A stretch of DNA of 64,000 nt, taken from NCBI GenBank assembly GCA_027306605.1, contig DAHUZK010000017.1, positions 1 through 64,000 on the forward strand, written 5' to 3'. The notes beneath the pieces were generated by a model. The model had not been told where the DNA came from, did not search any database, and saw only the letters and a list, made by a program, of their open reading frames with translations. The DNA is from Acidimicrobiaceae bacterium. GTDB lineage: Bacteria > Actinomycetota > Acidimicrobiia > Acidimicrobiales > RAAP-2. Shown here one piece after another: positions 1 to 64,000 of the stretch. Positions within the stretch are counted from its first letter, which is position 1, and each line of letters begins with the position of its first letter. A program made the translations under genes and the position numbers.

Positions 1-325
1 TCGTCGTCAGGTGGACGCTCGGGTCCTCGGCCAGCGCGACGTTGGCGATCACGTAGGGCGGCTCGAAGTCCGGGTGCCAGCGGTGGGCGTTGACGGTGAA
101 GCCGACGATCGTGCCCCGGCCCGACACGATGACGGGTTCGGAGGAGCGGCTGCGGCACGAGGGGCACACGGGGACGGGCGGGTGCACCAGCTGGCCGCAG
201 TCGGCGCAGCCCTGGATCCGCAGGACCCCGTCCGCCCCCGAGGTCCAGAACCACTCGTTGGCCGGCGTCAGCTCAGGCAGCGGGCGCACGGCCACCAGGC
301 AGGGGCGAGGTCCGGTTCTTGACAT
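1..325 (-). CDS. DUF35 Zn-ribbon/OB-fold acyl-CoA-binding protein (C-terminus cut by window edge)
   Basis: About 108 N-terminal codons are present and the gene runs off the left edge. The reading frame shows a CADCG ... CPSCR pair, the four-cysteine rubredoxin-like zinc ribbon of the DUF35 family, followed by the start of the OB-fold (GRGTIVGFTVNAHRWHPDF). Members usually pair with thiolases or act as acyl-CoA-binding partners in steroid or fatty-acid catabolism. Start is ATG at 325, with GTG at 295 as an alternative; neither has a good ribosome site. The copy of the 14-bp promoter element at 320-333 covers the proposed ATG, which favours GTG 295 or a leaderless message. It diverges from the amidohydrolase at 470. 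Confidence 0.8.
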   Translation of the reverse strand, partial: MSRTGPRPCLVAVRPLPELTPANEWFWTSGADGVLRIQGCADCGQLVHPPVPVCPSCRSRSSEPVIVSGRGTIVGFTVNAHRWHPDFEPPYVIANVALAEDPSVHLTT

Positions 326-333
326 CGACGTCG
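320..333 (+). promoter_or_regulatory. Copy 1 of shared 14-bp element (candidate operator)
   Basis: TGACATCGACGTCG. The identical 14-mer occurs on the minus strand at 2813-2800, in front of the ABC transporter, and a close relative lies at 435-448. It sits at the start of the minus-strand DUF35 gene. Position and recurrence suggest a binding site of one local regulator, probably encoded outside the window. The core CGACGTCG is itself palindromic. Confidence 0.55.
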
Positions 334-434
334 CAATCGAACATCCGTGCCATGGTACCGAGTCGGGCGAGGGTCTCGGCGACCGCCTGCTTCCGTTGCC
401 CGATCTGTCTGAACAGGCAGGATATGTCGATCCC

Positions 435-448
435 TGACATTGATGTCA
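435..448 (+). promoter_or_regulatory. Copy 2 of shared element: palindrome TGACAT-TG-ATGTCA
   Basis: TGACATTGATGTCA is an inverted repeat with 6-bp arms and a 2-bp centre. It is 11 of 14 identical to the elements at 320-333 and 2800-2813. It lies 22 bp before the ATG at 470 of the amidohydrolase and between divergent genes, which is where a repressor would act on both. The tract just after it (TTGTCAAAAATA) is the most AT-rich in the area and may hold a promoter. Confidence 0.6.
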
Positions 449-469
449 TTGTCAAAAATAGGTAAGCTG

Positions 470-1681
470 ATGGGCATGGCCAGAACCTGCGACTTTCCGA
501 CCTTCGACGCCGACAACCACCTCTACGAGACCAAGGACGCCTTCACCCGGCACCTGCCCGAGCAGTACAAGGGCGCCATCGACTACGTGGAGCTCCACGG
601 CCGGACCAAGATCATGGTCCTGGGCACGGTCAGCGAATACATCCCGAACCCCACCTTCGACGTCGTGGCGCGGCCGGGCGCGCAGGAGGAGTACTTCCGC
701 AACGGGAACCCCGAGGGCAAGTCGTACCGCGAGGTCATCGGCGAGCCGATGCGGAGCATTCCCGCCTTCCGCAGGCCCGAACCGCGGATCGAGGTCATGG
801 ACGAGCTGGGGCTCGACCGGACGCTTATGTTCCCGACCCTGGCCAGCCTTCTCGAGGAGCGCATGCGCGACCACCTCGACCTCACGCACGCGGCCATCCA
901 CGCCCTCAACGAGTGGATCTACGAGGAGTGGACCTTCAACTACGAGAACCGCATCTTCGCCACGCCGGTGATCACCCTGCCCATCGTCGAGAAGGCGATC
1001 GAGGAGCTCGAATGGTGTGTCGAGCGCGGCGCCAAGACGGTGCTGATCCGGCCGGCACCGGTCCCGGGCCTCCGCGGCTCGCGCTCGTTCGGCTACCCCG
1101 AGTTCGACCCCTTCTGGCAGGCCGTGGTCGACGCCGACATCCTCGTGTCGATGCATTCGTCGGACAGCGGCTACACGCGCTACACCAACGACTGGACCGG
1201 TCCGAGCGAGATGCTGCCCTTCCGTCTCGACTCCTTCCGTTACATGACCGGCGGTCACCGGCCGATCCAGGACTCCATGGCGGCCTTCGTGTGCCACGGC
1301 GTGTTCTCCCGCTTCCCCGACCTGCGGGTCGCCTCCATCGAGGCGGGCGGGGAGTGGATCCGCTCGTTCGTCGAGCACCTGGGTGACACCTACAAGAAGA
1401 TGCCGAACGCCTTCGAAGGCGACCCGGTCGAGCAGTTCAAGCGGAGCGTCTACGTGAGCCCCTTCCACGAGGACGATCTCGGAGAGGTCATCGACGTGAT
1501 CGGCGCCGACCACGTGCTGTTCGGTTCCGACTGGCCGCACCCCGAGGGCCTGGCCGAGCCCTGCAGCTATGTCGACCACCTGCCAGTGGGCCTGCCGGAG
1601 CAGGACGTGGCCAAGATCATGGGCGGCAACCTGGCCCGCATCATGAAGGTCGACGAGCCGGTGGGCGCGCGCGCTCACTAG
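470..1681 (+). CDS. Metal-dependent amidohydrolase (COG2159, TIM barrel)
   Basis: A 403-residue amidohydrolase-2 family protein. Visible markers are an N-terminal DADNHLYE strand in place of the usual DxH, the mid-protein VSMHSSDSG strand, FVCHGVFSRFPDLR, and a C-terminal FGSDWPHPEG carrying the metal-binding aspartate. Members of COG2159 hydrolyse or decarboxylate cyclic and aromatic acids; the substrate here is unknown. I chose ATG 470 (ATG 476 also possible) because AGGT lies just upstream and the palindrome at 435-448 then falls in the leader; ATG 440 would lie inside that palindrome. The crotonase-fold gene follows 81 bp downstream, probably in the same transcript. Confidence 0.85.
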   Translation: MGMARTCDFPTFDADNHLYETKDAFTRHLPEQYKGAIDYVELHGRTKIMVLGTVSEYIPNPTFDVVARPGAQEEYFRNGNPEGKSYREVIGEPMRSIPAFRRPEPRIEVMDELGLDRTLMFPTLASLLEERMRDHLDLTHAAIHALNEWIYEEWTFNYENRIFATPVITLPIVEKAIEELEWCVERGAKTVLIRPAPVPGLRGSRSFGYPEFDPFWQAVVDADILVSMHSSDSGYTRYTNDWTGPSEMLPFRLDSFRYMTGGHRPIQDSMAAFVCHGVFSRFPDLRVASIEAGGEWIRSFVEHLGDTYKKMPNAFEGDPVEQFKRSVYVSPFHEDDLGEVIDVIGADHVLFGSDWPHPEGLAEPCSYVDHLPVGLPEQDVAKIMGGNLARIMKVDEPVGARAH

Positions 1682-1700
1682 GGTCGGACACCACCGACGC

Positions 1701-1750
1701 AACGCGCCGCAAACCCACAGACCACAACGCGCCGCAAACGCACAGACCAC
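1701..1750 (+). repeat. 25-bp tandem duplication in the leader of the crotonase gene
   Basis: Two abutting copies, 1701-1725 and 1726-1750, each beginning AACGCGCCGCAAAC and ending CACAGACCAC, differ at one base. They fill most of the gap between the amidohydrolase stop and the ribosome site (GGGGAG) of the next gene. Recent duplication by slippage is the simplest reading. No coding frame or stable hairpin is evident. Confidence 0.85.
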
Positions 1751-1762
1751 GGGGAGCCCGAG

Positions 1763-2671
1763 ATGCCTGACTACAAGTTCGTGCTGTACGAGAAGCTCGA
1801 TTCGGGGAGGATCGCCAGGATCCTCCTCAACCGGCCCGACTCCCGGAACGCCCAGAGCCGTGGGCTCCTGGTCGAGCTGAACGACGCCTTCTTGCAGGCC
1901 GAGGCCGACGACGACGTGCGCGTCGTCATCCTCGGCGGCACGGGGCCGATGTTCTCCTCCGGGCACGACCTCGGGTCGAAGCAGTCCCGCGAGGAGATGA
2001 CGCCGGGGCCGACGCTGCACCCCTCGCGCACCATCAACGGCGGGACGCGGGCGGGCGCCGAGTCGCTGATGCTCCAGGAGTGGCACTACTTCTACGACAA
2101 CACGCGCCGCTGGCGGAACCTGCGCAAGATCACCATCGGCCAGGCGCACGGTGACGTCTACGCCGCCGGACTGATGCTGCTCTGGGCCTGCGACCTGATC
2201 GTGGCCGCCGAGGGCACGCGGTTCGCCGACGTCGTCGGCACGCGCCTCGGCATGTGCGGCGTCGAGTACTTCGCCCACCCGTGGGAGTTCGGGCCGCGTC
2301 GAGCCAAGGAGCTCCTCCTGACCGGCGACTCGGTCGACGCCGACGAGGCGCACCGGCTGGGCATGGTCAGCAAGGTGTTCCCCCTCGACGAGTTGGGCGA
2401 CCGCACGCTGGAGTTCGCGCAGCGGATCGCCGACCTCCCGACGATGACCGCGCTCTTGGTCAAGGAGGCGGTCAACCAGAGCGTCGACAACATGGGCTTC
2501 TACAACGCGCTGAACGCATGCTTCACCCTGCACGAGCTGAACCACTCGCACTGGGCCTGGATGAACGACGACAACTACCCGGTGGCCAAGGAGGACGCGG
2601 GCATCCCGAACTGGAAGGAGGCCCCGCCGATCGTGCCGATGGTGAAGGACAAGGTGCGCGCCGAGAGCTGA
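1763..2671 (+). CDS. Enoyl-CoA hydratase/isomerase-superfamily protein, atypical active site
   Basis: A 302-residue crotonase fold. The first oxyanion-hole strand is clear (MFSSGHDL, around residue 75) and so is the ACDLIVAAEGTRFADV region. The usual GGGCE helix is replaced by YAAGLMLLWACD, and the second glutamate (normally in a PEI/PEV motif) reads ADVVG. Both catalytic glutamates of a true hydratase therefore appear absent. Other crotonase chemistry (isomerase, hydrolase, dehalogenase-like) or loss of activity is possible. ATG start with GGGGAG about 8 bases upstream. It probably shares a transcript with the amidohydrolase and acts in the same CoA-ester pathway (inference). Confidence 0.8.
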   Translation: MPDYKFVLYEKLDSGRIARILLNRPDSRNAQSRGLLVELNDAFLQAEADDDVRVVILGGTGPMFSSGHDLGSKQSREEMTPGPTLHPSRTINGGTRAGAESLMLQEWHYFYDNTRRWRNLRKITIGQAHGDVYAAGLMLLWACDLIVAAEGTRFADVVGTRLGMCGVEYFAHPWEFGPRRAKELLLTGDSVDADEAHRLGMVSKVFPLDELGDRTLEFAQRIADLPTMTALLVKEAVNQSVDNMGFYNALNACFTLHELNHSHWAWMNDDNYPVAKEDAGIPNWKEAPPIVPMVKDKVRAES

Positions 2672-2707
2672 GCGGAGTGCCGCAGAGCTGACCTCAGCTG
2701 AGCGCGG

Positions 2708-2723
2708 CCCCGGAGCGCCGGGG
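2708..2723 (+). terminator. Possible terminator hairpin after the crotonase gene
   Basis: CCCCGG-AGCG-CCGGGG forms a 6-bp GC stem with a 4-base loop, 37 bp after the stop codon. There is no T-run, so it may be only a weak or Rho-assisted terminator. Confidence 0.35.
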
Positions 2724-2799
2724 ACGGTTCTCGAAATGCCAGTTCACGGAGCGGATCCGTGGCCGTGCACGGGCGGCCCCCTGTCGTTAGTATCAGAAT

Positions 2800-2813
2800 C
2801 GACGTCGATGTCA
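2800..2813 (-). promoter_or_regulatory. Copy 3 of shared 14-bp element, upstream of the ABC transporter
   Basis: Read on the minus strand it is TGACATCGACGTCG, identical over 14 bp to 320-333. The plus-strand context contains the perfect palindrome ATCGACGTCGAT (2798-2809). It lies 45 bp before the GTG start of the fused permease, which puts the transporter operon under the same putative regulator as the divergent catabolic genes. Confidence 0.55.
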
Positions 2814-2858
2814 GAAACGTCGCGCTGAGCGCACGGCAAGAAGGGGTGGGGCTCGCAG

Positions 2859-4883
2859 GTGCTGCAATTCGTGATCGCCGGCTTGGTGCTGGGGGGGATC
2901 TACGCCATCGCGTCGGCCGGGCTGGTGATCACCTACACCTCGTCGGGCATCCTCAATTTCGCCTTCGGTGCGATGGCGTTCTTCATCGCGCGCTTCTACT
3001 ACTACCTGCACACCCAGGAGAGCTGGTCCATCGCCGCCGCGGCGGTCGTCTCCATCGTGCTGGCCGCGCCGGCGATGGGGGTCGTGCTCTACTTCCTGCT
3101 CTTCCGTTACCTGCGCCTCTCCGCCCCGCTCATCAAGGTGGTGGCGACCATCGGTCTGCTGGTGGCCATCCCGTCCCTGGCCACGCTGGCCTTCGGCAAC
3201 CAGGCGATCCAGCAGGCGCCGGGTCTCGCACCCGAGCCCGTCGCGGTGTACCAGTTCCTGGGCGTCCCCGTGACGCTGGACCAGGTCATCGTCTACGCAT
3301 GCGTGATCGTGACGGTGGTCGCCGGCGCGCTCGTGCTCCGGTACACCGAGGTGGGCCTCAAGGTGCGTGCCATGGTCGACTCGCCGGCCATGACCGGTCT
3401 CTCGGGCACCAACCCCGGGGCGATCTCGGTCGGGGTGTGGGCCGTCAGCACCTTCTTCGCCGGACTCGTCGGCGTTCTGGCCGCACCGATCATCGGTCTC
3501 GACTCGGGCAAGTTCACCGTGCTCATCGCGGCGTCCCTCGCCGCCGTCGTCGCAGCCAAGCTGCGGAACCTGCCCGTCGCCGTGCTCGTGGGCCTGGCGA
3601 TGGGTGTCGCCACCTCGCTCTTCCAGCGCTACCTGCCCCCGGCCAGCCAGTGGACCACCGAGATCATCGACGCCGTCCCCTTCATGGTGATCGCGCTGTT
3701 CCTCGTCTACAGCCTGATCCGCGGCGGCCGTGTCGGCGACAACGAGGGCTGGGGTGGTGTGTTGGACCGCGCCATCACGCCGCAGGGCGAGAGCCGTCTC
3801 GCCGGTTCGGCCAGCGGCACGGTCGAGACGGCGTCGGTGGGAGTGGTCGGCAAGTACGCGGGGCCCCTGCTCCTCATGGTGGTGGTCGGCGCGCTCCCGA
3901 TGATCGTCTCGGGTTACTGGGTCGGCCTGTTCGCCCAGGCCTTCGCCTACGCGGTGATCTTCCTCTCGTGGACCATCGTGACCGGCGAGGGCGGCATGCT
4001 CTGGCTGTGCCAGATCACGTTCGCCGGTGTCGGCGCTCTGACGACAGCGCAACTGGCGAGCAACCACGGCTGGCCTGTGCTGGCAGCGGCACTCGTCGGC
4101 GGTCTCGTGGCCATGGTGATGGGGGCGCTCGTCGGCTTCCTGAGCATCCGCCTCGGCGACCTGTACGTCGCGCTCGTCACGCTGACCTTCGGGCTGCTCA
4201 TGGAGAACCTGGTGTTCACCCTGCCGACCTTCGTCAACCAAGGGCTCGGCCTCTCGGTGAACCGGCCCGGGTTCGCCACGACCGATCTCACGTTCACCTA
4301 TCTGAGCCTGCTCGTGTTCGTCGTCATCGCCCTCTTCATCGTCAACTTCCGGCGGTCCACCACCGGCCTGGCGCTGAACGCGGCGCGGTGGAGCGAGGCC
4401 GGTGCGCGGACCTCGGGGATCAGTGTCGTCCAGCAGAAGGTGATCGCCGGGTCCTTGGCCGCCTTCATCGCGGGCATCGGGGGGGCGCTGATCGCCATGG
4501 CGCAGTCCCCGTTCCAGCCGGCCGAGTTCGCCACCTTCCAAGGTGTCGTCTGGCTCGCCATCTTCGTGACGATCGGCGTGCGCTCCAACGTCGCCGCCCT
4601 GATCGCCGGCGTCATGTTCGTCTTTCCCGACGCCCTCTTCCAGTACTACCTGCCGTCGTGGACGACGCTGCCCGAGATCCTCTCGGTGCTCTTCGGCCTC
4701 GGCGCCATCTCGGCCGCCAAGTACCCCGAGGGTGCCCTGGCCGAGAACAGCCGCCGCCTGCGGGCCCTGCTCCAAGGATTCCGGCCGGCCCGTCCCGGGG
4801 GCGAACCACCCGGTGACCTCGGTGTGCCGGTGGGCGTGGCCGCCGTGAGCCCGGCGCCCCGCATCTCCGAGCAGGTGTCGTGA
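2859..4883 (+). CDS. Fused LivH-LivM branched-chain-type ABC permease
   Basis: A 674-residue inner-membrane protein. The N-terminal half (about 1-290) is LivH-like, beginning LQFVIAGLVLGGIYAIASAG, with TSSGILNFAFGAM and the AAKLRNLPVAVLVG loop. A hydrophilic linker (about 290-330) joins a LivM-like half (about 335-620) with FLSIRLGDLYVALVTLTFG and SAAKYPEG. Each half has 8 or more hydrophobic segments. Together they form the whole translocation pore, which in E. coli needs two genes. GTG start preceded by AAGAAGGGG. The stop overlaps the GTG of the first ATPase by 4 bases. No binding protein is adjacent, so the substrate (acidic amino acid or hydrophobic carboxylate) is unknown. Confidence 0.92.
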   Translation: MLQFVIAGLVLGGIYAIASAGLVITYTSSGILNFAFGAMAFFIARFYYYLHTQESWSIAAAAVVSIVLAAPAMGVVLYFLLFRYLRLSAPLIKVVATIGLLVAIPSLATLAFGNQAIQQAPGLAPEPVAVYQFLGVPVTLDQVIVYACVIVTVVAGALVLRYTEVGLKVRAMVDSPAMTGLSGTNPGAISVGVWAVSTFFAGLVGVLAAPIIGLDSGKFTVLIAASLAAVVAAKLRNLPVAVLVGLAMGVATSLFQRYLPPASQWTTEIIDAVPFMVIALFLVYSLIRGGRVGDNEGWGGVLDRAITPQGESRLAGSASGTVETASVGVVGKYAGPLLLMVVVGALPMIVSGYWVGLFAQAFAYAVIFLSWTIVTGEGGMLWLCQITFAGVGALTTAQLASNHGWPVLAAALVGGLVAMVMGALVGFLSIRLGDLYVALVTLTFGLLMENLVFTLPTFVNQGLGLSVNRPGFATTDLTFTYLSLLVFVVIALFIVNFRRSTTGLALNAARWSEAGARTSGISVVQQKVIAGSLAAFIAGIGGALIAMAQSPFQPAEFATFQGVVWLAIFVTIGVRSNVAALIAGVMFVFPDALFQYYLPSWTTLPEILSVLFGLGAISAAKYPEGALAENSRRLRALLQGFRPARPGGEPPGDLGVPVGVAAVSPAPRISEQVS

Positions 4884-5845
4884 CGACGGCCGCGGCACCT
4901 CCGCCTTCGCCCCCGCCCCCGTCCTCGTCCGCCGGTCCGGCCGTGGCGCCGGCCGATGTGCCACCCGGCTCCGCGGCGGCGCTCGCCGCCCGCGGTGTCA
5001 CCGTCCGCTTTGGCGGACTGATGGCACTGCACGACGTCTCGATCGAGGTCGAACCGGGCGCCATCGCGGGGCTGGTCGGGCCCAACGGGGCCGGCAAGTC
5101 GACACTCCTCGGTGTGCTCTCGGGGCTCCAGCGCCCCAACGCCGGAAAGGTGTGGCTGCGGGGTGAGGACGTGACACAGGCGTCTCCGCGTGCCAGGGCG
5201 GCGCGCGGACTGGCGCGCACCTTCCAGCAGCCGGAGCTCTTCATGGGCCTCACCGTGCGCGAGCACCTCGTGCTGGCCTACCGGGCACGCACAGCGCGGC
5301 ACCGGCTGTGGCGAGACATGTTCGACCCGCGGTCGTTGCTCCCGGCCTCCAGGACGGAAAACGACCGCGTCGACGGTCTGCTCGAACTGCTCCGCCTGAC
5401 GCGCGTCGCCAAGGCCCCGGTGGCCGCGCTGCCGCTCGGGGTCCTGCGCCTGGTCGAGGTCGGTCGAGCTCTCGCCAGTGATCCCCAGGTCCTGTTGCTG
5501 GACGAACCGCTTTCGGGTCTCGACATCAAGGCATCGGAGAACCTCCTGCTCGTGTTCCGCCAGATCGTCGACCAGGCGGACCCGCCTTTGTCGCTGGTCA
5601 TCGTCGAGCACGACGTGGCAGCCGTCCTCTCGTTGTCCGACACCGTCTTCGTGCTCGACTTCGGCGAGCGCATCGCCGTCGGGACCCCGGAACAGATCCG
5701 CAACGACGCGGCGGTGCGTGCCGCCTATCTCGGCGACAGCGAGCCAGCGCAGCGGGCGACGCCGACATCCGAGATCCCGGCGGAGGCGGCAGCGTCGGGG
5801 TCCGAGCCATCGCCGTCCCTGGCGGATCTCGAGGGCCGCTCGTGA
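4880..5845 (+). CDS. LivG-like ABC transporter ATPase
   Basis: 321 residues. After a proline/alanine-rich leader of about 35 residues come Walker A (GPNGAGKST), the Q-loop region (ARTFQQPELF) and Walker B (VLLLDEPLSGLD), with the H-loop in IVEHD. The signature helix reads LPLGVLRLVEVGRAL, so the canonical LSGGQ is not preserved, as in many Liv-type ATPases of actinobacteria. GTG start overlaps the permease stop; the gene overlaps the next ATPase by 4 bases. It powers the fused permease as a heterodimer with the 5842-6603 product. Confidence 0.9.
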   Translation: MTTAAAPPPSPPPPSSSAGPAVAPADVPPGSAAALAARGVTVRFGGLMALHDVSIEVEPGAIAGLVGPNGAGKSTLLGVLSGLQRPNAGKVWLRGEDVTQASPRARAARGLARTFQQPELFMGLTVREHLVLAYRARTARHRLWRDMFDPRSLLPASRTENDRVDGLLELLRLTRVAKAPVAALPLGVLRLVEVGRALASDPQVLLLDEPLSGLDIKASENLLLVFRQIVDQADPPLSLVIVEHDVAAVLSLSDTVFVLDFGERIAVGTPEQIRNDAAVRAAYLGDSEPAQRATPTSEIPAEAAASGSEPSPSLADLEGRS

Positions 5846-6603
5846 CCGCGCCCATCCTCGACGTCGTCTCGCTCGACGTGCGCTACGGCCAGTCCCAGGC
5901 GCTCTTCGGCGTGTCCCTGAGCGTCGCTCCCGGCACGGTGCTGGCCGTCCTCGGCGCCAACGGGGCAGGAAAGAGCACCTTGGCCCGTGCCGTCTCGGGA
6001 CTCGTGCGCCCCGCGGCGGGAACGGTGACCTTCGACGGGCGCGACATCTCGCGGCTGCCGGCGCACCGCGTCCGCAAGCTCGGCCTGACCTACATCCCGG
6101 AGGGACGCGGCATCTTCCCCGGCCTCTCGGTGATCGACAACCTGCGCATGGCGGTGGCCCAGGAGCGCCGGGCGGATCGCCCACAGGCGATCGACCGCGC
6201 CATCGAGCGCTTCCCCGTGCTCGGCGACCGCCGCACCCAGCGCGCCGGGAGCTTGTCGGGAGGGGAGCAACAAATGCTGGCCCTGGCCCGGGCGCTGGCC
6301 GAGTCGCCCAAACTGGTGATCGCCGACGAGATGTCGCTCGGTCTGGCTCCCCTCGTGACCGAATCCGTGTTCGAGGGCCTCGAAGCGGCTCGCCAGGAGG
6401 GCATCACGATCGTCCTGAGCGAGCAGTTCGTGCACCGCGCCCTGGCCATGGCGGATCACTGCGTGATCCTGACCCGGGGACAGGTCGGCTGGTCCGGGCC
6501 CGCGGCCGAAGCAGGCCAGGAGGTCATCGACCGCTACCTCGGGGAGGCCGAGGCCCCGCCCCCCACCCCGGCTCCCGCCGCCGTCACGGCGGGGCCACCG
6601 TGA
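5842..6603 (+). CDS. LivF-like ABC transporter ATPase
   Basis: 253 residues with Walker A GANGAGKST, the LivF-typical YIPEGRGIFPGLSV, a canonical LSGGEQQMLALARAL signature and Walker B VIADEMSLGL, with IVLSEQFVHRAL at the H-loop position (Q instead of H, common in LivF). It is the last gene of the transporter operon, followed by an inverted repeat. GTG start inside a 4-base overlap with the upstream ATPase implies translational coupling. Confidence 0.92.
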   Translation: MTAPILDVVSLDVRYGQSQALFGVSLSVAPGTVLAVLGANGAGKSTLARAVSGLVRPAAGTVTFDGRDISRLPAHRVRKLGLTYIPEGRGIFPGLSVIDNLRMAVAQERRADRPQAIDRAIERFPVLGDRRTQRAGSLSGGEQQMLALARALAESPKLVIADEMSLGLAPLVTESVFEGLEAARQEGITIVLSEQFVHRALAMADHCVILTRGQVGWSGPAAEAGQEVIDRYLGEAEAPPPTPAPAAVTAGPP

Positions 6604-6617
6604 CGCTGCGCACTTCT

Positions 6618-6656
6618 TGAGACCGGTGTGCCCTGCTTCCGGGAGCACCGGTCTCA
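6618..6656. terminator. Bidirectional hairpin between convergent genes
   Basis: TGAGACCGGTG (6618-6628) pairs perfectly with CACCGGTCTCA (6646-6656) around a 17-base loop. It sits between the end of the ABC operon and the end of the minus-strand DUF427 gene, the expected place for a shared terminator. No T-run is seen on either strand. Confidence 0.55.
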
Positions 6657-6682
6657 GAGGCGGTTCGACGGCGCCGACCGGA

Positions 6683-7369
6683 TCAGACCTCGGGCGCCGC
6701 CGGTAGGTCCTGGTGGACGGTGACCCGGGAGTCGTCGAAGCTCACAAAGCCGGCGAGCGGTAGCGATTCGGGAAAGGGATCCTCGTAGCTCCACGCGACG
6801 TCTTGGATCACGTCGGCACCGATGCGCGCATTCCAGTAACGGGCTGTCCCCTTGTACGGGCAGTACGTCTTCGTCGAGCTGGCTTCGAGGAGATCGAGGC
6901 GGACGAGACGTCGCTCCACGTAGAGGCGAGGCTCGAGCGCGGTCTCGAAGACGGCCAGCGTCTCCGACGTGTCGACGAGCGTGGCCCCTGCGACCTCGAC
7001 GCGCAGACGGCGCGTGGACCGCAGGCTGTCCACCCGGTGGTACGGGTTGCGCGGGTGTCCGATCACCCGCTCTTCCTCCTCGTACCACGCGTCGGCCGCG
7101 TCCCACGGCACCCCGACGTAGCCCGGCGCATCCACCTCGGGACCGGAATCAACGCCCTGCACGTCTCCGGCCGGGAACGCATATGCGGGAGGGCGCCCAG
7201 GTCGATGGACGAGCAGCACCTGTTCGCTGTCGACGACCGTACGGCCGCCTTTGACCGCCCGCACGCGCCGACGGAACGGTTCGAGGTAGGAGACCCGGTC
7301 GGGCATCGGTGCCGTGAAGCGCCCCGCCGGACGAGAACTGAGGGGACCGCGCCCGGTCGAGAGGCTCAC
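6683..7369 (-). CDS. Tandem-DUF427 protein
   Basis: 228 residues with two DUF427 units. The first includes the VPWDAADAWYEEEERVIGHPRNPYHRVD segment and the second ends with the hallmark CPYKGTARYWNARIG and VAWSYEDPFPES. DUF427 folds are small beta proteins of unknown chemistry, common in actinobacteria and fungi. The GTG at 7369 overlaps the stop of the upstream DUF427-thioesterase fusion by 4 bases, which decides the start over ATG 7306. Three DUF427 units encoded side by side suggest a shared ligand or partner (inference). Confidence 0.85.
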   Translation of the reverse strand: MSLSTGRGPLSSRPAGRFTAPMPDRVSYLEPFRRRVRAVKGGRTVVDSEQVLLVHRPGRPPAYAFPAGDVQGVDSGPEVDAPGYVGVPWDAADAWYEEEERVIGHPRNPYHRVDSLRSTRRLRVEVAGATLVDTSETLAVFETALEPRLYVERRLVRLDLLEASSTKTYCPYKGTARYWNARIGADVIQDVAWSYEDPFPESLPLAGFVSFDDSRVTVHQDLPAAPEV

Positions 7370-8616
7370 AGCGCCGTCCGCTCGTCACGCTCGACACCGT
7401 CCGTACGGTCGGGAAAGGCGCGGACCATGGCGTCCACCGAAAATGAGGCCAGCAGTGCCCCGTCCTCTGCGTGGACGCGGCACTCCGCGTGAGTCATCCC
7501 GTCCCCGGCGAAGGTCGAGTGATGGTGGTAGAGCATCCACTCGTCGGCCCGCACGTCGCGGTGCACCGACATGTAGATGGCGTTGATCCCCATCGACAAC
7601 GTCCGGTGGGCCTGGTCCTGGCCGATCCCGGCATGGCTCCGGAGGGCAGCGGCGATGGGCATGTGCCCGGCGAACTGGGCCATGAGCGCGGCGTGAAGCG
7701 GCGGATCGTCGGGCAGGTCGCGGAAGCGGACCCAGCAGTCGAGCAACGGCGGACCGGTCGGCGCGTCGGAGTCGTTGGTGTACGCGTCGTCGACCACCCG
7801 CAGCTCGCGACCGGTGACGCCCATGTCGTAGTGCGGGCACTCCTGGGGCCCGGGGACGGCCGGAGGTTCGATCGCGTGACTCAACAGCTGGGGTGCGGTG
7901 ACGTCGAGCAAAAGCGTCCCCGCAGCACAGGCACGGCCACCCTGGCGCACCTCGACGGTCAAGCCGCTGAAGGTGCGACCTGCGCTCAACTCGGAGAGGG
8001 CGAACTCGAGCGGACGGAACGCGTCGGCCGCACGCACGAAGATCATGGAGGCCGACACGGCCCGCCTTCGCGGCGCATGTCGGCTGGCCGCCACGATTGC
8101 CTGGCCGAGCATCTGGCTCGCCTCGACCACCGGCCGCCGCCCGTCGGTGTGCGCCATGCTCACGAAGTGCAGGTCGCCCTCCTGGCGCACGTCGAGCATG
8201 TCGGCCAGGTGACCGGCGTCACCCCACGGCGGGAAGCGCTTGATCGTGATCTGGTCCTCCGAGGCACCGGGCGGACCGTCGAGGACCTCGACGGTGACAA
8301 GGGCCGGATCGAACGTCCCGCAGCCGAGGAGCGGCGCCTGCGCATCGGCCGGGTCCGTCACCACGGTGAGGACCTGCTCGCCTCCGACGCTCCAGCGCTG
8401 CACCTTCCCGGCAGCCGAGGCAGAGGCACCCTCGTCCCGGCACGCTGCGAAGTCGATGTCCTCACTCGGGAAGTAGAGGACTGAAGGCGCCCCCTCTGTC
8501 TCCACGCAGAGACAGGCTCCTGACACGGCGAGCACGCGGTCCCTCTGGCGGGCCCGGGCACGATAGGGATAGCGATTGATCCTCATGGTCGGGGTGCAGC
8601 CGTCGGATACCGGCAT
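7366..8616 (-). CDS. DUF427 / TesB-type acyl-CoA thioesterase fusion
   Basis: 416 residues. DUF427 occupies roughly 10-110 (YPYRARARQRDRVLAVSG ... LYFPSEDIDF). A double-hotdog TesB-like domain fills 130-410, with PLLDCWVRFRDLPDDPPLHAA and the second hotdog helix. Against E. coli TesB, the catalytic Asp position reads GINAIYMSVHR (Asn) and the catalytic Gln position reads FSVDAMVR (Val); the Thr (HHSTFAG) is kept. Thioesterase activity is therefore doubtful. Start is ATG 8616 or ATG 8586; no clear ribosome site separates them. It lies 23 bp after the SDR gene in the same operon. Confidence 0.82.
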   Translation of the reverse strand: MPVSDGCTPTMRINRYPYRARARQRDRVLAVSGACLCVETEGAPSVLYFPSEDIDFAACRDEGASASAAGKVQRWSVGGEQVLTVVTDPADAQAPLLGCGTFDPALVTVEVLDGPPGASEDQITIKRFPPWGDAGHLADMLDVRQEGDLHFVSMAHTDGRRPVVEASQMLGQAIVAASRHAPRRRAVSASMIFVRAADAFRPLEFALSELSAGRTFSGLTVEVRQGGRACAAGTLLLDVTAPQLLSHAIEPPAVPGPQECPHYDMGVTGRELRVVDDAYTNDSDAPTGPPLLDCWVRFRDLPDDPPLHAALMAQFAGHMPIAAALRSHAGIGQDQAHRTLSMGINAIYMSVHRDVRADEWMLYHHHSTFAGDGMTHAECRVHAEDGALLASFSVDAMVRAFPDRTDGVERDERTAL

Positions 8617-8639
8617 CGGGAACGCGCCGGCGCGCGCGG

Positions 8640-9395
8640 TCACCTCGGGGCGGCCGCGGTGCGTGGTGTGACCGTGACCGAGGGCACGCTGAGACTGCTG
8701 CCATGACGGATCAGCGAGTCGACCACCGTCACGAGCTCGTCCACCTCGATCAAGCTGTCGCTCAGGTACTTGCGCGCTGACCACTGGTCGTAGAACTCGG
8801 GCACGCGCTCGACTTCCCATGCGTTGGCGAACTCGGTCGTGGCGTCACCCTCGCCGCCGGCACAATCTCCGACCACCAGGCGGGTGAAGCCGATGGACGG
8901 GTGCTCCGCCCTCCATGCCTCCACCAGCTTGTCGAGGGCCGCCTTGCTCACGGCGTACGCGCCCAGTCCGGGCCAGGGGGGCGTCTGGGACGCACTGACG
9001 GAGGAGAGGTAGACGGCGACGCCGTTCGAGATGGTCAAGTAGGGGATGGCGGCGGTCGTGACGAGCGCGGCGCCGATGACGTTGGTGTCGAAGACCCGCC
9101 GCCAGGTCTCGGCATCGGTGTCGACCAGGGCGGCCAGTGGCCCGATGGCGGGCGTGTAGACGAGGGCGTCGATGCCCCCGAGGTGGTCGGCCGCGGCCTC
9201 CATGGCCGATCGGCACGACTCGGTGCTGGTCACGTCGCAGGCCAGGGCCAAATTCCCCGGTCCCGCCTCCTTGGCGGCTGTTTCCAGGCGCTCCAGCCGG
9301 CGCGCCATGAGCACGGTCTGAGCCCCTCGTTGGGCCAGGCCCACGCCGATGCAACGCCCCAGGCCACTCGAAGCACCAACGACGACGGTGCGCAA
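8640..9395 (-). CDS. Short-chain dehydrogenase/reductase
   Basis: 251 residues. The Rossmann motif GASSGLG begins at residue 7, followed by DVTS, the NxxG region (TPAIG), catalytic Ser in LSSVSAS and YAVSKAA (Tyr-x-x-x-Lys). The start is TTG at 9395 behind an excellent AGGAAGGGGAGGG ribosome site; no ATG or GTG competes nearby. It is the first gene of the minus operon SDR, DUF427-thioesterase, DUF427, and diverges from the mutase genes across a 211-bp region with a palindrome. Substrate unknown, plausibly a hydroxyacyl-CoA or alcohol. Confidence 0.88.
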   Translation of the reverse strand: MRTVVVGASSGLGRCIGVGLAQRGAQTVLMARRLERLETAAKEAGPGNLALACDVTSTESCRSAMEAAADHLGGIDALVYTPAIGPLAALVDTDAETWRRVFDTNVIGAALVTTAAIPYLTISNGVAVYLSSVSASQTPPWPGLGAYAVSKAALDKLVEAWRAEHPSIGFTRLVVGDCAGGEGDATTEFANAWEVERVPEFYDQWSARKYLSDSLIEVDELVTVVDSLIRHGSSLSVPSVTVTPRTAAAPR

Positions 9396-9514
9396 CGTAC
9401 GGCCCTCCCCTTCCTCGAGCTGGCAACGATGCTAGTCACCAGCGGGAAATCGGTTCTCGCCGGGAACGTCTCTCGGATGCCGTGGGGAGGGTCCGGGGGG
9501 GGTCTTGGCGATGT

Positions 9515-9534
9515 GTGTACCTCTGTGTGTACAC
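9515..9534. promoter_or_regulatory. Palindrome GTGTAC-N8-GTACAC in divergent promoter region
   Basis: GTGTACCTCTGTGTGTACAC: 6-bp perfect arms 8 bp apart, midway between the SDR operon and the mutase genes. The MarR regulator at 11673 is the nearest candidate protein to bind it. The rest of 9396-9606 has no gene; an AT-rich tract (TTTAGTTCGACGTTGAAGTAATAT) precedes the mutase start. Confidence 0.55.
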
Positions 9535-9606
9535 CCCGCGAGATTCCCGCCATGCACCGCCTCGGCGGCACCCGCGTCAGGATTTAGTTCGACGTTGAAG
9601 TAATAT

Positions 9607-11241
9607 GTGGCCATGGCAGAGTGGAGCAGGTGGCAGGCGGATTTCGAGCGGTCGCCCCAGCGCGACGCCCGCTTCGAGACGATGTCGGGGCTGCCCCTGG
9701 AGCCCGTCTACGGGCCGGAGGGTTGCGAGCTGCCGGGCCAGTACCCCTACACCCGCGGCCCCTATGCGTCCATGTACCGGTCGCGCCTGTGGACGATGCG
9801 CCAATTTGCCGGATTCGGCACCGCCGCGGACACCAACGGACGCTTCAAGGAGCTGCTCCGCGCCGGTGGCGACGGCCTCTCGACGGCTTTCGACATGCCG
9901 ACCCTCCTCGGGCGCGACAGCGACGATGCGCTGGCCCGCGGTGAGGTGGGCCGGGCCGGGGTGGCGGTGGACAGCCTGGCGGACATGGAGATCCTCTTCT
10001 CCGGCATCGACCTCGGTGCCGTCTCGACATCCATGACCATCAATTCCGGAGCGGCCCCCGTGATGGCGATGTACGTCGGCGTGGCCGACCGCACCGGCGT
10101 ACCCCGGGCCGCGCTCTCGGGCACCATCCAGAACGACATCTTGAAGGAGTACCAGGCCCAGAAGGAGTACATCTTCCCGCCGCGCCCGTCGGTGCGCCTG
10201 GTCACCGACGTCATGCGGTTCTGCGCGGCCGAGATGCCGCGCTGGCATCCGGTATCGGTCTCCGGGTACCACATCCGCGAGGCGGGCTCGACGGCCGCCC
10301 AGGAGCTCGCCTTCACCCTGGCCAACGGCTTCGCCTACGTCGAGGCGGCGCTGGCCGCCGGGATGGCGGTGGACGACTTCGCCCCCCGGATCAGCTTCTT
10401 CTTCAACGCGCACAGCGACTTCTTCGAGGAAATCGCCAAGTACCGCGCGGCGCGCCGGATCTGGGCTCGCTGGATGCACGAACGTTACGGAGCCACGGAC
10501 GGGCGCTCGACCCAGCTTCGCTTCCACACCCAGACCGCCGGCGTCTCGCTCACGGCGCAGCAGCCCGAGGTCAACCTCGTCCGGGTGGCGATCGAGGCCC
10601 TCGCCGGCGTGCTCGGCGGCACCCAGAGCCTGCACACCGATGCCTTCGACGAGGCACTCGCCCTCCCAACCGAGCACGCGGCCCGTCTGGCCCTGCGGAC
10701 CCAACAGGTCATCGCAGAGGAGAGCGGCGTGGTGCACGTGGCCGATCCCCTCGGCGGGTCCTGGTTCGTCGAGGAGCTCACCGACGCGCTCGAACGGGAG
10801 GCCGAGGCCATGTTCGGCCATGTCGGCGAGGCCGGTTCCGGCTCCATGCTCGACGGCGTGGTGGCGTGCATCGAGGACGGCTGGTTCGTCTCGGAGATCG
10901 CAGACGCCGCGTACGCCTTCCAGTCCAAGATCGCCCGGGGCGAGTGGCGGCAGGTCGGCGTCAATGCCTATGTCGAGGACGACGGCGTGGCCCCCTCGAC
11001 GCTGTCCATCGACCCGGCCGTCGAGGCGGCACAGCTGGCACATCTGGCCCGGGTGCGCCAGGAGCGGGACGATGACGCCGTACGCCGCGCCCTGGCCCGT
11101 CTGGCGTCGGAGGCCTCCGATCCCACCGTCAACCTGATGCCGGCTCTCGTCGAGGCGGCCCACGCCATGGTGACGCTGGGTGAGATGACCGCCGCGCTCG
11201 AGCAGGTGTTCGGGACCTACACCGAGCGCCACGTCGCCTGA
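9607..11241 (+). CDS. Acyl-CoA mutase large subunit, isobutyryl-CoA-mutase type
   Basis: 544 residues, the size of split B12 mutase large subunits (IcmA/HcmA) and lacking the cobalamin domain. It has the TIM-barrel hallmarks YPYTRGPYASMY, SGTIQNDILKEY and the QTAGVSLTAQQPEVN region. Substrate markers: Phe67 (RQFAGF) where methylmalonyl-CoA mutase has Tyr89; Gln185 (YQAQKE) where it has Arg207; Ala94 where 2-hydroxyisobutyryl-CoA mutase has Asp. By known family rules this predicts isobutyryl-/n-butyryl-CoA interconversion. Start GTG 9607 or ATG 9613; no strong ribosome site. The small subunit follows by 2 bp. Confidence 0.88.
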   Translation: MAMAEWSRWQADFERSPQRDARFETMSGLPLEPVYGPEGCELPGQYPYTRGPYASMYRSRLWTMRQFAGFGTAADTNGRFKELLRAGGDGLSTAFDMPTLLGRDSDDALARGEVGRAGVAVDSLADMEILFSGIDLGAVSTSMTINSGAAPVMAMYVGVADRTGVPRAALSGTIQNDILKEYQAQKEYIFPPRPSVRLVTDVMRFCAAEMPRWHPVSVSGYHIREAGSTAAQELAFTLANGFAYVEAALAAGMAVDDFAPRISFFFNAHSDFFEEIAKYRAARRIWARWMHERYGATDGRSTQLRFHTQTAGVSLTAQQPEVNLVRVAIEALAGVLGGTQSLHTDAFDEALALPTEHAARLALRTQQVIAEESGVVHVADPLGGSWFVEELTDALEREAEAMFGHVGEAGSGSMLDGVVACIEDGWFVSEIADAAYAFQSKIARGEWRQVGVNAYVEDDGVAPSTLSIDPAVEAAQLAHLARVRQERDDDAVRRALARLASEASDPTVNLMPALVEAAHAMVTLGEMTAALEQVFGTYTERHVA

Positions 11242-11243
11242 GC

Positions 11244-11654
11244 ATGTCCACGTCGGGAGCGAGGCCGCTGCGGGTGCTGATGGCGAAGGGCGGGTTGGAC
11301 GGGCACGATCGGGGCCTGCGCGTGGTGGCGCGCATCCTGAGGGATGCCGGGTGCGAAGTGGTCTACGCGGGGCTGCGCCAGTCTCCCGAAACCATCGCCG
11401 CCATGAGCGCGCAGGAGGACGTCGACGTCGTCGGCGTCTCGATGCACAACGGCGCCCACCTCACGCTCGCCCCTGCGGTCGTGGGCGCGCTCCGCGACGC
11501 CGGCCTCGACACGCCGGTCGTGATCGGAGGGATCGTGCCTCCCGATGACGTCCCGGTGCTCCTCAGGGCAGGTGTCGCCGCGGTCCTCGGCCCGGGTGCG
11601 TCGAACGAAGAGGTCGTCGAGACGGTCCGCCGGGCCGTCCCGTCCACGGCCTGA
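11244..11654 (+). CDS. B12-binding small subunit of the acyl-CoA mutase
   Basis: 136 residues, a complete cobalamin-binding domain. The base-off DxHxxG motif is LDGHDRG (Asp19, His21, Gly24), followed by VVGVSMHNGAH and the GGIVPP loop. It matches the separate small subunits of isobutyryl- and 2-hydroxyisobutyryl-CoA mutases. ATG lies 2 bases past the large-subunit stop, so the two are coupled. No MeaB/MeaH-type G-protein chaperone is encoded next to it, which is unusual for such operons. Confidence 0.92.
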   Translation: MSTSGARPLRVLMAKGGLDGHDRGLRVVARILRDAGCEVVYAGLRQSPETIAAMSAQEDVDVVGVSMHNGAHLTLAPAVVGALRDAGLDTPVVIGGIVPPDDVPVLLRAGVAAVLGPGASNEEVVETVRRAVPSTA

Positions 11655-11672
11655 TCGGGACCACCAGCGTCG

Positions 11673-12182
11673 GTGCCGACCTCCGCCCGCCTTCCCTTCG
11701 ATCCCATCGCCGAGGCGATGCGCCAATGGCGGGACCATGGCTGGAGCGAGGCGGCCCTGGGCATGGGCGTGATCACGTCGGTCATCCGTGTCCAACAGAT
11801 CCTGGCGGGGCGGGCCGAGGGCGTGGTCCGTCCCTTCGGGCTGACCTTCGCCCGTTACGAGGTCCTGATGCTGCTCCTCTTCTCGCGGCAGGGCGAGATG
11901 CCTTTGGGCAAGATCGGCGAACGGCTCCAGGTCGGGGCGGCCAGCGTCACCAACGCCATCGACCGTCTCGAAGGCGACGGCCTGGTCAGGCGGCGCGTCA
12001 ATCCCAACGACGGGCGGGGCGTCCTGGCGTGGATCACCGACCGGGGCAGGAACCTCGCCGGCCAGGCCACCGACGCCCTCAACCAGAACGTTTTCAAGGC
12101 GGTGGACCTGTCGCCGACCGATGCGGACACACTGTTCGCCCTGCTCGGCACTCTCCGAGCGCGGGCCGGCGATTTCGACTGA
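11673..12182 (+). CDS. MarR-family transcriptional regulator
   Basis: 169 residues. The winged helix spans about 55-125: VVRPFGLTFARYEVLMLL, then PLGKIGERLQVGAASVTNAIDRLEGDGL as the recognition helix and RRVNPNDGRGVLAWITDRG as the wing. It closes the mutase operon, 18 bp after the small subunit, and probably controls it through the palindrome at 9515-9534 (inference). Start GTG 11673 has no clear ribosome site; ATG 11718 would shorten the N-terminal dimerisation helix. Confidence 0.88.
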   Translation: MPTSARLPFDPIAEAMRQWRDHGWSEAALGMGVITSVIRVQQILAGRAEGVVRPFGLTFARYEVLMLLLFSRQGEMPLGKIGERLQVGAASVTNAIDRLEGDGLVRRRVNPNDGRGVLAWITDRGRNLAGQATDALNQNVFKAVDLSPTDADTLFALLGTLRARAGDFD

Positions 12183-12190
12183 GCCGCCGT

Positions 12191-12223
12191 GGTCCTCGCA
12201 CCGGCGCCGGGAATCGGAGGACC
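12191..12223. terminator. Hairpin between convergent MarR and LLM genes
   Basis: GGTCCTC (12191-12197) pairs with GAGGACC (12217-12223); the loop contains a second palindrome CCGGCGCCGG (12201-12210). It begins 9 bp after the MarR stop and points at the end of the minus-strand oxidoreductase. No T-run. Confidence 0.4.
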
Positions 12224-12270
12224 GTCCGCCGGAGGAGCCTTGCAGTTCACGCCGGCGCGCTGACGACCCG

Positions 12271-13149
12271 TTACGGGCGCATCGCCGCGATCACGGATGC
12301 TCCGAACTCCTCCACGCTGTCCGGAGGGGCGAAGTCGGTGAACCAGACGTACGCCCGCTCCACGTCGCGCTCGGCGAGCGACCCGAAGTAGTCGACCAGC
12401 TCCGCGGCCGTGCCGGGAACGATCCGGTCTCCGAAGCGCCGGCGTGCCGTCTGTTCGACCCCCACGCGGTCGTCACCTTCCCGGACGAAGGCGACCTGGA
12501 CCTGGAGCGAACAGCGCGCCGCACCGGCGAGGGGGCGCATCTCCTCGAAGCGGTCCAGGATGGCGACGTGGACGTTCCACCAGTCGGCGTACGACGCCAC
12601 CAGTTCCATGGTGCGCTTCCCCGCACCGCCGATGACGATGGGGATCCTGCCGAGCGGGGTCGGCTGGTGCTGAGCGGCGTGCAGGGTGAAGTGCTCGCCC
12701 TCGTAGTCGAAGGGCTCCCCACGCCACAGCGCCGTCATGATGTCCAGTGATTCCTTCAGGCGGCCGACCCGTGTCCGGCCGTCGAGCGAACCGATCCCGA
12801 ACGTCGCCAGTTCGGCCGTCACCGATCCCCAGCCGATGCCGAGCTCGAAGCGACCGCCCGACGCGTGGTCGAGCGTCACCGCCTCGCGGGCGAGCACGAC
12901 GGGATGCCGGAAGGAGTCGCACAGCACGAGCGAGCCGACGCGCAGGTGACGGGTCTGTGCCGCCAGCCACGTGTTCGTGACCATGGCCTCGTACATGGGC
13001 CAGGACTCGGCCAGGGGCGGGGCCAGGTGGTCCATGCCGGCCACGCCGACGAAGCCGGCCGCCTCGGCCGCCCGGGCCCGCTCGGCCATCTGCTCCACGC
13101 TCAGGCGCAGTTGAGGCAGGTAGAGCCAGAACTCCATCGTCGCCGTCAT
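12271..13149 (-). CDS. LLM-class F420-type oxidoreductase
   Basis: 292 residues of the bacterial luciferase-like fold. Markers: AEAAGFVGVAGMDHL, the LRVGSLVLCDSFRHPVVLAREAVTLDHASGGR region (split over strands 3-4), GRFELGIGWGS and IPIVIGGAGKRTMELVASYADWWN. In actinobacteria this family mostly uses coenzyme F420, sometimes FMN; the substrate cannot be told. ATG 13149 overlaps the stop of the adenine deaminase by 4 bases (ATGA), which supports that start. Confidence 0.88.
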   Translation of the reverse strand: MTATMEFWLYLPQLRLSVEQMAERARAAEAAGFVGVAGMDHLAPPLAESWPMYEAMVTNTWLAAQTRHLRVGSLVLCDSFRHPVVLAREAVTLDHASGGRFELGIGWGSVTAELATFGIGSLDGRTRVGRLKESLDIMTALWRGEPFDYEGEHFTLHAAQHQPTPLGRIPIVIGGAGKRTMELVASYADWWNVHVAILDRFEEMRPLAGAARCSLQVQVAFVREGDDRVGVEQTARRRFGDRIVPGTAAELVDYFGSLAERDVERAYVWFTDFAPPDSVEEFGASVIAAMRP

Positions 13150-14234
13150 GGCCGCAGGGTACCGGGCGCACCGGGGGCCTCTCCCGGCCCGCCTTCCCCG
13201 ACGAGCGGGCCGGTGAGCCGGCGCAGGGAGGCATCGACGTCCTCGAGGTGCCTCTGTACCGCGGCGCGCTCGAGGAAGGAGCCGGTGAAGCTGTTGCGCG
13301 CCAGGCGGGCCACCGCCGCGGCATCGAGGTCGAGCGCGGCGGCGGCATCGGCGTAATTGTCGCCGGCGTAACCGCCGAAGTACGCGGGGTCGTCGGAGTG
13401 GACCGATGCCAGGAGCCCGTGGTCGAGCAGGACGCCGAGGGGATGGTCGGCCAGGCTGTCGACCACGCGCAGCCTGACGTTGGACAAGGGACAGACGGTG
13501 AGCGGAACCTGTTGCGCCGCCAGGTGCCGCACCAGTCCATCGTCCTCGAGGCATCGCACGCCGTGGTCGATCCGCTCGGCGCCGAGCAGGTCCAGTGCCT
13601 GCCAGATGTAGTCGGGCGGGCCCTCCTCGCCGGCGTGGGCGACGACGTGGAGACCCTCGGCGCGGGCGCGGGCGAAGACTCGGGCGAACCCGGACGGCGG
13701 GAAGCCCACCTCGGAGGAGTCGAGACCGACACCGACGAAGTCCTCTCGGTAGGCCAGTGCCTGCGACAGCGTCGCCTGGGCCCGTTCCTCGGGGAGATGG
13801 CGCAGGAAGCACAGGATCAGCTGCGCCGAGGTTCCGAGCGATGCGCCGTCGTCCAGCGCTCGTCGCAGGCCGGCCATCACGGTGCCCAGGGGGACGCCGC
13901 GGTCGGTGTGGGTCTGCGGGTCGAAGAAGATCTCGGCGTGGCGCACGCCTTGTGCCGCCGCCCGCTCCAGGTAGGCGCGCCCGAGATCGTAGAAGTCCGA
14001 CTCGGTGAGGAGCACACCGCAGGACCGGTAGTAGACGTCGAGGAACGACTGCAGGTCGGTGAAGCGATAGGCGGCGCGGGCCTCGTCCACCGTCCGGTAC
14101 GGGAGGGCGACGTCGTTGCGCCGCGCCAGCTCGAACATCAGCTCTGGCTCGAGCGTGCCCTCGATGTGCACGTGCAGCTCGGCCTTGGGAACGTCCAGCG
14201 CGAAAGCGCGCAGGTCGGCCTGCGAGGGTCCCAT
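13146..14234 (-). CDS. Adenine deaminase (adenosine-deaminase-like family)
   Basis: 362 residues. Metal ligands appear in HVHIEGTLEPELMFELA, HAGEEGPPDYIWQALDLL, ERIDHGVR and the SDDPAYFGGY loop. HIEGTLEPELMF and SDDPAYFGGY are characteristic of bacterial/fungal adenine deaminases rather than adenosine deaminases (HLDGSL). It would convert adenine to hypoxanthine for purine salvage. ATG 14234 has a strong GGAGAAAGGACAGGG upstream. It overlaps the oxidoreductase downstream by 4 bases. Confidence 0.88.
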   Translation of the reverse strand: MGPSQADLRAFALDVPKAELHVHIEGTLEPELMFELARRNDVALPYRTVDEARAAYRFTDLQSFLDVYYRSCGVLLTESDFYDLGRAYLERAAAQGVRHAEIFFDPQTHTDRGVPLGTVMAGLRRALDDGASLGTSAQLILCFLRHLPEERAQATLSQALAYREDFVGVGLDSSEVGFPPSGFARVFARARAEGLHVVAHAGEEGPPDYIWQALDLLGAERIDHGVRCLEDDGLVRHLAAQQVPLTVCPLSNVRLRVVDSLADHPLGVLLDHGLLASVHSDDPAYFGGYAGDNYADAAAALDLDAAAVARLARNSFTGSFLERAAVQRHLEDVDASLRRLTGPLVGEGGPGEAPGAPGTLRP

Positions 14235-14273
14235 CCCTGTCCTTTCTCCTTCAGCGGTCGCGGCGAGTCTCCT

Positions 14274-15083
14274 TCAGCGGTAGCGGCCGGCCGCTGCCCG
14301 GGCCTGCTCCCGGTACCGGCCACCGAACAGCACGGCATGGACGAGCAACGGATACAGCTCGAAGAGCGCCACCCGCTGCTCCCAGCCGCCGGCGGGGGGA
14401 AGGATCTCGGCGTAGGCGTCGCGCAGGCATGCCGGGACCGGGCCGAACAGTCCCAGCATGGCCAGGTCCTCCTCCGGGTGCCCGCCGTGCGCCGACGGGT
14501 CGATCAACCAGGCCCGCCCGTCGGCGCCGAAGAGCACGTTGCCCCACCACAGGTCGCCGTGGACGAGGGACGGGGGCCCGGGGGGCACCAGCTCGGCCAG
14601 CCGCGCCACGACGGGCTCGACCGCGGCCTCCAGCCCACAGCGGAGCGCCAGGGAGGCGAGGCGCCGGCCGTAGAAGGAGGGGGCGTCGTCCGCCTCGGCC
14701 GGGTCGACGCGGCAGGGGCCGATCCACGGGGACCCCCCACCCCAGCACGGGAACGGGGCGCGGTGCAGTGCGGCGAGCGCTCGACCGAGCGCCACGTCGT
14801 GGCCCGGTCCCCGGTCCGTCTGCGCCACCACGGTCGTGACGAGGAGATCGTCCTCGACCATCACCACGTCGGGCACCGGCGGCGCGCCGTCCACCGCGCC
14901 GATGCGGCGCAGCCCCGCCGCCTCCGCACGTGCCCCTGGTCCGGGCTTGGCCACCAGCGCCCGGCCGCCCGCTGCCACCAGGTAGGCACCGCCGAGCGAA
15001 CGGACGTCGCCGAGTGGACCGAGCACGGCGGCCAGGCGGGGCAGCCAGGCGGGCTCGGCGGGCTCGACAGGCTCGGCGGGCAC
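14274..15083 (-). CDS. Fructosamine-kinase-family protein
   Basis: 269 residues of the aminoglycoside-phosphotransferase/fructosamine-3-kinase fold. Visible: the N-lobe lysine in ALVAKPGPGA, catalytic LVHGDLWWGNVLF, the metal-binding WLIDPSAHGGHPEEDLAM and a C-terminal LFELYPLLVHAVLFGG, typical of fructosamine kinases that repair glycated proteins. GTG 15083 is chosen because it keeps the conserved N-terminus and leaves 67 bp of promoter before the divergent hydrolase; the frame stays open further upstream without family similarity. The deaminase follows 39 bp downstream. Confidence 0.82.
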   Translation of the reverse strand: MPAEPVEPAEPAWLPRLAAVLGPLGDVRSLGGAYLVAAGGRALVAKPGPGARAEAAGLRRIGAVDGAPPVPDVVMVEDDLLVTTVVAQTDRGPGHDVALGRALAALHRAPFPCWGGGSPWIGPCRVDPAEADDAPSFYGRRLASLALRCGLEAAVEPVVARLAELVPPGPPSLVHGDLWWGNVLFGADGRAWLIDPSAHGGHPEEDLAMLGLFGPVPACLRDAYAEILPPAGGWEQRVALFELYPLLVHAVLFGGRYREQARAAAGRYR

Positions 15084-15150
15084 CCTGACACTCTCGCAGG
15101 CTGCCGGTGCCGGCGGCGAAGAGTCTCCGGGCGGACAGCGGCGCGAGACG

Positions 15151-15741
15151 GTGCTGGAGCATGATGGCCCGGTGGCCCAACCCCGCATCGCCGGTCTGGT
15201 GCTCACGCCGGGTGCCAGCGCGGGTCGTGACCACTCGGGCCTGATGGCGATCGACGAGGCGCTCAGCCCCCGAGGCGTGGGGGTGGAGAGGGTCGAGTTC
15301 CCGTCCCAGGCGGCAGGCACGCGGCGCACCGATCCGTCGGCCGTCTGCATCGGGACGGTTCGCGACGCCACCATGGCCCTGGCCCAACGTCTCGACGTGC
15401 CGACGGGCCACATCGCCGTGGGCGGGCGTTCCTTCGGGGGGCGCATGTGCTCCCTGGCGGTCGCCGGGGGTCTGGAGGTCGCGGCTCTGGTGCTCGTCAG
15501 CTATCCGCTCCACCCACCCGGCAAGCCCGACCGCCTCCGGACGGAGCACTTCACGGCGCTCGAGGTGCCGTGCCTGTTCGTGTCGGGCCGGCGTGACGCC
15601 TTCGCGACGCCCGAGGAGCTGGCGCGCGAGACGGCGGCCATCCCGGGAGCGGTGACGCTGGAGCTGGTCGACGGGGACCACTCGTTGCGGCGCAGCGAGG
15701 TGACCGTGGCTTCGATCGTCGCAACGTGGGTGGCCGGGTAG
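15151..15741 (+). CDS. Small alpha/beta hydrolase (KANL3/Tex30-like)
   Basis: 196 residues. The strand LVLTPGASAGRDHSGL replaces the usual HGxG oxyanion loop. The nucleophile elbow is VGGRSFGGRM (Ser); the acid strand is PCLFVSGRRDAFA and the catalytic His is in VDGDHSL. This family of small hydrolases has no defined substrate. Start GTG 15151 or GTG 15172; GGAG at 15155 slightly favours the latter. Confidence 0.82.
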   Translation: MLEHDGPVAQPRIAGLVLTPGASAGRDHSGLMAIDEALSPRGVGVERVEFPSQAAGTRRTDPSAVCIGTVRDATMALAQRLDVPTGHIAVGGRSFGGRMCSLAVAGGLEVAALVLVSYPLHPPGKPDRLRTEHFTALEVPCLFVSGRRDAFATPEELARETAAIPGAVTLELVDGDHSLRRSEVTVASIVATWVAG

Positions 15742-15820
15742 AAAGGGGGGTGGCCGGCTCGCCGGTCGTCCCCGCGTGTGGGGTACGGACTGACGAACGA
15801 GGCCATGGAGGAGAGGAGTC

Positions 15821-15967
15821 ATGACCGAGACGCCCGACACCGCACATCCGAGTGAAGTCCGGGACCCACTCGACGAGCAGGAGGACGAGTCCTTCCCCGC
15901 CTCGGACCCCCATTCCGACTGGGCCGGTCCACCGGACGATGTCGAACGCTCACCGGGAGAGCCCTAG
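15821..15967 (+). CDS. 48-residue acidic protein with ESFPASDPHS motif
   Basis: A complete small gene: ATG 15821 behind a very strong GGAGGAGAGGAG, TAG at 15965. The product is strongly acidic (Asp/Glu about a third) with the core DEQEDESFPASDPHSDWAGP. Short proteins carrying an ESFPASDP-type motif are widespread in bacteria and have no known function to my knowledge. It lies 80 bp after the hydrolase; the following 100 bp are AT-richer and probably hold the promoter of the GGDEF gene. Confidence 0.75.
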   Translation: MTETPDTAHPSEVRDPLDEQEDESFPASDPHSDWAGPPDDVERSPGEP

Positions 15968-16151
15968 CGCGACTCGCGGCACACCACTTCTGCACACCAA
16001 CGGCACAACAGCTCAAATCGCACGTTGGATGTGCCGAAACTCGAAGTGATGGCAGGAGCGCTCTCGACCCGTGAACGTGAAGGGGTCGAGCACCGTCGCC
16101 ACGGGGGACGAGCCCGGCGACGGACGACGAGATCGGCGGGGGGTGGGGCGG

Positions 16152-17147
16152 ATGCGCATCCTGATCGCTGACGGTGACGTCACCGGCCGACTGCCACTCG
16201 AGGCACTGGTGTCCGATCTCGGCCACTCCTGCCTGGTGGCCCACGACGGTGACACCGCGTGGACCCTGCTGGCGGGCGGTGGGGTGGACGTGGTGCTGAT
16301 GGACTGGGACATGCCCGGCCTGAACGGTCGCGAGCTGTGCCGGCGGGTGCGCAACGAGCCGGGAGACCGCTACGTCTACATCGTGCTCACCACCGAGCTC
16401 GACCACCCCGAGCACATCCTCGAAGGCCTGGGCGCCGGCGCGGACAACTACTTGATAAAGCCGGTCGACCCCTTCTCCGTCCAGACGCGCCTGGTGGCGG
16501 CCGAGCGCGTGGCCGCGGTGCACGGCGCGCTCGCCGTGACCCAGGCCGAGCTGGAGCGGGCGAATCTCGAGCTGTTGGAGCAGTCGCGCACGGACGGGCT
16601 GACGGGATTGGGCAACCGCCGCCGCATGGAGGAGGACCTGAACCGGACCCACGCCCGGGCGGTGCGGGTGGGGCGCACGTACGGCGTCGCGCTCTTCGAC
16701 ATCGACTACTTCAAGCTCTACAACGACCATTACGGGCACGTCGGAGGCGACGAGACCCTGCGGCGGGTGGCGGCCACGATCGACGTCGTCGTGCGGGCGG
16801 GCGAATGCGCCTATCGCTACGGTGGCGAGGAGTTCCTGTTGCTCATGCCCGATTGCCGTCCGACCGATTCCATCTTCATCACCGGAGAGCGGATCCGCCA
16901 GGCCGTCCTCGACGCCTCCATCCGACACGTCGCCCGGCCGTCGGACCCACCCCTGGTGACCTTGAGCGGCGGTGTGTCCTGCTGGACTCCCGGGTCCCCC
17001 CTGTCGTTGCTCGAGGTGCTCGAGCAGGCGGACGAGGCCCTGTTCGACGCCAAGTCGGACGGGCGGAACCGCGTCTACGCCGCCCCGTCGGTCGACGGGT
17101 GCGGCGACCTCGCGCCGAGGGGAGCGGTCGGAGTCGCCCTGAAGTAG
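16152..17147 (+). CDS. REC-GGDEF response regulator (probable diguanylate cyclase)
   Basis: 331 residues. The receiver domain spans about 1-120, with acidic pocket ADGD, phosphoacceptor Asp51 in LMDWDMPG, Thr in LTT and Lys in LIKP. A coiled linker (about 125-160) leads to GGDEF at about 165-320: TDGLTGLGNRRRMEED, FDIDYFKLYNDHYGH and the active site RYGGEEF. The inhibitory-site RxxD reads RAGE, so product inhibition may be weak. It should make cyclic di-GMP on phosphorylation; no kinase is adjacent. ATG 16152 follows GGGGTGGGGCGG; GTG 16071 would add 27 polar residues. Confidence 0.9.
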   Translation: MRILIADGDVTGRLPLEALVSDLGHSCLVAHDGDTAWTLLAGGGVDVVLMDWDMPGLNGRELCRRVRNEPGDRYVYIVLTTELDHPEHILEGLGAGADNYLIKPVDPFSVQTRLVAAERVAAVHGALAVTQAELERANLELLEQSRTDGLTGLGNRRRMEEDLNRTHARAVRVGRTYGVALFDIDYFKLYNDHYGHVGGDETLRRVAATIDVVVRAGECAYRYGGEEFLLLMPDCRPTDSIFITGERIRQAVLDASIRHVARPSDPPLVTLSGGVSCWTPGSPLSLLEVLEQADEALFDAKSDGRNRVYAAPSVDGCGDLAPRGAVGVALK

Positions 17148-17166
17148 CCGGGACGCTGCGCCCGGC
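17147..17166. terminator. Hairpin between convergent GGDEF and TetR genes
   Basis: GCCGGG-ACGCTGCG-CCCGGC starts in the stop codon of the GGDEF gene and ends 5 bp before the stop of the TetR gene. A 6-bp all-GC stem; no T-run. Confidence 0.4.
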
Positions 17167-17170
17167 GCGC

Positions 17171-17737
17171 TCAGCCCGGGCCGGCGAGCGCTGTGCGCAG
17201 CGCTCGGAACGCCTTCGAGGTCCGGGCGACGAACTCCTCGTCCCGGGCGGCGTCGCCGTGCTCGAGCCAGGTCAGCGTCGCCTCGACCAGCCACCCGAAG
17301 AGGGCCTCGGCCCGCCAGGCGTCCAAGGTCCGGTCCCCCGAGTCGAGCGAGCTGAGCCGGCGCACGACGGACACGGAGGTCTCGCGGATCCCCCCGGCGT
17401 AGGCCGCGAACTGCCGCTCGTGGGCCGCATGCCGCCACAGAAGGGTGAAGGCCGCGGGATCCTCCCGCGCCACGGTCAGGAGAGTGCGCGGACCGAGCCC
17501 CGACTGACCGGGCTGGGCGAGTTCGGTCCGCAACTCGTCGCCGAGGTGGTCGAAGACCTGCTGGAGGATCTCGCGGTAGAGCTCCTCCTTCGATCCGAAG
17601 TGGCGGTAGACGATGAGCTTGGTGACGTCGCAGGCCGCGGCGACGTCGTCCATCGACGTCTCGGCGAACCCGGATGCGGCGAAGGCCCGTGCGGCACCGT
17701 GGAGGATGGCGGCCCGACGTTCGGCGCGGGGAAGCAG
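17171..17737 (-). CDS. TetR-family regulator with no canonical start codon
   Basis: About 188 residues when read from CTG 17737. The complete TetR helix-turn-helix is encoded: RAERRAAILHGAARAFAASG, then FAETSMDDVAAACDVTKLIVYRHFGSKEELY. The first ATG (17653) falls in the middle of this domain and would delete helix 1. In frame, no ATG, GTG or TTG lies between the upstream stop (about 17780) and 17653. CTG 17737, with GAGAG just upstream, is the best candidate; a base change or sequence error is the alternative. It diverges from the ferritin-like/monooxygenase pair and probably represses it. Confidence 0.8.
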   Translation of the reverse strand: MLPRAERRAAILHGAARAFAASGFAETSMDDVAAACDVTKLIVYRHFGSKEELYREILQQVFDHLGDELRTELAQPGQSGLGPRTLLTVAREDPAAFTLLWRHAAHERQFAAYAGGIRETSVSVVRRLSSLDSGDRTLDAWRAEALFGWLVEATLTWLEHGDAARDEEFVARTSKAFRALRTALAGPG

Positions 17738-17751
17738 CTTGCTCTCGAGTT

Positions 17752-17771
17752 GTATACGCGCAAGTATATAC
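17752..17771. promoter_or_regulatory. Candidate TetR operator GTATA-N10-TATAC
   Basis: GTATACGCGCAAGTATATAC has GTATA/TATAC arms and also reads as two GTATA direct repeats 12 bp apart. It is an island of AT-rich sequence between the divergent TetR gene (proposed start 17737) and the ATG at 17813, the expected place for autoregulation and control of the operon. Confidence 0.5.
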
Positions 17772-17812
17772 CGTTGAGTTCACACTCTCCAGGACGACGT
17801 GGGGGCACGACC

Positions 17813-18853
17813 ATGGCGACGGCGCAGCTGCAATTCACCGAAGCGGAGCTCCTGGCCGACGCGCCGGTCGACGAGCCGCTCTTCGCCGGCGGCGTCCGGT
17901 GCCACGGAGGCTTCGACGAGCGGGGGACCTACGTCTCGCCGCGCACGCGCCACCGCGTCCCGGCCATCGCGGCCTGGGCGGAGCAGAACGGCGCACGTTT
18001 CAAGACGGAGCTCCTCGACGTGCCGCTGGAGCGATGGGAGCGCTCCTTCCCCAGCGTGGACCAGGCGCGGTTCCTCCTGCAGGCCGGAGTGCCCGAACCC
18101 CTCATGGCGACGCTGACCCGCATCGGCACCGTCGAGGGCTATGGCGCCAACATCCGGCTGCTGAAGCCCAAGGACCTCCAACGGCACTTCGTCGAGGACG
18201 TGGAGGGAACGGCCATCGACCATCTCGGTCGCGGGCTCTTCGAGGCGCACGGGCGGGACGAGGCGGGATGGGAAGCGGAGGCGGGACACCGCGACATGTG
18301 GTTCGCCGCGCGGGACATCGCGTTCGGGCGGCCCTGTGACGACCTCGACGTGGAGGCGATGTTGGCGCGCATGGGAATCGGAGCCGGCCGGACCGGTGCC
18401 GACGCCAACCGCTTGTTGCCCGACGACGTCTCGCCCGAGCTCGAGATGATGGTGACGCTGATGGTGCGCGTGCTCTTCATAGAGATCTCCGCTTTCCACA
18501 CGTTCGCCTGGGCGGAGGAATGGATGTCCGACACCGAATTGGTGGCCGGCGAGGGAGAGGCCGCCCGCCTCGTGTCCTTCATCCGGGCCGACGAGACGCC
18601 TCACGTGGGCTACCTGCGCACCGCCCTCTCCGAGATGCGCGACCGCACCTGGGTGGGCGAGGGCGGCCGGCACCACGACGGCGGCCGGATGATCGCCCGC
18701 ATCTGGGAGCCGCTGCTGGCTCAGAGCCTCGGCCCGGCACGCCACGAAGCCCGGCGCGCTGCCATGGGCGAGGTGGAGCACTGGTGCGCCCGGCGCCGCA
18801 ACGGAGCCGAGATCCTGGCCGAGTTCACGTCACTGGGGCCCCCGGCGCAGTGA
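17813..18853 (+). CDS. Ferritin-like (putative diiron) protein of unknown function
   Basis: 346 residues; I do not recognise a named family. Four helical metal-type motifs are visible in the order of a ferritin-like four-helix bundle: Glu in RHFVEDVEGTAIDHL, then EAGH (ExxH); Glu in VLFIEISAFHTFAW, then DETPHVGYL (ExxH). This matches the E...ExxH...E...ExxH pattern of diiron oxidases and oxygenases. The N-terminal 100 residues have no clear motif. ATG 17813 has only a GGGGG tract upstream. The stop overlaps the GTG of the LLM monooxygenase by 4 bases, so the two are probably functional partners. Confidence 0.65.
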   Translation: MATAQLQFTEAELLADAPVDEPLFAGGVRCHGGFDERGTYVSPRTRHRVPAIAAWAEQNGARFKTELLDVPLERWERSFPSVDQARFLLQAGVPEPLMATLTRIGTVEGYGANIRLLKPKDLQRHFVEDVEGTAIDHLGRGLFEAHGRDEAGWEAEAGHRDMWFAARDIAFGRPCDDLDVEAMLARMGIGAGRTGADANRLLPDDVSPELEMMVTLMVRVLFIEISAFHTFAWAEEWMSDTELVAGEGEAARLVSFIRADETPHVGYLRTALSEMRDRTWVGEGGRHHDGGRMIARIWEPLLAQSLGPARHEARRAAMGEVEHWCARRRNGAEILAEFTSLGPPAQ

Positions 18854-20214
18854 AGTTCGGGATCTTCTACGAACACCAGCTGCCCCGTCCGTGGAGCGAG
18901 GGTGACGAGTACCGCCTGCTGCAGGACGCCCTCGAGCAGGTCGAGCTGGCCGACCGGCTCGGTTTCGACGTGGTGTGGGAGGTCGAGCACCACTTCTTGG
19001 AGGAGTACAGCCACTCCTCCGCTCCCGAGGTCTTCCTCGGCGCGTGCAGCCAGCGCACCAAGGACATCCGCCTCGGGCACGGCATCATCCAGACGGCGCC
19101 CGGCTACAACCACCCGGCCCGAACGGCGGAGCGCGTGGCCACGCTCGACCTGCTCTCGGGCGGCCGTGTCGAGTTCGGCTCGGGGGAGTCCGGTTCCGAG
19201 GCCGAGCTCGGCGGTTTCCAGGTCGACCCGGCGACCAAGCGCGAGGCCTGGCTCGAGGGGCTCGAGGTGGCACTGCGTTGCATGACCGAGACACCGTTCA
19301 GCGGTGTCGACGGGCGCTTCGTACAGATGCCCCCGCGCAACGTGGTGCCCAAGCCGATGCAGCGGCCGCATCCGCCGCTGTGGGTCGCCTGCTCTCGCCG
19401 CGACACGATCCTGCTGGCGGCGGAGAAGGGGATCGGCGCGCTCACCTTCGCCTTCATCGACCCCGAGGAAGCGGTGAAGTGGGTCTCGGACTACGAGCGG
19501 ACGCTGTCCGAGCGCTGTGTCCCCGTCGGGTTGGCCGTGAACCCGAACATCGCCTGCGTGACCCAGATGATGTGCCACCAGGACGAGAAGGTGGCGCTGG
19601 ACCGGGGCCTCGAAGGGGGCAACTTCTTCGGGTACTCGCTCGGCCACTACTACGTCTTCGGCGAGCACCGCCCGGGGTCGACCGACGTCTGGGCCGAGTA
19701 CCGGGATCGGCGGGGCGACGTGGGCTATTCGCCCGAGGTCGAGACGGCGCTGCGCCAGGAACGTCTCGGCGCCAAGCTGGCCGCCGGCGACCGCACCGGC
19801 CTGCGCGGCGCCATGGGGACGCCCGGCCAGGTGCGCGAGTTCCTGGAACGCTTCGAACAGGCCGGCGTGGATCAGGTCATCTTCGTGTTGCAGGCGGGCA
19901 GGAACCGCCACGAGGACATCTGCGAGTCGCTCGAGCTCTTCGGCCGCGAAGTGCTCCCGGCGTTCAAGGAGCGCGACGAGTCACAGGCGGCGGCCAAGGC
20001 CACCCGGCTGGCACCGGCGATCGAGGCCGCCATGGCGCGTCGCGACGAGGAGCCCTCGCCTCCGGCGCTGCCCCCCGACTACTCGTTTCCGGCGATGCCG
20101 CGCCGCTGGGCCGACGAGACGGGCAGCGAGGAGATGCAGGCCTGGCTCGAGCACTTCGCCGAGAGCCGCGCCAAGGGCGTCCGGGACGAGGGGCTGGGGA
20201 TCCTGGGAAGCTGA
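18850..20214 (+). CDS. LLM-class flavin-dependent monooxygenase-like protein with C-terminal extension
   Basis: 454 residues. The luciferase-like barrel fills 1-370: MKFGIFYEHQLPRPW, WEVEHHFLEEYSHSSAPEVFLG (split), GHGIIQTAPGYNHPARTAERVATLDLLSGGR region, FGSGESGSEAELGGF and a C-terminal HEDICESLELFGREVLPAF. The HHF and EYS residues match the FMN/alkanal-monooxygenase-like branch rather than typical F420 enzymes. An extra 80 or so residues at the C-terminus are charged and proline-rich, ending in a helical segment. GTG start overlaps the ferritin-like gene stop (GTGA). Substrate unknown. Confidence 0.85.
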   Translation: MKFGIFYEHQLPRPWSEGDEYRLLQDALEQVELADRLGFDVVWEVEHHFLEEYSHSSAPEVFLGACSQRTKDIRLGHGIIQTAPGYNHPARTAERVATLDLLSGGRVEFGSGESGSEAELGGFQVDPATKREAWLEGLEVALRCMTETPFSGVDGRFVQMPPRNVVPKPMQRPHPPLWVACSRRDTILLAAEKGIGALTFAFIDPEEAVKWVSDYERTLSERCVPVGLAVNPNIACVTQMMCHQDEKVALDRGLEGGNFFGYSLGHYYVFGEHRPGSTDVWAEYRDRRGDVGYSPEVETALRQERLGAKLAAGDRTGLRGAMGTPGQVREFLERFEQAGVDQVIFVLQAGRNRHEDICESLELFGREVLPAFKERDESQAAAKATRLAPAIEAAMARRDEEPSPPALPPDYSFPAMPRRWADETGSEEMQAWLEHFAESRAKGVRDEGLGILGS

Positions 20215-20282
20215 ACGAGACATGACTCCTCGGTCGCTTCGCTGATCCGGTCGATCTGGCGTCGTTCAGTCGTTCAGTCGAT

Positions 20283-20501
20283 TCAGTCGATCTCGCCCTC
20301 ACCCTTGACCTCGGCCCCGATGCGGCCCATCTCCCGCTCGTGGGTGGCGACCTCCGGATCGGCCTCGCCGCGATCGGCCGCGGCCTCCTCCTCGGGGGTC
20401 GGCGCCCGATCCGCTTGGTGGCCGGCGGCGCTCTCCCGATCCTCTTCGATCCTCGTGCGGTCGTCGACCCTGTCGCCTCCGGCATCGCGTGGCTCGCTCA
20501 T
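20283..20501 (-). CDS. Small, highly charged hypothetical protein (72 aa)
   Basis: A hydrophilic, Glu/Asp/Arg-rich product starting MSEPRDAGGDRVDDRTR and ending EREMGRIGAEVKGEGEID; likely disordered with a helical C-terminus. The chosen ATG has AAGGAGGG upstream; an ATG 23 codons earlier lacks one. It diverges from the FAD enzyme. The gene recalls small stress-linked actinobacterial proteins, but I cannot assign a family. Confidence 0.6.
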   Translation of the reverse strand: MSEPRDAGGDRVDDRTRIEEDRESAAGHQADRAPTPEEEAAADRGEADPEVATHEREMGRIGAEVKGEGEID

Positions 20502-20552
20502 GGTGCCCTCCTTCCGTCCTCTGCTCTTTTGCCACGGATCCGTCTGCTCAAT

Positions 20553-20582
20553 CATCGACCGGTCGTCCATCGACCGGTCGTC
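20553..20582. promoter_or_regulatory. Two tandem 15-bp boxes, each a CGACCGGTCG palindrome
   Basis: CATCGACCGGTCGTC occurs twice back to back (20553-20567 and 20568-20582). Each unit contains the perfect 10-bp palindrome CGACCGGTCG, so the two palindromes are 15 bp apart. They lie between the divergent small acidic gene and the FAD enzyme (ATG 20653). Paired boxes like this suit cooperative repressor binding. Confidence 0.55.
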
Positions 20583-20652
20583 GACCCCGATGCAGGCACC
20601 GAGCCGTCGCGAGAAGGCGGCCCGGCGCCGCGATCGCTACAGTCCCCCGGAC

Positions 20653-22218
20653 ATGCCGGACTTCGACGTCATCGTCATCGGTGCGGGACACAACGGGCTG
20701 ACCGCCGCCGCCGTGATGGCACGGGGCGGGCTCAAGGTGCTCTGCCTCGAGAAGAACCACTTCATCGGCGGGATGGCCTCCACCACCGAGCTCATCCGCG
20801 GCTACCGGTTCGAGCTGGCCGGTTCGATCCAGTTCCCGGTGCCGAACGAGATCTTCGAGCAGCTCGAGCTCGACTCCTGCCCGATCTACGAGCCCGAGGT
20901 CCAGTCGGCCTCCATCGGGGAGGGGGACCAGCCCCCGCTCTTCCTCTACTCGGACCCCGAGCGGCTGCTCGGACATCTCGGCGAGACGCTGGGGACCGAG
21001 GCGGTGCTCGGCATGGCCGAGGTGGCGGCCTGGGCCGAGGCACCGGCACGGGCCATCGGCCGGTTCGAGGTCCGCCGTGGGCCGAAGTCACTCGACGAGA
21101 TGTGGGCGTGCGCGGCCAACGAGGCTGAGCGGGAAGCCATCCGCATGGCGATGTTCGGCAGCGTGATGGACGTGATCGACCGCTATCTCCCCGACCGCAC
21201 GAAGCATGCGCCCGTGCGGTCCATGCTGAGCTTCCTCGCGGTCAATTCGACCTTCCGCGGCCCTGCGTCGCCGGGAAGCGCCCTGTGCCTCGCCTTCGCC
21301 CTGGCCTCTCCCGGTACCGCCACCATGTCCAAGGTCCGCGGCGGGCTCGGGACGATCGCCGACCATCTGCGCCGGCTCTTCGAGCGTCACGGTGGCCAGC
21401 TGCGCCGCCATGCCAAGGTCGCGCGGATCGTCGTCGGCGAGGGGGCCGCGCGCGGGGTCGAGTTGGGAGACGGAGAGGTCGTCACCGCCCCGATCGTGGT
21501 CTCCAATCTGGACCCGACCGCGACCTTCACGCAGCTGGTCGAACCGGAGGCCCTTCCCGACGCCTTCGCGCGCCGGATCGCCGCCATCGACCACCGGGCG
21601 GCATACTTCCAGGCGCACTTCGCCCTGCGGGGCTTGCCGGAGTACCGAGGCCCTTACGAAGCGCTCAACGACAGCGCGATGGGACGCAACGTCACGTTCT
21701 TCGGCACCGCCGAGCAGATGCAGCGTGACTTCGAGGGCTGCGTTCGAGGCGAGGTGCCGCAATCGCCCAGTTTCAACCTGCAGATCCCGTCCCTCGACGA
21801 CGCCTCACTGGCGCCCGAGGGGATGCATGCTGCCAGCAGCTTCGCCTTCTACCTGCCCATCGGCACGGACCGCGAGAGCCAGGGGCGCCTTCGCGACGAG
21901 ATGGCGTCACGGATCGTGGCCAAGATCGCTTCGGTCGCCCCGAACTTCCCCGATCTGATAGAGCGCCAGCTCAACTATCCCGCCTACACCTACGAGCTGA
22001 TGTTCGGGTGTACGGGGGGTGACTTCACCCACGGGCTCCTCCAGCCCGAGTTCATGGGTCCCTTCCGGCCGGGACCGCGGGGATGGCCGGACAATCCGGT
22101 CCCGGTCGAGGGGCTCTACCTGTGCGGGGCGGGCTGCCACGGTGGGCCGGGCGTGACCTTCATCCCCGGCTACAACTGCGCCTCCGCGGTGTTGGAGGGG
22201 ACGAGCGCCCGGTTGTAG
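20653..22218 (+). CDS. Phytoene-desaturase-like FAD-dependent oxidoreductase (PYROXD2-type)
   Basis: 521 residues. The dinucleotide motif is VIVIGAGHNGLTAAAVMARGG (split as VIVIGAGHNGL and on), with LEKNHFIGGMASTTEL next, then a substrate domain and a C-terminal GLYLCGAGCHGGPGVTFIPGYNCA FAD-closing segment. This is the CrtI/PYROXD2 branch of amine-oxidase-like flavoproteins; no carotenoid gene is nearby, so a carotenoid role is not supported. ATG 20653 is chosen as the first residue before the Rossmann strand. Its 3' end overlaps the convergent membrane-protein gene by 49 bp. Confidence 0.88.
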   Translation: MPDFDVIVIGAGHNGLTAAAVMARGGLKVLCLEKNHFIGGMASTTELIRGYRFELAGSIQFPVPNEIFEQLELDSCPIYEPEVQSASIGEGDQPPLFLYSDPERLLGHLGETLGTEAVLGMAEVAAWAEAPARAIGRFEVRRGPKSLDEMWACAANEAEREAIRMAMFGSVMDVIDRYLPDRTKHAPVRSMLSFLAVNSTFRGPASPGSALCLAFALASPGTATMSKVRGGLGTIADHLRRLFERHGGQLRRHAKVARIVVGEGAARGVELGDGEVVTAPIVVSNLDPTATFTQLVEPEALPDAFARRIAAIDHRAAYFQAHFALRGLPEYRGPYEALNDSAMGRNVTFFGTAEQMQRDFEGCVRGEVPQSPSFNLQIPSLDDASLAPEGMHAASSFAFYLPIGTDRESQGRLRDEMASRIVAKIASVAPNFPDLIERQLNYPAYTYELMFGCTGGDFTHGLLQPEFMGPFRPGPRGWPDNPVPVEGLYLCGAGCHGGPGVTFIPGYNCASAVLEGTSARL

Positions 22219-22643
22219 CGCAGCTGGCGCTCCATGAAGGCGAGGAACATCGCCACGGAGAAGGCCAGGCTGGTGAACAGGCTCATGACGAAGAAGATCC
22301 ACGCCCAGCGCAAACCTCGCCGGGTGCCCTCGGTGATGGTCCACAGCGGCAACAGCACCACGTTGACGATGATGTAGTCCTGGGCGGCGGAGTCGGCGGC
22401 CCAGTTGGTGAAGAGCAGCGAGGTGTAGTTGGCGTAATTGGCCCGGTGCCCGAAGAGGTGGGTGTAGCGGACGTTGAAGTACCACCCGAGGACGAGCGAA
22501 CACACCCCGACCACGTCGTAGACGCCCTCGAGCAGAGTGACCGCCCCGGCACGGCCGCCCGCGAACAGGTGCCGGTTGACGAGGAAGGCGACGAGCGTGC
22601 TCGCGATGCCGAGAATGCCGAAGATCATCAGCTGTGACGTCAT
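22170..22643 (-). CDS. DUF2834-like four-helix membrane protein
   Basis: 157 residues with four hydrophobic segments (about 5-25, 38-60, 85-115, 120-145). NYANYTSLLFTNWAADSAAQD is close to the FVxxLFxNxVxAxxxxD signature of DUF2834, a family of small integral membrane proteins of unknown role. ATG 22643 follows GAGGAGGACGACG; an in-frame ATG five codons upstream is inferior. The last 49 bp are antisense to the end of the FAD enzyme gene. Confidence 0.72.
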   Translation of the reverse strand: MTSQLMIFGILGIASTLVAFLVNRHLFAGGRAGAVTLLEGVYDVVGVCSLVLGWYFNVRYTHLFGHRANYANYTSLLFTNWAADSAAQDYIIVNVVLLPLWTITEGTRRGLRWAWIFFVMSLFTSLAFSVAMFLAFMERQLRYNRALVPSNTAEAQL

Positions 22644-22717
22644 CGTCGTCCTCCTCACGCGTCACACCGCGGCGCGGCACAACCCTAAGGGCCGCTGTGG
22701 TCACGCAGTGGGATCGC

Positions 22718-23062
22718 TCAGAGGATGTCGAGGACCCGTTCGGGGGGCCGGCCGATCACGGCTCTGCCGTCCACCACGAAGATCGGGCGTTCCAAGAGGA
22801 CGGGATGCCGGGTGACGGCCTGCAGGAGCGAGTCGCGATCACTGTCGCCGTCGAGCCCGAGCCCTTCGTAGGAGGGTTCGCCGGTGCGCATCATCAGGCG
22901 CGGATCGTCGATGCCGAGCAACTGCATCAGCCGTTCGAGATCCTCGCGGGTGGGCGCGTCATCGAGGTAACGGACGATCTCGGCTTCCACCCCGTGCTCT
23001 TCGAGGATCGACCGAGCTGAGCGGCACTTCGAACAGGACGGGTTGAAGTAGAGCTGCGGCAC
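22718..23062 (-). CDS. arsC: ArsC-family thioredoxin-fold reductase
   Basis: 114 residues, full length for glutaredoxin-dependent arsenate reductases. Catalytic NPSCSKCRSAR (Cys10, with a second Cys at 13) and the cis-proline region LERPIFVVDGRAVIGRPPERVL are present. The arsenic-binding arginines are plausible at RPP. No arsenite exporter or ArsR is nearby, so a general thiol-redox role (Spx/ArsC-like) cannot be excluded. GTG start. Confidence 0.82.
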   Translation of the reverse strand: MPQLYFNPSCSKCRSARSILEEHGVEAEIVRYLDDAPTREDLERLMQLLGIDDPRLMMRTGEPSYEGLGLDGDSDRDSLLQAVTRHPVLLERPIFVVDGRAVIGRPPERVLDIL

Positions 23063-23082
23063 CGCCCCACACTAGATGCCGG

Positions 23083-24567
23083 TCAGGTGGAGCCCGGGGG
23101 GAGGAGAGCCTCGACGGACGCCCAGCTGAAGACGTGGCGATGCACGGGCGCGCGCGCCACGGCCAAGGTGACTGCCATGGACGTCCCCCGGACGTCGCCA
23201 CGGTGCGTGTCACCGTGCGGGTCGAGGGCAGCCCCCATGACCAGGTTCGGTCCCGAGCCGAAGTCATCGAGGATGCCCTTGCGGTGCCCCCAGCACCCTT
23301 GGGCGCCGCGGCGTGGGCAGTCGAGATTCCCGCTGCCGTATCCGTCGTCGTACATCCAGCCGTAGACGGCGTCGAGTCCGTTGGACGACCCACCCGCCCA
23401 TTCGGCGTCGTCGAGGACGTAGTTCCGTCCCGGATCCGGGGGGTCGTTCGCATCGTCTGCGCCGCGTTGTGCGTTGCGGTCGAGCGGGCCGATCAGACCT
23501 CCGAAGGGTGGCAGTCCGCGGTCGACGCGCTCGAGGTCCACCGCCACGAACAACTGCTCGGGCACGCTGAGCTTGGCGAACCCCGAAGGAAGGACCAGTG
23601 GACGCAGGCCCTCGAGCGCGTGTGCGTGGTCGATCGCGGCGAGAACGGCATCGAGGCAGGCGGGCGATTCGTCGAGGCCGGCGGCGCACACCTGCGTGAA
23701 GTCGGGCACGGGGGCGATGTTGGCGTTCGGGTCGGGGATCCCGCTGTTCGACTCGGAGTCCGGGACGGCGCGCAGGGGAGTCAAGACGCCGGCCGACGTG
23801 GCGGCCAGGGCATCCTTCCACGTGTAGGCGAAGGGGACCGCGCCCCCGGTGTCGACGGCAAGGGTGGCGGCGAGCGAGGAGCCGCCCCGGTCGCCGGCGC
23901 TGTCGCCCTCGGCGACGTACCCCGCCCCCATGGCGAGCAGGTGCCCGGACCGGCCGAACCGGGTGAGCACGATGCCGCGGTCCGCCCAGCATCCTGATGT
24001 CTGTCCGCCGCCGCAGCCCGGAACCCCGCTCGTCGGCCCATCGTCGTACATCCACTGGAAGTCGGCGTCGAGTCCGTTGTCGACCTCGCCGATCCACTCG
24101 GTCTGGGCGGACGCGAAGCCCTCTCCGGGCCGCGCCGGGAGCCGTGCGCCGTCAGCCGCTCGTTGCGCCCTCGCGTCGAGCACGCGGGAGAGACCAGTGA
24201 ACGGTGCGAGGCCTCGATCGACCCGCTCGCGGTCGACGGCCACGAAGAGCTGCTCGGGGACGCTCAGGCTGGCGAAGTCCGCCGGCAGGACCATGGGTCC
24301 TACGCCCTCGCGCGCCCGGGCGGCGTCGATCGCCTGCAGGGTCAGGCGCAGGCAGACGGACGAAGAGTCGGCGCCGACCGGTGCACACGTCTGGGTGTAG
24401 TCGGGGGTGGGGACGACCGAACGCGTCGGCACGTCGGGCGGCGCGGACGACGAGGCGGTGCCACCGCCGACCGCCAGCACACCGAGCACGAGCGCCGTCA
24501 CCACGGGGACGGTGACCGTTCGACCCCGCCACCGGCCCAACCGCCGACCCCACCGCCACCGGCCCAA
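23083..24567 (-). CDS. Exported protein with two tandem CAP-like domains
   Basis: About 494 residues. A basic N-terminus (RRLGRWR twice) precedes a hydrophobic helix PVVTALVLGVLAVGGG and an Ala/Ser-rich cleavage region, i.e. a signal peptide or anchor. Two homologous units of about 190 residues follow (about 50-245 and 260-480), each with LSVPEQLFVAVD-ERVDRGL-PPF, a GLDA-WMYDDG strand and a C-GCW cysteine pair. The layout resembles CAP/SCP extracellular domains. No ATG or GTG precedes the signal helix after the neighbouring methyltransferase stop; TTG 24567 or TTG 24540, one in each copy of a 27-bp repeat, are the likely starts. Confidence 0.7.
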   Translation of the reverse strand: MGRWRWGRRLGRWRGRTVTVPVVTALVLGVLAVGGGTASSSAPPDVPTRSVVPTPDYTQTCAPVGADSSSVCLRLTLQAIDAARAREGVGPMVLPADFASLSVPEQLFVAVDRERVDRGLAPFTGLSRVLDARAQRAADGARLPARPGEGFASAQTEWIGEVDNGLDADFQWMYDDGPTSGVPGCGGGQTSGCWADRGIVLTRFGRSGHLLAMGAGYVAEGDSAGDRGGSSLAATLAVDTGGAVPFAYTWKDALAATSAGVLTPLRAVPDSESNSGIPDPNANIAPVPDFTQVCAAGLDESPACLDAVLAAIDHAHALEGLRPLVLPSGFAKLSVPEQLFVAVDLERVDRGLPPFGGLIGPLDRNAQRGADDANDPPDPGRNYVLDDAEWAGGSSNGLDAVYGWMYDDGYGSGNLDCPRRGAQGCWGHRKGILDDFGSGPNLVMGAALDPHGDTHRGDVRGTSMAVTLAVARAPVHRHVFSWASVEALLPPGST

Positions 24568-24578
24568 CCGCCGACCCC
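24525..24578. repeat. 27-bp tandem repeat encoding the basic N-terminus
   Basis: On the plus strand the unit CGCCACCGGCCCAACCGCCG followed by ACCCCAC occurs twice in tandem, encoding WGRRLGRWR twice on the minus strand. Each copy supplies one possible TTG start codon, so copy number changes the length of the positively charged region of the signal sequence. Confidence 0.75.
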
Positions 24579-24629
24579 ACCGCCGCCGGCGACGCCGGAT
24601 CGGCGTCGGCGAAGCCTGGCCGGGTCGGC

Positions 24630-25247
24630 TCAGGCCGGCTTCTTCCCGACGCCGAGCGAAAGCCAGGTCCACGGCTTGGGTCCGCGGCCGTATCGCTGTT
24701 CGCTGCTCTCCATGGCGAAGCCGGCCGCTTCGACGAGGGTCGGCGCGTCGCGTGTCAGATGGCAGCCGTCGGCGAGGCGCTTCTGTACCGGGTCGAGTCG
24801 GTGTTGCCACCGCGCCACGTCGGGGTCGGGGGAAAGCCCGTGCTCGAGGAAGTGGACCGTGCCACCCGGTCGCAGCACCCGGTGGATCTCCGCCAGGGCC
24901 TTGGTGGGATCGGGCACCGTGCACAAGGTGAAGGTGCAGAGCGCGGCGTCGCAGGTGCCGTCGTCGAGCGGAATGTCCTGCCCGTCGAGCCCGACGTGCT
25001 CGACGGGCACCGCCGAGGCCTCGACGCGGTCTGCGGCCAGCCGGCGGGCGAGCCGGGCCGGTTCAACCGCCAGGACCATCTCGACCTCGGACGGGTAGTG
25101 CGGGACGTTGTGTCCCGAGCCGAAGCCGATCTCGACGACGGTCCCCCGCAAACCCTGGGCGGCCCGGGCGCGCCATCGGTCGAAGTCGGCGACGCCGCAG
25201 GCCAGGTCCACGAGCCTGGGGACCACGTGTTCCCGGTACACACCCAC
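24630..25247 (-). CDS. Class I SAM-dependent methyltransferase
   Basis: 205 residues of the UbiE/Methyltransf_11 type: motif I VVEIGFGSGHNVPHY, acidic end of strand 2 in LAVEPAR, motif II around LPLDDGTCDAALCTFTLCTV (split) and VLRPGGTVHFLEHG. The substrate is not indicated. GTG start 25247. Gap of 62 bp to the exported protein gene downstream, possibly one transcript. Confidence 0.88.
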   Translation of the reverse strand: MGVYREHVVPRLVDLACGVADFDRWRARAAQGLRGTVVEIGFGSGHNVPHYPSEVEMVLAVEPARLARRLAADRVEASAVPVEHVGLDGQDIPLDDGTCDAALCTFTLCTVPDPTKALAEIHRVLRPGGTVHFLEHGLSPDPDVARWQHRLDPVQKRLADGCHLTRDAPTLVEAAGFAMESSEQRYGRGPKPWTWLSLGVGKKPA

Positions 25248-25285
25248 GGGGCGACGTTAGTGCCGATCCGGTGAGGGAGAATCGC

Positions 25286-25318
25286 GTCGGCAGAGGGTCG
25301 GCAGAGGGTCGGCAGAAA
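25286..25318 (+). repeat. Three 11-bp repeats abutting the ribosome site
   Basis: GTCGGCAGAGG, GTCGGCAGAGG and GTCGGCAGAAA lie head to tail and the last merges with the AGAAAGG ribosome site of the GDT1 gene. The 11-bp phasing puts each copy on the same DNA face. It could be a regulator array or simple slippage. Confidence 0.8.
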
Positions 25319-25325
25319 GGTCTTC

Positions 25326-25922
25326 GTGCAACTCGACGTCGTGTTCGCCGTGATACCGATCATCTTCATCGGCGAGCTCCCCGACAAGACGATGTTCGCC
25401 TCCCTGGTGCTCTCCACCCGGGGACGGCCGTTCATCGTCTGGATCGGTGCCGCGGCAGCGTTCGCCGTCCACGTCGTCATCGCCGTGACGATCGGCGTCG
25501 CCTTGTTCCACCTGCTGCCCGCCCGGGTCCTGGACGGCTTCGTGGCCGCCATGTTCCTGGCGGGCGCCGCGCTGGCTGTGCGCGAGGTGGTCAAGCACCG
25601 CCAGACGGAGCAGGCGGAGGAGGAGCTCGTCGAACGCGAGCTCGCTTCCCATCGCCGGATCGCCGTGACGGCCTTTCTCGTGATCTTCCTGGCCGAATGG
25701 GGCGACCTCACCCAGATCCTGACGGCCAATCTGGCCGCCCGCTCTCACGATGCGCTCTCGGTCGGCGTCGGCGCGCTCGTCGCGCTGTGGGCCGTGGCCG
25801 GACTGGCCGTCGTGAGCGGGCAGAGCCTGCTCCGTTTCGTCGAAGTCACGACGGTCCGCATCGTGACGGCGGTCGTCCTGTTCGGCTTGGCGGGCTGGGC
25901 CGTGTGGGAAGCGGTGCGCTGA
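25326..25922 (+). CDS. GDT1/TMEM165-family cation exchanger (UPF0016)
   Basis: 198 residues, six predicted membrane helices in two inverted halves. Each half carries the family motif E-x-G-D-(K/R)-(T/S) in variant form: GELPDKTMFASL near residue 16 and AEWGDLTQILTA near 118. The charged loop RQTEQAEEELVEREL separates them. Members move Mn2+ or Ca2+ in exchange for protons. GTG start, preceded by AGAAAGG and the 11-bp repeats. No Mn riboswitch is apparent. Confidence 0.88.
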   Translation: MQLDVVFAVIPIIFIGELPDKTMFASLVLSTRGRPFIVWIGAAAAFAVHVVIAVTIGVALFHLLPARVLDGFVAAMFLAGAALAVREVVKHRQTEQAEEELVERELASHRRIAVTAFLVIFLAEWGDLTQILTANLAARSHDALSVGVGALVALWAVAGLAVVSGQSLLRFVEVTTVRIVTAVVLFGLAGWAVWEAVR

Positions 25923-26007
25923 GCGGCCGGGCCGTCCCGATGGCGCCGGCGGGCCGGCGTTGCATGGAGTCCTTGTGCCGGGTCCGGCCGGTCGATAGAA
26001 GAAGGGG

Positions 26008-27138
26008 ATGGAGAATCGGGGTGCGCCTGGTCCCGGACGTGTCGCCGCCGTCGCTGCCGCGCTCGGCCTCTGCTTGTCCGTGGTGCTCGTCCTCGCTGCC
26101 CCCGTGGCGGCGGCCACGGGGGTACAGCCCGCCTTCACCACCGTGCAGGCCCCGGGTGGGGCCGCCACGGCCGGCCGGCGGGTGATCGCGCTGACCTTCG
26201 ACGACGGGCCCGGGCCCTACACCCCGGCCGTGCTCTCCGTCCTCGAGCAGTACCGCGTCCCGGCAACGTTCTTCGAGGTCGGCGAGGAGGTCGCCCGCTA
26301 TCCGCAGGACGCGCGGCTGGTCAGCGCGGCCGGATACCCCGTCGAGAACCACACGTGGAGCCATCCCGACCTCAGCACGCTCCCGCCGTCGGGGGTGGCA
26401 GCACAGATCGACATGGCCCAGAGCGAGATCCGGGCCGTCACCGGCACGACACCCGACTGCCTCCGACCTCCCTACGACGCCTGGAACGCCGGTGTGCTCG
26501 GCGCCGTCGCGGCGCGGGGCATGACGACCATGAGCTATTCGGTGGATCCGCGTGACTGGACGAGGCCCGGGGTGCCCGCCATCGTCCAGGCGGTGGTCGG
26601 GGCCGCCTTCCCCGGCGCGGTCGTGGACATGCACGACGGCGGGGGGGATCGCTCACAGACGGTGGCGGCGCTGCCGCAGATCATCACGCGGTTGCGGGCC
26701 GCCGGCTACACCTTCGTCTCCATCTGCGGGGGATCGAGCTTCGGGCCACAGGTCACCGCGACCTATGGCTTCGGCGACGCCCCGGCGCCGGGCCCACCCC
26801 TCACGTCCAACCTGCCGCTGGTCGGAGGGGCGTCCACGCCGAGCGGCAACGGCTACTGGGAGGTGGCGGCCGACGGCGGCATCTTCGCCTTCGGCGACGC
26901 CGGCTTCCACGGCTCCATGGGCGGCACGCCCCTCAACGCGCCGGTCGTGGGCATGGCTGCCACGCCGAGCGGCAACGGCTACTGGGAGGTGGCGGCCGAC
27001 GGCGGCATCTTCGCCTTCGATGCCCCGTTCTTCGGCTCACGCGGGGGCGCGTCCGCGGTCGACCGGTTCTTCGGCATGGTGCCCACCCCCGGCGGCGGCG
27101 GCTACCTGCTCCTCGGCCAGCACCCACCCGGCGCCTGA
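26008..27138 (+). CDS. Secreted polysaccharide deacetylase with C-terminal GYW repeats
   Basis: 376 residues. A signal peptide (about 1-36, AALGLCLSVVLVLAAPVAAA) precedes a NodB domain: TFDDGPGPYT (catalytic and metal Asp), HTWSHPDL (metal His pair), RPPYDAWN and a VVDMHDGG motif (residues 45-245). The tail holds two copies of GYWEVAADGGIFAFGDAGF-type repeats and a third degenerate copy. Such repeats recur in secreted Acidimicrobiia proteins and probably form small beta units. It should deacetylate peptidoglycan or another GlcNAc polymer at the cell surface. ATG lies very close behind AGAAGAAGGGG. Confidence 0.88.
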   Translation: MENRGAPGPGRVAAVAAALGLCLSVVLVLAAPVAAATGVQPAFTTVQAPGGAATAGRRVIALTFDDGPGPYTPAVLSVLEQYRVPATFFEVGEEVARYPQDARLVSAAGYPVENHTWSHPDLSTLPPSGVAAQIDMAQSEIRAVTGTTPDCLRPPYDAWNAGVLGAVAARGMTTMSYSVDPRDWTRPGVPAIVQAVVGAAFPGAVVDMHDGGGDRSQTVAALPQIITRLRAAGYTFVSICGGSSFGPQVTATYGFGDAPAPGPPLTSNLPLVGGASTPSGNGYWEVAADGGIFAFGDAGFHGSMGGTPLNAPVVGMAATPSGNGYWEVAADGGIFAFDAPFFGSRGGASAVDRFFGMVPTPGGGGYLLLGQHPPGA

Positions 27139-27154
27139 AGCGCCGGGGCGCGGC

Positions 27155-27943
27155 TCAGGAGACGGGGGCGGCGAAGCGGTAGCCGATACCCCTGATCGTG
27201 GTGATCCAGCGCGGGTTCTCCGGATCCTCCTCTATCTTGAGGCGCACGCGTCGGATGTGCTCGGTGACGGTCGAACGGCCCTGCCACCGCCCGTTCGACC
27301 CCCAGACGCGCTCGAGGAGATCGTCCCGCGAGAAGACGCGACCCGGTGCGTTGGCCAGGAACGCCAGGAGGTCGAACTCCTTGCGCGTCATGGGGACGTC
27401 GGTCGAGTCGACGGTCACGGTGCGCGTGCCCTCGTCGATGACGAGGTCCCCGAATTCGAGTCGCATGGACGGAGCCGATGCGCCGCGTCGCAGGACGGCC
27501 CGCATCCGGGCCTCGAGCTCGGCGAAGGAGAAGGGCTTGGTCAACAGATCGTCCGCGCCCAGGTCGAGCAGGTCGATCCGCTCGCGCTCGGTGGCCCGGC
27601 CGGCGCAGACGATGACGGGCACCGTGCTCCCCAGCCGGATCTGGGAGAGGGTCTCCGACGTGCCGCCGCTCTCCTCGAGGTCGAGCACGACCACGTCGGC
27701 CGGGGAGGCGGACACCGATTCGAGGGTGGACCCCGTGGTGGTCGCCTCGGCGACGTTGTAACCGATCCGCCGCAGGTAGTGCTGCAGGGCACGCCGGCAG
27801 TTCCCGTCGTCCTCGGCCACGAGGACAGTGGTGCCCGCCACGCCGTCGGCGGCAGCGCCGATCAGGAGCCGCTCGTCGTCGAGGGCGCGCAGGCCCTCGT
27901 GGTGCGGCCCGGTCAGAGCCGTCACATCCATCTGCACCGTCAT
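27155..27943 (-). CDS. OmpR-type response regulator, atypical receiver
   Basis: 262 residues. Receiver at about 38-155 with acidic AEDD, phosphoacceptor Asp88 (VVVLDLEES) and Lys136 (LLTKPFSF). The conserved switch Ser/Thr is Ala114 (VIVCAGR) and the usual DLxLPG loop is lost, so signalling by phosphorylation may be altered. A winged-helix DNA-binding domain (165-260) has PMTRKEFDLLAFLA, LLERVWG and WITTIRGIGYRF. It is a paralogue of the gene just upstream at 28058-28843. No histidine kinase is nearby. Confidence 0.9.
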   Translation of the reverse strand: MTVQMDVTALTGPHHEGLRALDDERLLIGAAADGVAGTTVLVAEDDGNCRRALQHYLRRIGYNVAEATTTGSTLESVSASPADVVVLDLEESGGTSETLSQIRLGSTVPVIVCAGRATERERIDLLDLGADDLLTKPFSFAELEARMRAVLRRGASAPSMRLEFGDLVIDEGTRTVTVDSTDVPMTRKEFDLLAFLANAPGRVFSRDDLLERVWGSNGRWQGRSTVTEHIRRVRLKIEEDPENPRWITTIRGIGYRFAAPVS

Positions 27944-28034
27944 GCGCCCCGCCCCCCTCGTCCCCCTCGTCCGTCGGCCAGTGCCTGGTCATCCACAATG
28001 TCGGCCGCCTTCGGGCGATGCTCCATAGGTCTTT

Positions 28035-28049
28035 CGGCCCAAAAGGCCG
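28035..28049 (-). terminator. Small hairpin downstream of the second response regulator
   Basis: CGGCC-CAAAA-GGCCG on the plus strand; as RNA of the minus strand this is a GGCC stem with a UUUUG loop, 9 bp past the stop of the 28058-28843 gene. A weak terminator or processing site at best. Confidence 0.3.
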
Positions 28050-28057
28050 CGCGTCGC

Positions 28058-28843
28058 CTAGGACTCGGGGAGGGAGAAGCGGTAGCCCACGCCGCGGACA
28101 GTGGTGATCCAGCGAGGCGAGTCCGGATCGGGCTCGATCTTGAGCCGGACCCGGCGCACGTGCTCGGTGACGGTCGAACGGCCTTGCCACTCCTCGGTGC
28201 TGCCCCACACCCGTTCGAGCAGGTCCTCACGGGTGAACACCTGGCCGGGCGAGGCGGCGAGGAACGCCAGGAGGTCGAACTCCTTGCGGGTCATGGGGAC
28301 CACCTCGTCACAGACGGTGACGGTGCGGGTGTCGCGGTCGACCACCAGGTCGCCGTAGTGCAGACAGGTGGCGGCAGGCTCGGTGTTGCCGCGACGCAAC
28401 ACGGCGCGCACGCGCGCCTCGAGTTCGGCGAACGAGAACGGCTTGACCACGAAGTCGTCGGCGCCCAGGTTGAGGGTCCGGATGCGGTCCTCTTCGGAGT
28501 CCCGGCCGGAGCAGACGATCACCGGGACGGCACTGTGGCGGCGGATCTTGGCCAACACGTCGCTCCCGTCGAAACCGGGGAGTCCGAGGTCGAGGATGAC
28601 GAGGCTGGCCGAGTGCTGGAAGACGGCGCGCAGGGTCGAGGGACCGTCGGTCGCCTCGGTCACGCGGTAGCCGCTCCTGTCGAAGTACTGGTGCAGGGCC
28701 GACCGGCAGCTGTGGTCGTCCTCGGCGATGAGGATCGTCCGCTCGCCCGCGGGATCGGCGGCGTAGCGGGGGACGGCGTCCGGGCCCTGATCCTCCGTCG
28801 CGGTCCTCGCCACACGGTGTCGAGTCTGGGCGCGGGTCGCCAT
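28058..28843 (-). CDS. OmpR-type response regulator (paralogue of 27155-27943)
   Basis: 261 residues. The receiver is canonical: AEDD, LVILDLGLPGFDGSDV, switch Ser in VIVCSGR, Lys in VVKPFSF. The winged-helix domain is nearly identical to the neighbour's (PMTRKEFDLLAFLAASPGQV, VRLKIEPDPDSPRWITTVRG). ATG 28843 is chosen as the only start compatible with the receiver; no ribosome site is obvious. The duplicated pair, one with a normal and one with a degraded receiver, suggests division of labour at the same DNA sites (inference). Confidence 0.9.
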   Translation of the reverse strand: MATRAQTRHRVARTATEDQGPDAVPRYAADPAGERTILIAEDDHSCRSALHQYFDRSGYRVTEATDGPSTLRAVFQHSASLVILDLGLPGFDGSDVLAKIRRHSAVPVIVCSGRDSEEDRIRTLNLGADDFVVKPFSFAELEARVRAVLRRGNTEPAATCLHYGDLVVDRDTRTVTVCDEVVPMTRKEFDLLAFLAASPGQVFTREDLLERVWGSTEEWQGRSTVTEHVRRVRLKIEPDPDSPRWITTVRGVGYRFSLPES

Positions 28844-29191
28844 GTCGGAGCGCGGTTTCACGCGGCGCAGGGCCTGTTCCGACGCATCGAGCCCCCCGTC
28901 CCCACTCGTTTTCCACCCCGTGTGGCCATGGACCCCTCTTCGGCGTTCCGTGGGGGAACCTTGAGGAATCGACCGGCGCCAGCGGGCGCGCCGCGCCGGC
29001 GACGGTCCCCCGTTGCAGGACGGTTGCAGTGGGCCTGCAACCGTCCGACAACGGTCACGCAACTGACCTGCAAGAACGTGATCATTTAGACTTGTTGTCA
29101 CTCCTGAAGACGCGAAATCCGCATGGTCTGGTGTGTGACCGCACAAGGAGTGGCATCGGGTGGTCGGTGCCGAACGAGGGAGGGGGAAAAC
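28844..29191. other. 348-bp gene-free divergent control region
   Basis: Between the response regulator and the sigma-factor gene. It holds the 12-bp inverted repeat at 29018-29046 and, from about 29075, an AT-rich tract (GATCATTTAGACTTGTTG) likely to contain the sigma-gene promoter. The leader after it can fold a GGTC...GACC hairpin (about 29125-29140). Short open frames here show no recognisable protein. Confidence 0.5.
29018..29046. promoter_or_regulatory. Perfect 12-bp inverted repeat upstream of the sigma gene
   Basis: GGACGGTTGCAG - TGGGC - CTGCAACCGTCC, a 29-bp element with no mismatch in the 12-bp arms. It lies about 145 bp before the GTG of the sigma gene and 175 bp before the response regulator. 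It could be an operator for either gene or an RNA hairpin; no T-run follows. Confidence 0.6.
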
Positions 29192-30082
29192 GTGGGATCG
29201 ACGATGCGTCAGACCACGGAGCCGGAGTCGGTGGGTGGCATCGAAGCCATCTGGTCCGAGTTCAAGAGGACGGGGGCGCAGGAGCTGCGCAACCAGCTGA
29301 TCGTCCACTATTCGCCGTTCGTCAAGTACGTGGCGGGCCGGGTCCTGGCGGGGCTGCCCCGCCACTTCGACGAGGAGGACCTGATCAGCTACGGCATCAT
29401 CGGTCTGATCGACGCCATCGAGCGCTTCGAGCTGGACCGGAATCTTCGGTTCGAGACCTACGCCATTCCGCGGATCAAGGGAGCCATCATCGACGAGCTG
29501 CGCTCGATCGACTGGGTGCCTCGCTCGGTGCGGACGAAGGCACGGGCGGTCGAGCAGGCCTTCACCAGCCTGGAGGCCACGCTGCACCGCACGCCGAACG
29601 ATGCCGAGGTCGCCGCCGAGCTCGAGATGAGCGTCACGGAGTTCCACAAGGCGCTGCGCAAGATCTCCACCGTCGGCATGATGGCGCTCGACGAGGTCCT
29701 GCGCGGCGGCGACCGCTCGGAGCGCTCGACCCTGGGCGACACGCTGCCCGACGGCGGCAGCGGCCCGGTGGACACCTTCGAGGCCAAGGAATCAAAGGAG
29801 GCTCTGGTGGCGGCCGTGGAGGGCATGCCGGAGCGAGAGCGGACCGTGCTCATGATGTACTACTACGACGGGCTCACGCTGACGGAGATCGGGGACGTGC
29901 TCGGGGTGACCGAGAGCAGGGTCTGCCAGATCCACACGAAGGCCCTGCGCCAGCTCCGCTCCAAGTTGGCCGACCGCCCGGAGCCTGCGCCCCGCAAGCC
30001 GGTGGTGACGCGGCCGTCGGCGGGCCGGGTCACGACGCGTCAGCGGGTCGACCGGGCCCGCCTGCAGCTGATCGCCAGCTAG
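29192..30082 (+). CDS. FliA/WhiG-type alternative sigma factor
   Basis: 296 residues. Region 2 is [15 protein letters not shown] ... [21 protein letters not shown] with [19 protein letters not shown]; region 3 contains [17 protein letters not shown]; region 4 has [20 protein letters not shown]. This is the sigma-28 class: WhiG in sporulating actinobacteria, FliA with flagella. No flagellar or sporulation gene is in the window, so the regulon is unknown. GTG 29192 follows GAGGGAGGGGG and is preferred to upstream frames lacking a ribosome site. A basic 35-residue tail follows region 4. Confidence 0.88.
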
Positions 30083-30221
30083 CCCTTCGCTCGCCGCGGC
30101 GACCAGGGCGCCCGCTTCGGTCCGGCGTGCGCAACCCTCGGCCGGGCGCACCGGGAGGACCCGCTGTCCCCGGTACGGTACGGCCACACACACCCGTCCG
30201 ACGACGCCGACTGGGGGCACC

Positions 30222-31622
30222 ATGCCGCTGCACAAGAGGGAGACGGTCCGCGAGGGGATGCTCGACTCGATCTACGCCGATCGAGATCTCATGGCGACCC
30301 TGCCGTCGAGGAAGTTCCCCGATTCGGAGATGCGGGCGAACGACGCCTACCAGGCCATCGCCGACGAGCTCATGCTCGACGGCAACGCGCGGCAGAACCT
30401 GGCGACCTTCTGCCAGACCTGGGAGGAGCCGGAGATCCATCGCCTGATGGACATCTCCATCGACAAGAACCTGATCGACAAGGACGAATACCCGCAGACG
30501 GCGGAGCTGGAACGGCGCTGCGTCCAGATGCTCGCCGATCTGTGGAACGCGCCGCCCTCGGCCGAGGCGGTCGGCTGTTCGGCCATCGGCTCGTCCGAGG
30601 CGTGCATGCTGGGCGGGATGGCCGCCAAGTGGCGCTGGCGCGCCCGTCGCCGGGCGGCGGGGAAGCCGGCCGACGCGCCGAACATGGTCTGTGGGCCGGT
30701 CCAGGTGGTGTGGCACAAGTTCGCCCGCTACTGGGACGTCGAGATGCGCGAGGTACCCATGGCGCCCGGCCGCTATGCGATGGACCCCGAGCAGATGCTC
30801 GAGCGCGTCGACGAGAACACGATCATGGTGGTGCCGACGTTCGGTGTGACCTACACGGGCGCCTACGAGCCCGTGCTCGAGCTCTCGCGGGCACTGGACG
30901 AATTGCAGGAGCGCAGCGGTCTCGACGTCGACATCCACGTGGACGGTGCCAGCGGGGCGTTCCTGGCCCCCTTCTGCGCCCCCGAGGTCGAGTGGGACTT
31001 CAGGGTTCCCCGGGTGAAGTCCATCAGTACCTCCGGGCACAAGTTCGGACTGGCTCCGCTCGGGGTCGGCTGGGTCCTGTGGCGCGACGCCGCCGAGCTG
31101 CCCGACGACCTCATCTTCCACGTGACCTATCTCGGCGGCGACATGCCGGTGTTCCAGATCAACTTCTCACGTCCGGCCGGTCAGGTGGTCTCGCAGTACT
31201 ACAACTTCGTGCGCCTCGGACGCGACGGGTACCGGGACGTGCACGACGCCTGCTACGAGACGGGGAAGTTCCTGGCCGAGGAGGTGGTCAAGCTGGGCCC
31301 CTTCGAGCTCCTGTGCGACGCCGATCCCGCCACCGGCATCCCGGCGGTCACCTGGCGCATCAAGGAAGGCGAGGAACCCGGCTACACGCTCTACGACGTC
31401 GCCGACCGGTTGCGGGCACGAGGCTGGCAGGTGCCCGCGTACCCGCTCACCGGTTCGGTCTCCGACATCTCCGTGCAGCGGATCCTGGTGCGCCAGGGCG
31501 TCAGCCGTGACCTGGCCGGCCTGCTGCTCGAGGACATGGAGCAATCGATGGCACACTTCGACCGTCATCCCGTGACGGTCCCGATGACCAAGGAGGAGTC
31601 GGGAGGCTTCAGCCACCTCTGA
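30222..31622 (+). CDS. gadB: Glutamate decarboxylase (PLP-dependent)
   Basis: 466 residues, the full length of bacterial GadA/GadB. Features: [39 protein letters not shown], the PLP-aspartate region [12 protein letters not shown], and the Schiff-base lysine in [13 protein letters not shown]. It converts glutamate to GABA with proton uptake, usually for acid resistance. No GABA antiporter is adjacent. ATG 30222. Its 3' end overlaps the convergent membrane-protein gene by 14 bp. Confidence 0.93.
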
Positions 31623-32772
31623 GCGTGGCGGTGGCAATGCTCCAGTCCACGGGGAGGGGACGGCGGCGCAAGAAGCGGGGCCGTCCCACCCGGGCCGGCC
31701 GGTCGGTGCTCCAGGGTGCGGGCGCAGCGTGGGTCAGTCCGGCCAGCGCGCGCAGCGGCTGGTCGTAGGTGGCCCGTAGCCAGGCGAAGCGTCGCCACGC
31801 CTCGTCCTCGCGGCCGTCCTCGTAGCCGATGGCCGGGCCGACGGCGGCCAGCACATCGAGGAACTCCTGGCGCGAGATGCTGATGGCCGGCGCCGGCTGG
31901 CCGGCGTGGGCGGCGATGTCCGGCAGGTTGGCGGGAGCGGGCAGTGGCACGGCGGCGGCGCGGGCGATGCGGTCGACGGCAGGGATCCCGTAGACCAGGA
32001 CCATGAGGGGGCCCTTCTCCCTGTCGGCCAGGACCGGGCCGATCGTGGCCTCGGACGCCGAGACCACGAGGGCGGCCGCGTCGAGCACGGCGCCCAGCGA
32101 GGCGACCCACGACAGGCCGCGGCGCGCCTCGGGAAAGGAGGCGAGGATGGGGAAGGCCGTGTGCGTCTGCTCCGCTTCGACCATCCAGTCCGTCTGCCGG
32201 CGCCAGAAGTCCTGGTTGTCGAGCCCTCCCGTGCGGTGGAGGGTCCGGAGCAGATCGCTCACGTTGGGCGGCGTGCCGGCCAGGGGGCTCAAGAGGTTGA
32301 TCCCCTTCTCCCGGCCGTTGTAGGCGGAGTAGATCGTGGGGAGGTAGCTGATCAGCAGAGCGACCAGCCCCAGTCCGATGGTGGCCTCGACGAAAGCGAT
32401 CACGATGCGTGCCGCTCCGGAGGGCTCGGAGAATCCGAGCGTCGTCAGCGACGACATGCTGTCCTCGAGCGCGCGCTGCCAGCCGTGCGACCGGATGCCG
32501 AGGAAGACGAACGAGAAGCCGATGGCCATGAGGATCATCCAGACCAGGGGGAGGCTGACCAGGGCCACCGGCGCGTAGAGGCTGCGCCGCGAGGACGGCC
32601 GGGCCCGGGCGTCCCAGCGGCGGACCAGCACCCGGTGCACCAGGGCGAAGACCGCTTGGGACAGGCGCGGGAATCCTTCCTGGGGGAGCACGACCGTCTT
32701 CAGCGCCGAACCGAGGACCGCCAGGATGATGGCGGCGCCGAAGAGGACGGACAGGAAGTGGAGGAAGATCAT
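31609..32772 (-). CDS. Putative two-/three-helix ion-channel-like membrane protein
   Basis: 387 residues. Hydrophobic helices lie at about 3-25, 70-98 and 122-148. Between the last two is a pore-like [15 protein letters not shown], reminiscent of a K+-channel P-loop (TTLGF in place of TVGYG). The C-terminal 230 residues are soluble and helical with no known motif. A channel role is plausible but the filter is not canonical. It follows the DUF1269 gene by 49 bp on the same strand. Confidence 0.55.
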
Positions 32773-32821
32773 CGGTGTCGCTCACCACGGCCACGCCGGG
32801 CCCGCGGCGGCAGGGGATCGG

Positions 32822-33334
32822 TCAGGGCGCCGCCGACTTCGCAGCCTCGCGCACCGCGTCGTCGACCCCCTTCTTGTCGACGTCGAGCTCCTTCTCCACC
32901 TTGCGCTGCGCCTTGAGTTGCGCCTTCTCGATCGCCGCCTCGAGTGCGGTCTCGCCCACGATGACCAATGCGGCCTCACCCGAGTCGATGACCTCGCCGA
33001 ACTCCTTCACGTCGGTGCGGGACATGCCCTTCCAGAGATGACCGCTGACGCCGCCGACGGTCGCCCCCACCAGCGCGCTGGCGACGATCGAGGGAGGGAA
33101 GAGGATGCCGATCAACGCGCCGGCGGCCGCGCCGCCCCAGGCACCGTGCCTCGTGGAGGTCTCGTCCTTGTTGACGTGGATCCTCCCACTGTCGTCCTTG
33201 GTGATGACGGCGGCGTCGTAGGTGCCGACGGCACCCTGTGCGTGCAGCTCCTTCACGACGTCGTAGTCCGCCCGGGCATCGACCTCACTGGCATAGGTCC
33301 CGATGTAGATGAAGACACCGTCGGCCTTGGACAT
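32822..33334 (-). CDS. DUF1269-family protein with glycine-zipper hairpin
   Basis: 170 residues. A ferredoxin-like start (VFIYIGTYASEVDARADYDVV is split here) precedes a glycine-rich membrane hairpin GAWGGAAAGALIGILFPPS ... ALVGATVGGVSGHLW, then an amphipathic charged helix (ALEAAIEKAQLKAQRKVEKE). DUF1269 proteins are stress-linked membrane-associated proteins of unknown function. ATG 33334 with AAGGAG upstream. First gene of a two-gene unit with the channel-like protein; divergent from fhs. Confidence 0.82.
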   Translation of the reverse strand: MSKADGVFIYIGTYASEVDARADYDVVKELHAQGAVGTYDAAVITKDDSGRIHVNKDETSTRHGAWGGAAAGALIGILFPPSIVASALVGATVGGVSGHLWKGMSRTDVKEFGEVIDSGEAALVIVGETALEAAIEKAQLKAQRKVEKELDVDKKGVDDAVREAAKSAAP

Positions 33335-33436
33335 CGTCGGCTCCTTCCCTTCGCCATCTCGGCCACGGCCCCGTGGCCCGGTCGTAGCGTAGGTCCTGTC
33401 GCAGCGGGCCCGGGCCCTGGTGCGGCCCCGTCTGGC

Positions 33437-35146
33437 ATGATCGACCCGGTGTCTGTGCCCCCGGCCATCGAGATCGCGCGCCGCGCCACGCTCCGTCCGA
33501 TGGCCGAGGTGGCCGCGGGCATGGGCCTCGGTGCAGAGTTCCTGGAGCCCTACGGCGCGCACGTCGCCAAGGTGCGGCTCGAAGCCGTCGAGGCGCTGGC
33601 CGGCCGGCCCCGTGCCCGCTACGTGGTCGTCACGGCCGTCACCCCCACACCACTCGGGGAAGGGAAGACGACGACGACGGTCGGTCTCGGTCAAGCCTTG
33701 GCCTGCATCGGCACGAGGGCGACGATCGCCATCCGTCAGGCATCCATGGGACCGACCTTCGGCATCAAGGGTGGCGCGGCGGGCGGCGGTTACAGCCAGG
33801 TCGTCCCCTTCGAGAGCCTGAACCTGCACCTCACCGGTGACCTCCACGCCGTCACCGCGGCCAACAACCTCCTGGCCGCCATGGTCGACAACCACATCCA
33901 CGCCGGGAACGCGCTTGGCGTCGACCCGCAGGGGGTGACGTGGAGGCGGGTGCTCGACGTGAACGACCGGTCCCTGCGCAACATCGTGAGCGGGCTCGGA
34001 TCCAAGCAGGACGGCGTCCCGCGCGAGACCGGTTTCGACATCACCGCCGCCTCCGAGGTGATGGCCGTCCTGGCACTGGCCCGATCGCTGCAGGACCTCC
34101 GGGCCCGCATGGGCCGGATCGTCGTGGGGTACACCGGCTCGGGTGAGCCGGTCACGGCCGAGGCCTTGCGGGCGGCGGGCGCGATGACCGTGATCATGCG
34201 TGACGCCATCAAGCCGAACCTGCTCCAGACGCTGGAGAACACCCCAGTGCTGGTGCACGCCGGTCCGTTCGGCAACATCGCGCACGGCAACTCGTCGGTC
34301 GTGGCCGATCTGATCGGGGTCCACTCCGGCGACTACCTCGTCACCGAGGCAGGTTTCGGCTCGGACATGGGCGCCGAGCGGTTCTTCAACATCAAGTGCC
34401 GCACGTCGGGTCTGGTTCCCGACGCCGCAGTCGTCGTGACGACCGTGCGGGCGATGAAGCTGCACTCCGGCCGCCACCGCGTGGTGGCCGGGCGTCCCCT
34501 CCCTCCGGCCATGCTCGAGGAGAGCCCAGAGGAGGTGTGGCTCGGAGCCGAGAACCTGTTGGCGCATCTGGCCATCGTCCGTCGCCACGGCGTGACGCCC
34601 GTGGTGGCCATCAACGCCATCGAGGGCGACCACGCCTCCGAGCACGCCGCCATCCGGGAGATCGCATCGTCCGTCGGGGTGCGGGCCGCCGTCTGCACGC
34701 ACTTCGTGGACGGCGGCAAGGGCGCGGTCGAGCTGGCCGAGGCCGTCGTCGAGGCAGCCGCCGAGCCGGGGGAATTCCGGATGCTCTACCCCGACGACGC
34801 CCCGCTGCGGGAGAAGATCGAGACCATCGCCACAGAGGTCTACGGCGCCGACGGGGTGGATTACCTTCCGGCGGCCGCCCGGCATCTCGACAACTACGAG
34901 CGGGCCGGTTTCGGGTCGCTCCCGGTGTGCATCGCCAAGACGCACCTGTCCATCTCCTCGGACCCGAAGCTGTTGGGTGCGCCACGCGGCTGGCGCCTGC
35001 CCGTGCGCGAAGCGCGCGCCAACGTCGGTGCGGGCTTCGTGTACCTGGTGAGCGGCGACATGCGCACCATGCCCGGGCTCTCGTCCAGCCCTGCCGCCGA
35101 GCGCATCGACATCGACGAGGACGGCAACGTGGTGGGCCTCTACTGA
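33437..35146 (+). CDS. fhs: Formate-tetrahydrofolate ligase
   Basis: 569 residues, near the 555-560 usual for the family. The ATP loop TPTPLGEGKTTTTVGLGQAL (about 67-86) is intact; so are ASMGPTFGIKGGAAGGGYSQ, DLHAVTAANNLLAAMVDNH and the C-terminal MPGLSSSPAAERID. It makes 10-formyl-THF from formate and ATP in the one-carbon pathway. ATG 33437; the ribosome site is weak. The acyl-CoA dehydrogenase gene follows by 15 bp. Confidence 0.96.
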   Translation: MIDPVSVPPAIEIARRATLRPMAEVAAGMGLGAEFLEPYGAHVAKVRLEAVEALAGRPRARYVVVTAVTPTPLGEGKTTTTVGLGQALACIGTRATIAIRQASMGPTFGIKGGAAGGGYSQVVPFESLNLHLTGDLHAVTAANNLLAAMVDNHIHAGNALGVDPQGVTWRRVLDVNDRSLRNIVSGLGSKQDGVPRETGFDITAASEVMAVLALARSLQDLRARMGRIVVGYTGSGEPVTAEALRAAGAMTVIMRDAIKPNLLQTLENTPVLVHAGPFGNIAHGNSSVVADLIGVHSGDYLVTEAGFGSDMGAERFFNIKCRTSGLVPDAAVVVTTVRAMKLHSGRHRVVAGRPLPPAMLEESPEEVWLGAENLLAHLAIVRRHGVTPVVAINAIEGDHASEHAAIREIASSVGVRAAVCTHFVDGGKGAVELAEAVVEAAAEPGEFRMLYPDDAPLREKIETIATEVYGADGVDYLPAAARHLDNYERAGFGSLPVCIAKTHLSISSDPKLLGAPRGWRLPVREARANVGAGFVYLVSGDMRTMPGLSSSPAAERIDIDEDGNVVGLY

Positions 35147-35161
35147 GTCCGGGAGGGACAC

Positions 35162-36397
35162 ATGGCCATCGACTTCACTCTCGCCCCGGAGCACGAGGAG
35201 ATCCGGGCGCGCGTCCGGACCTTCATCCGCGACACCGTGCAGCCGCGCATCAAGGACTTCGACGACGAGGGGCGCGTGACGGCACGCCGCGAATACCTCG
35301 TGACCATCTTCGAGCTGCGGGAGGAGGCGAAGAGGGCGGGACTGTGGCTGCCCCACATGCCCGAAGAGTGGGGAGGCATGGGTCTCGGCCACGTGGCGCT
35401 GGCCATGGTGCAGGCGGAAGCGGGCAAGACCCGCCTCGGCCCCTGGATCCTGAATTGCATGGCTCCGGACGAGGGCAACATGCACACCCTCCTCCATTGG
35501 GGCAGCGAGGCACAAAAGGACGACTACCTGCGTCGCCTGTGCGAGGGGACCGCCATGTCGTGCTTCGCCATGACCGAGCCCGAGGTGGCCGGCTCCGATC
35601 CGACCCTCATCCGGACCCATGCGGAGAAGGACGGGGACGAATGGGTCATCAACGGGCACAAGTGGTTCATCTCCAACGCCCGGCGCTCGCAGTTCGCCAT
35701 CCTGGTGGCCCGGACCGAGCCCGACGTCCCGCCTGGATCGCGGGGTGCCAACACCGCATTCCTGGTCGACCTGCCGGCCGAGGGGTGGCACGACGTCCGT
35801 GAGGTCGAGACGATGCACGGGTCGACGGGGCACTCCGAGATCGTCATCGAGGACCTGCGCGTCCACGACTCCCAGATCCTCGGGGGCCGTGGCAACGGAC
35901 ATCGCCTCGGTCAGTACAGGCTCGGGCCGGCGCGCCTGGCCCATTGCATGCGCTGGATCGCCCAGGCGGAGACCGCGCTCGACATGATGGTGGACCGCGC
36001 CCTGCACCGCTACTCGCACGGCTCGCTGCTGGCGGAGAAGCAGGGCGTCCAGTGGCTCATCGCCGACTCGGCGATGGAGCTGTACCAGTGCAAGCTCATG
36101 GTGCTCCACGCCGCGTACAAGGTCGATCGCGGCGACGACTTCCGGACCGAGGTGTCGATGGCCAAGCACTTCGTGGCCAACAGCCTGAACCGAATCGTCG
36201 ATCGCTCCATGCAGGTCCACGGCGCGCTCGGGTACTCGACCGACACGCCACTGGCCACCATGCTCCAGCACGCTCGCTGGGCCCGCTTCGCCGACGGCGC
36301 CGACGAGATCCACCAGATGCGGATCGCCGAGCGCACCATCGCCGCCTACAGCGACACCGGCTCGACCTGGGGGGCCACGGGCGGCCTCCCGCTCTGA
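35162..36397 (+). CDS. Acyl-CoA dehydrogenase (ACAD10/11-like)
   Basis: 411 residues. FAD/substrate motifs: SCFAMTEPEVAGSDP, the HKWFISNARRSQFAILV strand, MHGSTGHSEIVIEDLRV, GPARLAHCMRWIAQAE, and the catalytic-loop region ARFADGADEIHQMRIAE, whose glutamate spacing is that of the ACAD10/11 branch. Those enzymes act on long or branched acyl-CoAs, including 4-hydroxy-acyl forms in animals; substrate here unknown. ATG behind GGGAGGGAC. Co-transcribed with fhs by spacing, an unexpected pairing. Confidence 0.9.
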   Translation: MAIDFTLAPEHEEIRARVRTFIRDTVQPRIKDFDDEGRVTARREYLVTIFELREEAKRAGLWLPHMPEEWGGMGLGHVALAMVQAEAGKTRLGPWILNCMAPDEGNMHTLLHWGSEAQKDDYLRRLCEGTAMSCFAMTEPEVAGSDPTLIRTHAEKDGDEWVINGHKWFISNARRSQFAILVARTEPDVPPGSRGANTAFLVDLPAEGWHDVREVETMHGSTGHSEIVIEDLRVHDSQILGGRGNGHRLGQYRLGPARLAHCMRWIAQAETALDMMVDRALHRYSHGSLLAEKQGVQWLIADSAMELYQCKLMVLHAAYKVDRGDDFRTEVSMAKHFVANSLNRIVDRSMQVHGALGYSTDTPLATMLQHARWARFADGADEIHQMRIAERTIAAYSDTGSTWGATGGLPL

Positions 36398-36413
36398 GAC
36401 GGCACGCCGGGGT

Positions 36414-37418
36414 TCAGGCGAAACGCAGCCGGAGGTCGGGCTCGGGTCCGAAGTCGGCCGGGCTCGGTCCGGACGCGGTCAGTGCGTGCCAGCCCGCCAC
36501 CCCGATCATGGCGGCATTGTCGGTGGCCATCGCCGGCGGGGGGACGAGCAGCCGCGTGCCGAATTCGTCGGCGAGTGCCTGGGCCCGCTGGCGCAGGACG
36601 GGGCTGGCGGCGACGCCGCCCACGATGGCGAGGGCGGGATCCCCGTACTCCTCGAGCGCCCGGCGGAGCTTGGCGATCAGCACGTCCATGCAGGCTGCCA
36701 CGAACGATGCGGCGACATCGGCTTCCGAGAAGCCGGGGTCGCCCCGCACGTGGTTGACCACCGCCGTCTTGAGCCCCGAGAAGGAGAAGGCGTAGCCCTC
36801 GCCCAGCATGGGACGAGGGAAGGCCAACACGTCGTCGCGGCCCGAGGCCAGCCGGTCCAGCACCGGGCCACCCGGATAGCCGAGCCCCAAGAAGCGCGCC
36901 ACCTTGTCGTAGGCCTCGCCGATCGAGTCGTCGACCGTTTCGCCCAGCAGCTCGTAGTGCCCCGGAGCGCTGGCGCGGGTGAGCATGCAATGGCCCCCGG
37001 AGACCAACAGGGCGATCTGAGGGAAGGGGACCTCGGCGTCGGCCAAGTACACACTGGCGAGGTGCCCCTCCAGGTGGTTGACGCCCACCAGGGGAAGGCG
37101 CCACCCCAGGGCCAGCGCTTTGGCGTAGGCGATGCCGACCAGGAGGGCGCCCACCAGGCCCGGTCCCGAGGTGACGGCGACCGCTGCCAGGTCGGCCGCC
37201 GTGACGCCTGCGTCGTCCAACGCCTGGGTGACCACCGGCGTGATGGTCTCGACGTGTGCCCGGCTGGCCAACTCGGGGACCACCCCCCCGAAGGCGGCGT
37301 GCAGGTCGATCTGGCTCGCCACCACCGACGAGCGCACCACCAGCGTCTCGTCCACCACGGCGGCCGCCGTCTCGTCGCAGGACGTCTCGACGGCCAGGAG
37401 CAGTCGTCGCGTCGTCAC
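36414..37418 (-). CDS. tsaD: tRNA N6-adenosine threonylcarbamoyltransferase
   Basis: 334 residues, full length. ASKHA fold with LLAVETSCDETAAAVVD, the metal-binding HLEGHLASVY, LLVSGGHCMLTRA, LGETVDDSIGEAYDKVARFLGLGYPGGP (split) and IVGGVAASPVLRQR, DNAAMIGVAGWH. It completes t6A37 synthesis in ANN-decoding tRNAs with TsaB/TsaE, which are not in the window. GTG 37418 overlaps the TsaC stop by 4 bases, so both halves of the t6A pathway are coupled here. Confidence 0.95.
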   Translation of the reverse strand: MTTRRLLLAVETSCDETAAAVVDETLVVRSSVVASQIDLHAAFGGVVPELASRAHVETITPVVTQALDDAGVTAADLAAVAVTSGPGLVGALLVGIAYAKALALGWRLPLVGVNHLEGHLASVYLADAEVPFPQIALLVSGGHCMLTRASAPGHYELLGETVDDSIGEAYDKVARFLGLGYPGGPVLDRLASGRDDVLAFPRPMLGEGYAFSFSGLKTAVVNHVRGDPGFSEADVAASFVAACMDVLIAKLRRALEEYGDPALAIVGGVAASPVLRQRAQALADEFGTRLLVPPPAMATDNAAMIGVAGWHALTASGPSPADFGPEPDLRLRFA

Positions 37419-38035
37419 CGGGTTCCGGCCAGCACCTCGTCGATGGCCGCCCGTGGAATGGCCCCTTCGCGCTCGAGACGGGTGTCGGGGCCGCGCACGT
37501 TGACCAGTGTCGAGGGCACGTCGGTCAAGGTGCCGCCGTCGACCACGAGCTCGACCTCGGGGCCCAGCCCGGACGCGACGTCGGCGGCGCTCCGGGGCGT
37601 GGGGGCACCGTGCCGGTTGGCGCTGGTCACGACCAGGACGCCGCTGCGCGCCAGGAGGGAGCGCAGGAAACCGTGGTCGGGAACGCGCACCGCCACCTCG
37701 ACCCGCCCGTCCAGCCAGTGCGGCCGGCTGCCGCCGGCCGCCAAACCGAAGGCGAGGGTGAGGGGCCCGGGCCACCACGTCCGGGCCAGGGCGTCGGCGG
37801 CGGGCGTGAAGGCGACGCCGAGCGCGCGTACCTGCGAAACCGAAGCGGCCAGCACCGGAAGGTGCATCCCGTGGGGTCGGTCCTTGACCCGGTAGATCGC
37901 CTCGACCGCTGCCGCGTCGTCCGGCATCGCCGCGAGCCCGTAGACGGTGTCCGTGGGCAGGACGACCAGACCTCCGGCGGCGAGGGCGTCGACCGCGGCC
38001 CGCGCTCCGGCTTCGTCGGCCTGCACCACGAGCAT
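37415..38035 (-). CDS. tsaC: Threonylcarbamoyl-AMP synthase (Sua5/YrdC/TsaC family)
   Basis: 206 residues, a single YrdC domain without the Sua5 C-terminal domain. Motifs: GGLVVLPTDTVYGLAAM, IYRVKDRPHGMHLPVL (the KxRP region), WWPGPLTLAF, VRVPDH and VTSANRHGAPTPRSAADV. It makes the threonylcarbamoyl adenylate used by TsaD. Adjacency to tsaD is a good functional match. ATG 38035. Confidence 0.92.
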   Translation of the reverse strand: MLVVQADEAGARAAVDALAAGGLVVLPTDTVYGLAAMPDDAAAVEAIYRVKDRPHGMHLPVLAASVSQVRALGVAFTPAADALARTWWPGPLTLAFGLAAGGSRPHWLDGRVEVAVRVPDHGFLRSLLARSGVLVVTSANRHGAPTPRSAADVASGLGPEVELVVDGGTLTDVPSTLVNVRGPDTRLEREGAIPRAAIDEVLAGTR

Positions 38036-38073
38036 CGCTGGTCTCCGGCTTCCGGTTCTTTCGGCGTCCGCCG

Positions 38074-38532
38074 TCAGAGCGCGAGCGGTCGCACGGGCGA
38101 GGCGACGAGCGCGGGGTCCGACCTCCAGTCGACACCGGGCACGTCGACATAGAGCTCGATCTCGTTGCCGTCCGGGTCGAGGATGTAGATGCTGTGGGTC
38201 ACGGTGTGGTCGCTCGCACCCACGACGGTGGCCCCGGCCTCGCGCACGGCGGCCAGGGCGCGGCGCAGGTCGTCGTCGTCGACGCCGACGTTGAGGCCGA
38301 AGTGGTACATCCCGACCCGGCGTCCGTGGGGGACCGGCGCCGCGTCCGGCCCGACCTCGATCAGCAGCAGCTCGTGATGGGTGCGTCCCGAGGAGAAGGC
38401 GGCGACCCCGACGGGGTCGGTCTCGGGCTCGGGCAGGATCTGGCGCCAGCCGAGCACGTCGCGGTAGAAGGCCGCCGAGCGTCGCACGTCACGGACGTAC
38501 AGCACGAGATGGCCGAGCTCGCGTACGGTCAT
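38074..38532 (-). CDS. VOC-family (glyoxalase/extradiol-dioxygenase-like) protein
   Basis: 152 residues, two beta-alpha-beta-beta-beta units: ELGHLVLYVRDVRRSAAFYRDVLGW then MYHFGLNVGVDDDDLRRAL. Candidate metal ligands are His8 (GHLVLY), the central His (MYHFGL) and Glu in GNEIELYVD; together this resembles the 2-His-1-carboxylate site of extradiol-type members. Function unassigned. ATG 38532 overlaps the WS/DGAT stop by 4 bases; TsaC follows 38 bp later. Confidence 0.85.
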   Translation of the reverse strand: MTVRELGHLVLYVRDVRRSAAFYRDVLGWRQILPEPETDPVGVAAFSSGRTHHELLLIEVGPDAAPVPHGRRVGMYHFGLNVGVDDDDLRRALAAVREAGATVVGASDHTVTHSIYILDPDGNEIELYVDVPGVDWRSDPALVASPVRPLAL

Positions 38533-40055
38533 GGGCCCACGCTACCGGCCCGTTCGGCGTCGGCCGACGCCGCGGGGGCTGCGGGGGGCGACGAGGTGGC
38601 CGTCGCGGGCATGCCCGGCCCCAGATGGATCGGCACCTCGAAGGCCTGCGACTCGAGCCCCGCTGCGTCCAAGAGGTCGCTCAGCGCCTGCGGCACCGCC
38701 GCCGCGATGTCCCACAGGCGCGGGACCGCACGCGCGTCGGAAGCCAGCCCCCAGTAGAGGACGCCGAGGTAGCTCATGATCGTGATGTTGAGGCCCATGC
38801 CGTCCATGACCGGGCCGAGGGGGAACATGCCGAGCAGCTGGCTCCCGCCGAGGTACAGGGGGAAATCGGGGCCAGGGACGTTGGAGATCACGAGGTTGGC
38901 GATGGGCCGGTGGCGGTCCGCCATCTTCATACCCGTATAGAGGCGTGCCGCCGCCGCGAAGACGTTCGGCGTGGCGTGCTCGGCCCAGTTCTGGAGCATG
39001 GTCGCCCCCAGGGCCCGGTGCTCCTCCTTGGCGCCCCTGGTTCCCTCGTGGATGAGGCGGAGGCGTTCGAGCGGGTCGTCCACGTGGCAGGGGAGCTGGA
39101 CGAACATGGCCGAGACCTTGTTGGAGCCCTTCAGCTCGGCGACGTCCGGTGTCACCGAGACCGGGACGACCGAGACCAGCGGGATCTCGGGCAGCTCGTC
39201 GCCCGCCAGCAGATACGTGCGCAGCGCGCCGGCACACACGGCCAGGACGACGTCGTTCACCGTCGTTCCCATCGCGTTCTTGAGGGCCTTGGCGTCCGCC
39301 AGGCTGGCTGCGGCGAACGCGACCCGTCGGCGCGCGTGAACGGCGGCGTTGATGGAGGTCCGCGGCGCGGTGAGGGGGAGCGCGGCCTTGGCCGTCTGGC
39401 TCTGTCGGAGACGCCGAATGCCGAGGACGCTCCGCGTGGTGCGCACGAGCATCCGTCCGATGTCGAAGGGCGCCACCAGGCGCGCCATCATCGCCTGCGA
39501 GACGAGTTCGAAGCCCGACGGGATGCGGGCGTCGAGTTGGCGTCCGGTTCGCGTGGCCGCATCGACTGCAACCGGTTCGAGGTCGAACAGGACGCCGAGA
39601 AGCTCGGCCCCCGACACGCCGTCGATGGTGCTGTGGTGCATCTTGGCGACGAGAGCGACCTTGCCGTTCTCGACGCCCTCCACGATCCACATCTCCCACA
39701 GCGGCCGGTCGCGGTGGAGCTGCCGGCTGATGACGTCGCCCGCGAAGTCGCCCAGCTCGCGCATGCCACCGGGTGCCGGCAGCGCGGCCCGGCGCAGGTG
39801 GTTGTCGATGTCGAACTCGGGATCGTCGACCCAGACCGGATGGCCGAGCCGCATCGGCACCTCGACCAGGCGCCGTTGGAACACCGGCGCCAGCGGGATC
39901 CTGTCGTTGATGAGCTGGCGGATGCGCCGGAAGGAATAGCCTCCCGGCACGGTCTCGGGGTCGAAGACCGCGGTGATGGCCACGTGCATGTGCAGGGTCG
40001 GCGTCTCCATGTACAAGAAGCTCGCATCGAGCCCGGTCAGCCGTTCGGGGGTCAT
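38529..40055 (-). CDS. Wax ester synthase/diacylglycerol acyltransferase (WS/DGAT)
   Basis: 508 residues. N-terminal LTGLDASFLYMETPTLHMHV and the catalytic HHSTIDGVSG (HHxxxDG) are intact; ELKGSNKVSAMFVQLPC, NLVISNVPGPDFPLYLGG and MSYLGVLYWGLASD mark the C-terminal half. It makes triacylglycerol or wax esters for storage, a frequent trait of actinobacteria. ATG 40055 with GAGGAGAG upstream. First gene of the operon WS/DGAT, VOC, tsaC, tsaD. Confidence 0.93.
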   Translation of the reverse strand: MTPERLTGLDASFLYMETPTLHMHVAITAVFDPETVPGGYSFRRIRQLINDRIPLAPVFQRRLVEVPMRLGHPVWVDDPEFDIDNHLRRAALPAPGGMRELGDFAGDVISRQLHRDRPLWEMWIVEGVENGKVALVAKMHHSTIDGVSGAELLGVLFDLEPVAVDAATRTGRQLDARIPSGFELVSQAMMARLVAPFDIGRMLVRTTRSVLGIRRLRQSQTAKAALPLTAPRTSINAAVHARRRVAFAAASLADAKALKNAMGTTVNDVVLAVCAGALRTYLLAGDELPEIPLVSVVPVSVTPDVAELKGSNKVSAMFVQLPCHVDDPLERLRLIHEGTRGAKEEHRALGATMLQNWAEHATPNVFAAAARLYTGMKMADRHRPIANLVISNVPGPDFPLYLGGSQLLGMFPLGPVMDGMGLNITIMSYLGVLYWGLASDARAVPRLWDIAAAVPQALSDLLDAAGLESQAFEVPIHLGPGMPATATSSPPAAPAASADAERAGSVGP

Positions 40056-40159
40056 CGACTCTCCTCGTCGTGGTCGCTGCGCATAACCTCGCGCCAACGC
40101 CCGCCCCCGGCAAACGGGAAAACGCTCTCACCAGGGCCGACCGGCAGGCGCCCATCAGC

Positions 40160-40227
40160 GCCTGGGCGCGCCGGTCGCCTGGGCGCGCCGGTCCTCGGGG
40201 CGCACCGGTCCTCGGGGCGCCCTGGTT
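40160..40227 (+). repeat. Four imperfect 17-bp tandem repeats
   Basis: GCCTGGGCGCGCCGGTC twice, then CTCGGGGCGCACCGGTC and CTCGGGGCGCCCTGGTT, head to tail, ending 17 bp before the GTG of the esterase. They lie between the divergent WS/DGAT operon and the esterase, covering most of the promoter region of the latter. Confidence 0.85.
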
Positions 40228-40244
40228 CTTGGGAAGATGGAGGC

Positions 40245-41513
40245 GTGCCCTACGCCTACCTCGCGGTGACGCTCGTGGGCGCGGCCGCCGTCGCACTGGC
40301 CTACCGCCCGATCCGCCACGAGCCGTTCACCGTGCTCAGCTTCACCTGCGGCTGGATCGCCGGAGAGCTCTCGTTCCAGAACATCGTCTGGCAGGTCGTC
40401 GCCACCGCGCTCTTCGTCACCTACGGTGCCCTCGACAACTGGGCGGGCTGGCTCGGGCTGGCGGTGGCCCTGGTCGATTGGGCCGGGTTGGCGGGCCTTG
40501 GGCTCTCCGGCCTGCGCGCCGCGGGCGTCACCGCTGCCGCCCTCGCCGAGGTCCGGTCCGAGGCCTTCCCGGTACCCGAGAAGCCCACGGCACCGACGTG
40601 GGGACGCTGGTGGCGGGTGACCAGGGCGGTGCCCTTCCGTTCCCGTGCGGTCGAGGCCACCTTCAACGTGGACTACTGGGGTGACGGCATCCGCCGTCAC
40701 CGCCTCGACGTCTATCGCTCGCGTCCGGCCCCACCCGACGGCGCGCCGGTGATGGTCTACATCCACGGCGGGGCCTGGGTCATCGGGGACAAACGCGAGC
40801 AGGGCAAGCCCATGATGTTCGAGCTCGTGGCCCGGGGTTGGGTCTGCGTGGCGGTCAACTACCGCCTGAGCCCGAAGGCCACGTGGCCCGAGCACATGGT
40901 CGACGTCAAGCGGGCGTTGGTCTGGGTGAAGGAGCACATCGCCGAGTACGGCGGCGATCCCGCCTTCGTGGCCGTGAGCGGCGGTTCGGCCGGCGGGCAC
41001 CTCTGTGCCCTTCTCGCGTTGACCGCCGGCGACCCCGAGTTCCAGCCGGGCTTCGAGACCACGGACACGACCGTCCAGGCCTGTGTGCCCTTCTACGGCG
41101 TCATGGACCTGACCAGCTCGCCCGAGGCGTCCCGGTTCGGATCGGGCCTGGTCGCCATGCTCGAGAAGTCGGTCATGAAGCGCAAGGAGTCCGACCACCC
41201 CGAGGTCTTCCGCGGCGCCTCGCCCACCTTCAGGACCCGGGCCGACGCGCCGCCGTTCTTCGTCCTGCAGGGGAGCAACGACACACTGGTCCCTGTCGAG
41301 ACGGCCCGGACCTTCGTGCGGCGCCTCCGGGCGGTCTCGCGCTCGCCGGTGGCCTATGCCGAGCTCCCCCTGGCGCAACATGCGTTCGACGTGCTCGCAT
41401 CGCTGCGCTGCCAGGCCACGACGTCGGCCGTGGGGGACTTCCTCGAGGCAGCCGTGACCGCCGCCCGCCGGGCGGGCGGTCACGGAACCGACGCCCGCGC
41501 GAAAAGTATCTGA
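40245..41513 (+). CDS. Membrane-anchored HSL-type esterase/lipase
   Basis: 422 residues. Three or four hydrophobic helices occupy 1-100; the alpha/beta-hydrolase domain follows (about 145-410): oxyanion YIHGGAWVIGDKR, nucleophile VSGGSAGGHL, acid FFVLQGSNDTLVPVE and His in LAQHAFDV. The HGG motif is that of hormone-sensitive-lipase/Lip proteins of mycobacteria. GTG 40245 with GATGGAGG upstream. The stop lies inside the palindrome 41508-41526 that precedes the next operon. Position opposite WS/DGAT fits lipid turnover (inference). Confidence 0.85.
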   Translation: MPYAYLAVTLVGAAAVALAYRPIRHEPFTVLSFTCGWIAGELSFQNIVWQVVATALFVTYGALDNWAGWLGLAVALVDWAGLAGLGLSGLRAAGVTAAALAEVRSEAFPVPEKPTAPTWGRWWRVTRAVPFRSRAVEATFNVDYWGDGIRRHRLDVYRSRPAPPDGAPVMVYIHGGAWVIGDKREQGKPMMFELVARGWVCVAVNYRLSPKATWPEHMVDVKRALVWVKEHIAEYGGDPAFVAVSGGSAGGHLCALLALTAGDPEFQPGFETTDTTVQACVPFYGVMDLTSSPEASRFGSGLVAMLEKSVMKRKESDHPEVFRGASPTFRTRADAPPFFVLQGSNDTLVPVETARTFVRRLRAVSRSPVAYAELPLAQHAFDVLASLRCQATTSAVGDFLEAAVTAARRAGGHGTDARAKSI

Positions 41514-41526
41514 CATAGAGTCAGAT
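41508..41526. promoter_or_regulatory. Palindrome ATCTGAC-ATAGA-GTCAGAT (operator candidate)
   Basis: Perfect 7-bp arms with a 5-bp spacer, overlapping the stop codon of the esterase and 63 bp before the GTG of the binding-protein gene. It shares TGACAT..GTCA with the elements at 320, 435 and 2800 but has one base fewer in the centre. Typical in size and symmetry for a TetR-family operator. Confidence 0.65.
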
Positions 41527-41589
41527 CCCATCGCGACCCCCTCCCGTCACGAGGGCGGGCCACGGCGGGGGTGAGGAGAGGACAAAGGG

Positions 41590-42951
41590 GTGGCTGTGGG
41601 GAAGACGCAGACGTACGACTCTGGCCGGCGCGGCGGGCGCGTCGAGGCGGGCCGCGCGCTCCGTGGTCTGCTCGGCGGATCGCTGCTCGCCGGCACGCTG
41701 GTCGTCGGGGCGGGAGCCGCGGTGTCGGCGGGCCCGGCCGGGGCGGCGCCCAACTCGTCGAACACCTGCCCGGTCACGTCGCCGGCCACGGCGGCGCAGA
41801 ACGCGGCCACCACCGGGATCACGCCCAAGACGGTGACGGTGGGCAACGTCTCGATCATCTCGGGGCCGGTGCCCGGCCTCTTCGAGGGCGCCTCCATCGG
41901 AGCGAAGGCGTACTTCGACTACATCAACTCGAAGGGCGGCGTCAACGGCCGGACCCTCAAGGTCGATGCCAAGGACGACGCCTTCAGCGGCCAGCAGAAC
42001 CTGACCGAGACCCAGCAGGCCATCAACAGCGACTTCGCGCTGGTGGGCAGCTTCTCGCTCTTCGACGGCTACGGCTGCAAGGCCCTGGCCGCCAACCCGG
42101 CCGTCCCCGACGTGTCGGTGACGCTCGATCCCAGCGCGGGGGCGCTCCCGAACGACTTCAGCGCCGACCCCACCGTGCTCGGGTCGAGCCTCGGCCCTTG
42201 GCAGTACTACAAGAAGCACTTCCCGAAGGACATGACCATCGGAACCATCGTCTCGGACACGACCTCGGCCGAGGCCCAGGTGAACGGCGAGCTCGCCGCC
42301 GCCAAGTCGCTGGGCTACAAGGTGGCGTACGTCGACAACATCAACCCGCTGCAGAGCAACTTCACGACCGACGTGATCAACATGCGGAACAAGGGCGTCA
42401 ACGCGGTGGACCTCACCGGCATCGACTGGCAGGATGCGGCCATCTTCGTCCAAAACATGCAGACGCAGAACTGGCACCCCGGGCTGGTCTTCTCCGGGGG
42501 CCCCGTCTACGCCAAGCAGTTCATCTCCCACGCCGGCGGCCCCGCCGCGACCAACGGCATCATGATCGGACAGGCCTTCCCGCTCTACCTGGGCGAGGAC
42601 GCAGCCAAGCTGCCGGCGGACAAGCTGTTCTTGAAGTACACGAAGAAGGTGAACTCGTCGTGGGTCCCCGACCTCTACACCCTCTTCGGCTGGGCCTCCG
42701 CGCAGCTCTTCGTCCAGGCCCTGCAGGCGGCCGGCCCGCACCCCACCCGGGGCGCGGTGATCGACCAGCTCAAGAAGATCACCAGCTTCGACGCGTCCGG
42801 GATGGTCTCGCCCACCAACCCGGCGGGCAAGAAGCCGTCGGGGTGCTACATGATGGCCACCATCAAGAACGGCAAGTTCGTGCGGGTGATGCCCAAGAAG
42901 GGCTTCGACTGCAACACTTCCTACTACTACGCCCCGACGACGAAGTCGTAA
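41590..42951 (+). CDS. Periplasmic-binding-type substrate-binding protein of a branched-chain-type ABC system
   Basis: 453 residues. Signal sequence about 20-53 (LLGGSLLAGTLVVGAGAAVSAG, Ala cleavage region; no lipobox cysteine). The LivK/type-I fold follows: VTVGNVSIISGPVPGLFEGASIGAKAYFDYIN (split) GGVNGRTLKVDAKDDAF, and DVINMRNKGVNAVDLTG. Four cysteines may form disulphides. The ligand is probably a hydrophobic or aromatic acid rather than leucine, since the system stands among CoA-ester genes (inference). GTG 41590 with GAGGAGAGGA upstream. First gene of a four-gene transporter operon. Confidence 0.9.
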   Translation: MAVGKTQTYDSGRRGGRVEAGRALRGLLGGSLLAGTLVVGAGAAVSAGPAGAAPNSSNTCPVTSPATAAQNAATTGITPKTVTVGNVSIISGPVPGLFEGASIGAKAYFDYINSKGGVNGRTLKVDAKDDAFSGQQNLTETQQAINSDFALVGSFSLFDGYGCKALAANPAVPDVSVTLDPSAGALPNDFSADPTVLGSSLGPWQYYKKHFPKDMTIGTIVSDTTSAEAQVNGELAAAKSLGYKVAYVDNINPLQSNFTTDVINMRNKGVNAVDLTGIDWQDAAIFVQNMQTQNWHPGLVFSGGPVYAKQFISHAGGPAATNGIMIGQAFPLYLGEDAAKLPADKLFLKYTKKVNSSWVPDLYTLFGWASAQLFVQALQAAGPHPTRGAVIDQLKKITSFDASGMVSPTNPAGKKPSGCYMMATIKNGKFVRVMPKKGFDCNTSYYYAPTTKS

Positions 42952-43001
42952 GCTGCGCCCGTGGGGTGCCCGGGGGACGTCGTCGATGAGGTGAGGGGAT
43001 C

Positions 43002-44957
43002 GTGAGCACGTTCCTCGCCTTCACCGTCCTCGGCATCGTCAGCGGTGCCGTCTACGCCATCTTGGCCACCGGACTGGTCGTGACGTACAACACGACCGGC
43101 GTCTTCAACTTCGCCCAGGGTGCCGTCGGCGCCGTGGCCGCCTTCAGCTACTGGCAGCTCTGGCAGGCGTGGCACTGGCCCTTCCTCCTGGCCATCCTCT
43201 TCGTCGTCCTGGTCGAAGCGCCGGTGCTCGCCGTCGCCGTCGAATTCGTGTTCTTCCGCCGCATCCACGGCGCCTCGGTCGAGCGGTCCCTGATGGTCTC
43301 CCTCGGCCTGCTCGTGATCCTGCTCGGTGTCGCAACGATCTTCTGGAGCAACCCCGACGTCGTCCGCTCGGTACCGCCCTATTTCACCCAGGCCAACGGC
43401 ACCGTCCTGTCGGTCCATCTGTTCGGGGCGAACGGGGTCACCTTGCAGTACCAGGAGATCATGATCGTCGTCATCGCTGCGGTGGTGTCCGTGGCCCTCG
43501 GCCTCTTCCTCCGGCGCGTCCGTATCGGGGTGGCCATGCGGGCGGTGGTCGACGACCCCGAGCTCGTCGCCATGTCGGGGGCCAAGCCGTATCGAATGTC
43601 GCAGACGGGCTGGGCCATCGGCTTCATGCTGGCGGGCCTGGCCGGCGTGCTGCTGGCCCCGATCGTCGGGCAGACCGGTCTGACGGCGGACCAGCTCACC
43701 CTGCTCGCGCTCAACGGCTTCGCCGCCGCGGTCGTGGGTCGGCTGCGCAACCTTCCCATGACCTTCGTCGGGGCGATCGCGCTCGGGCTGATCACCCAGT
43801 ACTGCGTCGGCTATCTGCCCGGGCACATCAACGCCGGCCTGGCCTCGGTGCTGACCGAGGTCATCCCCGTCGCCTTCCTGTTCGTGGTCCTCCTGGTCAT
43901 TCCCGCCGCCCGCCTGGCGCCGGCCGGACGGCTCTCGGTGCGCCCGGTGCCCAAGGTGGTGACGGGCCGTCAGTCCGTGGCCGGCGCCATCCTGCTGGTC
44001 GCCCTCGTCGCGGTGTTGGCGGCGATGGTCGGTGAGACCGCCCTGGCCACCATGTCGCAGGGCCTGGCCTTCGGCATCGTCGGTCTGTCGTTGGTCCTGC
44101 TCGTCGGTTACGCCGGGCAGGTGTCACTGTGCCAGCTCACCTTCATGGGCATCGGCGCCTACACCATGGGCAAGGCCTTCGGCGGGGGGTCGTGGTGGGG
44201 CCTGGTCCTGGCCGTGGTGGTCTCCGGGGCTGTCGGGGCGGTCGTCGCTCTGCCGGCCCTGCGCCTGCGCGGCCTCTACCTCGCCCTGGCCACCTTCGCC
44301 TTCGGCGAGGTCATGTACTCGGCCTTCTTCTCCAACTCCACCGTCATCCCCGACGGCACCTCCATCAACGTCGGGCGCGTCCCGCTGCCCTTCATGCACG
44401 GCGTGAGTGATCGGGCCATGCTGGTCGAGGTGGCGGTGGCCGCCGCGCTGTGCGCCCTGGTGGTGGGCCTGGTGCGCCGGAGCGCCTTCGGCCGTCGCCT
44501 GGTCGCCATGAGCGACTCGCCCGCCGCCTACGCCACGGTGGGGCTGAACTCGGTCCGGACCAAGGTGATCGTGTTCGCCCTCTCGGCCGCCATGGCCGGT
44601 CTCGGCGGCGTCTTCTACGCCGGACAGCAGGGTGGCATCGGCGCCAACGACGTCCAGTTCATCGGCAGCCTCACCCTGCTCCTCTGGGTCGTCATCTGGG
44701 GGGTGCGCACGGTGTCGGGCGCCCTGCTCGGCGGCATGACGGCCGCGGTGCTCCCGGTGCTCCAGACGCATCTCCCACCCTCGCTGGCCGACCTCGCCGG
44801 CCTGGCCGCCGGCATCGGGATCGTGCTCCTGGCGCAGAGCCCCGAGGGCATCTTGGGCATGGAGTGGCTCACCAACCGCGTCCACCTCCCGTTCGGCGAC
44901 ACGGCCGACGTGCCGCGGGAGCTCTTCGTCGACCACGAGGTGGCCAGTGCCGCCTGA
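43002..44957 (+). CDS. Fused LivH-LivM ABC permease (second system)
   Basis: 651 residues, the same LivH-LivM fusion as at 2859 but clearly diverged. LivH half about 1-300 (ILATGLVVTYNTTGVFNFAQG, NLPMTFVGAIALGL), LivM half about 320-625 (LRLRGLYLALATFAFGEVMYS as strand plus helix, GLNSVRTKVIVFALSAAMAG, SPEGILGMEW). GTG 43002 with GTGAGGGGAT upstream. Ends 11 bp inside the next ATPase gene. Works with 41590, 44947 and 45708 products. Confidence 0.92.
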   Translation: MSTFLAFTVLGIVSGAVYAILATGLVVTYNTTGVFNFAQGAVGAVAAFSYWQLWQAWHWPFLLAILFVVLVEAPVLAVAVEFVFFRRIHGASVERSLMVSLGLLVILLGVATIFWSNPDVVRSVPPYFTQANGTVLSVHLFGANGVTLQYQEIMIVVIAAVVSVALGLFLRRVRIGVAMRAVVDDPELVAMSGAKPYRMSQTGWAIGFMLAGLAGVLLAPIVGQTGLTADQLTLLALNGFAAAVVGRLRNLPMTFVGAIALGLITQYCVGYLPGHINAGLASVLTEVIPVAFLFVVLLVIPAARLAPAGRLSVRPVPKVVTGRQSVAGAILLVALVAVLAAMVGETALATMSQGLAFGIVGLSLVLLVGYAGQVSLCQLTFMGIGAYTMGKAFGGGSWWGLVLAVVVSGAVGAVVALPALRLRGLYLALATFAFGEVMYSAFFSNSTVIPDGTSINVGRVPLPFMHGVSDRAMLVEVAVAAALCALVVGLVRRSAFGRRLVAMSDSPAAYATVGLNSVRTKVIVFALSAAMAGLGGVFYAGQQGGIGANDVQFIGSLTLLLWVVIWGVRTVSGALLGGMTAAVLPVLQTHLPPSLADLAGLAAGIGIVLLAQSPEGILGMEWLTNRVHLPFGDTADVPRELFVDHEVASAA

Positions 44958-45711
44958 GAGCGCCGCCACCGCCGCGCTGGAGGTGGAGAAGGTGAGCGTT
45001 CGCTTCGGCGGCGTCGCCGCGCTGACCGACGTGTCCCTGCGCGCCGAGCCGGGCACGGTGACGGGGCTGATCGGGCCCAACGGCGCGGGCAAGACGACGC
45101 TGTTCAACGTCATCACGGGCCTGCAGCGGGCCGACAAGGGCTCGGTCTTCCTGGCCGGGACCGAGGTGACGCGCAAGCGGACCCACCGGCGCGCCCGGCT
45201 CGGCTTGGCCAGGACCTTCCAGCGCCTGGAGCTGTTCTCGACGCTGAGCGCCACCGACAACGTGCGCGTCGGGCTCGAGGCCACCGGACGGTCCAGCGCC
45301 TCGGCCGCGGTGGGGCTGCTCGAGCGCGTCGGCATCGGCGAGGACGCGTCGTCCCCCGTGTCGTCACTGCCCACCGGCTCCGCCCGCCTGGTCGAGTTGG
45401 CCCGTGCCCTGTCGACCGATCCCAAGGTGCTCCTGCTCGACGAGCCGTGCTCGGGGCTCGACGAGCGCGAGACGGACACGCTCGGTCGACTGCTGACCTC
45501 GCTCGCCTCCGAGGGCCGCGCCGTCGTGCTGGTCGAGCACGACACCGAGCTGGTGATGCGGGTGTGCGACCGCGTCCACGTGCTCGACTTCGGCGAGGTC
45601 ATCGCCTCCGGGACCCCCGACGAGGTCCGTACCGACCCCGTCGTGCAGGAGGCCTATCTCGGACAGAGCACCGGTGCACCCGTGGGGGCCGACCCCACCG
45701 CCCAGCCGTGA
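44947..45711 (+). CDS. LivG-like ABC ATPase (second system)
   Basis: 254 residues. Walker A GPNGAGKTTLFNVITG, RTFQRLELFSTLS, Walker B VLLLDEPCSGLD, H-loop LVEHD. Signature helix is LPTGSARLVELARAL, again not LSGGQ, as in the paralogue at 4880. GTG 44947 overlaps the permease by 11 bp. Confidence 0.92.
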   Translation: MPPESAATAALEVEKVSVRFGGVAALTDVSLRAEPGTVTGLIGPNGAGKTTLFNVITGLQRADKGSVFLAGTEVTRKRTHRRARLGLARTFQRLELFSTLSATDNVRVGLEATGRSSASAAVGLLERVGIGEDASSPVSSLPTGSARLVELARALSTDPKVLLLDEPCSGLDERETDTLGRLLTSLASEGRAVVLVEHDTELVMRVCDRVHVLDFGEVIASGTPDEVRTDPVVQEAYLGQSTGAPVGADPTAQP

Positions 45712-46463
45712 GCGCCGGCGGCCAGGCCCTGAGCGGGCTCGCCGGGGCAGCCGACGTCGCCGGCGGCGCGGGCGCCGGCCTCTCGGTCGACGGTGTGCGG
45801 GCCGCCTACGGCCGCATCGAGGTGTTGCACGGTGTCGACCTGCACGTGCCCGGCGGGAGCGTCTTCGCCTTGCTCGGACCGAACGGTGCCGGCAAGAGCA
45901 CGCTGCTCAAGGTCATCAACGGCCGGCTCCGGCCCACGCGCGGCGCCGTGACCGTCGACGGGGTGCAGGCCTCGCCCTGGACCCCCGAGGCGCTGGCGCG
46001 GGCGGGCGTGATCGCCATCCCGGAGGGTCGCGGGGTGTTCCCCAACCTCACCGTGCGCGACAACCTGCGCATGTGGACCTACCGTGGCGGCATCTCCTCG
46101 GCTGAAGTCGAGGCGCGCGCCTACGAGCAGTTCCCGCGTCTCAAGGAGCGCCGCAAACAGCTGGCCGGAACGCTCTCGGGCGGCGAGCAGCAGATGCTCG
46201 CCATCTCGCGGGCCCTGGCCGGCGAGACGAAGCTCTTGTTGCTCGACGAGATCTCCATGGGGCTCGCCCCCATCGTCGTGGGCCACCTCTACGAGCTCGT
46301 CGCCGCCATCGCGGCCGGCGGCGTCACCGTGGTGATCGTGGAGCAATTCGCCGCGACCGCCCTCGGTGTCGCCGATCGCGCCGGCATCATGTTGCACGGC
46401 CGCATCGCCCACGAGGGGTCCCCACAGGAGATGGCCGCCGCGGCCGAGACGGCCTACCTCTGA
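45708..46463 (+). CDS. LivF-like ABC ATPase (second system)
   Basis: 251 residues. A glycine/alanine-rich leader (about 25 residues) precedes Walker A GPNGAGKSTLLKVING, IAIPEGRGVFPNLTV, canonical LSGGEQQMLAISRAL, Walker B LLLLDEISMGL and IVEQFAATAL. GTG start in a GTGA overlap with the LivG-like gene. Last gene of the operon, convergent with valS. Confidence 0.92.
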   Translation: MSAGGQALSGLAGAADVAGGAGAGLSVDGVRAAYGRIEVLHGVDLHVPGGSVFALLGPNGAGKSTLLKVINGRLRPTRGAVTVDGVQASPWTPEALARAGVIAIPEGRGVFPNLTVRDNLRMWTYRGGISSAEVEARAYEQFPRLKERRKQLAGTLSGGEQQMLAISRALAGETKLLLLDEISMGLAPIVVGHLYELVAAIAAGGVTVVIVEQFAATALGVADRAGIMLHGRIAHEGSPQEMAAAAETAYL

Positions 46464-46491
46464 GCGGCCGGTCCGCCGGGCCGGCGAGGCC

Positions 46492-46533
46492 GGGGTGATC
46501 GGTCCGGGGTGATCGGTCCGGGGTGATCAGTCC
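46492..46533. repeat. Three 14-bp tandem repeats at the 3' end of valS
   Basis: GGGGTGATCGGTCC, GGGGTGATCGGTCC, GGGGTGATCAGTCC head to tail. The single changed base in the third copy creates the TCA that is the valS stop codon (46527-46529 on the minus strand), so the other two copies are remnants past the stop. Confidence 0.85.
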
Positions 46534-49073
46534 GGCTCGGCCAAAGCCACCTGCACGCTGAGCTCGTCGGCGGGGGCGAGAACCAGGTCGTCCACTCCTC
46601 CGGCGTCGAGCAGGTCGCCGCGGGCAGCCTGCACCGCGTCGAGCGTCCGGGGCGGTCCGGCGACGGTGAGCCGGGACACCCGCGCCCGCATCGAGCGCTT
46701 GTGCGCCGTCTTCTCGCGCCGCACCGCGCCCAGCACCTCCGCCGTCACCGTCAGGACCGTGGTGTCGGCGCCGGCGTGCGGCCCCGTCTCGGCCGCCACG
46801 GGCCAGGGGGCGGTGTGCACGGAGCCCTCCCGCCACCAGCTCCACACCTCCTCGGTGACGAAGGGCAGGTACGGCGCGAAGAGGCGGTGCAGGACCGAGA
46901 GGGCGACGGCCAGCGCCGCGCGCGCCGAAGCCGTCCCCGCCGCATCACCCTCGCCGTAGGCACGGGCCTTCACCAGCTCGACGTAGTCGTCGCAGAACGC
47001 CCAGAAGAAGCTCTCCGTCAGCTCGAGCGCCCGTGCGTAGTCGAAGGACTCGTGCGCCGCCGTGGCGGCGTCGACCAGGGTGGCCAGTCCCGACAGCAGT
47101 GCGGCGTCGAGCGGCGCCGCGACCGCGTCGATGCCGGGCGGCGGGCCCTCGCCCAGCCGCCCCAGTGCGAACTTCGAGGCGTTCAACACCTTGATGGCGA
47201 GGCGCCGGCCGATCTTCATCACGCCGGTGTCGAAGGCGGTGTCGGTCCCGGGCCGTCCGTTGCAGGCCCAGTACCGCACGGCGTCGGAGCCGAACTCCTC
47301 GAGGAGCGCCATGGGCGTCACCACGTTGCCCTTGGACTTGGACATCTTCTTGCGGTCAGGGTCCAGGATCCATCCGTTGATGGTCGTGTGCCGCCAGGGA
47401 ACCGTGTCGTGCTCCTGGTGCGAACGCAGGAGCGTCGAGAAGAGCCAGGTGCGGATGATCTCGGGCCCCTGCGGCCGCAGGTCCATCGGGAAGGTGGCGC
47501 CGAAGCGCGCCGGGTCGTCGGCCCAGCCGCAGGCGATCTGGGGGGTGACCGACGAGGTGGCCCAGGTGTCCATGACGTCGGGGTCGCCGGCGAAGCCGCC
47601 CGGTGCGCCGCGCTGGTCCTCGGTGTAGCCGTCGGGCACGTCGGTGGTGGGGTCGACCGGGAGGCGGGTCTCGTCGGGGACGATGGGCGCCGTGTAGTCG
47701 GGGGTGCCGTCGGATCCGAGCGGGTACCAGACCGGGATCGGCACCCCGAAGAAGCGCTGGCGGCTGATCAGCCAGTCACCGTTGAGGCCGTTGACCCAGT
47801 CGTCGTAGCGCACCTTCATGTAGGGCGGATGCCAGTCGAGCTCCTCGGCCCGCGCGAGCAGGTGACGGCGCAGCTGCTCGTCGCGTCCGCCGTTGCGGAT
47901 GAACCATTGCCGGCTGGTCACGATCTCGAGTGGCCGGTCGCCCCGTTCGTAGAACTTGACCGGGTGCGTGATCGGACGCGGATCGCCGACCATCGCCCCG
48001 GTGGCCGCCAACATCTCGACGATGGTCCGGTGGGCCTGCCGGACCGTGCGGCCGGCGATGGCCCGCCAGGCCTCCCCGTCGGGCACGCCGGGAGGCGGTG
48101 ACTCGCTGATGCGCCCCGAACGCGTGACGATGCTCCGCGTCGGCAGATCGAGCTCCCGCCACCAGATCACATCGGTGACGTCCCCGAACGTGCAGATCAT
48201 GGCGATCCCGGATCCCTTGTCGGGTTCGGCCAGGTGGTGCGCCAGCACGGGCACCTCCACCCCGAAGAGCGGTGTGTGCACGGTGGTCCCGAACCGTTGC
48301 CGGTAGCGCGCGTCGTCGGGGTGGGCCACCAGGGCGACGCAGGCCGCGACCAGCTCGGGCCTCGTCGTCTCGATCTCGATGTCGTCGAAGCGCAGTCGGT
48401 GATAGGCGCCAGGGAGCTCGCGGTCCTCCATCTCGGCCTGGGCTACCGCAGTCTGGTAGTCGACGTCCCACATGGTCGGGGCCTCCGAGGAGTAGGCCTC
48501 TCCCCGCGCCAGGTTGTGCAGGAACATCAATTGGCTCGTCCGCCGGCTCCGGTCGTCGATGGTGGCGTAGCCGAGACCCCAGTCCACCGACAGCCCGATC
48601 CGGCGCCACAGCTCCTCGAAGGCGAGCTCGTCGCGGGAGGTCAGCTCGTGGCACAGCGCGATGAAGTTGGGTCGGCTCACCGCAACCGTCTCCTTGCCGG
48701 GCTCCACCGGTGGCCTGAAGTCGGGGTCGTAGGGCAAGGAGGGGTCGCAGGAGACCCCGAAGTACGTCTGCACGCGGCGCTCGGTCGGGAGGCCGTTGTC
48801 GTCCCACCCCATCGGATAGAAGAGCGTGCGTCCCCGCATGCGCCGGTAGCGGGCGATGGCGTCGGTCTGCACGTACCCGAAGACCGATCCCATGTGCAGG
48901 GACCCCGACACGGTCGGCGGGGGTGTGTCGATGGAGAAGATCTCCTCCCGGGTGGCGGTCGGGTCGAAGCGGTAGGTGCCCGCCTCGTCCCAGGCGGGCG
49001 CCCAGCGGTCCTCGAGCCCGTCGAGGGTGGGCTTGTCGGGCACGCGCGGGGCGCCGGTCACGGGGGTCGACAT
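46527..49073 (-). CDS. valS: Valyl-tRNA synthetase
   Basis: 848 residues. HIGH motif as SGSLHMGSVFGYVQTDAI, editing domain with TTRPELVAACVALVAHPDD, KMSKS as KKMSKSKGNVVTP, and the actinobacterial/archaeal-like MGWDDNGLPTERRVQTYFGV. The class I core, editing and anticodon domains are complete; the long C-terminal coiled coil of E. coli ValRS is short here. ATG 49073 is 20 bp from the divergent cysS start. Confidence 0.95.
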   Translation of the reverse strand: MSTPVTGAPRVPDKPTLDGLEDRWAPAWDEAGTYRFDPTATREEIFSIDTPPPTVSGSLHMGSVFGYVQTDAIARYRRMRGRTLFYPMGWDDNGLPTERRVQTYFGVSCDPSLPYDPDFRPPVEPGKETVAVSRPNFIALCHELTSRDELAFEELWRRIGLSVDWGLGYATIDDRSRRTSQLMFLHNLARGEAYSSEAPTMWDVDYQTAVAQAEMEDRELPGAYHRLRFDDIEIETTRPELVAACVALVAHPDDARYRQRFGTTVHTPLFGVEVPVLAHHLAEPDKGSGIAMICTFGDVTDVIWWRELDLPTRSIVTRSGRISESPPPGVPDGEAWRAIAGRTVRQAHRTIVEMLAATGAMVGDPRPITHPVKFYERGDRPLEIVTSRQWFIRNGGRDEQLRRHLLARAEELDWHPPYMKVRYDDWVNGLNGDWLISRQRFFGVPIPVWYPLGSDGTPDYTAPIVPDETRLPVDPTTDVPDGYTEDQRGAPGGFAGDPDVMDTWATSSVTPQIACGWADDPARFGATFPMDLRPQGPEIIRTWLFSTLLRSHQEHDTVPWRHTTINGWILDPDRKKMSKSKGNVVTPMALLEEFGSDAVRYWACNGRPGTDTAFDTGVMKIGRRLAIKVLNASKFALGRLGEGPPPGIDAVAAPLDAALLSGLATLVDAATAAHESFDYARALELTESFFWAFCDDYVELVKARAYGEGDAAGTASARAALAVALSVLHRLFAPYLPFVTEEVWSWWREGSVHTAPWPVAAETGPHAGADTTVLTVTAEVLGAVRREKTAHKRSMRARVSRLTVAGPPRTLDAVQAARGDLLDAGGVDDLVLAPADELSVQVALAEPD

Positions 49074-49093
49074 GATCGGGTTACCGTACCCGG

Positions 49094-50488
49094 GTGCTGC
49101 GCCTCCACGACACCGCGACGGGCACCGTGCGCCCGGTCGAGTTCCGCAGCGAGGGCGAGGCGTCCATGTACGTGTGCGGGCCGACCGTCTACGACCTGCC
49201 CCACATCGGGCACGGTCGTTACAACCTCGTCTTCGACGTGCTCCGGCGCTACCTGCTCTACTGCGGGCTGGCCGTCCATTACGTGTCGAACATCACCGAC
49301 GTCGACGACAACATCATCAGGCGCGCCCGCGAGCAGGGCAGAACCGAACCGGAGGTGGCGACCGAATTCGAGGCACGCTGGTGGGAGGCCATGGACGGGC
49401 TGGGTCTCCTCCGACCCGACGACTCGCCGCACGCCACGGCCTACGTCGCCAAGATGGTCGATTTCGTCGCCGACCTGGTGGCCCGCGGCGTGGCGTACGA
49501 GACGTCCGACGGCGTCTACTTCGACGTGGGCCGGGTCGACGGCTACGGCCTGCTGGCCCGGCAGAGCCTCGACTCCCTGCGCGCCGGTGCCCGGGTGGAG
49601 GAGAACGAGGAGAAACGGTCGCCGCTCGACTTCGCGGTGTGGAAGAAGGCCAAGGAGGGCGAGCCGTCCTGGGACGCCCCCTGGGGCGCCGGCCGCCCCG
49701 GGTGGCACACCGAGTGCGTCGTGATGTCGCTCGATCTCCTCGGTGACGGCTTCGACATCCACGGCGGCGGCCAGGACCTGGCCTTCCCGCATCACGAGAA
49801 CGAACGGGCCCAGGCTGCGGCGGAGGACCGGCCTTTCGCACGGCACTGGGTCCACAACGGATGGGTCGAGGTCGAGGGCACCAAGATGTCCAAGTCGCTG
49901 GGCAACTTCACCTCGCTCACCGATCTGCTGGCACGCTGCGACGGTCGGGCCTACCGGCTGCTGGTGCTGCGCGCCCACTACCGCTCGCCCATCGAGGTCA
50001 CCGCAGCGACCATCGCCGACGCCGAGAAGGCGCTCGGCCGACTCGATGTGCTGGCCCGTCGCTTCGGCCTCGGCGACCTGCTGGCCGGGAGCGAGGGAGG
50101 CTTCGTGGTCGAGCGGCGCGACGGCTCCGGTGCCGACCCCGACGCGCTCGCCGCCTTCCACGCCCGCATGGACGACGACCTCGACACGCCCGGCGCGTTG
50201 GCCGGCATCTTCGAGCTCGTCAGCGCGGCGAACTCGAGCGCCGATTCCGGTGACCAGGCCGCCGGCGCGCGGCTGGCCCGCACCGCCGCCCTCCTGGCCG
50301 CGGCGCTCGGGCTCCCCCTGCGCGGTGCCGCGCCCGAGGTCGACGAGCACACGGCGCGCCTGGTGGCCGAGCGCGACGCCGCCCGCCGGGAGAAGGACTT
50401 CGCCCGGGCCGACGCCCTGCGTGACCAGCTCGTCGGGCTGGGCTGGACGGTCGAGGACACGGCCGAAGGAACGGCCGTTCGCCGCTGA
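49094..50488 (+). CDS. cysS: Cysteinyl-tRNA synthetase
   Basis: 464 residues, full length. Zinc ligands in MYVCGPTVYDLPHIGHGRYN (Cys and HIGH region), HTECVVM, and FPHHENE; KMSKS as GTKMSKSLGNF; C-terminal DEHTARLVAERDAARREKDF anticodon/DALR-like helices. It is CysS rather than the shorter mycothiol ligase MshC. GTG 49094; the 20-bp gap to valS leaves almost no leader, so transcripts may be leaderless. Confidence 0.95.
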   Translation: MLRLHDTATGTVRPVEFRSEGEASMYVCGPTVYDLPHIGHGRYNLVFDVLRRYLLYCGLAVHYVSNITDVDDNIIRRAREQGRTEPEVATEFEARWWEAMDGLGLLRPDDSPHATAYVAKMVDFVADLVARGVAYETSDGVYFDVGRVDGYGLLARQSLDSLRAGARVEENEEKRSPLDFAVWKKAKEGEPSWDAPWGAGRPGWHTECVVMSLDLLGDGFDIHGGGQDLAFPHHENERAQAAAEDRPFARHWVHNGWVEVEGTKMSKSLGNFTSLTDLLARCDGRAYRLLVLRAHYRSPIEVTAATIADAEKALGRLDVLARRFGLGDLLAGSEGGFVVERRDGSGADPDALAAFHARMDDDLDTPGALAGIFELVSAANSSADSGDQAAGARLARTAALLAAALGLPLRGAAPEVDEHTARLVAERDAARREKDFARADALRDQLVGLGWTVEDTAEGTAVRR

Positions 50489-50497
50489 GGGCATCGC

Positions 50498-50557
50498 CCC
50501 GGTTCCACCGGCATCTTCCCGGTTCAACCGGCGTCGTCCCTGTTCAACCGGCGTGCT
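50498..50557 (+). repeat. Three 20-bp tandem repeats, each with a CCGGTT..ACCGG dyad
   Basis: Units start CCCGGTTCCACCGG, CCCGGTTCAACCGG and CCCTGTTCAACCGG and recur every 20 bp (50498, 50518, 50538). Each is a small inverted repeat; two helical turns separate them. They begin 9 bp after the cysS stop and end 34 bp before the operator of the acyl-CoA dehydrogenase, and may act as termination/anti-readthrough structure or binding sites. Confidence 0.8.
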
Positions 50558-50590
50558 CCTCGTCCGCGCGCAGCGGTTACCGACCCGTAG

Positions 50591-50606
50591 GTTACTCTGG
50601 AGTAAC
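50591..50606. promoter_or_regulatory. Operator palindrome GTTACT-CTGG-AGTAAC
   Basis: Perfect 6-bp arms around CTGG, 98 bp before the ATG of the acyl-CoA dehydrogenase. Dyads of the GTTACT/AGTAAC form are typical of TetR-family fatty-acid regulators in actinobacteria (family knowledge; the regulator is not adjacent). Confidence 0.65.
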
Positions 50607-50704
50607 AGAGTGACTCGTTGGGAACCGACCCCGTGGGAGCTGTTTCCCGGGGAACCGGGGACCACCGGGGGCGGTGCAGGGGGCCAGCACGAAGGAAGGC
50701 GACG

Positions 50705-51919
50705 ATGTCCGACTACTCGCTCGAGTTGAACGAAGACCAGCTCCAGATCCAGAAGTGGGTCCACGACTTCGCCGAGGACGTCGTCCGACCGGCCGGGCGC
50801 GAGTGGGACGAGCGTGAGGAGACGCCCTGGCCGATCATCGAGGAGGCGGCGCGCAACGGGCTGTACTCATTCGATTTCATCGCCCAGTGCTTCGCGGACC
50901 CGACCGGTCTGTTGATGTGCCTCGTGAACGAGGAGATGAGCTGGGGCGATGCCGGTATCGCCCTGGCCATCTTCGGGTCGACCCTGGCGGTCGCCGGGAT
51001 CTTCGCCAACGGCACCCCGGAGCAGATCGGGGAGTGGATCCCCCAGTGCTTCGGCACGCCCGAGGACGTGAAGCTGGCCGCCTTCGGCGTCTCCGAGCCG
51101 GACGCCGGCTCGGACGTCTCCTCGCTGAAGTCGCGGGCGGTCTACGACGAGGCAAAGGACGAGTGGGTGCTCAACGGCACCAAGACTTGGATCACCAACG
51201 GCGGGATCGCCAACACACACGTCCTGGTCCTCTCCGTCGATCCGTCGCTCGGCAGTCGGGGACAGGCCAGCTTCGTGGTACCCGAGGGAACGCCGGGCAT
51301 CGCGCAGGGCCAGAAGTTCAAGAAGATGGGCATACGGGCCTCGCACACCGCCGAGGTCGTGCTCGACGACTGCCGCGTCCCCGGCCGCTGCCTGCTCGGC
51401 GGCAAGGAGAAGCTCGACGAGCGCCTGGCCCGCGCCAGGGAGGGCAAGCGGACGTCGACGCAGGCGGCCATGGCGACATTCGAGGCGTCCCGTCCGATCG
51501 TCGGTGCGCAAGCCGTCGGCATCGCCCGGGCGGCCTACGAGTACGCGCTGGACTACGCCAAGGAACGCAAGCAGTTCGGCCGGGCGATCATCGAGAACCA
51601 GGCCATCGCCTTCAAGCTGGCCGACATGAAGATGCACACCGACGCCGCCCGCCTGCTCGTGCACCGGGCCGCCAACATGGCGTCCACCGGGAAGAAGTTC
51701 GAGAGCGGCGAGGGGTCCATGTCGAAGCTCTACGCCGGCGAGAACGCGGTCTGGGTGACCGAGCAGGCCATCCAGATCCTGGGCGGGTACGGCTACGTCC
51801 GGGAGAACCCGGTCGAGCAGTGGCACCGCGACTCGAAGATCTACACCATCTTCGAAGGGACCTCGGAGGTCCAGAGGCTGGTGATCTCCCGGGCGATCTC
51901 GGGGATCCACGTCAACTGA
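50705..51919 (+). CDS. Acyl-CoA dehydrogenase
   Basis: 404 residues with the full family core: AAFGVSEPDAGSDVSSLKSRA, TKTWITNGGIANTHVLVLS, MGIRASHTAEVVLDDCRVP, GIARAAYEYALDYAKERKQF, ILGGYGYVRENPVEQWHRDSK and the catalytic glutamate in IYTIFEGTSEVQ. That is the short/medium-chain arrangement. ATG 50705 has GAAGGAAGG upstream; a frame open from 50618 lacks homology. Probably controlled through the palindrome at 50591. Confidence 0.94.
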   Translation: MSDYSLELNEDQLQIQKWVHDFAEDVVRPAGREWDEREETPWPIIEEAARNGLYSFDFIAQCFADPTGLLMCLVNEEMSWGDAGIALAIFGSTLAVAGIFANGTPEQIGEWIPQCFGTPEDVKLAAFGVSEPDAGSDVSSLKSRAVYDEAKDEWVLNGTKTWITNGGIANTHVLVLSVDPSLGSRGQASFVVPEGTPGIAQGQKFKKMGIRASHTAEVVLDDCRVPGRCLLGGKEKLDERLARAREGKRTSTQAAMATFEASRPIVGAQAVGIARAAYEYALDYAKERKQFGRAIIENQAIAFKLADMKMHTDAARLLVHRAANMASTGKKFESGEGSMSKLYAGENAVWVTEQAIQILGGYGYVRENPVEQWHRDSKIYTIFEGTSEVQRLVISRAISGIHVN

Positions 51920-52353
51920 CCATCTGCTGAGCAGTCCTGAGTTGCTCTCGGCGTACCGCCGTGACGTTCAACGGGGTGAGCCGATCGGAGCAAGGCCGGT
52001 CGCAGAAGTCCCGCGGTCAGTGAGGCAACCAGGTGTCGTCGCCGGGAAGCCGAGCGCAGTCGGCATCACCGCCACGAACTGCCGCAAACCAGCGGATCCT
52101 GGTGAGCCCGGTGCAAGCACGACGGAGCGCGGATGCGAGACCGGCTTTGGGAGCAACGTCGACCCGGCATGGTGGAGAACCACGGGCGATGCCGCGCGGT
52201 GTGCGGCCTCGGCTGGTCGCGGGGCCGCCGGCGGTACTGCACCCTTGCTCTGCTCTTCCATGAGTCCGTCCATGCGGCGACCGTTCCGACATGACTGGCT
52301 GAACTGGGAACTCAGGTCTCTGCGACGTCCACGTCACCTGACCCGGCCGGGGG
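51920..52353. other. 434-bp gene-free region with RNA-like secondary structure
   Basis: Lower in GC than its neighbours and without a convincing gene on either strand. From 51942 it folds an extended hairpin: TTGCTC/GAGCAA (51942-51947 with 51978-51983), TCGGC/GCCGA inside it, and an apical CCGT/ACGG. A GCCGA-GCGCAG-TCGGC hairpin lies further on (about 52050-52065). Its base composition, short hairpins and GTCAGTGAGGCAACCAGG-type text remind me of the 5' half of a group II intron lacking its reverse transcriptase, but this is recollection, not proof. Confidence 0.35.
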
Positions 52354-52770
52354 TCACTCGGCGAGCGCCCTCGCCTGCTCCGGGGTGAGCGACGCCCCCC
52401 GCCCTCCGTACGCGGCGAGGGCGTAGATGACCGCCACCCCGAGGCCGACGTAGGTGATCGACCACAGCGGGTAGTAGGGCATCCACCACACGGCGCTGAT
52501 GGCCGCGATGGCAGCGGCGACGATCCCCAGCCAGCGTGCGAGCTGGGAACCGCTCATCAGGGCCAGCGCGCAGAGGATGAGCACGATCCCGACGATCAGG
52601 TAGACCCATCCGTAGGTCTTGAGGCTGTGGCCGAAGAGCGCCGCCTGGAGGTTCTCGGGTACGGCGCCGTGGTAGCGGAAGGCCCAGATGGCGTCGAAGA
52701 TCCTCATGATCCCGGCGACGCCGAGCACGATGGCGGAGAACAAGATCCAGCCGTGGCCCCGGTCGTTCAT
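52354..52770 (-). CDS. Four-helix DUF7144-type membrane protein
   Basis: 138 residues with four hydrophobic helices (about 8-28, 52-75, 80-98, 104-120) and short polar loops: ILFSAIVLGVAGIMRIFDAI, YGWVYLIVGIVLILCALAL and WWMPYYPLWSITYVGLGVAV. The pattern matches small actinobacterial membrane proteins of unknown role. ATG 52770 with GGAGTCGACC upstream. Divergent from the P-type ATPase across 216 bp, in which I see no other gene. Confidence 0.72.
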   Translation of the reverse strand: MNDRGHGWILFSAIVLGVAGIMRIFDAIWAFRYHGAVPENLQAALFGHSLKTYGWVYLIVGIVLILCALALMSGSQLARWLGIVAAAIAAISAVWWMPYYPLWSITYVGLGVAVIYALAAYGGRGASLTPEQARALAE

Positions 52771-52986
52771 GGTCGACTCCGTTTCACTCTGCGGGTTCAA
52801 CATGCGGGTGTGGAAAGGACGCCTGATGGCACGGGCGTCCACCCTCGATCGTGCGCTGCTCGGACAGCCGTCCGTAGGGTCCAAGGTCCCACGGAGACCG
52901 GCCCGCGACATGGGACGTTGGACCCTTGCTGTCCGAGAGTGCCGAGAACACCCTGAACGGATCAGGCACCGGACAAGGAGCTGACC

Positions 52987-55749
52987 GTGACCGACCTGGC
53001 GCAGGTACCACCGGACGAGCTCTCGCAATCGGCGTGGTACTCGCGCCCGGGCACCGAGGTGGCGGCGGCGCTGGGCGTCGACCCCGCGGTCGGGCTGACG
53101 TCGGGGCGAGCCGACCAGCTCCTGGCCTCCCACGGGCCGAACGCGCTCCCCGAGGAGAAGGCGAAGCCGGGATGGCTCCGCTTCGTCGACCAGTACCGCA
53201 CCTACATGCAGTTGATCCTGGTCGGGGCGGCCGTCGTCTCCATGATCGTCGGGCAGTGGAACACCGGGATCCTGCTCGTCGTGCTGACCGTGGTGAACGC
53301 CGTGGTCGGGCTCCGCCAGGAGGGCAAGGCCGAGAGTGCCATGAACGCGCTCAAGTCCATGATGAAGATCACGGCGCGGGTACGCCGCGACGGGACGGAG
53401 CTCGAGATTCCCGCCGAGCAGGTGGTGGTGGGCGACGTCGTGCTCCTGGCCGCCGGCGACGAGGTCCCCGCCGACGGGCGATTGATCGAGGCGACAGCGC
53501 TCCAGGTCGACGAGTCGGCGCTGACGGGCGAGAGCGTGCCGGCCCAGAAGCAGACGGCGGGTCTCGACGGCGCCGGCCTCGCGCCGGGGGACCAGGTGAA
53601 CATGGCCTTCATGAACACCCCGGTGACGCACGGCAGCGGCCTGATGCTCGTCACCGCCACCGGGGCCGACAGCGAGATGGGCAAGATCTCGGGGATGCTC
53701 TCGGCCACGGCCAAGGAGCAGTCCCCGCTCACCCGGGAGCTCAACACCCTGACCCTGTGGATCGTGGCGGCCGCCGGGCTCACCATGATCGTGATGTTCG
53801 CCCTCGGCCGCAGCCGCGGCGAGGCCTGGGACGCATTGTTCGTGGCGGCCGTGACGCTCGCCATCGCGGCCATCCCCGAGGCGTTGCCCACGGTCACCCA
53901 GGTCATCCTCTCGCTCGGGAGCGTCGAGCTGGCCAAGCGCAACGCGCTGGTCAAGGAGCTGCCGGCCGTCGAGACCCTGGGCTTCACCTCGGCCATCAAT
54001 TCCGACAAGACGGGCACCCTGACCATGAACCAGATGACCGCGGTGGAAGTCGTCGACCCTACCGACCGCTACACGGTCACCGGTTCTGGCTACGGCCTCG
54101 AAGGACACGTGCAGCATGCTGCCGGGACGACCGACACCATCGAGGACGCCGTGTTGCCCTTCGTGGTGGCCAACGACGCCGAGGTGGCCCAAGGGGCGGT
54201 GGTGGGCGACCCGACCGAGGGGGCCTTGCTCGTGCTCGGCCACAAGGCCGGGATCGACGTCGACGCCACCCGTGAGCACCTGCCGCGCCTCGCCACGCTC
54301 CCCTTCGACCCGACCTACAAGCTGATGGCGACCTTCCACCAGGTCGTCGACGGGTCCGGGCACCAGGTGGTCCGCTGCTTCGTGAAGGGGGCGGCACCGG
54401 CCGTGATGGACCGGGCCACCACCGCCCTCTCCGGCGGCGGCTCCGTCCCGTGGGACGCCGACCTGGCCGGCCGGGCTCAGGCGAACATCGAGCGTATGGC
54501 CCGCCTGGGCGAGCGGGTGATGGCCGCCGCCCGCCGCGACATCGACCCGTCCGCCTTCGACCCGGCCGGCGATCTCTTGACCTTCGTCACCGATCTGCAG
54601 ATGACGGCGCTGGTCGGCATGGTCGACCCGCCGCGGGCCGAGTCGAGGCAATCGGTGAAAGAGGCCCAGGACGCCCACATCCGCGTCCGCATGATCACCG
54701 GCGACGACGTCACCACGGGGGCGGCCATCGCCGCGCAGGTCGGCATTCCGGGCGAGGCCATCTTGGGTTCCGATTTCGCCGCGCTCTCCGAGTCCGAGCG
54801 CCTCGAGCGGATCGACGACATCGGCGTGGTCGGCCGCGTCGCTCCCGAGCACAAGGTCCTGCTGGTCGACACCTTGAAGAAGAAGGGTGCCGTCGTGGCC
54901 ATGACCGGCGACGGGGTCAACGATGCGCCGGCCATCAAGGCGGCCGACATCGGCATCGCCATGGGGAGCGGCACCGAGGTGGCCAAGAACGCCGGACGGA
55001 TGATCCTCTCCGACGACAACTTCGCCACGATCGTCTACGCGGTCGAGCAGGGCCGCAAGATCTTCGACAACCTCACCAAGTACATCCGGTTCGTACTGGT
55101 GCTGCTGGTCGTCTTCGTGCTGACCTTCCTCGGCGCCTCCCTCTTCAACATCGCCGACGGAGCGCCCTTCAACCCGGCCCAGGTCCTGTGGACCCACTTC
55201 GTGGTCAACGCCGCCTTCGGCTTCGCCCTCGGCTTCGATCTCGAGACGCCCGGGCTCATGGCCCAGGTGCCCAAGCCACGCGGCGAGTCGGTCCTGACCC
55301 CACGGTTGCTGATCACCGTCGGGTTGTCGGGGCTGGCCATCACCATCGGCCTGCTCGCCATGATCCAGCTCGGCACGGAGCACTTCCACAGCGAGGCGGT
55401 CGGCAACTCCATCGCCTTCACGACGTTCGCCCTGTGCCTGATCGTCGCCGCGCTCGAGTGCCGCAGCGAGACCGAGTCCATCTTGAGGACCGCCACCTTC
55501 GACAGCCGGCAGATGAACCGGGCCCTCATCGTCGAGTTCGCCTTGGCCGTCCTCACGACGCAGATGGACGCGCTGCGGCGCCTGCTCGACACCACCCAGC
55601 TCAACGTGCGCGAATTCGGCTGGGCCCTCGTGCCCGCGCTCGGCCTCTTCGTGCTCTGGGAGGGGGGCAAGCTGCTGGTGCGCCACCACGCCGCACGCGC
55701 CCCGTCTCCGGTCAGGCCCTCACTGGCCGTGGTCGGAGGGGACGGATGA
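52987..55749 (+). CDS. P2-type cation-transporting ATPase
   Basis: 920 residues, SERCA-like order. Actuator TGES at 190s (DESALTGESVP), M4 AAIPEALP, phosphorylation Asp340 in NSDKTGTLTMNQM, nucleotide domain with FVKGAA, P-domain MITGDDVTTGAAIA and MTGDGVNDAPAIKAADIGIAM. In M6 the calcium-pump NLVTDG motif is replaced by THFVVNAAFG, so both key M6 acid/polar ligands differ and Ca2+ selectivity is unsure. ATG is absent; GTG 52987 has ACAAGGAG upstream. About ten membrane helices. Confidence 0.92.
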   Translation: MTDLAQVPPDELSQSAWYSRPGTEVAAALGVDPAVGLTSGRADQLLASHGPNALPEEKAKPGWLRFVDQYRTYMQLILVGAAVVSMIVGQWNTGILLVVLTVVNAVVGLRQEGKAESAMNALKSMMKITARVRRDGTELEIPAEQVVVGDVVLLAAGDEVPADGRLIEATALQVDESALTGESVPAQKQTAGLDGAGLAPGDQVNMAFMNTPVTHGSGLMLVTATGADSEMGKISGMLSATAKEQSPLTRELNTLTLWIVAAAGLTMIVMFALGRSRGEAWDALFVAAVTLAIAAIPEALPTVTQVILSLGSVELAKRNALVKELPAVETLGFTSAINSDKTGTLTMNQMTAVEVVDPTDRYTVTGSGYGLEGHVQHAAGTTDTIEDAVLPFVVANDAEVAQGAVVGDPTEGALLVLGHKAGIDVDATREHLPRLATLPFDPTYKLMATFHQVVDGSGHQVVRCFVKGAAPAVMDRATTALSGGGSVPWDADLAGRAQANIERMARLGERVMAAARRDIDPSAFDPAGDLLTFVTDLQMTALVGMVDPPRAESRQSVKEAQDAHIRVRMITGDDVTTGAAIAAQVGIPGEAILGSDFAALSESERLERIDDIGVVGRVAPEHKVLLVDTLKKKGAVVAMTGDGVNDAPAIKAADIGIAMGSGTEVAKNAGRMILSDDNFATIVYAVEQGRKIFDNLTKYIRFVLVLLVVFVLTFLGASLFNIADGAPFNPAQVLWTHFVVNAAFGFALGFDLETPGLMAQVPKPRGESVLTPRLLITVGLSGLAITIGLLAMIQLGTEHFHSEAVGNSIAFTTFALCLIVAALECRSETESILRTATFDSRQMNRALIVEFALAVLTTQMDALRRLLDTTQLNVREFGWALVPALGLFVLWEGGKLLVRHHAARAPSPVRPSLAVVGGDG

Positions 55750-55759
55750 GGCCGGCCTC
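55748..55759. terminator. Palindrome GAGGCCGGCCTC at the end of the ATPase gene
   Basis: A perfect 12-bp palindrome that begins in the ATPase stop codon and faces the convergent MarR gene. It may add to termination in both directions; no T-run. Confidence 0.3.
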
Positions 55760-55782
55760 CTGAGCACGCCGACTCCAGCCGG

Positions 55783-56217
55783 TCAGGTCCCTTCGCCCGT
55801 TCCGATCTTCGCCAGCACGCCGGCCAGCGCTTCGAGGTCCCCTGCCCCGAGGGCGCTGAACGCCGGCGGCGGCGTCCCCAGGATCCCGTCGGCCCTGGCG
55901 GCGAGCTGCCTCCCCTTGCGCGTCACCTCCACCATGCGGGCCCGGCGGTCGAGAGGGTGGGGGCGACGGAACACCAGACCCTGGGACTCCAGATCGTCGA
56001 CGACGACGGTGGCGTACGGCGCGTCGATGCCGAGCGCCGAGGCCAGCTCCGACATCGCCATCGGGGCCGCGGCCAGCCGGCGGAGCGCCCGGATCCTCCC
56101 GAAGCTCATGCCCAGCGCTTCGGAGGCCTCGCGTCGGCGCACGTTGTGCAGGACGAGTTCGCACATCGTCGTCCACGCCTGGCGTGCCGCAGCGGACGGC
56201 TCCACGGGGGTCGTCAC
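55783..56217 (-). CDS. MarR-family regulator of the adjacent efflux gene
   Basis: 144 residues. Winged helix: LGMSFGRIRALRRLAAAPMA, then MSELASALGIDAPYATVVVDDLESQGL and RRPHPLDRRARMVEVTRKG as the wing. GTG 56217 sits in a GTGA overlap with the MFS gene, so regulator and transporter are one operon, a common arrangement for drug-responsive MarR repressors. Confidence 0.88.
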   Translation of the reverse strand: MTTPVEPSAAARQAWTTMCELVLHNVRRREASEALGMSFGRIRALRRLAAAPMAMSELASALGIDAPYATVVVDDLESQGLVFRRPHPLDRRARMVEVTRKGRQLAARADGILGTPPPAFSALGAGDLEALAGVLAKIGTGEGT

Positions 56218-57740
56218 CGCGCTCCGGGCTGTGCATGGGCCAGCATCTCGGGGTTCAGCTCCGCCGCCGTGCGACGGGCGGACGCCAGCGCGCGTCGGGA
56301 CGTCGCCACCAGCCCGAGGACGAGGACGACAGCGCCGCATGCCGCCAGGATCCACCACGCGGCGTGCGTCGCCGTGGCGAAGCCGGCGTCGACCGCCGAT
56401 CCCTTCACCTGCGTGGTGACGAGCGCGCCCACGACGGCCACGCCCAGTGTCTGTCCGACCTGGCGTGACGTCGACGCCACGGCGGAGGCCACGCCCGCCT
56501 GGGCCCGCGGCATCCCCGACACGGCCGCGTTGGTGATGGGAGCGTTGACCAGGCCGAAGCCGAGCCCGAAGACGACGTAGGCGACGAAGAGCCAGGTGAA
56601 CGGCGTGACGGCGTCGATGCTCGCCAGCATGGCGCATGCCGCGGTCAGTCCGATGCCCGCCAGGACCAGGGGGATCCGGGCGCCCCGATGCCCGACGATC
56701 CGTCCCGAGACCGGCGAGGCCAGGACGGTCATGGCGGCCATGGGAAGGGTGTCGACTCCGGCCTGGAGGGGGGACAGGCCTCGCACCTCCTGCAGGTACA
56801 GCGTGTTGAGGAACAGGAAGCCGCCGAGAGCCGCGAAGGCGGCGACCGCAGTGATCGTGGCGGACGTGAAGGGGATGGACCGGAAGAACCGCACGTCGAC
56901 GAGCGGGTCCTCGCGGCGCGGTTCGTAGAGGATCAGCCCGACGAGGGCCGTCGCCGCCAGGCAGAACGACACGACGATGGCCGGCGACGACCAGCCGCGC
57001 CGGGGTGCCTCGATGATCCCGAAGGTGAGGGTGGCGAAGAGCACGATCATGAACAGCTGGCCGACGGGATCGAAACGGCGGGCTCTCGGCGCCTTGGATT
57101 CGGGGATGGAGCGCAGGGCCAGCGTGATGGCGACCAGGCCGACCGGGATGTTGATCCAGAAGATGGAGCGCCACCCCGCCGAGGTGACCAGGAGGCCGCC
57201 GACGATCGGGCCGAGGGCCATGGAGATGCCCACGACGGCGCCCCAGACGCCGACGGCCTGGGCGCGCTCCCTCGGGTCGGTGAACGTGTTCGTGATGATG
57301 GACATCGCCACCGGATTGAGCATCGACCCGCCGACGGCCTGCAGCATGCGGAACACCACGAGCAGGCCGAGGCTGGGGGCCAGGCTGCAGAGCAGGGAGC
57401 CGGCCGAGAAGACCGAGAGTCCGACGACGAAGGTGCGCCGCCGTCCCAGCCTGTCCGCGGTGGAGCCCGACAGCATGAGGAGGCTGGCCAGCACGAGCGT
57501 GTACGCGTCGACCACCCACTGCAGCCCCGAGACCGAGGCGCCGAGGTCGTGCCCGATGGACGGCAGCGCCACGTTGACGATCGTCACGTCGAGGCCGACG
57601 ATCAGAAGGCTCATGGAGCAGATGAGCAGGATCCCGACCCGCCGGCCTCGGGAGAGCTCGTGGATGGCCGGTGCCGCCACCGGTGCCGCCACGGGTGCAC
57701 CCGCCGATGCAGGTCCCAGCCCTGATGGTTGTGTTTGCAT
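56214..57740 (-). CDS. MFS drug transporter, DHA2 (EmrB/QacA) family
   Basis: 508 residues, 14 predicted helices. Motif A region GSTADRLGRRRTFVVG, DVTIVNVALPSIGHDL in helix 1 and WRSIFWINIPVGLVAI (motif C neighbourhood GISMALGPIVGGLL) are typical. It exports hydrophobic compounds with protons. ATG 57740 has no ribosome site and an AT-rich tract (GAATAGTT) immediately before it, suggesting a leaderless transcript. MarR is translated behind it. Confidence 0.92.
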   Translation of the reverse strand: MQTQPSGLGPASAGAPVAAPVAAPAIHELSRGRRVGILLICSMSLLIVGLDVTIVNVALPSIGHDLGASVSGLQWVVDAYTLVLASLLMLSGSTADRLGRRRTFVVGLSVFSAGSLLCSLAPSLGLLVVFRMLQAVGGSMLNPVAMSIITNTFTDPRERAQAVGVWGAVVGISMALGPIVGGLLVTSAGWRSIFWINIPVGLVAITLALRSIPESKAPRARRFDPVGQLFMIVLFATLTFGIIEAPRRGWSSPAIVVSFCLAATALVGLILYEPRREDPLVDVRFFRSIPFTSATITAVAAFAALGGFLFLNTLYLQEVRGLSPLQAGVDTLPMAAMTVLASPVSGRIVGHRGARIPLVLAGIGLTAACAMLASIDAVTPFTWLFVAYVVFGLGFGLVNAPITNAAVSGMPRAQAGVASAVASTSRQVGQTLGVAVVGALVTTQVKGSAVDAGFATATHAAWWILAACGAVVLVLGLVATSRRALASARRTAAELNPEMLAHAQPGAR

Positions 57741-57848
57741 AACTATTCGGAGCGTAGCAGTGCGCTTCGAGCGGTCGCGCCGGCCGGTACCGCCAGGCCG
57801 CCCCGGGTCCCTCGGCCGGCGCCCGGTCGCCGTACGCTTGGCGGCCCT

Positions 57849-58724
57849 ATGGGATTGCCGGCCGACATCGGGATCGTCGACACCATGATCGGCTTCGCCC
57901 ATCGGGACATGAAAGAGGCCTACCGCTTCATCACGCGGCAGACGAGGGACGCCGAATCGAAGGAGCAGTTCGCCTTCCCGGTCGAGTACATGTTCAAGGA
58001 GGTGCCCGGGCGGGAGCTCGAGGGCGTGGAGGACCCGATCGGTGTCACACTGCGCGAGATGGATCTGTGGGGGGTGGAGCGGGGCATGATCGGTCTCGGC
58101 GATGCCGAGGGGCTCGGCGTCAAGGCGCTGAAGCTCCACCCCGACCGATTCGTCCCCTCGACCTCGGCCGATCCCAACGAAGGCATGAGAGGGGTCGCGC
58201 GGATCATCGAGGACTTCGAGTCCCACGGGATCCGCGCCGTCAGCGTCTTCCCGGCCGGCACCTTCCCGCAGGTACCGATCAACGACAAGAAGATGTACCC
58301 GATCTACGCCAAGTGCGTCGAGCTCGGCCTTCCCGTGTTCTGCTGCGCCGGCGTCCCGGGGCCGCGGCTCAAGGCGGCGTGCCAGCACGTCGAGCTCATC
58401 GACGAGGTCATGTTCGACTTTCCCGAGCTCGTGTTCGTGACCCGTCACGGGTGCGAGCCGTGGACCGAGCTCGCGGTCAAGCTCATGCTCAAGTGGCCCG
58501 GCCTGCACTACTCGACCAGCGCGTTCGCCCCCAGGTACTACCCCCGCGACGTGATCGACTACGCCAACACCCGCGGGGCGGACAAGGTGATGTACGCCGG
58601 GTACTTCCCCATGGGCCTCTCGCTCGAACGCATCATGCGCGAGATGCCGGACGTCGGCTTCTCCGACGACGTGTGGCCCAAGTTCCTGCGGACGAACGCC
58701 TTGCGCGTTCTCGGGCTCTCCTGA
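57849..58724 (+). CDS. Amidohydrolase-2 family protein
   Basis: 291 residues, shorter than the paralogue at 470. It keeps the barrel strands AVSVFPAGTFPQVPIND, YPIYAKCVELGLPVF, FPELVFVTRHGCEPW and YPRDVIDYANTRGADKVMYAGYFPMG (split). The N-terminal metal DxH reads IVDTMIGFAHRD and the C-terminal Asp position reads AGYFPMG, so metal binding is not assured. ATG 57849 is in a short leader 108 bp from the divergent MFS gene. Forms a unit with the following kinase and phosphatase genes by spacing. Confidence 0.8.
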   Translation: MGLPADIGIVDTMIGFAHRDMKEAYRFITRQTRDAESKEQFAFPVEYMFKEVPGRELEGVEDPIGVTLREMDLWGVERGMIGLGDAEGLGVKALKLHPDRFVPSTSADPNEGMRGVARIIEDFESHGIRAVSVFPAGTFPQVPINDKKMYPIYAKCVELGLPVFCCAGVPGPRLKAACQHVELIDEVMFDFPELVFVTRHGCEPWTELAVKLMLKWPGLHYSTSAFAPRYYPRDVIDYANTRGADKVMYAGYFPMGLSLERIMREMPDVGFSDDVWPKFLRTNALRVLGLS

Positions 58725-58750
58725 GCGCCCCTGATGCCTGAGCCCCCGTG

Positions 58751-59845
58751 ATGGACGTACCGAACCTGCTCCGGCTCCCCACCGACGTCACCGCGAGGTG
58801 GCTGACCGACGCCTTGGCGGCTTCGGGCGCGCTGGCACCGGGCGCCCGGGTGACGGCATTCACCGCGGAGGCCATCGGCACCGGTCAGATGGCGAGCACG
58901 ACGCGCTTCTCGCTGACCTACGAGCCGTCCGGGGCGGGCCCGAGGGCCGTCGTGGGCAAGTTCGCCTCGGCCGACGACCAGAGCCGGGCCACCGGTCTGG
59001 CCTTGCGGGCCTACGAGATCGAGGTCCGCTTCTACCGCGAGGTGGCGCCGCGCGTCGGCGCCCGGTTGCCCGAGGCGTACCTGGCCGAGGTCGAGCCCGA
59101 CACCGGGTGGTTCACGCTCCTGCTCGAGGACATCGCCGACGGCGTCCAGGGCGACCAGATCGCCGCCTGCGATCCCGCCACGGCATCAGCCGTGCTCGAG
59201 GAGATGGCGGGCCTGCACGCGCCGTGCTGGGAGTCGCCCGAGCTGGCCGCGCTCGAATGGCTGAACCGCGCCACCCCCGAGTCCGACGCGCTGCTCACCG
59301 CGCTGGTGTCGGGCCTGTTGCCCGGGTTCCTCGAGCGCTACGAGGGCGCGCTGGCGCCCGAGCACCAGGAGCTGTGCCGCCTGTTCGTCGAGCACATCGG
59401 CGACTGGCTCGCCTGGCGCGCCGGTCCGAGCACGGTGAGCCACGGCGACTTCCGCCTCGACAATCTCTTGTTCCAGCCCGGTGGCGCGCGCCCGGTGGTG
59501 GTCGACTGGCAGACGGCGGCGTGGGGAGCGCCGGCGGCCGACGTGGCCTATTTCGTCGGTGGCTGCCTGGGGGTGGAGGAGAGACGGCGGCACGAAGAGG
59601 ACCTGGTGGCGCGCTACCACGGCGCGTTGGTCCGTCGCGGCGTCGAGGGCTACACGCTCGAGCAGCTGCGCGAGGACGTCCGGCGCAACACGTTCGCCGG
59701 GGTGCTGATGGCCATCGTCGCCTCCATGGTCGTGCAGCGCACCGAGCGCGGCGACCTCATGTTCCTCACCAGTGCCACGCGTCATGCCCAGCACGCCCTC
59801 GACGCCGGTGCCGACGCCATGCTGCGCCGCGCGTCCGTCTCGTGA
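58751..59845 (+). CDS. Aminoglycoside-phosphotransferase/ecdysteroid-kinase-like protein
   Basis: 364 residues of the APH/CHK kinase fold. N-lobe Lys in AVVGKFASAD, catalytic VSHGDFRLDNLLF (HxDxxxxN) and metal-binding VVVDWQTAAWGAPAADVAYF. Members phosphorylate small hydroxyl compounds; in actinobacteria many sit in lipid or steroid loci. GTG 58748 or ATG 58751. The last codon overlaps the phosphatase GTG (GTGA). Confidence 0.85.
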   Translation: MDVPNLLRLPTDVTARWLTDALAASGALAPGARVTAFTAEAIGTGQMASTTRFSLTYEPSGAGPRAVVGKFASADDQSRATGLALRAYEIEVRFYREVAPRVGARLPEAYLAEVEPDTGWFTLLLEDIADGVQGDQIAACDPATASAVLEEMAGLHAPCWESPELAALEWLNRATPESDALLTALVSGLLPGFLERYEGALAPEHQELCRLFVEHIGDWLAWRAGPSTVSHGDFRLDNLLFQPGGARPVVVDWQTAAWGAPAADVAYFVGGCLGVEERRRHEEDLVARYHGALVRRGVEGYTLEQLREDVRRNTFAGVLMAIVASMVVQRTERGDLMFLTSATRHAQHALDAGADAMLRRASVS

Positions 59846-60369
59846 CGGATCTGCTCGTCCTGTGCACCGGGAACGCGGCCCGCTCGGTCATGGCGGGCTT
59901 CATGCTCGAGCGGTTGTGCGACGGCCGCGCCACCGACTCGTTGCGCATCGTGACCGCCGGGACCCACACGATCGACGGGCAACCGATGGGCATGCGGACG
60001 CGGGCGGCGCTGCAACGGATCCCCGAGCTGGCCGGCACCGACTTCCACCGTCACCGCAGCCGTCAGGTGCACGGCATCGATCTGGTGCACGCCGATCTCG
60101 TCGTGACCATGGAGGCGGACCACGTCCGTTTCGTCCGGCGGCGTTTTCCCGATGCAGCCGCCAAGACGGCGACGATGCGCCGGCTCTGTGGCGACCTCTC
60201 ACCGGCACCGCCGCGTTTGACCGAGCGCGTCGCCGCCCTCGGACTGGCCTCTGTCGAGCTCTCCGAGTGCGAGGACGTGCTCGACCCGGCGGGCGCCGAG
60301 GCCGATGTCTATGCCGCCTGCGCCGACGAGCTGTGGGAGCTGTGCGGCCGGCTCGTCACGTTGCTCTAG
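59842..60369 (+). CDS. Low-molecular-weight protein-tyrosine-phosphatase-like protein
   Basis: 175 residues. The P-loop is LVLCTGNAARSVMA (CX5RS) at the N-terminus and the general-acid DP is in EDVLDPAGAE, both in the LMW-PTP/ArsC positions. The length and the HRSRQV-(H)GIDL segment fit wall/exopolysaccharide-linked members. It could dephosphorylate the product or regulator of the kinase gene it overlaps (inference). Confidence 0.82.
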   Translation: MTDLLVLCTGNAARSVMAGFMLERLCDGRATDSLRIVTAGTHTIDGQPMGMRTRAALQRIPELAGTDFHRHRSRQVHGIDLVHADLVVTMEADHVRFVRRRFPDAAAKTATMRRLCGDLSPAPPRLTERVAALGLASVELSECEDVLDPAGAEADVYAACADELWELCGRLVTLL

Positions 60370-60399
60370 TTGTTTCTGTTGTTCTGCGTCGGTGCGCGG

Positions 60400-61026
60400 T
60401 CAGTCGGCGTGCACGGAGCGCAGGCCGGCCCACGCCAGGTCGGCCATGCGTCCCGCCAGTCGCCGCGCTTCACCCTCGAGCGCGGCGTCGGACTCGGGGC
60501 GCCGGTGCTCCATGAAGCGGCGGCTCGCACCCTCGGCCATGCCGACGATGCCGTAGGCCAGCAGGCGCCGGTGGTCCGGGTCGAGCCCGGCGTCGATGAG
60601 CGGGTCGATCGCCTCGGCGATGGCGTCCTCGACGGCGCGCAGGGCGCGGCCCAGCTCCTCGTCGTCGGCGTGGTCCCGCCCGTAGAGCAGGCGGAACTCG
60701 GCCTCGTGGCTCACGACCAGGCGGAAGTAGGCGGCGAACCCGAGCTCGACCTGCTGGCGCGGGCCGTCGGCCTCGGAGACGGCGCGGCTGATGGCGGCGA
60801 GGAGGTTCTGGGCGATGGCGTCCACCAGCTCCAGGTACAGCGCCCGCTTGGAGGAGAAGTGCTGGTAGAGCAGGGGCTTGGTGACGCCGGCGGCCTCGGC
60901 GATGTCGTCCATGGTGGTCGCCCGGTAGCCCCGCTGGGCGAACAGCTCCAGCGCCACCGCCAGGAGCTGGTCTCGGCGCTGCTCGGCGGTGAGCCGCCGC
61001 GGGTTGGCCTGGAGTGCACTCGCCAT
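60400..61026 (-). CDS. TetR-family regulator
   Basis: 208 residues. HTH: RRDQLLAVALELFAQRGYRATTMDDIAEAAGVTKPLLYQHFSSKRALYLEL (residues 17-67, quoted in part). The ligand domain is helical, with the FRLLYGRDHADDEEL segment. ATG 61026. No divergent partner; it lies downstream of the glycosyltransferase on the same strand order, 20 bp after its stop, so its own promoter is not obvious. Confidence 0.88.
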   Translation of the reverse strand: MASALQANPRRLTAEQRRDQLLAVALELFAQRGYRATTMDDIAEAAGVTKPLLYQHFSSKRALYLELVDAIAQNLLAAISRAVSEADGPRQQVELGFAAYFRLVVSHEAEFRLLYGRDHADDEELGRALRAVEDAIAEAIDPLIDAGLDPDHRRLLAYGIVGMAEGASRRFMEHRRPESDAALEGEARRLAGRMADLAWAGLRSVHAD

Positions 61027-61046
61027 CGGCTCAGGTTACCGAACGG

Positions 61047-62084
61047 TCATGCGGGCAGCCCCGGCACCCGGGCCAGGACGACGGCCAGGCGGGCCGGCAG
61101 GTCGGCCAGGTTGAAGTGGGCCGCGGCCACGGCGTGGTTGTGCGCCAGCAGGGACGGATCGGGCTCGGCCAGCCAGGCGGCCAGCGGCGACGGATCGCCG
61201 GCGTCGAACCACGTGAAGCCGAAGGCGGCCAGCTCGGCCGCCACGGGATAGGGGCCGATGGCCAGCGCCCGGTCGTGGGTGGCCGACTCGACCGAGGGGT
61301 TGCCGAAGCCTTCCCACGACGACGGCAGGACCACGGCGTCGCAGGCCGCGTAGGCGTCGGCGACGGAGCAGCCCTGCGGTGGCGGGCCGAGGCGCACCGG
61401 GCAGCGCGCCTCCGCCACCAGCCGGTCGAGCTCGGGGCCGAAACCGTCCTCGGCCGGACCGAGCAGCCAGTAGGTGGCGCCGGCCCCTTCGGCCAGGGCG
61501 AGCGCGCCGCCGATGTTCTTGCGGGCCAGCGCGCGGGTGGGCTGCAACAGCAGCGTGTCCGACGCCGTGAGCCCGAGCGCGGCCCTGGTGGCGTCCCGGG
61601 CGCCGGGGGGCGGCTCCGGGTCGAAGGCGTTGTACACGGTCGTCGCCCGGATGCCGCGGTCCGCCAGCTCGGCGCGGCTCAGCTCGTTGATCGTGACGTG
61701 GGCCCAGGCCGGGTCGTCGGGCGGTGGGGCGAGGTGGGCCAGGTGCGCCCGCTGCCAGGGGAGGTCGTGGTGGTGCAGCAGTGCCGGCCGGCCGGCGCAG
61801 GCGGCCGCGACCACCGCGGACGCCGGCGGGTTGAGCGGGAGCGAGCAGAGGTTCTCGACGATCACGAGGTCGGCGCCGGCCAGCGCGTCGCCGACCTCGC
61901 CGGAGGTCGGCGGCTCCGGCGCGCCGATGGCCAAGCCCTCCAGGACGGCGTCGGCTTCGCCGGCGCCGGCCAGCGTCGTCACCCGCCAGCCCAGGACACC
62001 CAGCGCAGCCGCCCATTTGGCCGCCTCCACCGCCACTCCGTCGCCGCCTCCCAGGCGGAAGGACACCATGCACGCCGTGGGCAC
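61047..62084 (-). CDS. GT4-type glycosyltransferase
   Basis: 345 residues, two Rossmann domains. N-terminal [19 protein letters not shown] carries the GGxG loop; the donor domain has [12 protein letters not shown] (R/K catalytic pair), [20 protein letters not shown] and the ExFG-like [17 protein letters not shown]. The donor is likely a nucleoside-diphosphate sugar; GDP-mannose is suggested by the divergent gmd gene. GTG 62084, 56 bp from gmd. Confidence 0.8.
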
Positions 62085-62140
62085 GACGGCACTGTAGGTG
62101 CGCGAAGGGGCCCGCAGGTCCGTCGACTAGCGTTGCCCCG

Positions 62141-63112
62141 ATGGCAAAGCGGGCACTGATCACGGGCGTCACGGGCCAGGACGGCTCGTACCTGGCCGAA
62201 TTCCTCCTCTCGCAGGGCTACACCGTGATCGGGATGGTCCGGCGCTCGAGCACGGTGAACTTCGAGCGCATCGCGCACATCCAGGACCAGCTCGAGCTGG
62301 TGGCGGGCGACCTGCTCGACGAGGTGTCCCTGATCAACATCCTGCGGGACCACCGGCCCGACGAGGTCTACAACCTCGCCGCGCAGTCCTTCGTGCAGAC
62401 CAGCTTCAGCCAGCCGGTCCTGACCGGCGAGACGACCGCCATGGGCGTCACCCGCCTGCTCGATGCCATCCGGCTGGTCGACCCAGAGATCCGCTTCTAC
62501 CAGGCCAGCTCCTCCGAGATGTTCGGCAAGGTCCTCGAGGTCCCCCAGCGCGAGTCGACCCCTTTCTACCCGCGCAGCCCCTACGGCGTGGCCAAGGTCT
62601 ACGGCCACTGGATCACCGTCAACTACCGGGAGAGCTACGGGCTGCACGCCTCCTCGGGGATCCTCTTCAACCACGAGTCACCGCGGCGCGGCCTCGAGTT
62701 CGTCACGCGCAAGGTGACCCACGGCGTGGCCCGCATCGCGCACAAGCTCGATGACAAGCTGGCGCTGGGCAACCTCGACTCGCACCGCGACTGGGGCTAC
62801 GCGGCCGACTACGTCCGCGCCATGTGGCTGATGCTCCAGCAGGACTCGCCCGACGACTACGTCGTGTCGACCGGGGAGACCCACGAGGTGCGCGAGCTGT
62901 GCCGGCTCGCCTTCGAGGCGGCCGGTCTCGACTGGGAGCAGCACGTGGTCATCGACGACCGTTTCCTGCGTCCGGCCGAGGTCGACCTGCTGGTGGGGGA
63001 CCCGAGCAAGGCGCACTCGGTGCTGGGTTGGCGACCCGAGGTCGACTTCCCCGGCCTGGTGGCGATGATGGTCGAGGCCGACATGGACATGGTCCGCAAG
63101 AGCCTCCGCTGA
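62141..63112 (+). CDS. gmd: GDP-mannose 4,6-dehydratase
   Basis: 323 residues. NADP motif [28 protein letters not shown], the catalytic triad with SSSEMFGK and [10 protein letters not shown], and the family-specific [14 protein letters not shown] and [15 protein letters not shown]. It makes GDP-4-keto-6-deoxymannose, precursor of GDP-fucose or GDP-rhamnose for surface glycans. Slightly shorter than the usual 340-370 residues. ATG 62141. The glycosyltransferase diverges from it. Confidence 0.94.
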
Positions 63113-63173
63113 ACGGGGGGCCACCGCGCTCCTCGCCGCACCCGCCACCATCTCGGCCGACCCGGCCGGTGCC

Positions 63174-63956
63174 CTGGTCGCCTTCGGCGCCGGGATCCTC
63201 TCCTTCGTCTCGCCCTGCGTGCTGCCGCTCGTGCCCGGCTACGTCTCGATCGTCTCGGGGCTCTCGGCCAGCGAGCTGCAGGCGGGCGGTGCCGGGATCA
63301 CGCCGTCGGCGGTGTTGCGCCCGGTGCTGCGGGGCATCGGGCTCTTCGTCGCCGGCTTCACCATCGTCTTCGTGGCGCTCGGGGCCACCGCGTCGAGCAT
63401 CGGGCGCATCCTGCATGCGCACGACGTCTGGCTGGCGCAGCTGAGCGGTGCCGTCATCATCGTCCTCGGCACGGTGATGGTGCTGAGCGCGCTGCCCCAG
63501 AAGGTGTGGGTCCGGGCCGGGTCGGGCACGCTCGGTCTCGTGACGCGGGTCACGGGCGAGCACCGCTTCGACGTCCGGCCCTCCAAGCTCGGTGCGTGGG
63601 CGGCGCCCCTCATGGGCATGGCCTTCGCCTTCGCCTGGACGCCGTGCCTCGGACCCGTGCTCGGGGTAGTGCTCGGGCTGGCCGGGCACAACGGCACGCT
63701 GGCCGGCGGCGTTGTCCTGCTCTTCGCGTACTCGCTCGGCCTCGCCGTGCCCTTCGTCCTCGTCGGTCTGGCCTTCGGCCGCCTGACCAGCGCGCTGGCC
63801 CGCGCCCGCCGCTGGCTCTGGGTCATCGAGCTCGTGGCCGGCTCGGTCCTGGTGGCGTTCGGCATCCTCCTGTTGAGTCACAACGTCAGTTGGGTGTCCA
63901 CGCAGATGTCGAACGTCCTGCACGACGTCGGCCTGGGCCGGCTCACGACGAGCTAG
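63174..63956 (+). CDS. CcdA/DsbD-like membrane protein with no canonical start
   Basis: About 260 residues, six helices. The frame encodes the family N-terminus AFGAGILSFVSPCVLPLVPG (about 63180-63239) with its redox Cys, and AFAWTPCLGPVLGVVLGLAG with the partner Cys. The first GTG (63219) would cut the first helix before LPLVPG; no ATG, GTG or TTG occurs between the in-frame stop at 63066 and that GTG. CTG 63174 or a start nearer 63120 (behind GGGGGG, 8 bp after gmd) is likely. It should move reductant across the membrane for cytochrome c or thiol-redox partners. Confidence 0.75.
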   Translation: MVAFGAGILSFVSPCVLPLVPGYVSIVSGLSASELQAGGAGITPSAVLRPVLRGIGLFVAGFTIVFVALGATASSIGRILHAHDVWLAQLSGAVIIVLGTVMVLSALPQKVWVRAGSGTLGLVTRVTGEHRFDVRPSKLGAWAAPLMGMAFAFAWTPCLGPVLGVVLGLAGHNGTLAGGVVLLFAYSLGLAVPFVLVGLAFGRLTSALARARRWLWVIELVAGSVLVAFGILLLSHNVSWVSTQMSNVLHDVGLGRLTTS

Positions 63957-64000
63957 CAGGTCTCGGCGAGCACCTCGGCCACGGTGGCGGCGAAGGTGTG
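63953..64000 (-). CDS. C-terminal fragment of a gene cut by the right edge
   Basis: Only 15 codons and a TAG are visible (ending TFAATVAEVLAETC). The fragment resembles the terminal helix of many proteins and is too short to assign; a glycosyltransferase would fit the neighbourhood. Its stop overlaps the end of the CcdA-like gene by 4 bp. Confidence 0.35.
   Translation of the reverse strand, partial: HTFAATVAEVLAETC

Follow-up and report, generated by a model that had tools for sequence, protein, structure and literature searches.

A conserved TetR, ferritin-like and luciferase-like gene unit from an Acidimicrobiaceae bacterium, with a proposed two-oxygenase function

Here we describe a conserved unit of three genes, in which a TetR-family regulator gene stands opposite a gene for a ferritin-like protein (FLP) and a gene for a luciferase-like monooxygenase (LLM). 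Our preferred reading, to which we give a probability of about one half, is that the unit is a self-contained two-oxygenase module repressed by TetR, in which an oxidation by FLP would be followed by the insertion of oxygen by LLM. The structure of the module and its regulon are well supported; its chemistry and its substrate we infer. The three kinds of protein are known (ferritin-like diiron oxygenases, LLMs and TetR regulators), and we found no description of their combination. The original prediction knew of no named pathway with the FLP-LLM pair, and indeed the family libraries and literature that we searched name none and hold no description of such a pair.

A conserved three-gene unit

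The features of the module lie as follows in the window, by which we mean the whole stretch of 64,000 nucleotides that was analysed.

17171 to 17737, minus strand: TetR-family regulator gene, from a TetR_N match (E 1.8e-15), FLP-adjoining homologues and start codon analysis
17752 to 17771, unstranded: putative operator GTATACGCGCAAGTATATAC, with the core GTAWAC-N6-GTWTAY at 17752-17769
17813 to 18853, plus strand: FLP gene, 346 aa, ATG start; a probable dimetal-carboxylate oxidase/oxygenase of an unnamed family
18850 to 20214, plus strand: LLM gene, 454 aa, GTG start; luciferase-like, probably an FMNH2-dependent monooxygenase
18850 to 18853, plus strand: GTGA stop/start overlap of FLP and LLM, from the sequence, with putative translational coupling

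The layout agrees with the original prediction on two counts: the claimed four-base overlap of FLP and LLM is the GTGA at 18850-18853, common to both open reading frames, and the TetR gene lies divergently on the minus strand with a palindrome in the gap between it and FLP. In orthologous loci the FLP and LLM genes are also separated by very short gaps, or overlap. Since homologues in many genera repeat the arrangement of TetR, FLP and LLM, it is not a product of chance. Two other genes flank the module in the window. A response regulator gene with a GGDEF domain (16071-17147) adjoins the TetR gene and is convergent with it, and a CrtO/CrtI-like FAD oxidoreductase gene (20653-22218) follows the module, with a close homologue (87%) about 6 kb downstream of LLM in the locus L001.

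Conservation of the pair, which had been set as a refuting test, was borne out by the 296 genomes sampled from the class. FLP is present in 40 of them, LLM (at E <= 1e-100) in 66 and both in 29, and in 23 of the 40 FLP-bearing genomes LLM lies directly downstream of FLP on the same strand. The odds ratio for their co-occurrence over the 296 genomes is 15.6 (Fisher p 1.6e-13, uncorrected for phylogeny). LLM alone is more widespread; many genomes hold LLM without FLP and some hold FLP without LLM, and the coupling is therefore strong and not obligate. On a tree of the LLM proteins, the label "next to FLP" takes 9 changes, compared with 16.6 when the labels are shuffled; the FLP-adjoining LLM genes do not form one clade, and the association has thus been lost or gained several times. 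On these comparisons, the three genes are shown to form a conserved unit.

Ten named relatives of FLP in genome contigs, at 50-81% identity, are mostly Acidimicrobiia (Acidimicrobiaceae, Acidimicrobiales and Microthrix metagenome-assembled genomes), with two labelled Frankiales/Frankiaceae. A 396-genome sample of the phylum gave no profile match to FLP outside its own order, and no relatives were found in viral contigs or on plasmids. The window's own genome holds one FLP. In one lineage (L046-L067) the module sits within a housekeeping cluster, between rho/rpmE/DUF1385 and prfA/prmC, a setting uninformative about a pathway. In this same lineage the place between prfA and the DUF1385/rho genes can also be taken by LLM, whether FLP accompanies it or not. 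A search of the neighbourhood for pathway genes around the module gave none, the recurrent neighbours being rho, rpmE, prfA and prmC of this lineage, which were identified by eye from the sequence.

The operator and the putative TetR regulon

The regulator is matched by the TetR_N DNA-binding domain (PF00440, E 1.8e-15), and among the loci fetched its homologues, at 46-64% identity, adjoin FLP in 18 further loci, while one adjoins an LLM gene. An ATG at 17653 was rejected as its start codon because the first helix of the DNA-binding domain would be lost; the homology extends to about 17749, and no ATG, GTG or TTG start was found in frame before the domain. The CTG at 17737-17735, the sole in-frame candidate upstream, is the probable start. 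In two relatives, L004 and L005, an ATG in frame stands next to the operator, at a place where the window has an Arg codon. The regulator resembles FasR, a divergent autoregulator of the TetR family, in its TetR_N domain, its divergent gene order and the palindrome in the gap; FasR is the best full-length model for it, yet the score is 55.8 bits against a cut-off of 330. In a further locus (L099, genome G177, C125, 2416-4401) an LLM gene is divergent from a TetR gene whose product is 44% identical to that of the window; the gap between them is AT-rich and different from the window's, and the FLP of that genome is located elsewhere, without a TetR match.

Between TetR and FLP lies the palindrome GTATAC GCGCAA GTATATAC, at 17752-17771, which ends 41 bases upstream of the FLP start codon. 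When the TetR-FLP gaps of 19 loci were aligned, the common palindrome near the FLP start was the 18-bp GTAWAC-N6-GTWTAY, with degenerate forms in four of the loci (L046, L048, L049 and L050). Throughout 1.2 Mb of locus DNA, duplicates included, this pattern is confined to TetR-FLP gaps with the exception of a single site, which immediately precedes the LLM gene in genome G079. There the FLP and TetR genes are on a different contig from LLM and have their own copy of the operator. The window's own genome (3.36 Mb) matches the pattern once, at 17752-17769, and one operator per genome is usual. A scan of the 296 class genomes gave 26 palindromic sites, a set that leaves out the window's operator because its last base is T. 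Half of them (13 of 26) are at the module: 12 stand before an FLP gene and the other before the detached LLM gene of G079, when uniform placement would lead one to expect about 0.0004 upstream of FLP.

Because the LLM gene of G079 keeps the operator on another contig, FLP and LLM share a regulon. The regulator is most likely a dedicated and local one for FLP and LLM, and LLM most likely belongs to its regulon even where it is located elsewhere. From the co-occurrence of TetR and palindrome, the TetR protein would be expected to bind this site. It would repress rather than activate, which we infer from the short distance between operator and start codon and from the precedent of other TetR regulators.

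The two predicted enzymes

The assignment of LLM is the simpler of the two. The Bac_luciferase domain (PF00296, E 6.1e-46) covers residues 1-342, and the protein carries the EHHF motif that is common to bacterial luciferase-type enzymes. Among solved structures RslO1 (7bip) is nearest to it, an enzyme that is described as FMN-dependent and for which epoxide formation has been proposed (PMC8093152). Models of the F420 subfamily score on LLM too; EHHF and RslO1 point to FMN, and we predict an FMNH2-dependent monooxygenase. LLM shares domain and motif with the FMN-dependent luciferase-like monooxygenases (RslO1, MsnO8, LuxA) and differs from them by an extra C-terminal tail of about 80 residues, kept in most of its own homologues, and by having no adjoining flavin reductase gene. 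No dedicated flavin reductase or ferredoxin gene is encoded at the window module. Two-component LLMs are commonly without a nearby reductase gene, and draw their FMNH2 from general reductases. The tail, which had been singled out as an unusual one of 80 residues, is present (about residues 373-454; some 80-110 residues are left after the Bac_luciferase domain), but it is not peculiar to the window gene, as 51 of 75 homologue alignments reach residue 437 or beyond. As a mark of partnership with FLP the long tail is weak and was set aside, being found in 21 of 24 LLM genes that adjoin FLP and in 30 of 51 that do not, counts that are uncorrected for descent.

FLP belongs to no named family. None of 42 FLP homologues has a match above chance in Pfam or NCBIfam, the window FLP has none in Pfam at E 10, and the AurF family profile matches none of the 42 at E 1. 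Six residues that could bind metal, E108, E150, H159, E224, E261 and H264, are identical in all 42 sequences, and H137, D149, D260 and E274 are likewise invariant. As candidate ligands the six fit a site of four carboxylates and two histidines, which is one ligand set described for ferritin-like diiron oxygenases (PMC13108848). The E..ExxH..E..ExxH pattern proposed at the outset stands in its second half, since E224 and E261xxH264 are invariant among the homologues, which do not, however, keep its first ExxH (E156-A-G-H159). What is invariant near it is D149-E150 together with H159, with eight residues separating E150 and H159.

In a profile search against solved structures, only the helix of E261xxH264 found a match, a weak one (E 0.05) to bacterioferritin. 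This sole sequence similarity to a solved protein would suit an FLP that is not an oxygenase at all, but serves in metal storage or delivery, or forms a protein radical, and has only its regulation in common with LLM; CADD and R2, whose folds resemble that of FLP, can likewise hold a cofactor or radical instead of turning over a free substrate. We consider this improbable, since FLP, unlike the storage ferritins, has 346 residues, a pair of strands at the N-terminus and many conserved positions beyond the helical bundle, and is tightly paired with a monooxygenase.

The AlphaFold model of the window FLP is poor (pLDDT 69) and its fold matches were discarded. A better model was obtained for an orthologue (L009) that is 52% identical to it, with pLDDT 81.6 and pTM 0.82; it shows the strand pair in addition to the bundle, and places E108 beside a low-confidence loop. 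The ferritin-like character that had been suggested for FLP is in keeping with this model, which most resembles dimetal-carboxylate oxygenases: the Z scores are 11.5 for the N-oxygenase HrmI, 10.9 for both R2lox and CADD, 10.2 for both R2 and aldehyde deformylating oxygenase and 9.6 for the hydroxylase of sMMO. Among the 50 structural neighbours listed, of which the best has Z 11.5, all are dimetal-carboxylate or CADD-like with the exception of 3bjd, which has an odd title. A Z of about 11 is moderate for a helical bundle, and as such bundles can reach these values without kinship, the scores are support and not proof. Foldseek with the same model placed AurF at rank 1 with E 0.55, and gave no significant match.

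From the model we predict that FLP is a ferritin-like dimetal-carboxylate enzyme, built as a helical bundle and using a ligand set of four Glu and two His; it is an unnamed family, and one that probably houses two metals. With the ferritin-like diiron oxygenases (AurF, CmlI, R2lox, R2, VlmB) it shares the helical-bundle fold of its predicted model, the four invariant Glu and the two His, of which the last pair is ExxH. It differs from them in the motif of the second helix, which is E150-x8-H159 instead of ExxH, in the extra N-terminal strand pair, in its LLM gene partner and in lacking a Pfam or NCBIfam match. The heme-oxygenase-like dimetal oxidases (UndA, CADD, HrmI, SznF) are the other group to consider, as HrmI and CADD score against the FLP model as high as members of the ferritin-like group. 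FLP, however, is without the His-x3-Asp/Glu-x2-His of their core helix 3, a spacing given in SznF by the ligands H311, D315 and H318 (PMC11705231), and at position 257 a nearly invariant Ile replaces the first His.

These folds also bear on whether the module might act on nitrogen, with FLP oxygenating an amine or hydrazine in the manner of AurF/CmlI, HrmI or VlmB, and LLM completing the nitrogen group of a small natural product. N-oxygenases are among the closest folds, with HrmI at the top and AurF at the Foldseek rank that was not significant, and VlmB, a ferritin-like enzyme of azoxy biosynthesis, illustrates that such proteins can perform N-chemistry. Yet R2lox, R2 and CADD score equal to HrmI within error, the characterised ferritin-like N-oxygenases have a His as their seventh ligand, at the position four before the Glu of ExxH, where FLP has Ile257, and the loci examined show no biosynthetic cluster around the module. 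We therefore hold N-oxygenation to be quite unlikely.

Proposed chemistry and its setting

The window locus itself points to no substrate, and hints come from the loci of paralogues. The window's own genome encodes a second LLM (L086, C79:14471-15805), 68% identical to that of the window, in an acyl-CoA-type cluster without FLP or operator; its neighbours are a thiolase-like gene, an acyl-CoA dehydrogenase gene, two SDR genes and a probable TetR gene. On the tree, genome G654 has a protein identical to this second LLM. In another genome (L068, G004:C67, 961-14910) a divergent tandem row of FLP-FLP-LLM has acyl-CoA dehydrogenase, SDR and thiolase genes after it, and before it genes for a TetR regulator, a ferredoxin and a DUF455 ferritin-like protein. 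That locus also holds one protein without a Pfam match, and its genome has four further FLP-like genes. These gene neighbours suggest an acyl-CoA-linked breakdown of a lipophilic compound, a context that belongs to the paralogues and not to the window locus.

The same context weighs on a different role for the module, as a detoxification switch in which a foreign toxin of lipophilic nature would be sensed by TetR and destroyed by the two oxygenases, independently of any catabolic route. A three-gene unit that is self-contained, patchy in its presence and variable in its genomic position, and which usually has the single operator of its genome, is what such a switch might look like. It is nonetheless unlikely, given that no efflux or conjugation gene was seen travelling with the module and that paralogous LLM and FLP genes stand in acyl-CoA-type clusters.

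Under our preferred reading, that of a two-oxygenase module, both enzymes would act on one lipophilic, probably acyl-like substrate. When no ligand is present, TetR would sit on the operator and transcription would be blocked, until a lipophilic compound, either the substrate or a precursor, lifts TetR off. FLP would then make a first oxidation (such as hydroxylation or desaturation), drawing the two electrons that it needs besides O2 from a general ferredoxin or reductase, and LLM, supplied with FMNH2 by a general flavin reductase, would insert a second oxygen in a reaction of the epoxidation, Baeyer-Villiger or hydroxylation type. The product would pass to a thiolase/acyl-CoA-dehydrogenase route encoded elsewhere. 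The original hypothesis of a coupled diiron/flavin oxidation of a hydrophobic substrate, induced through TetR, is thus partly supported. More tentatively, and with doubt prevailing, FLP might found a new dimetal oxygenase family in which the second ligand helix is broken (E-x8-H, not ExxH); coupled to a flavin monooxygenase, it would carry out a two-step oxidation unmatched by any known enzyme pair.

The module provides a defined unit of regulator, operator and two enzymes for a family without Pfam or NCBIfam annotation. Its operator is specific enough to locate the regulon from sequence alone, and links dimetal and flavin oxygen-activating chemistries to one signal. If both enzymes share one substrate, the module would amount to a new oxidation pathway, in a class of actinobacteria that is mostly uncultured and has been little studied.
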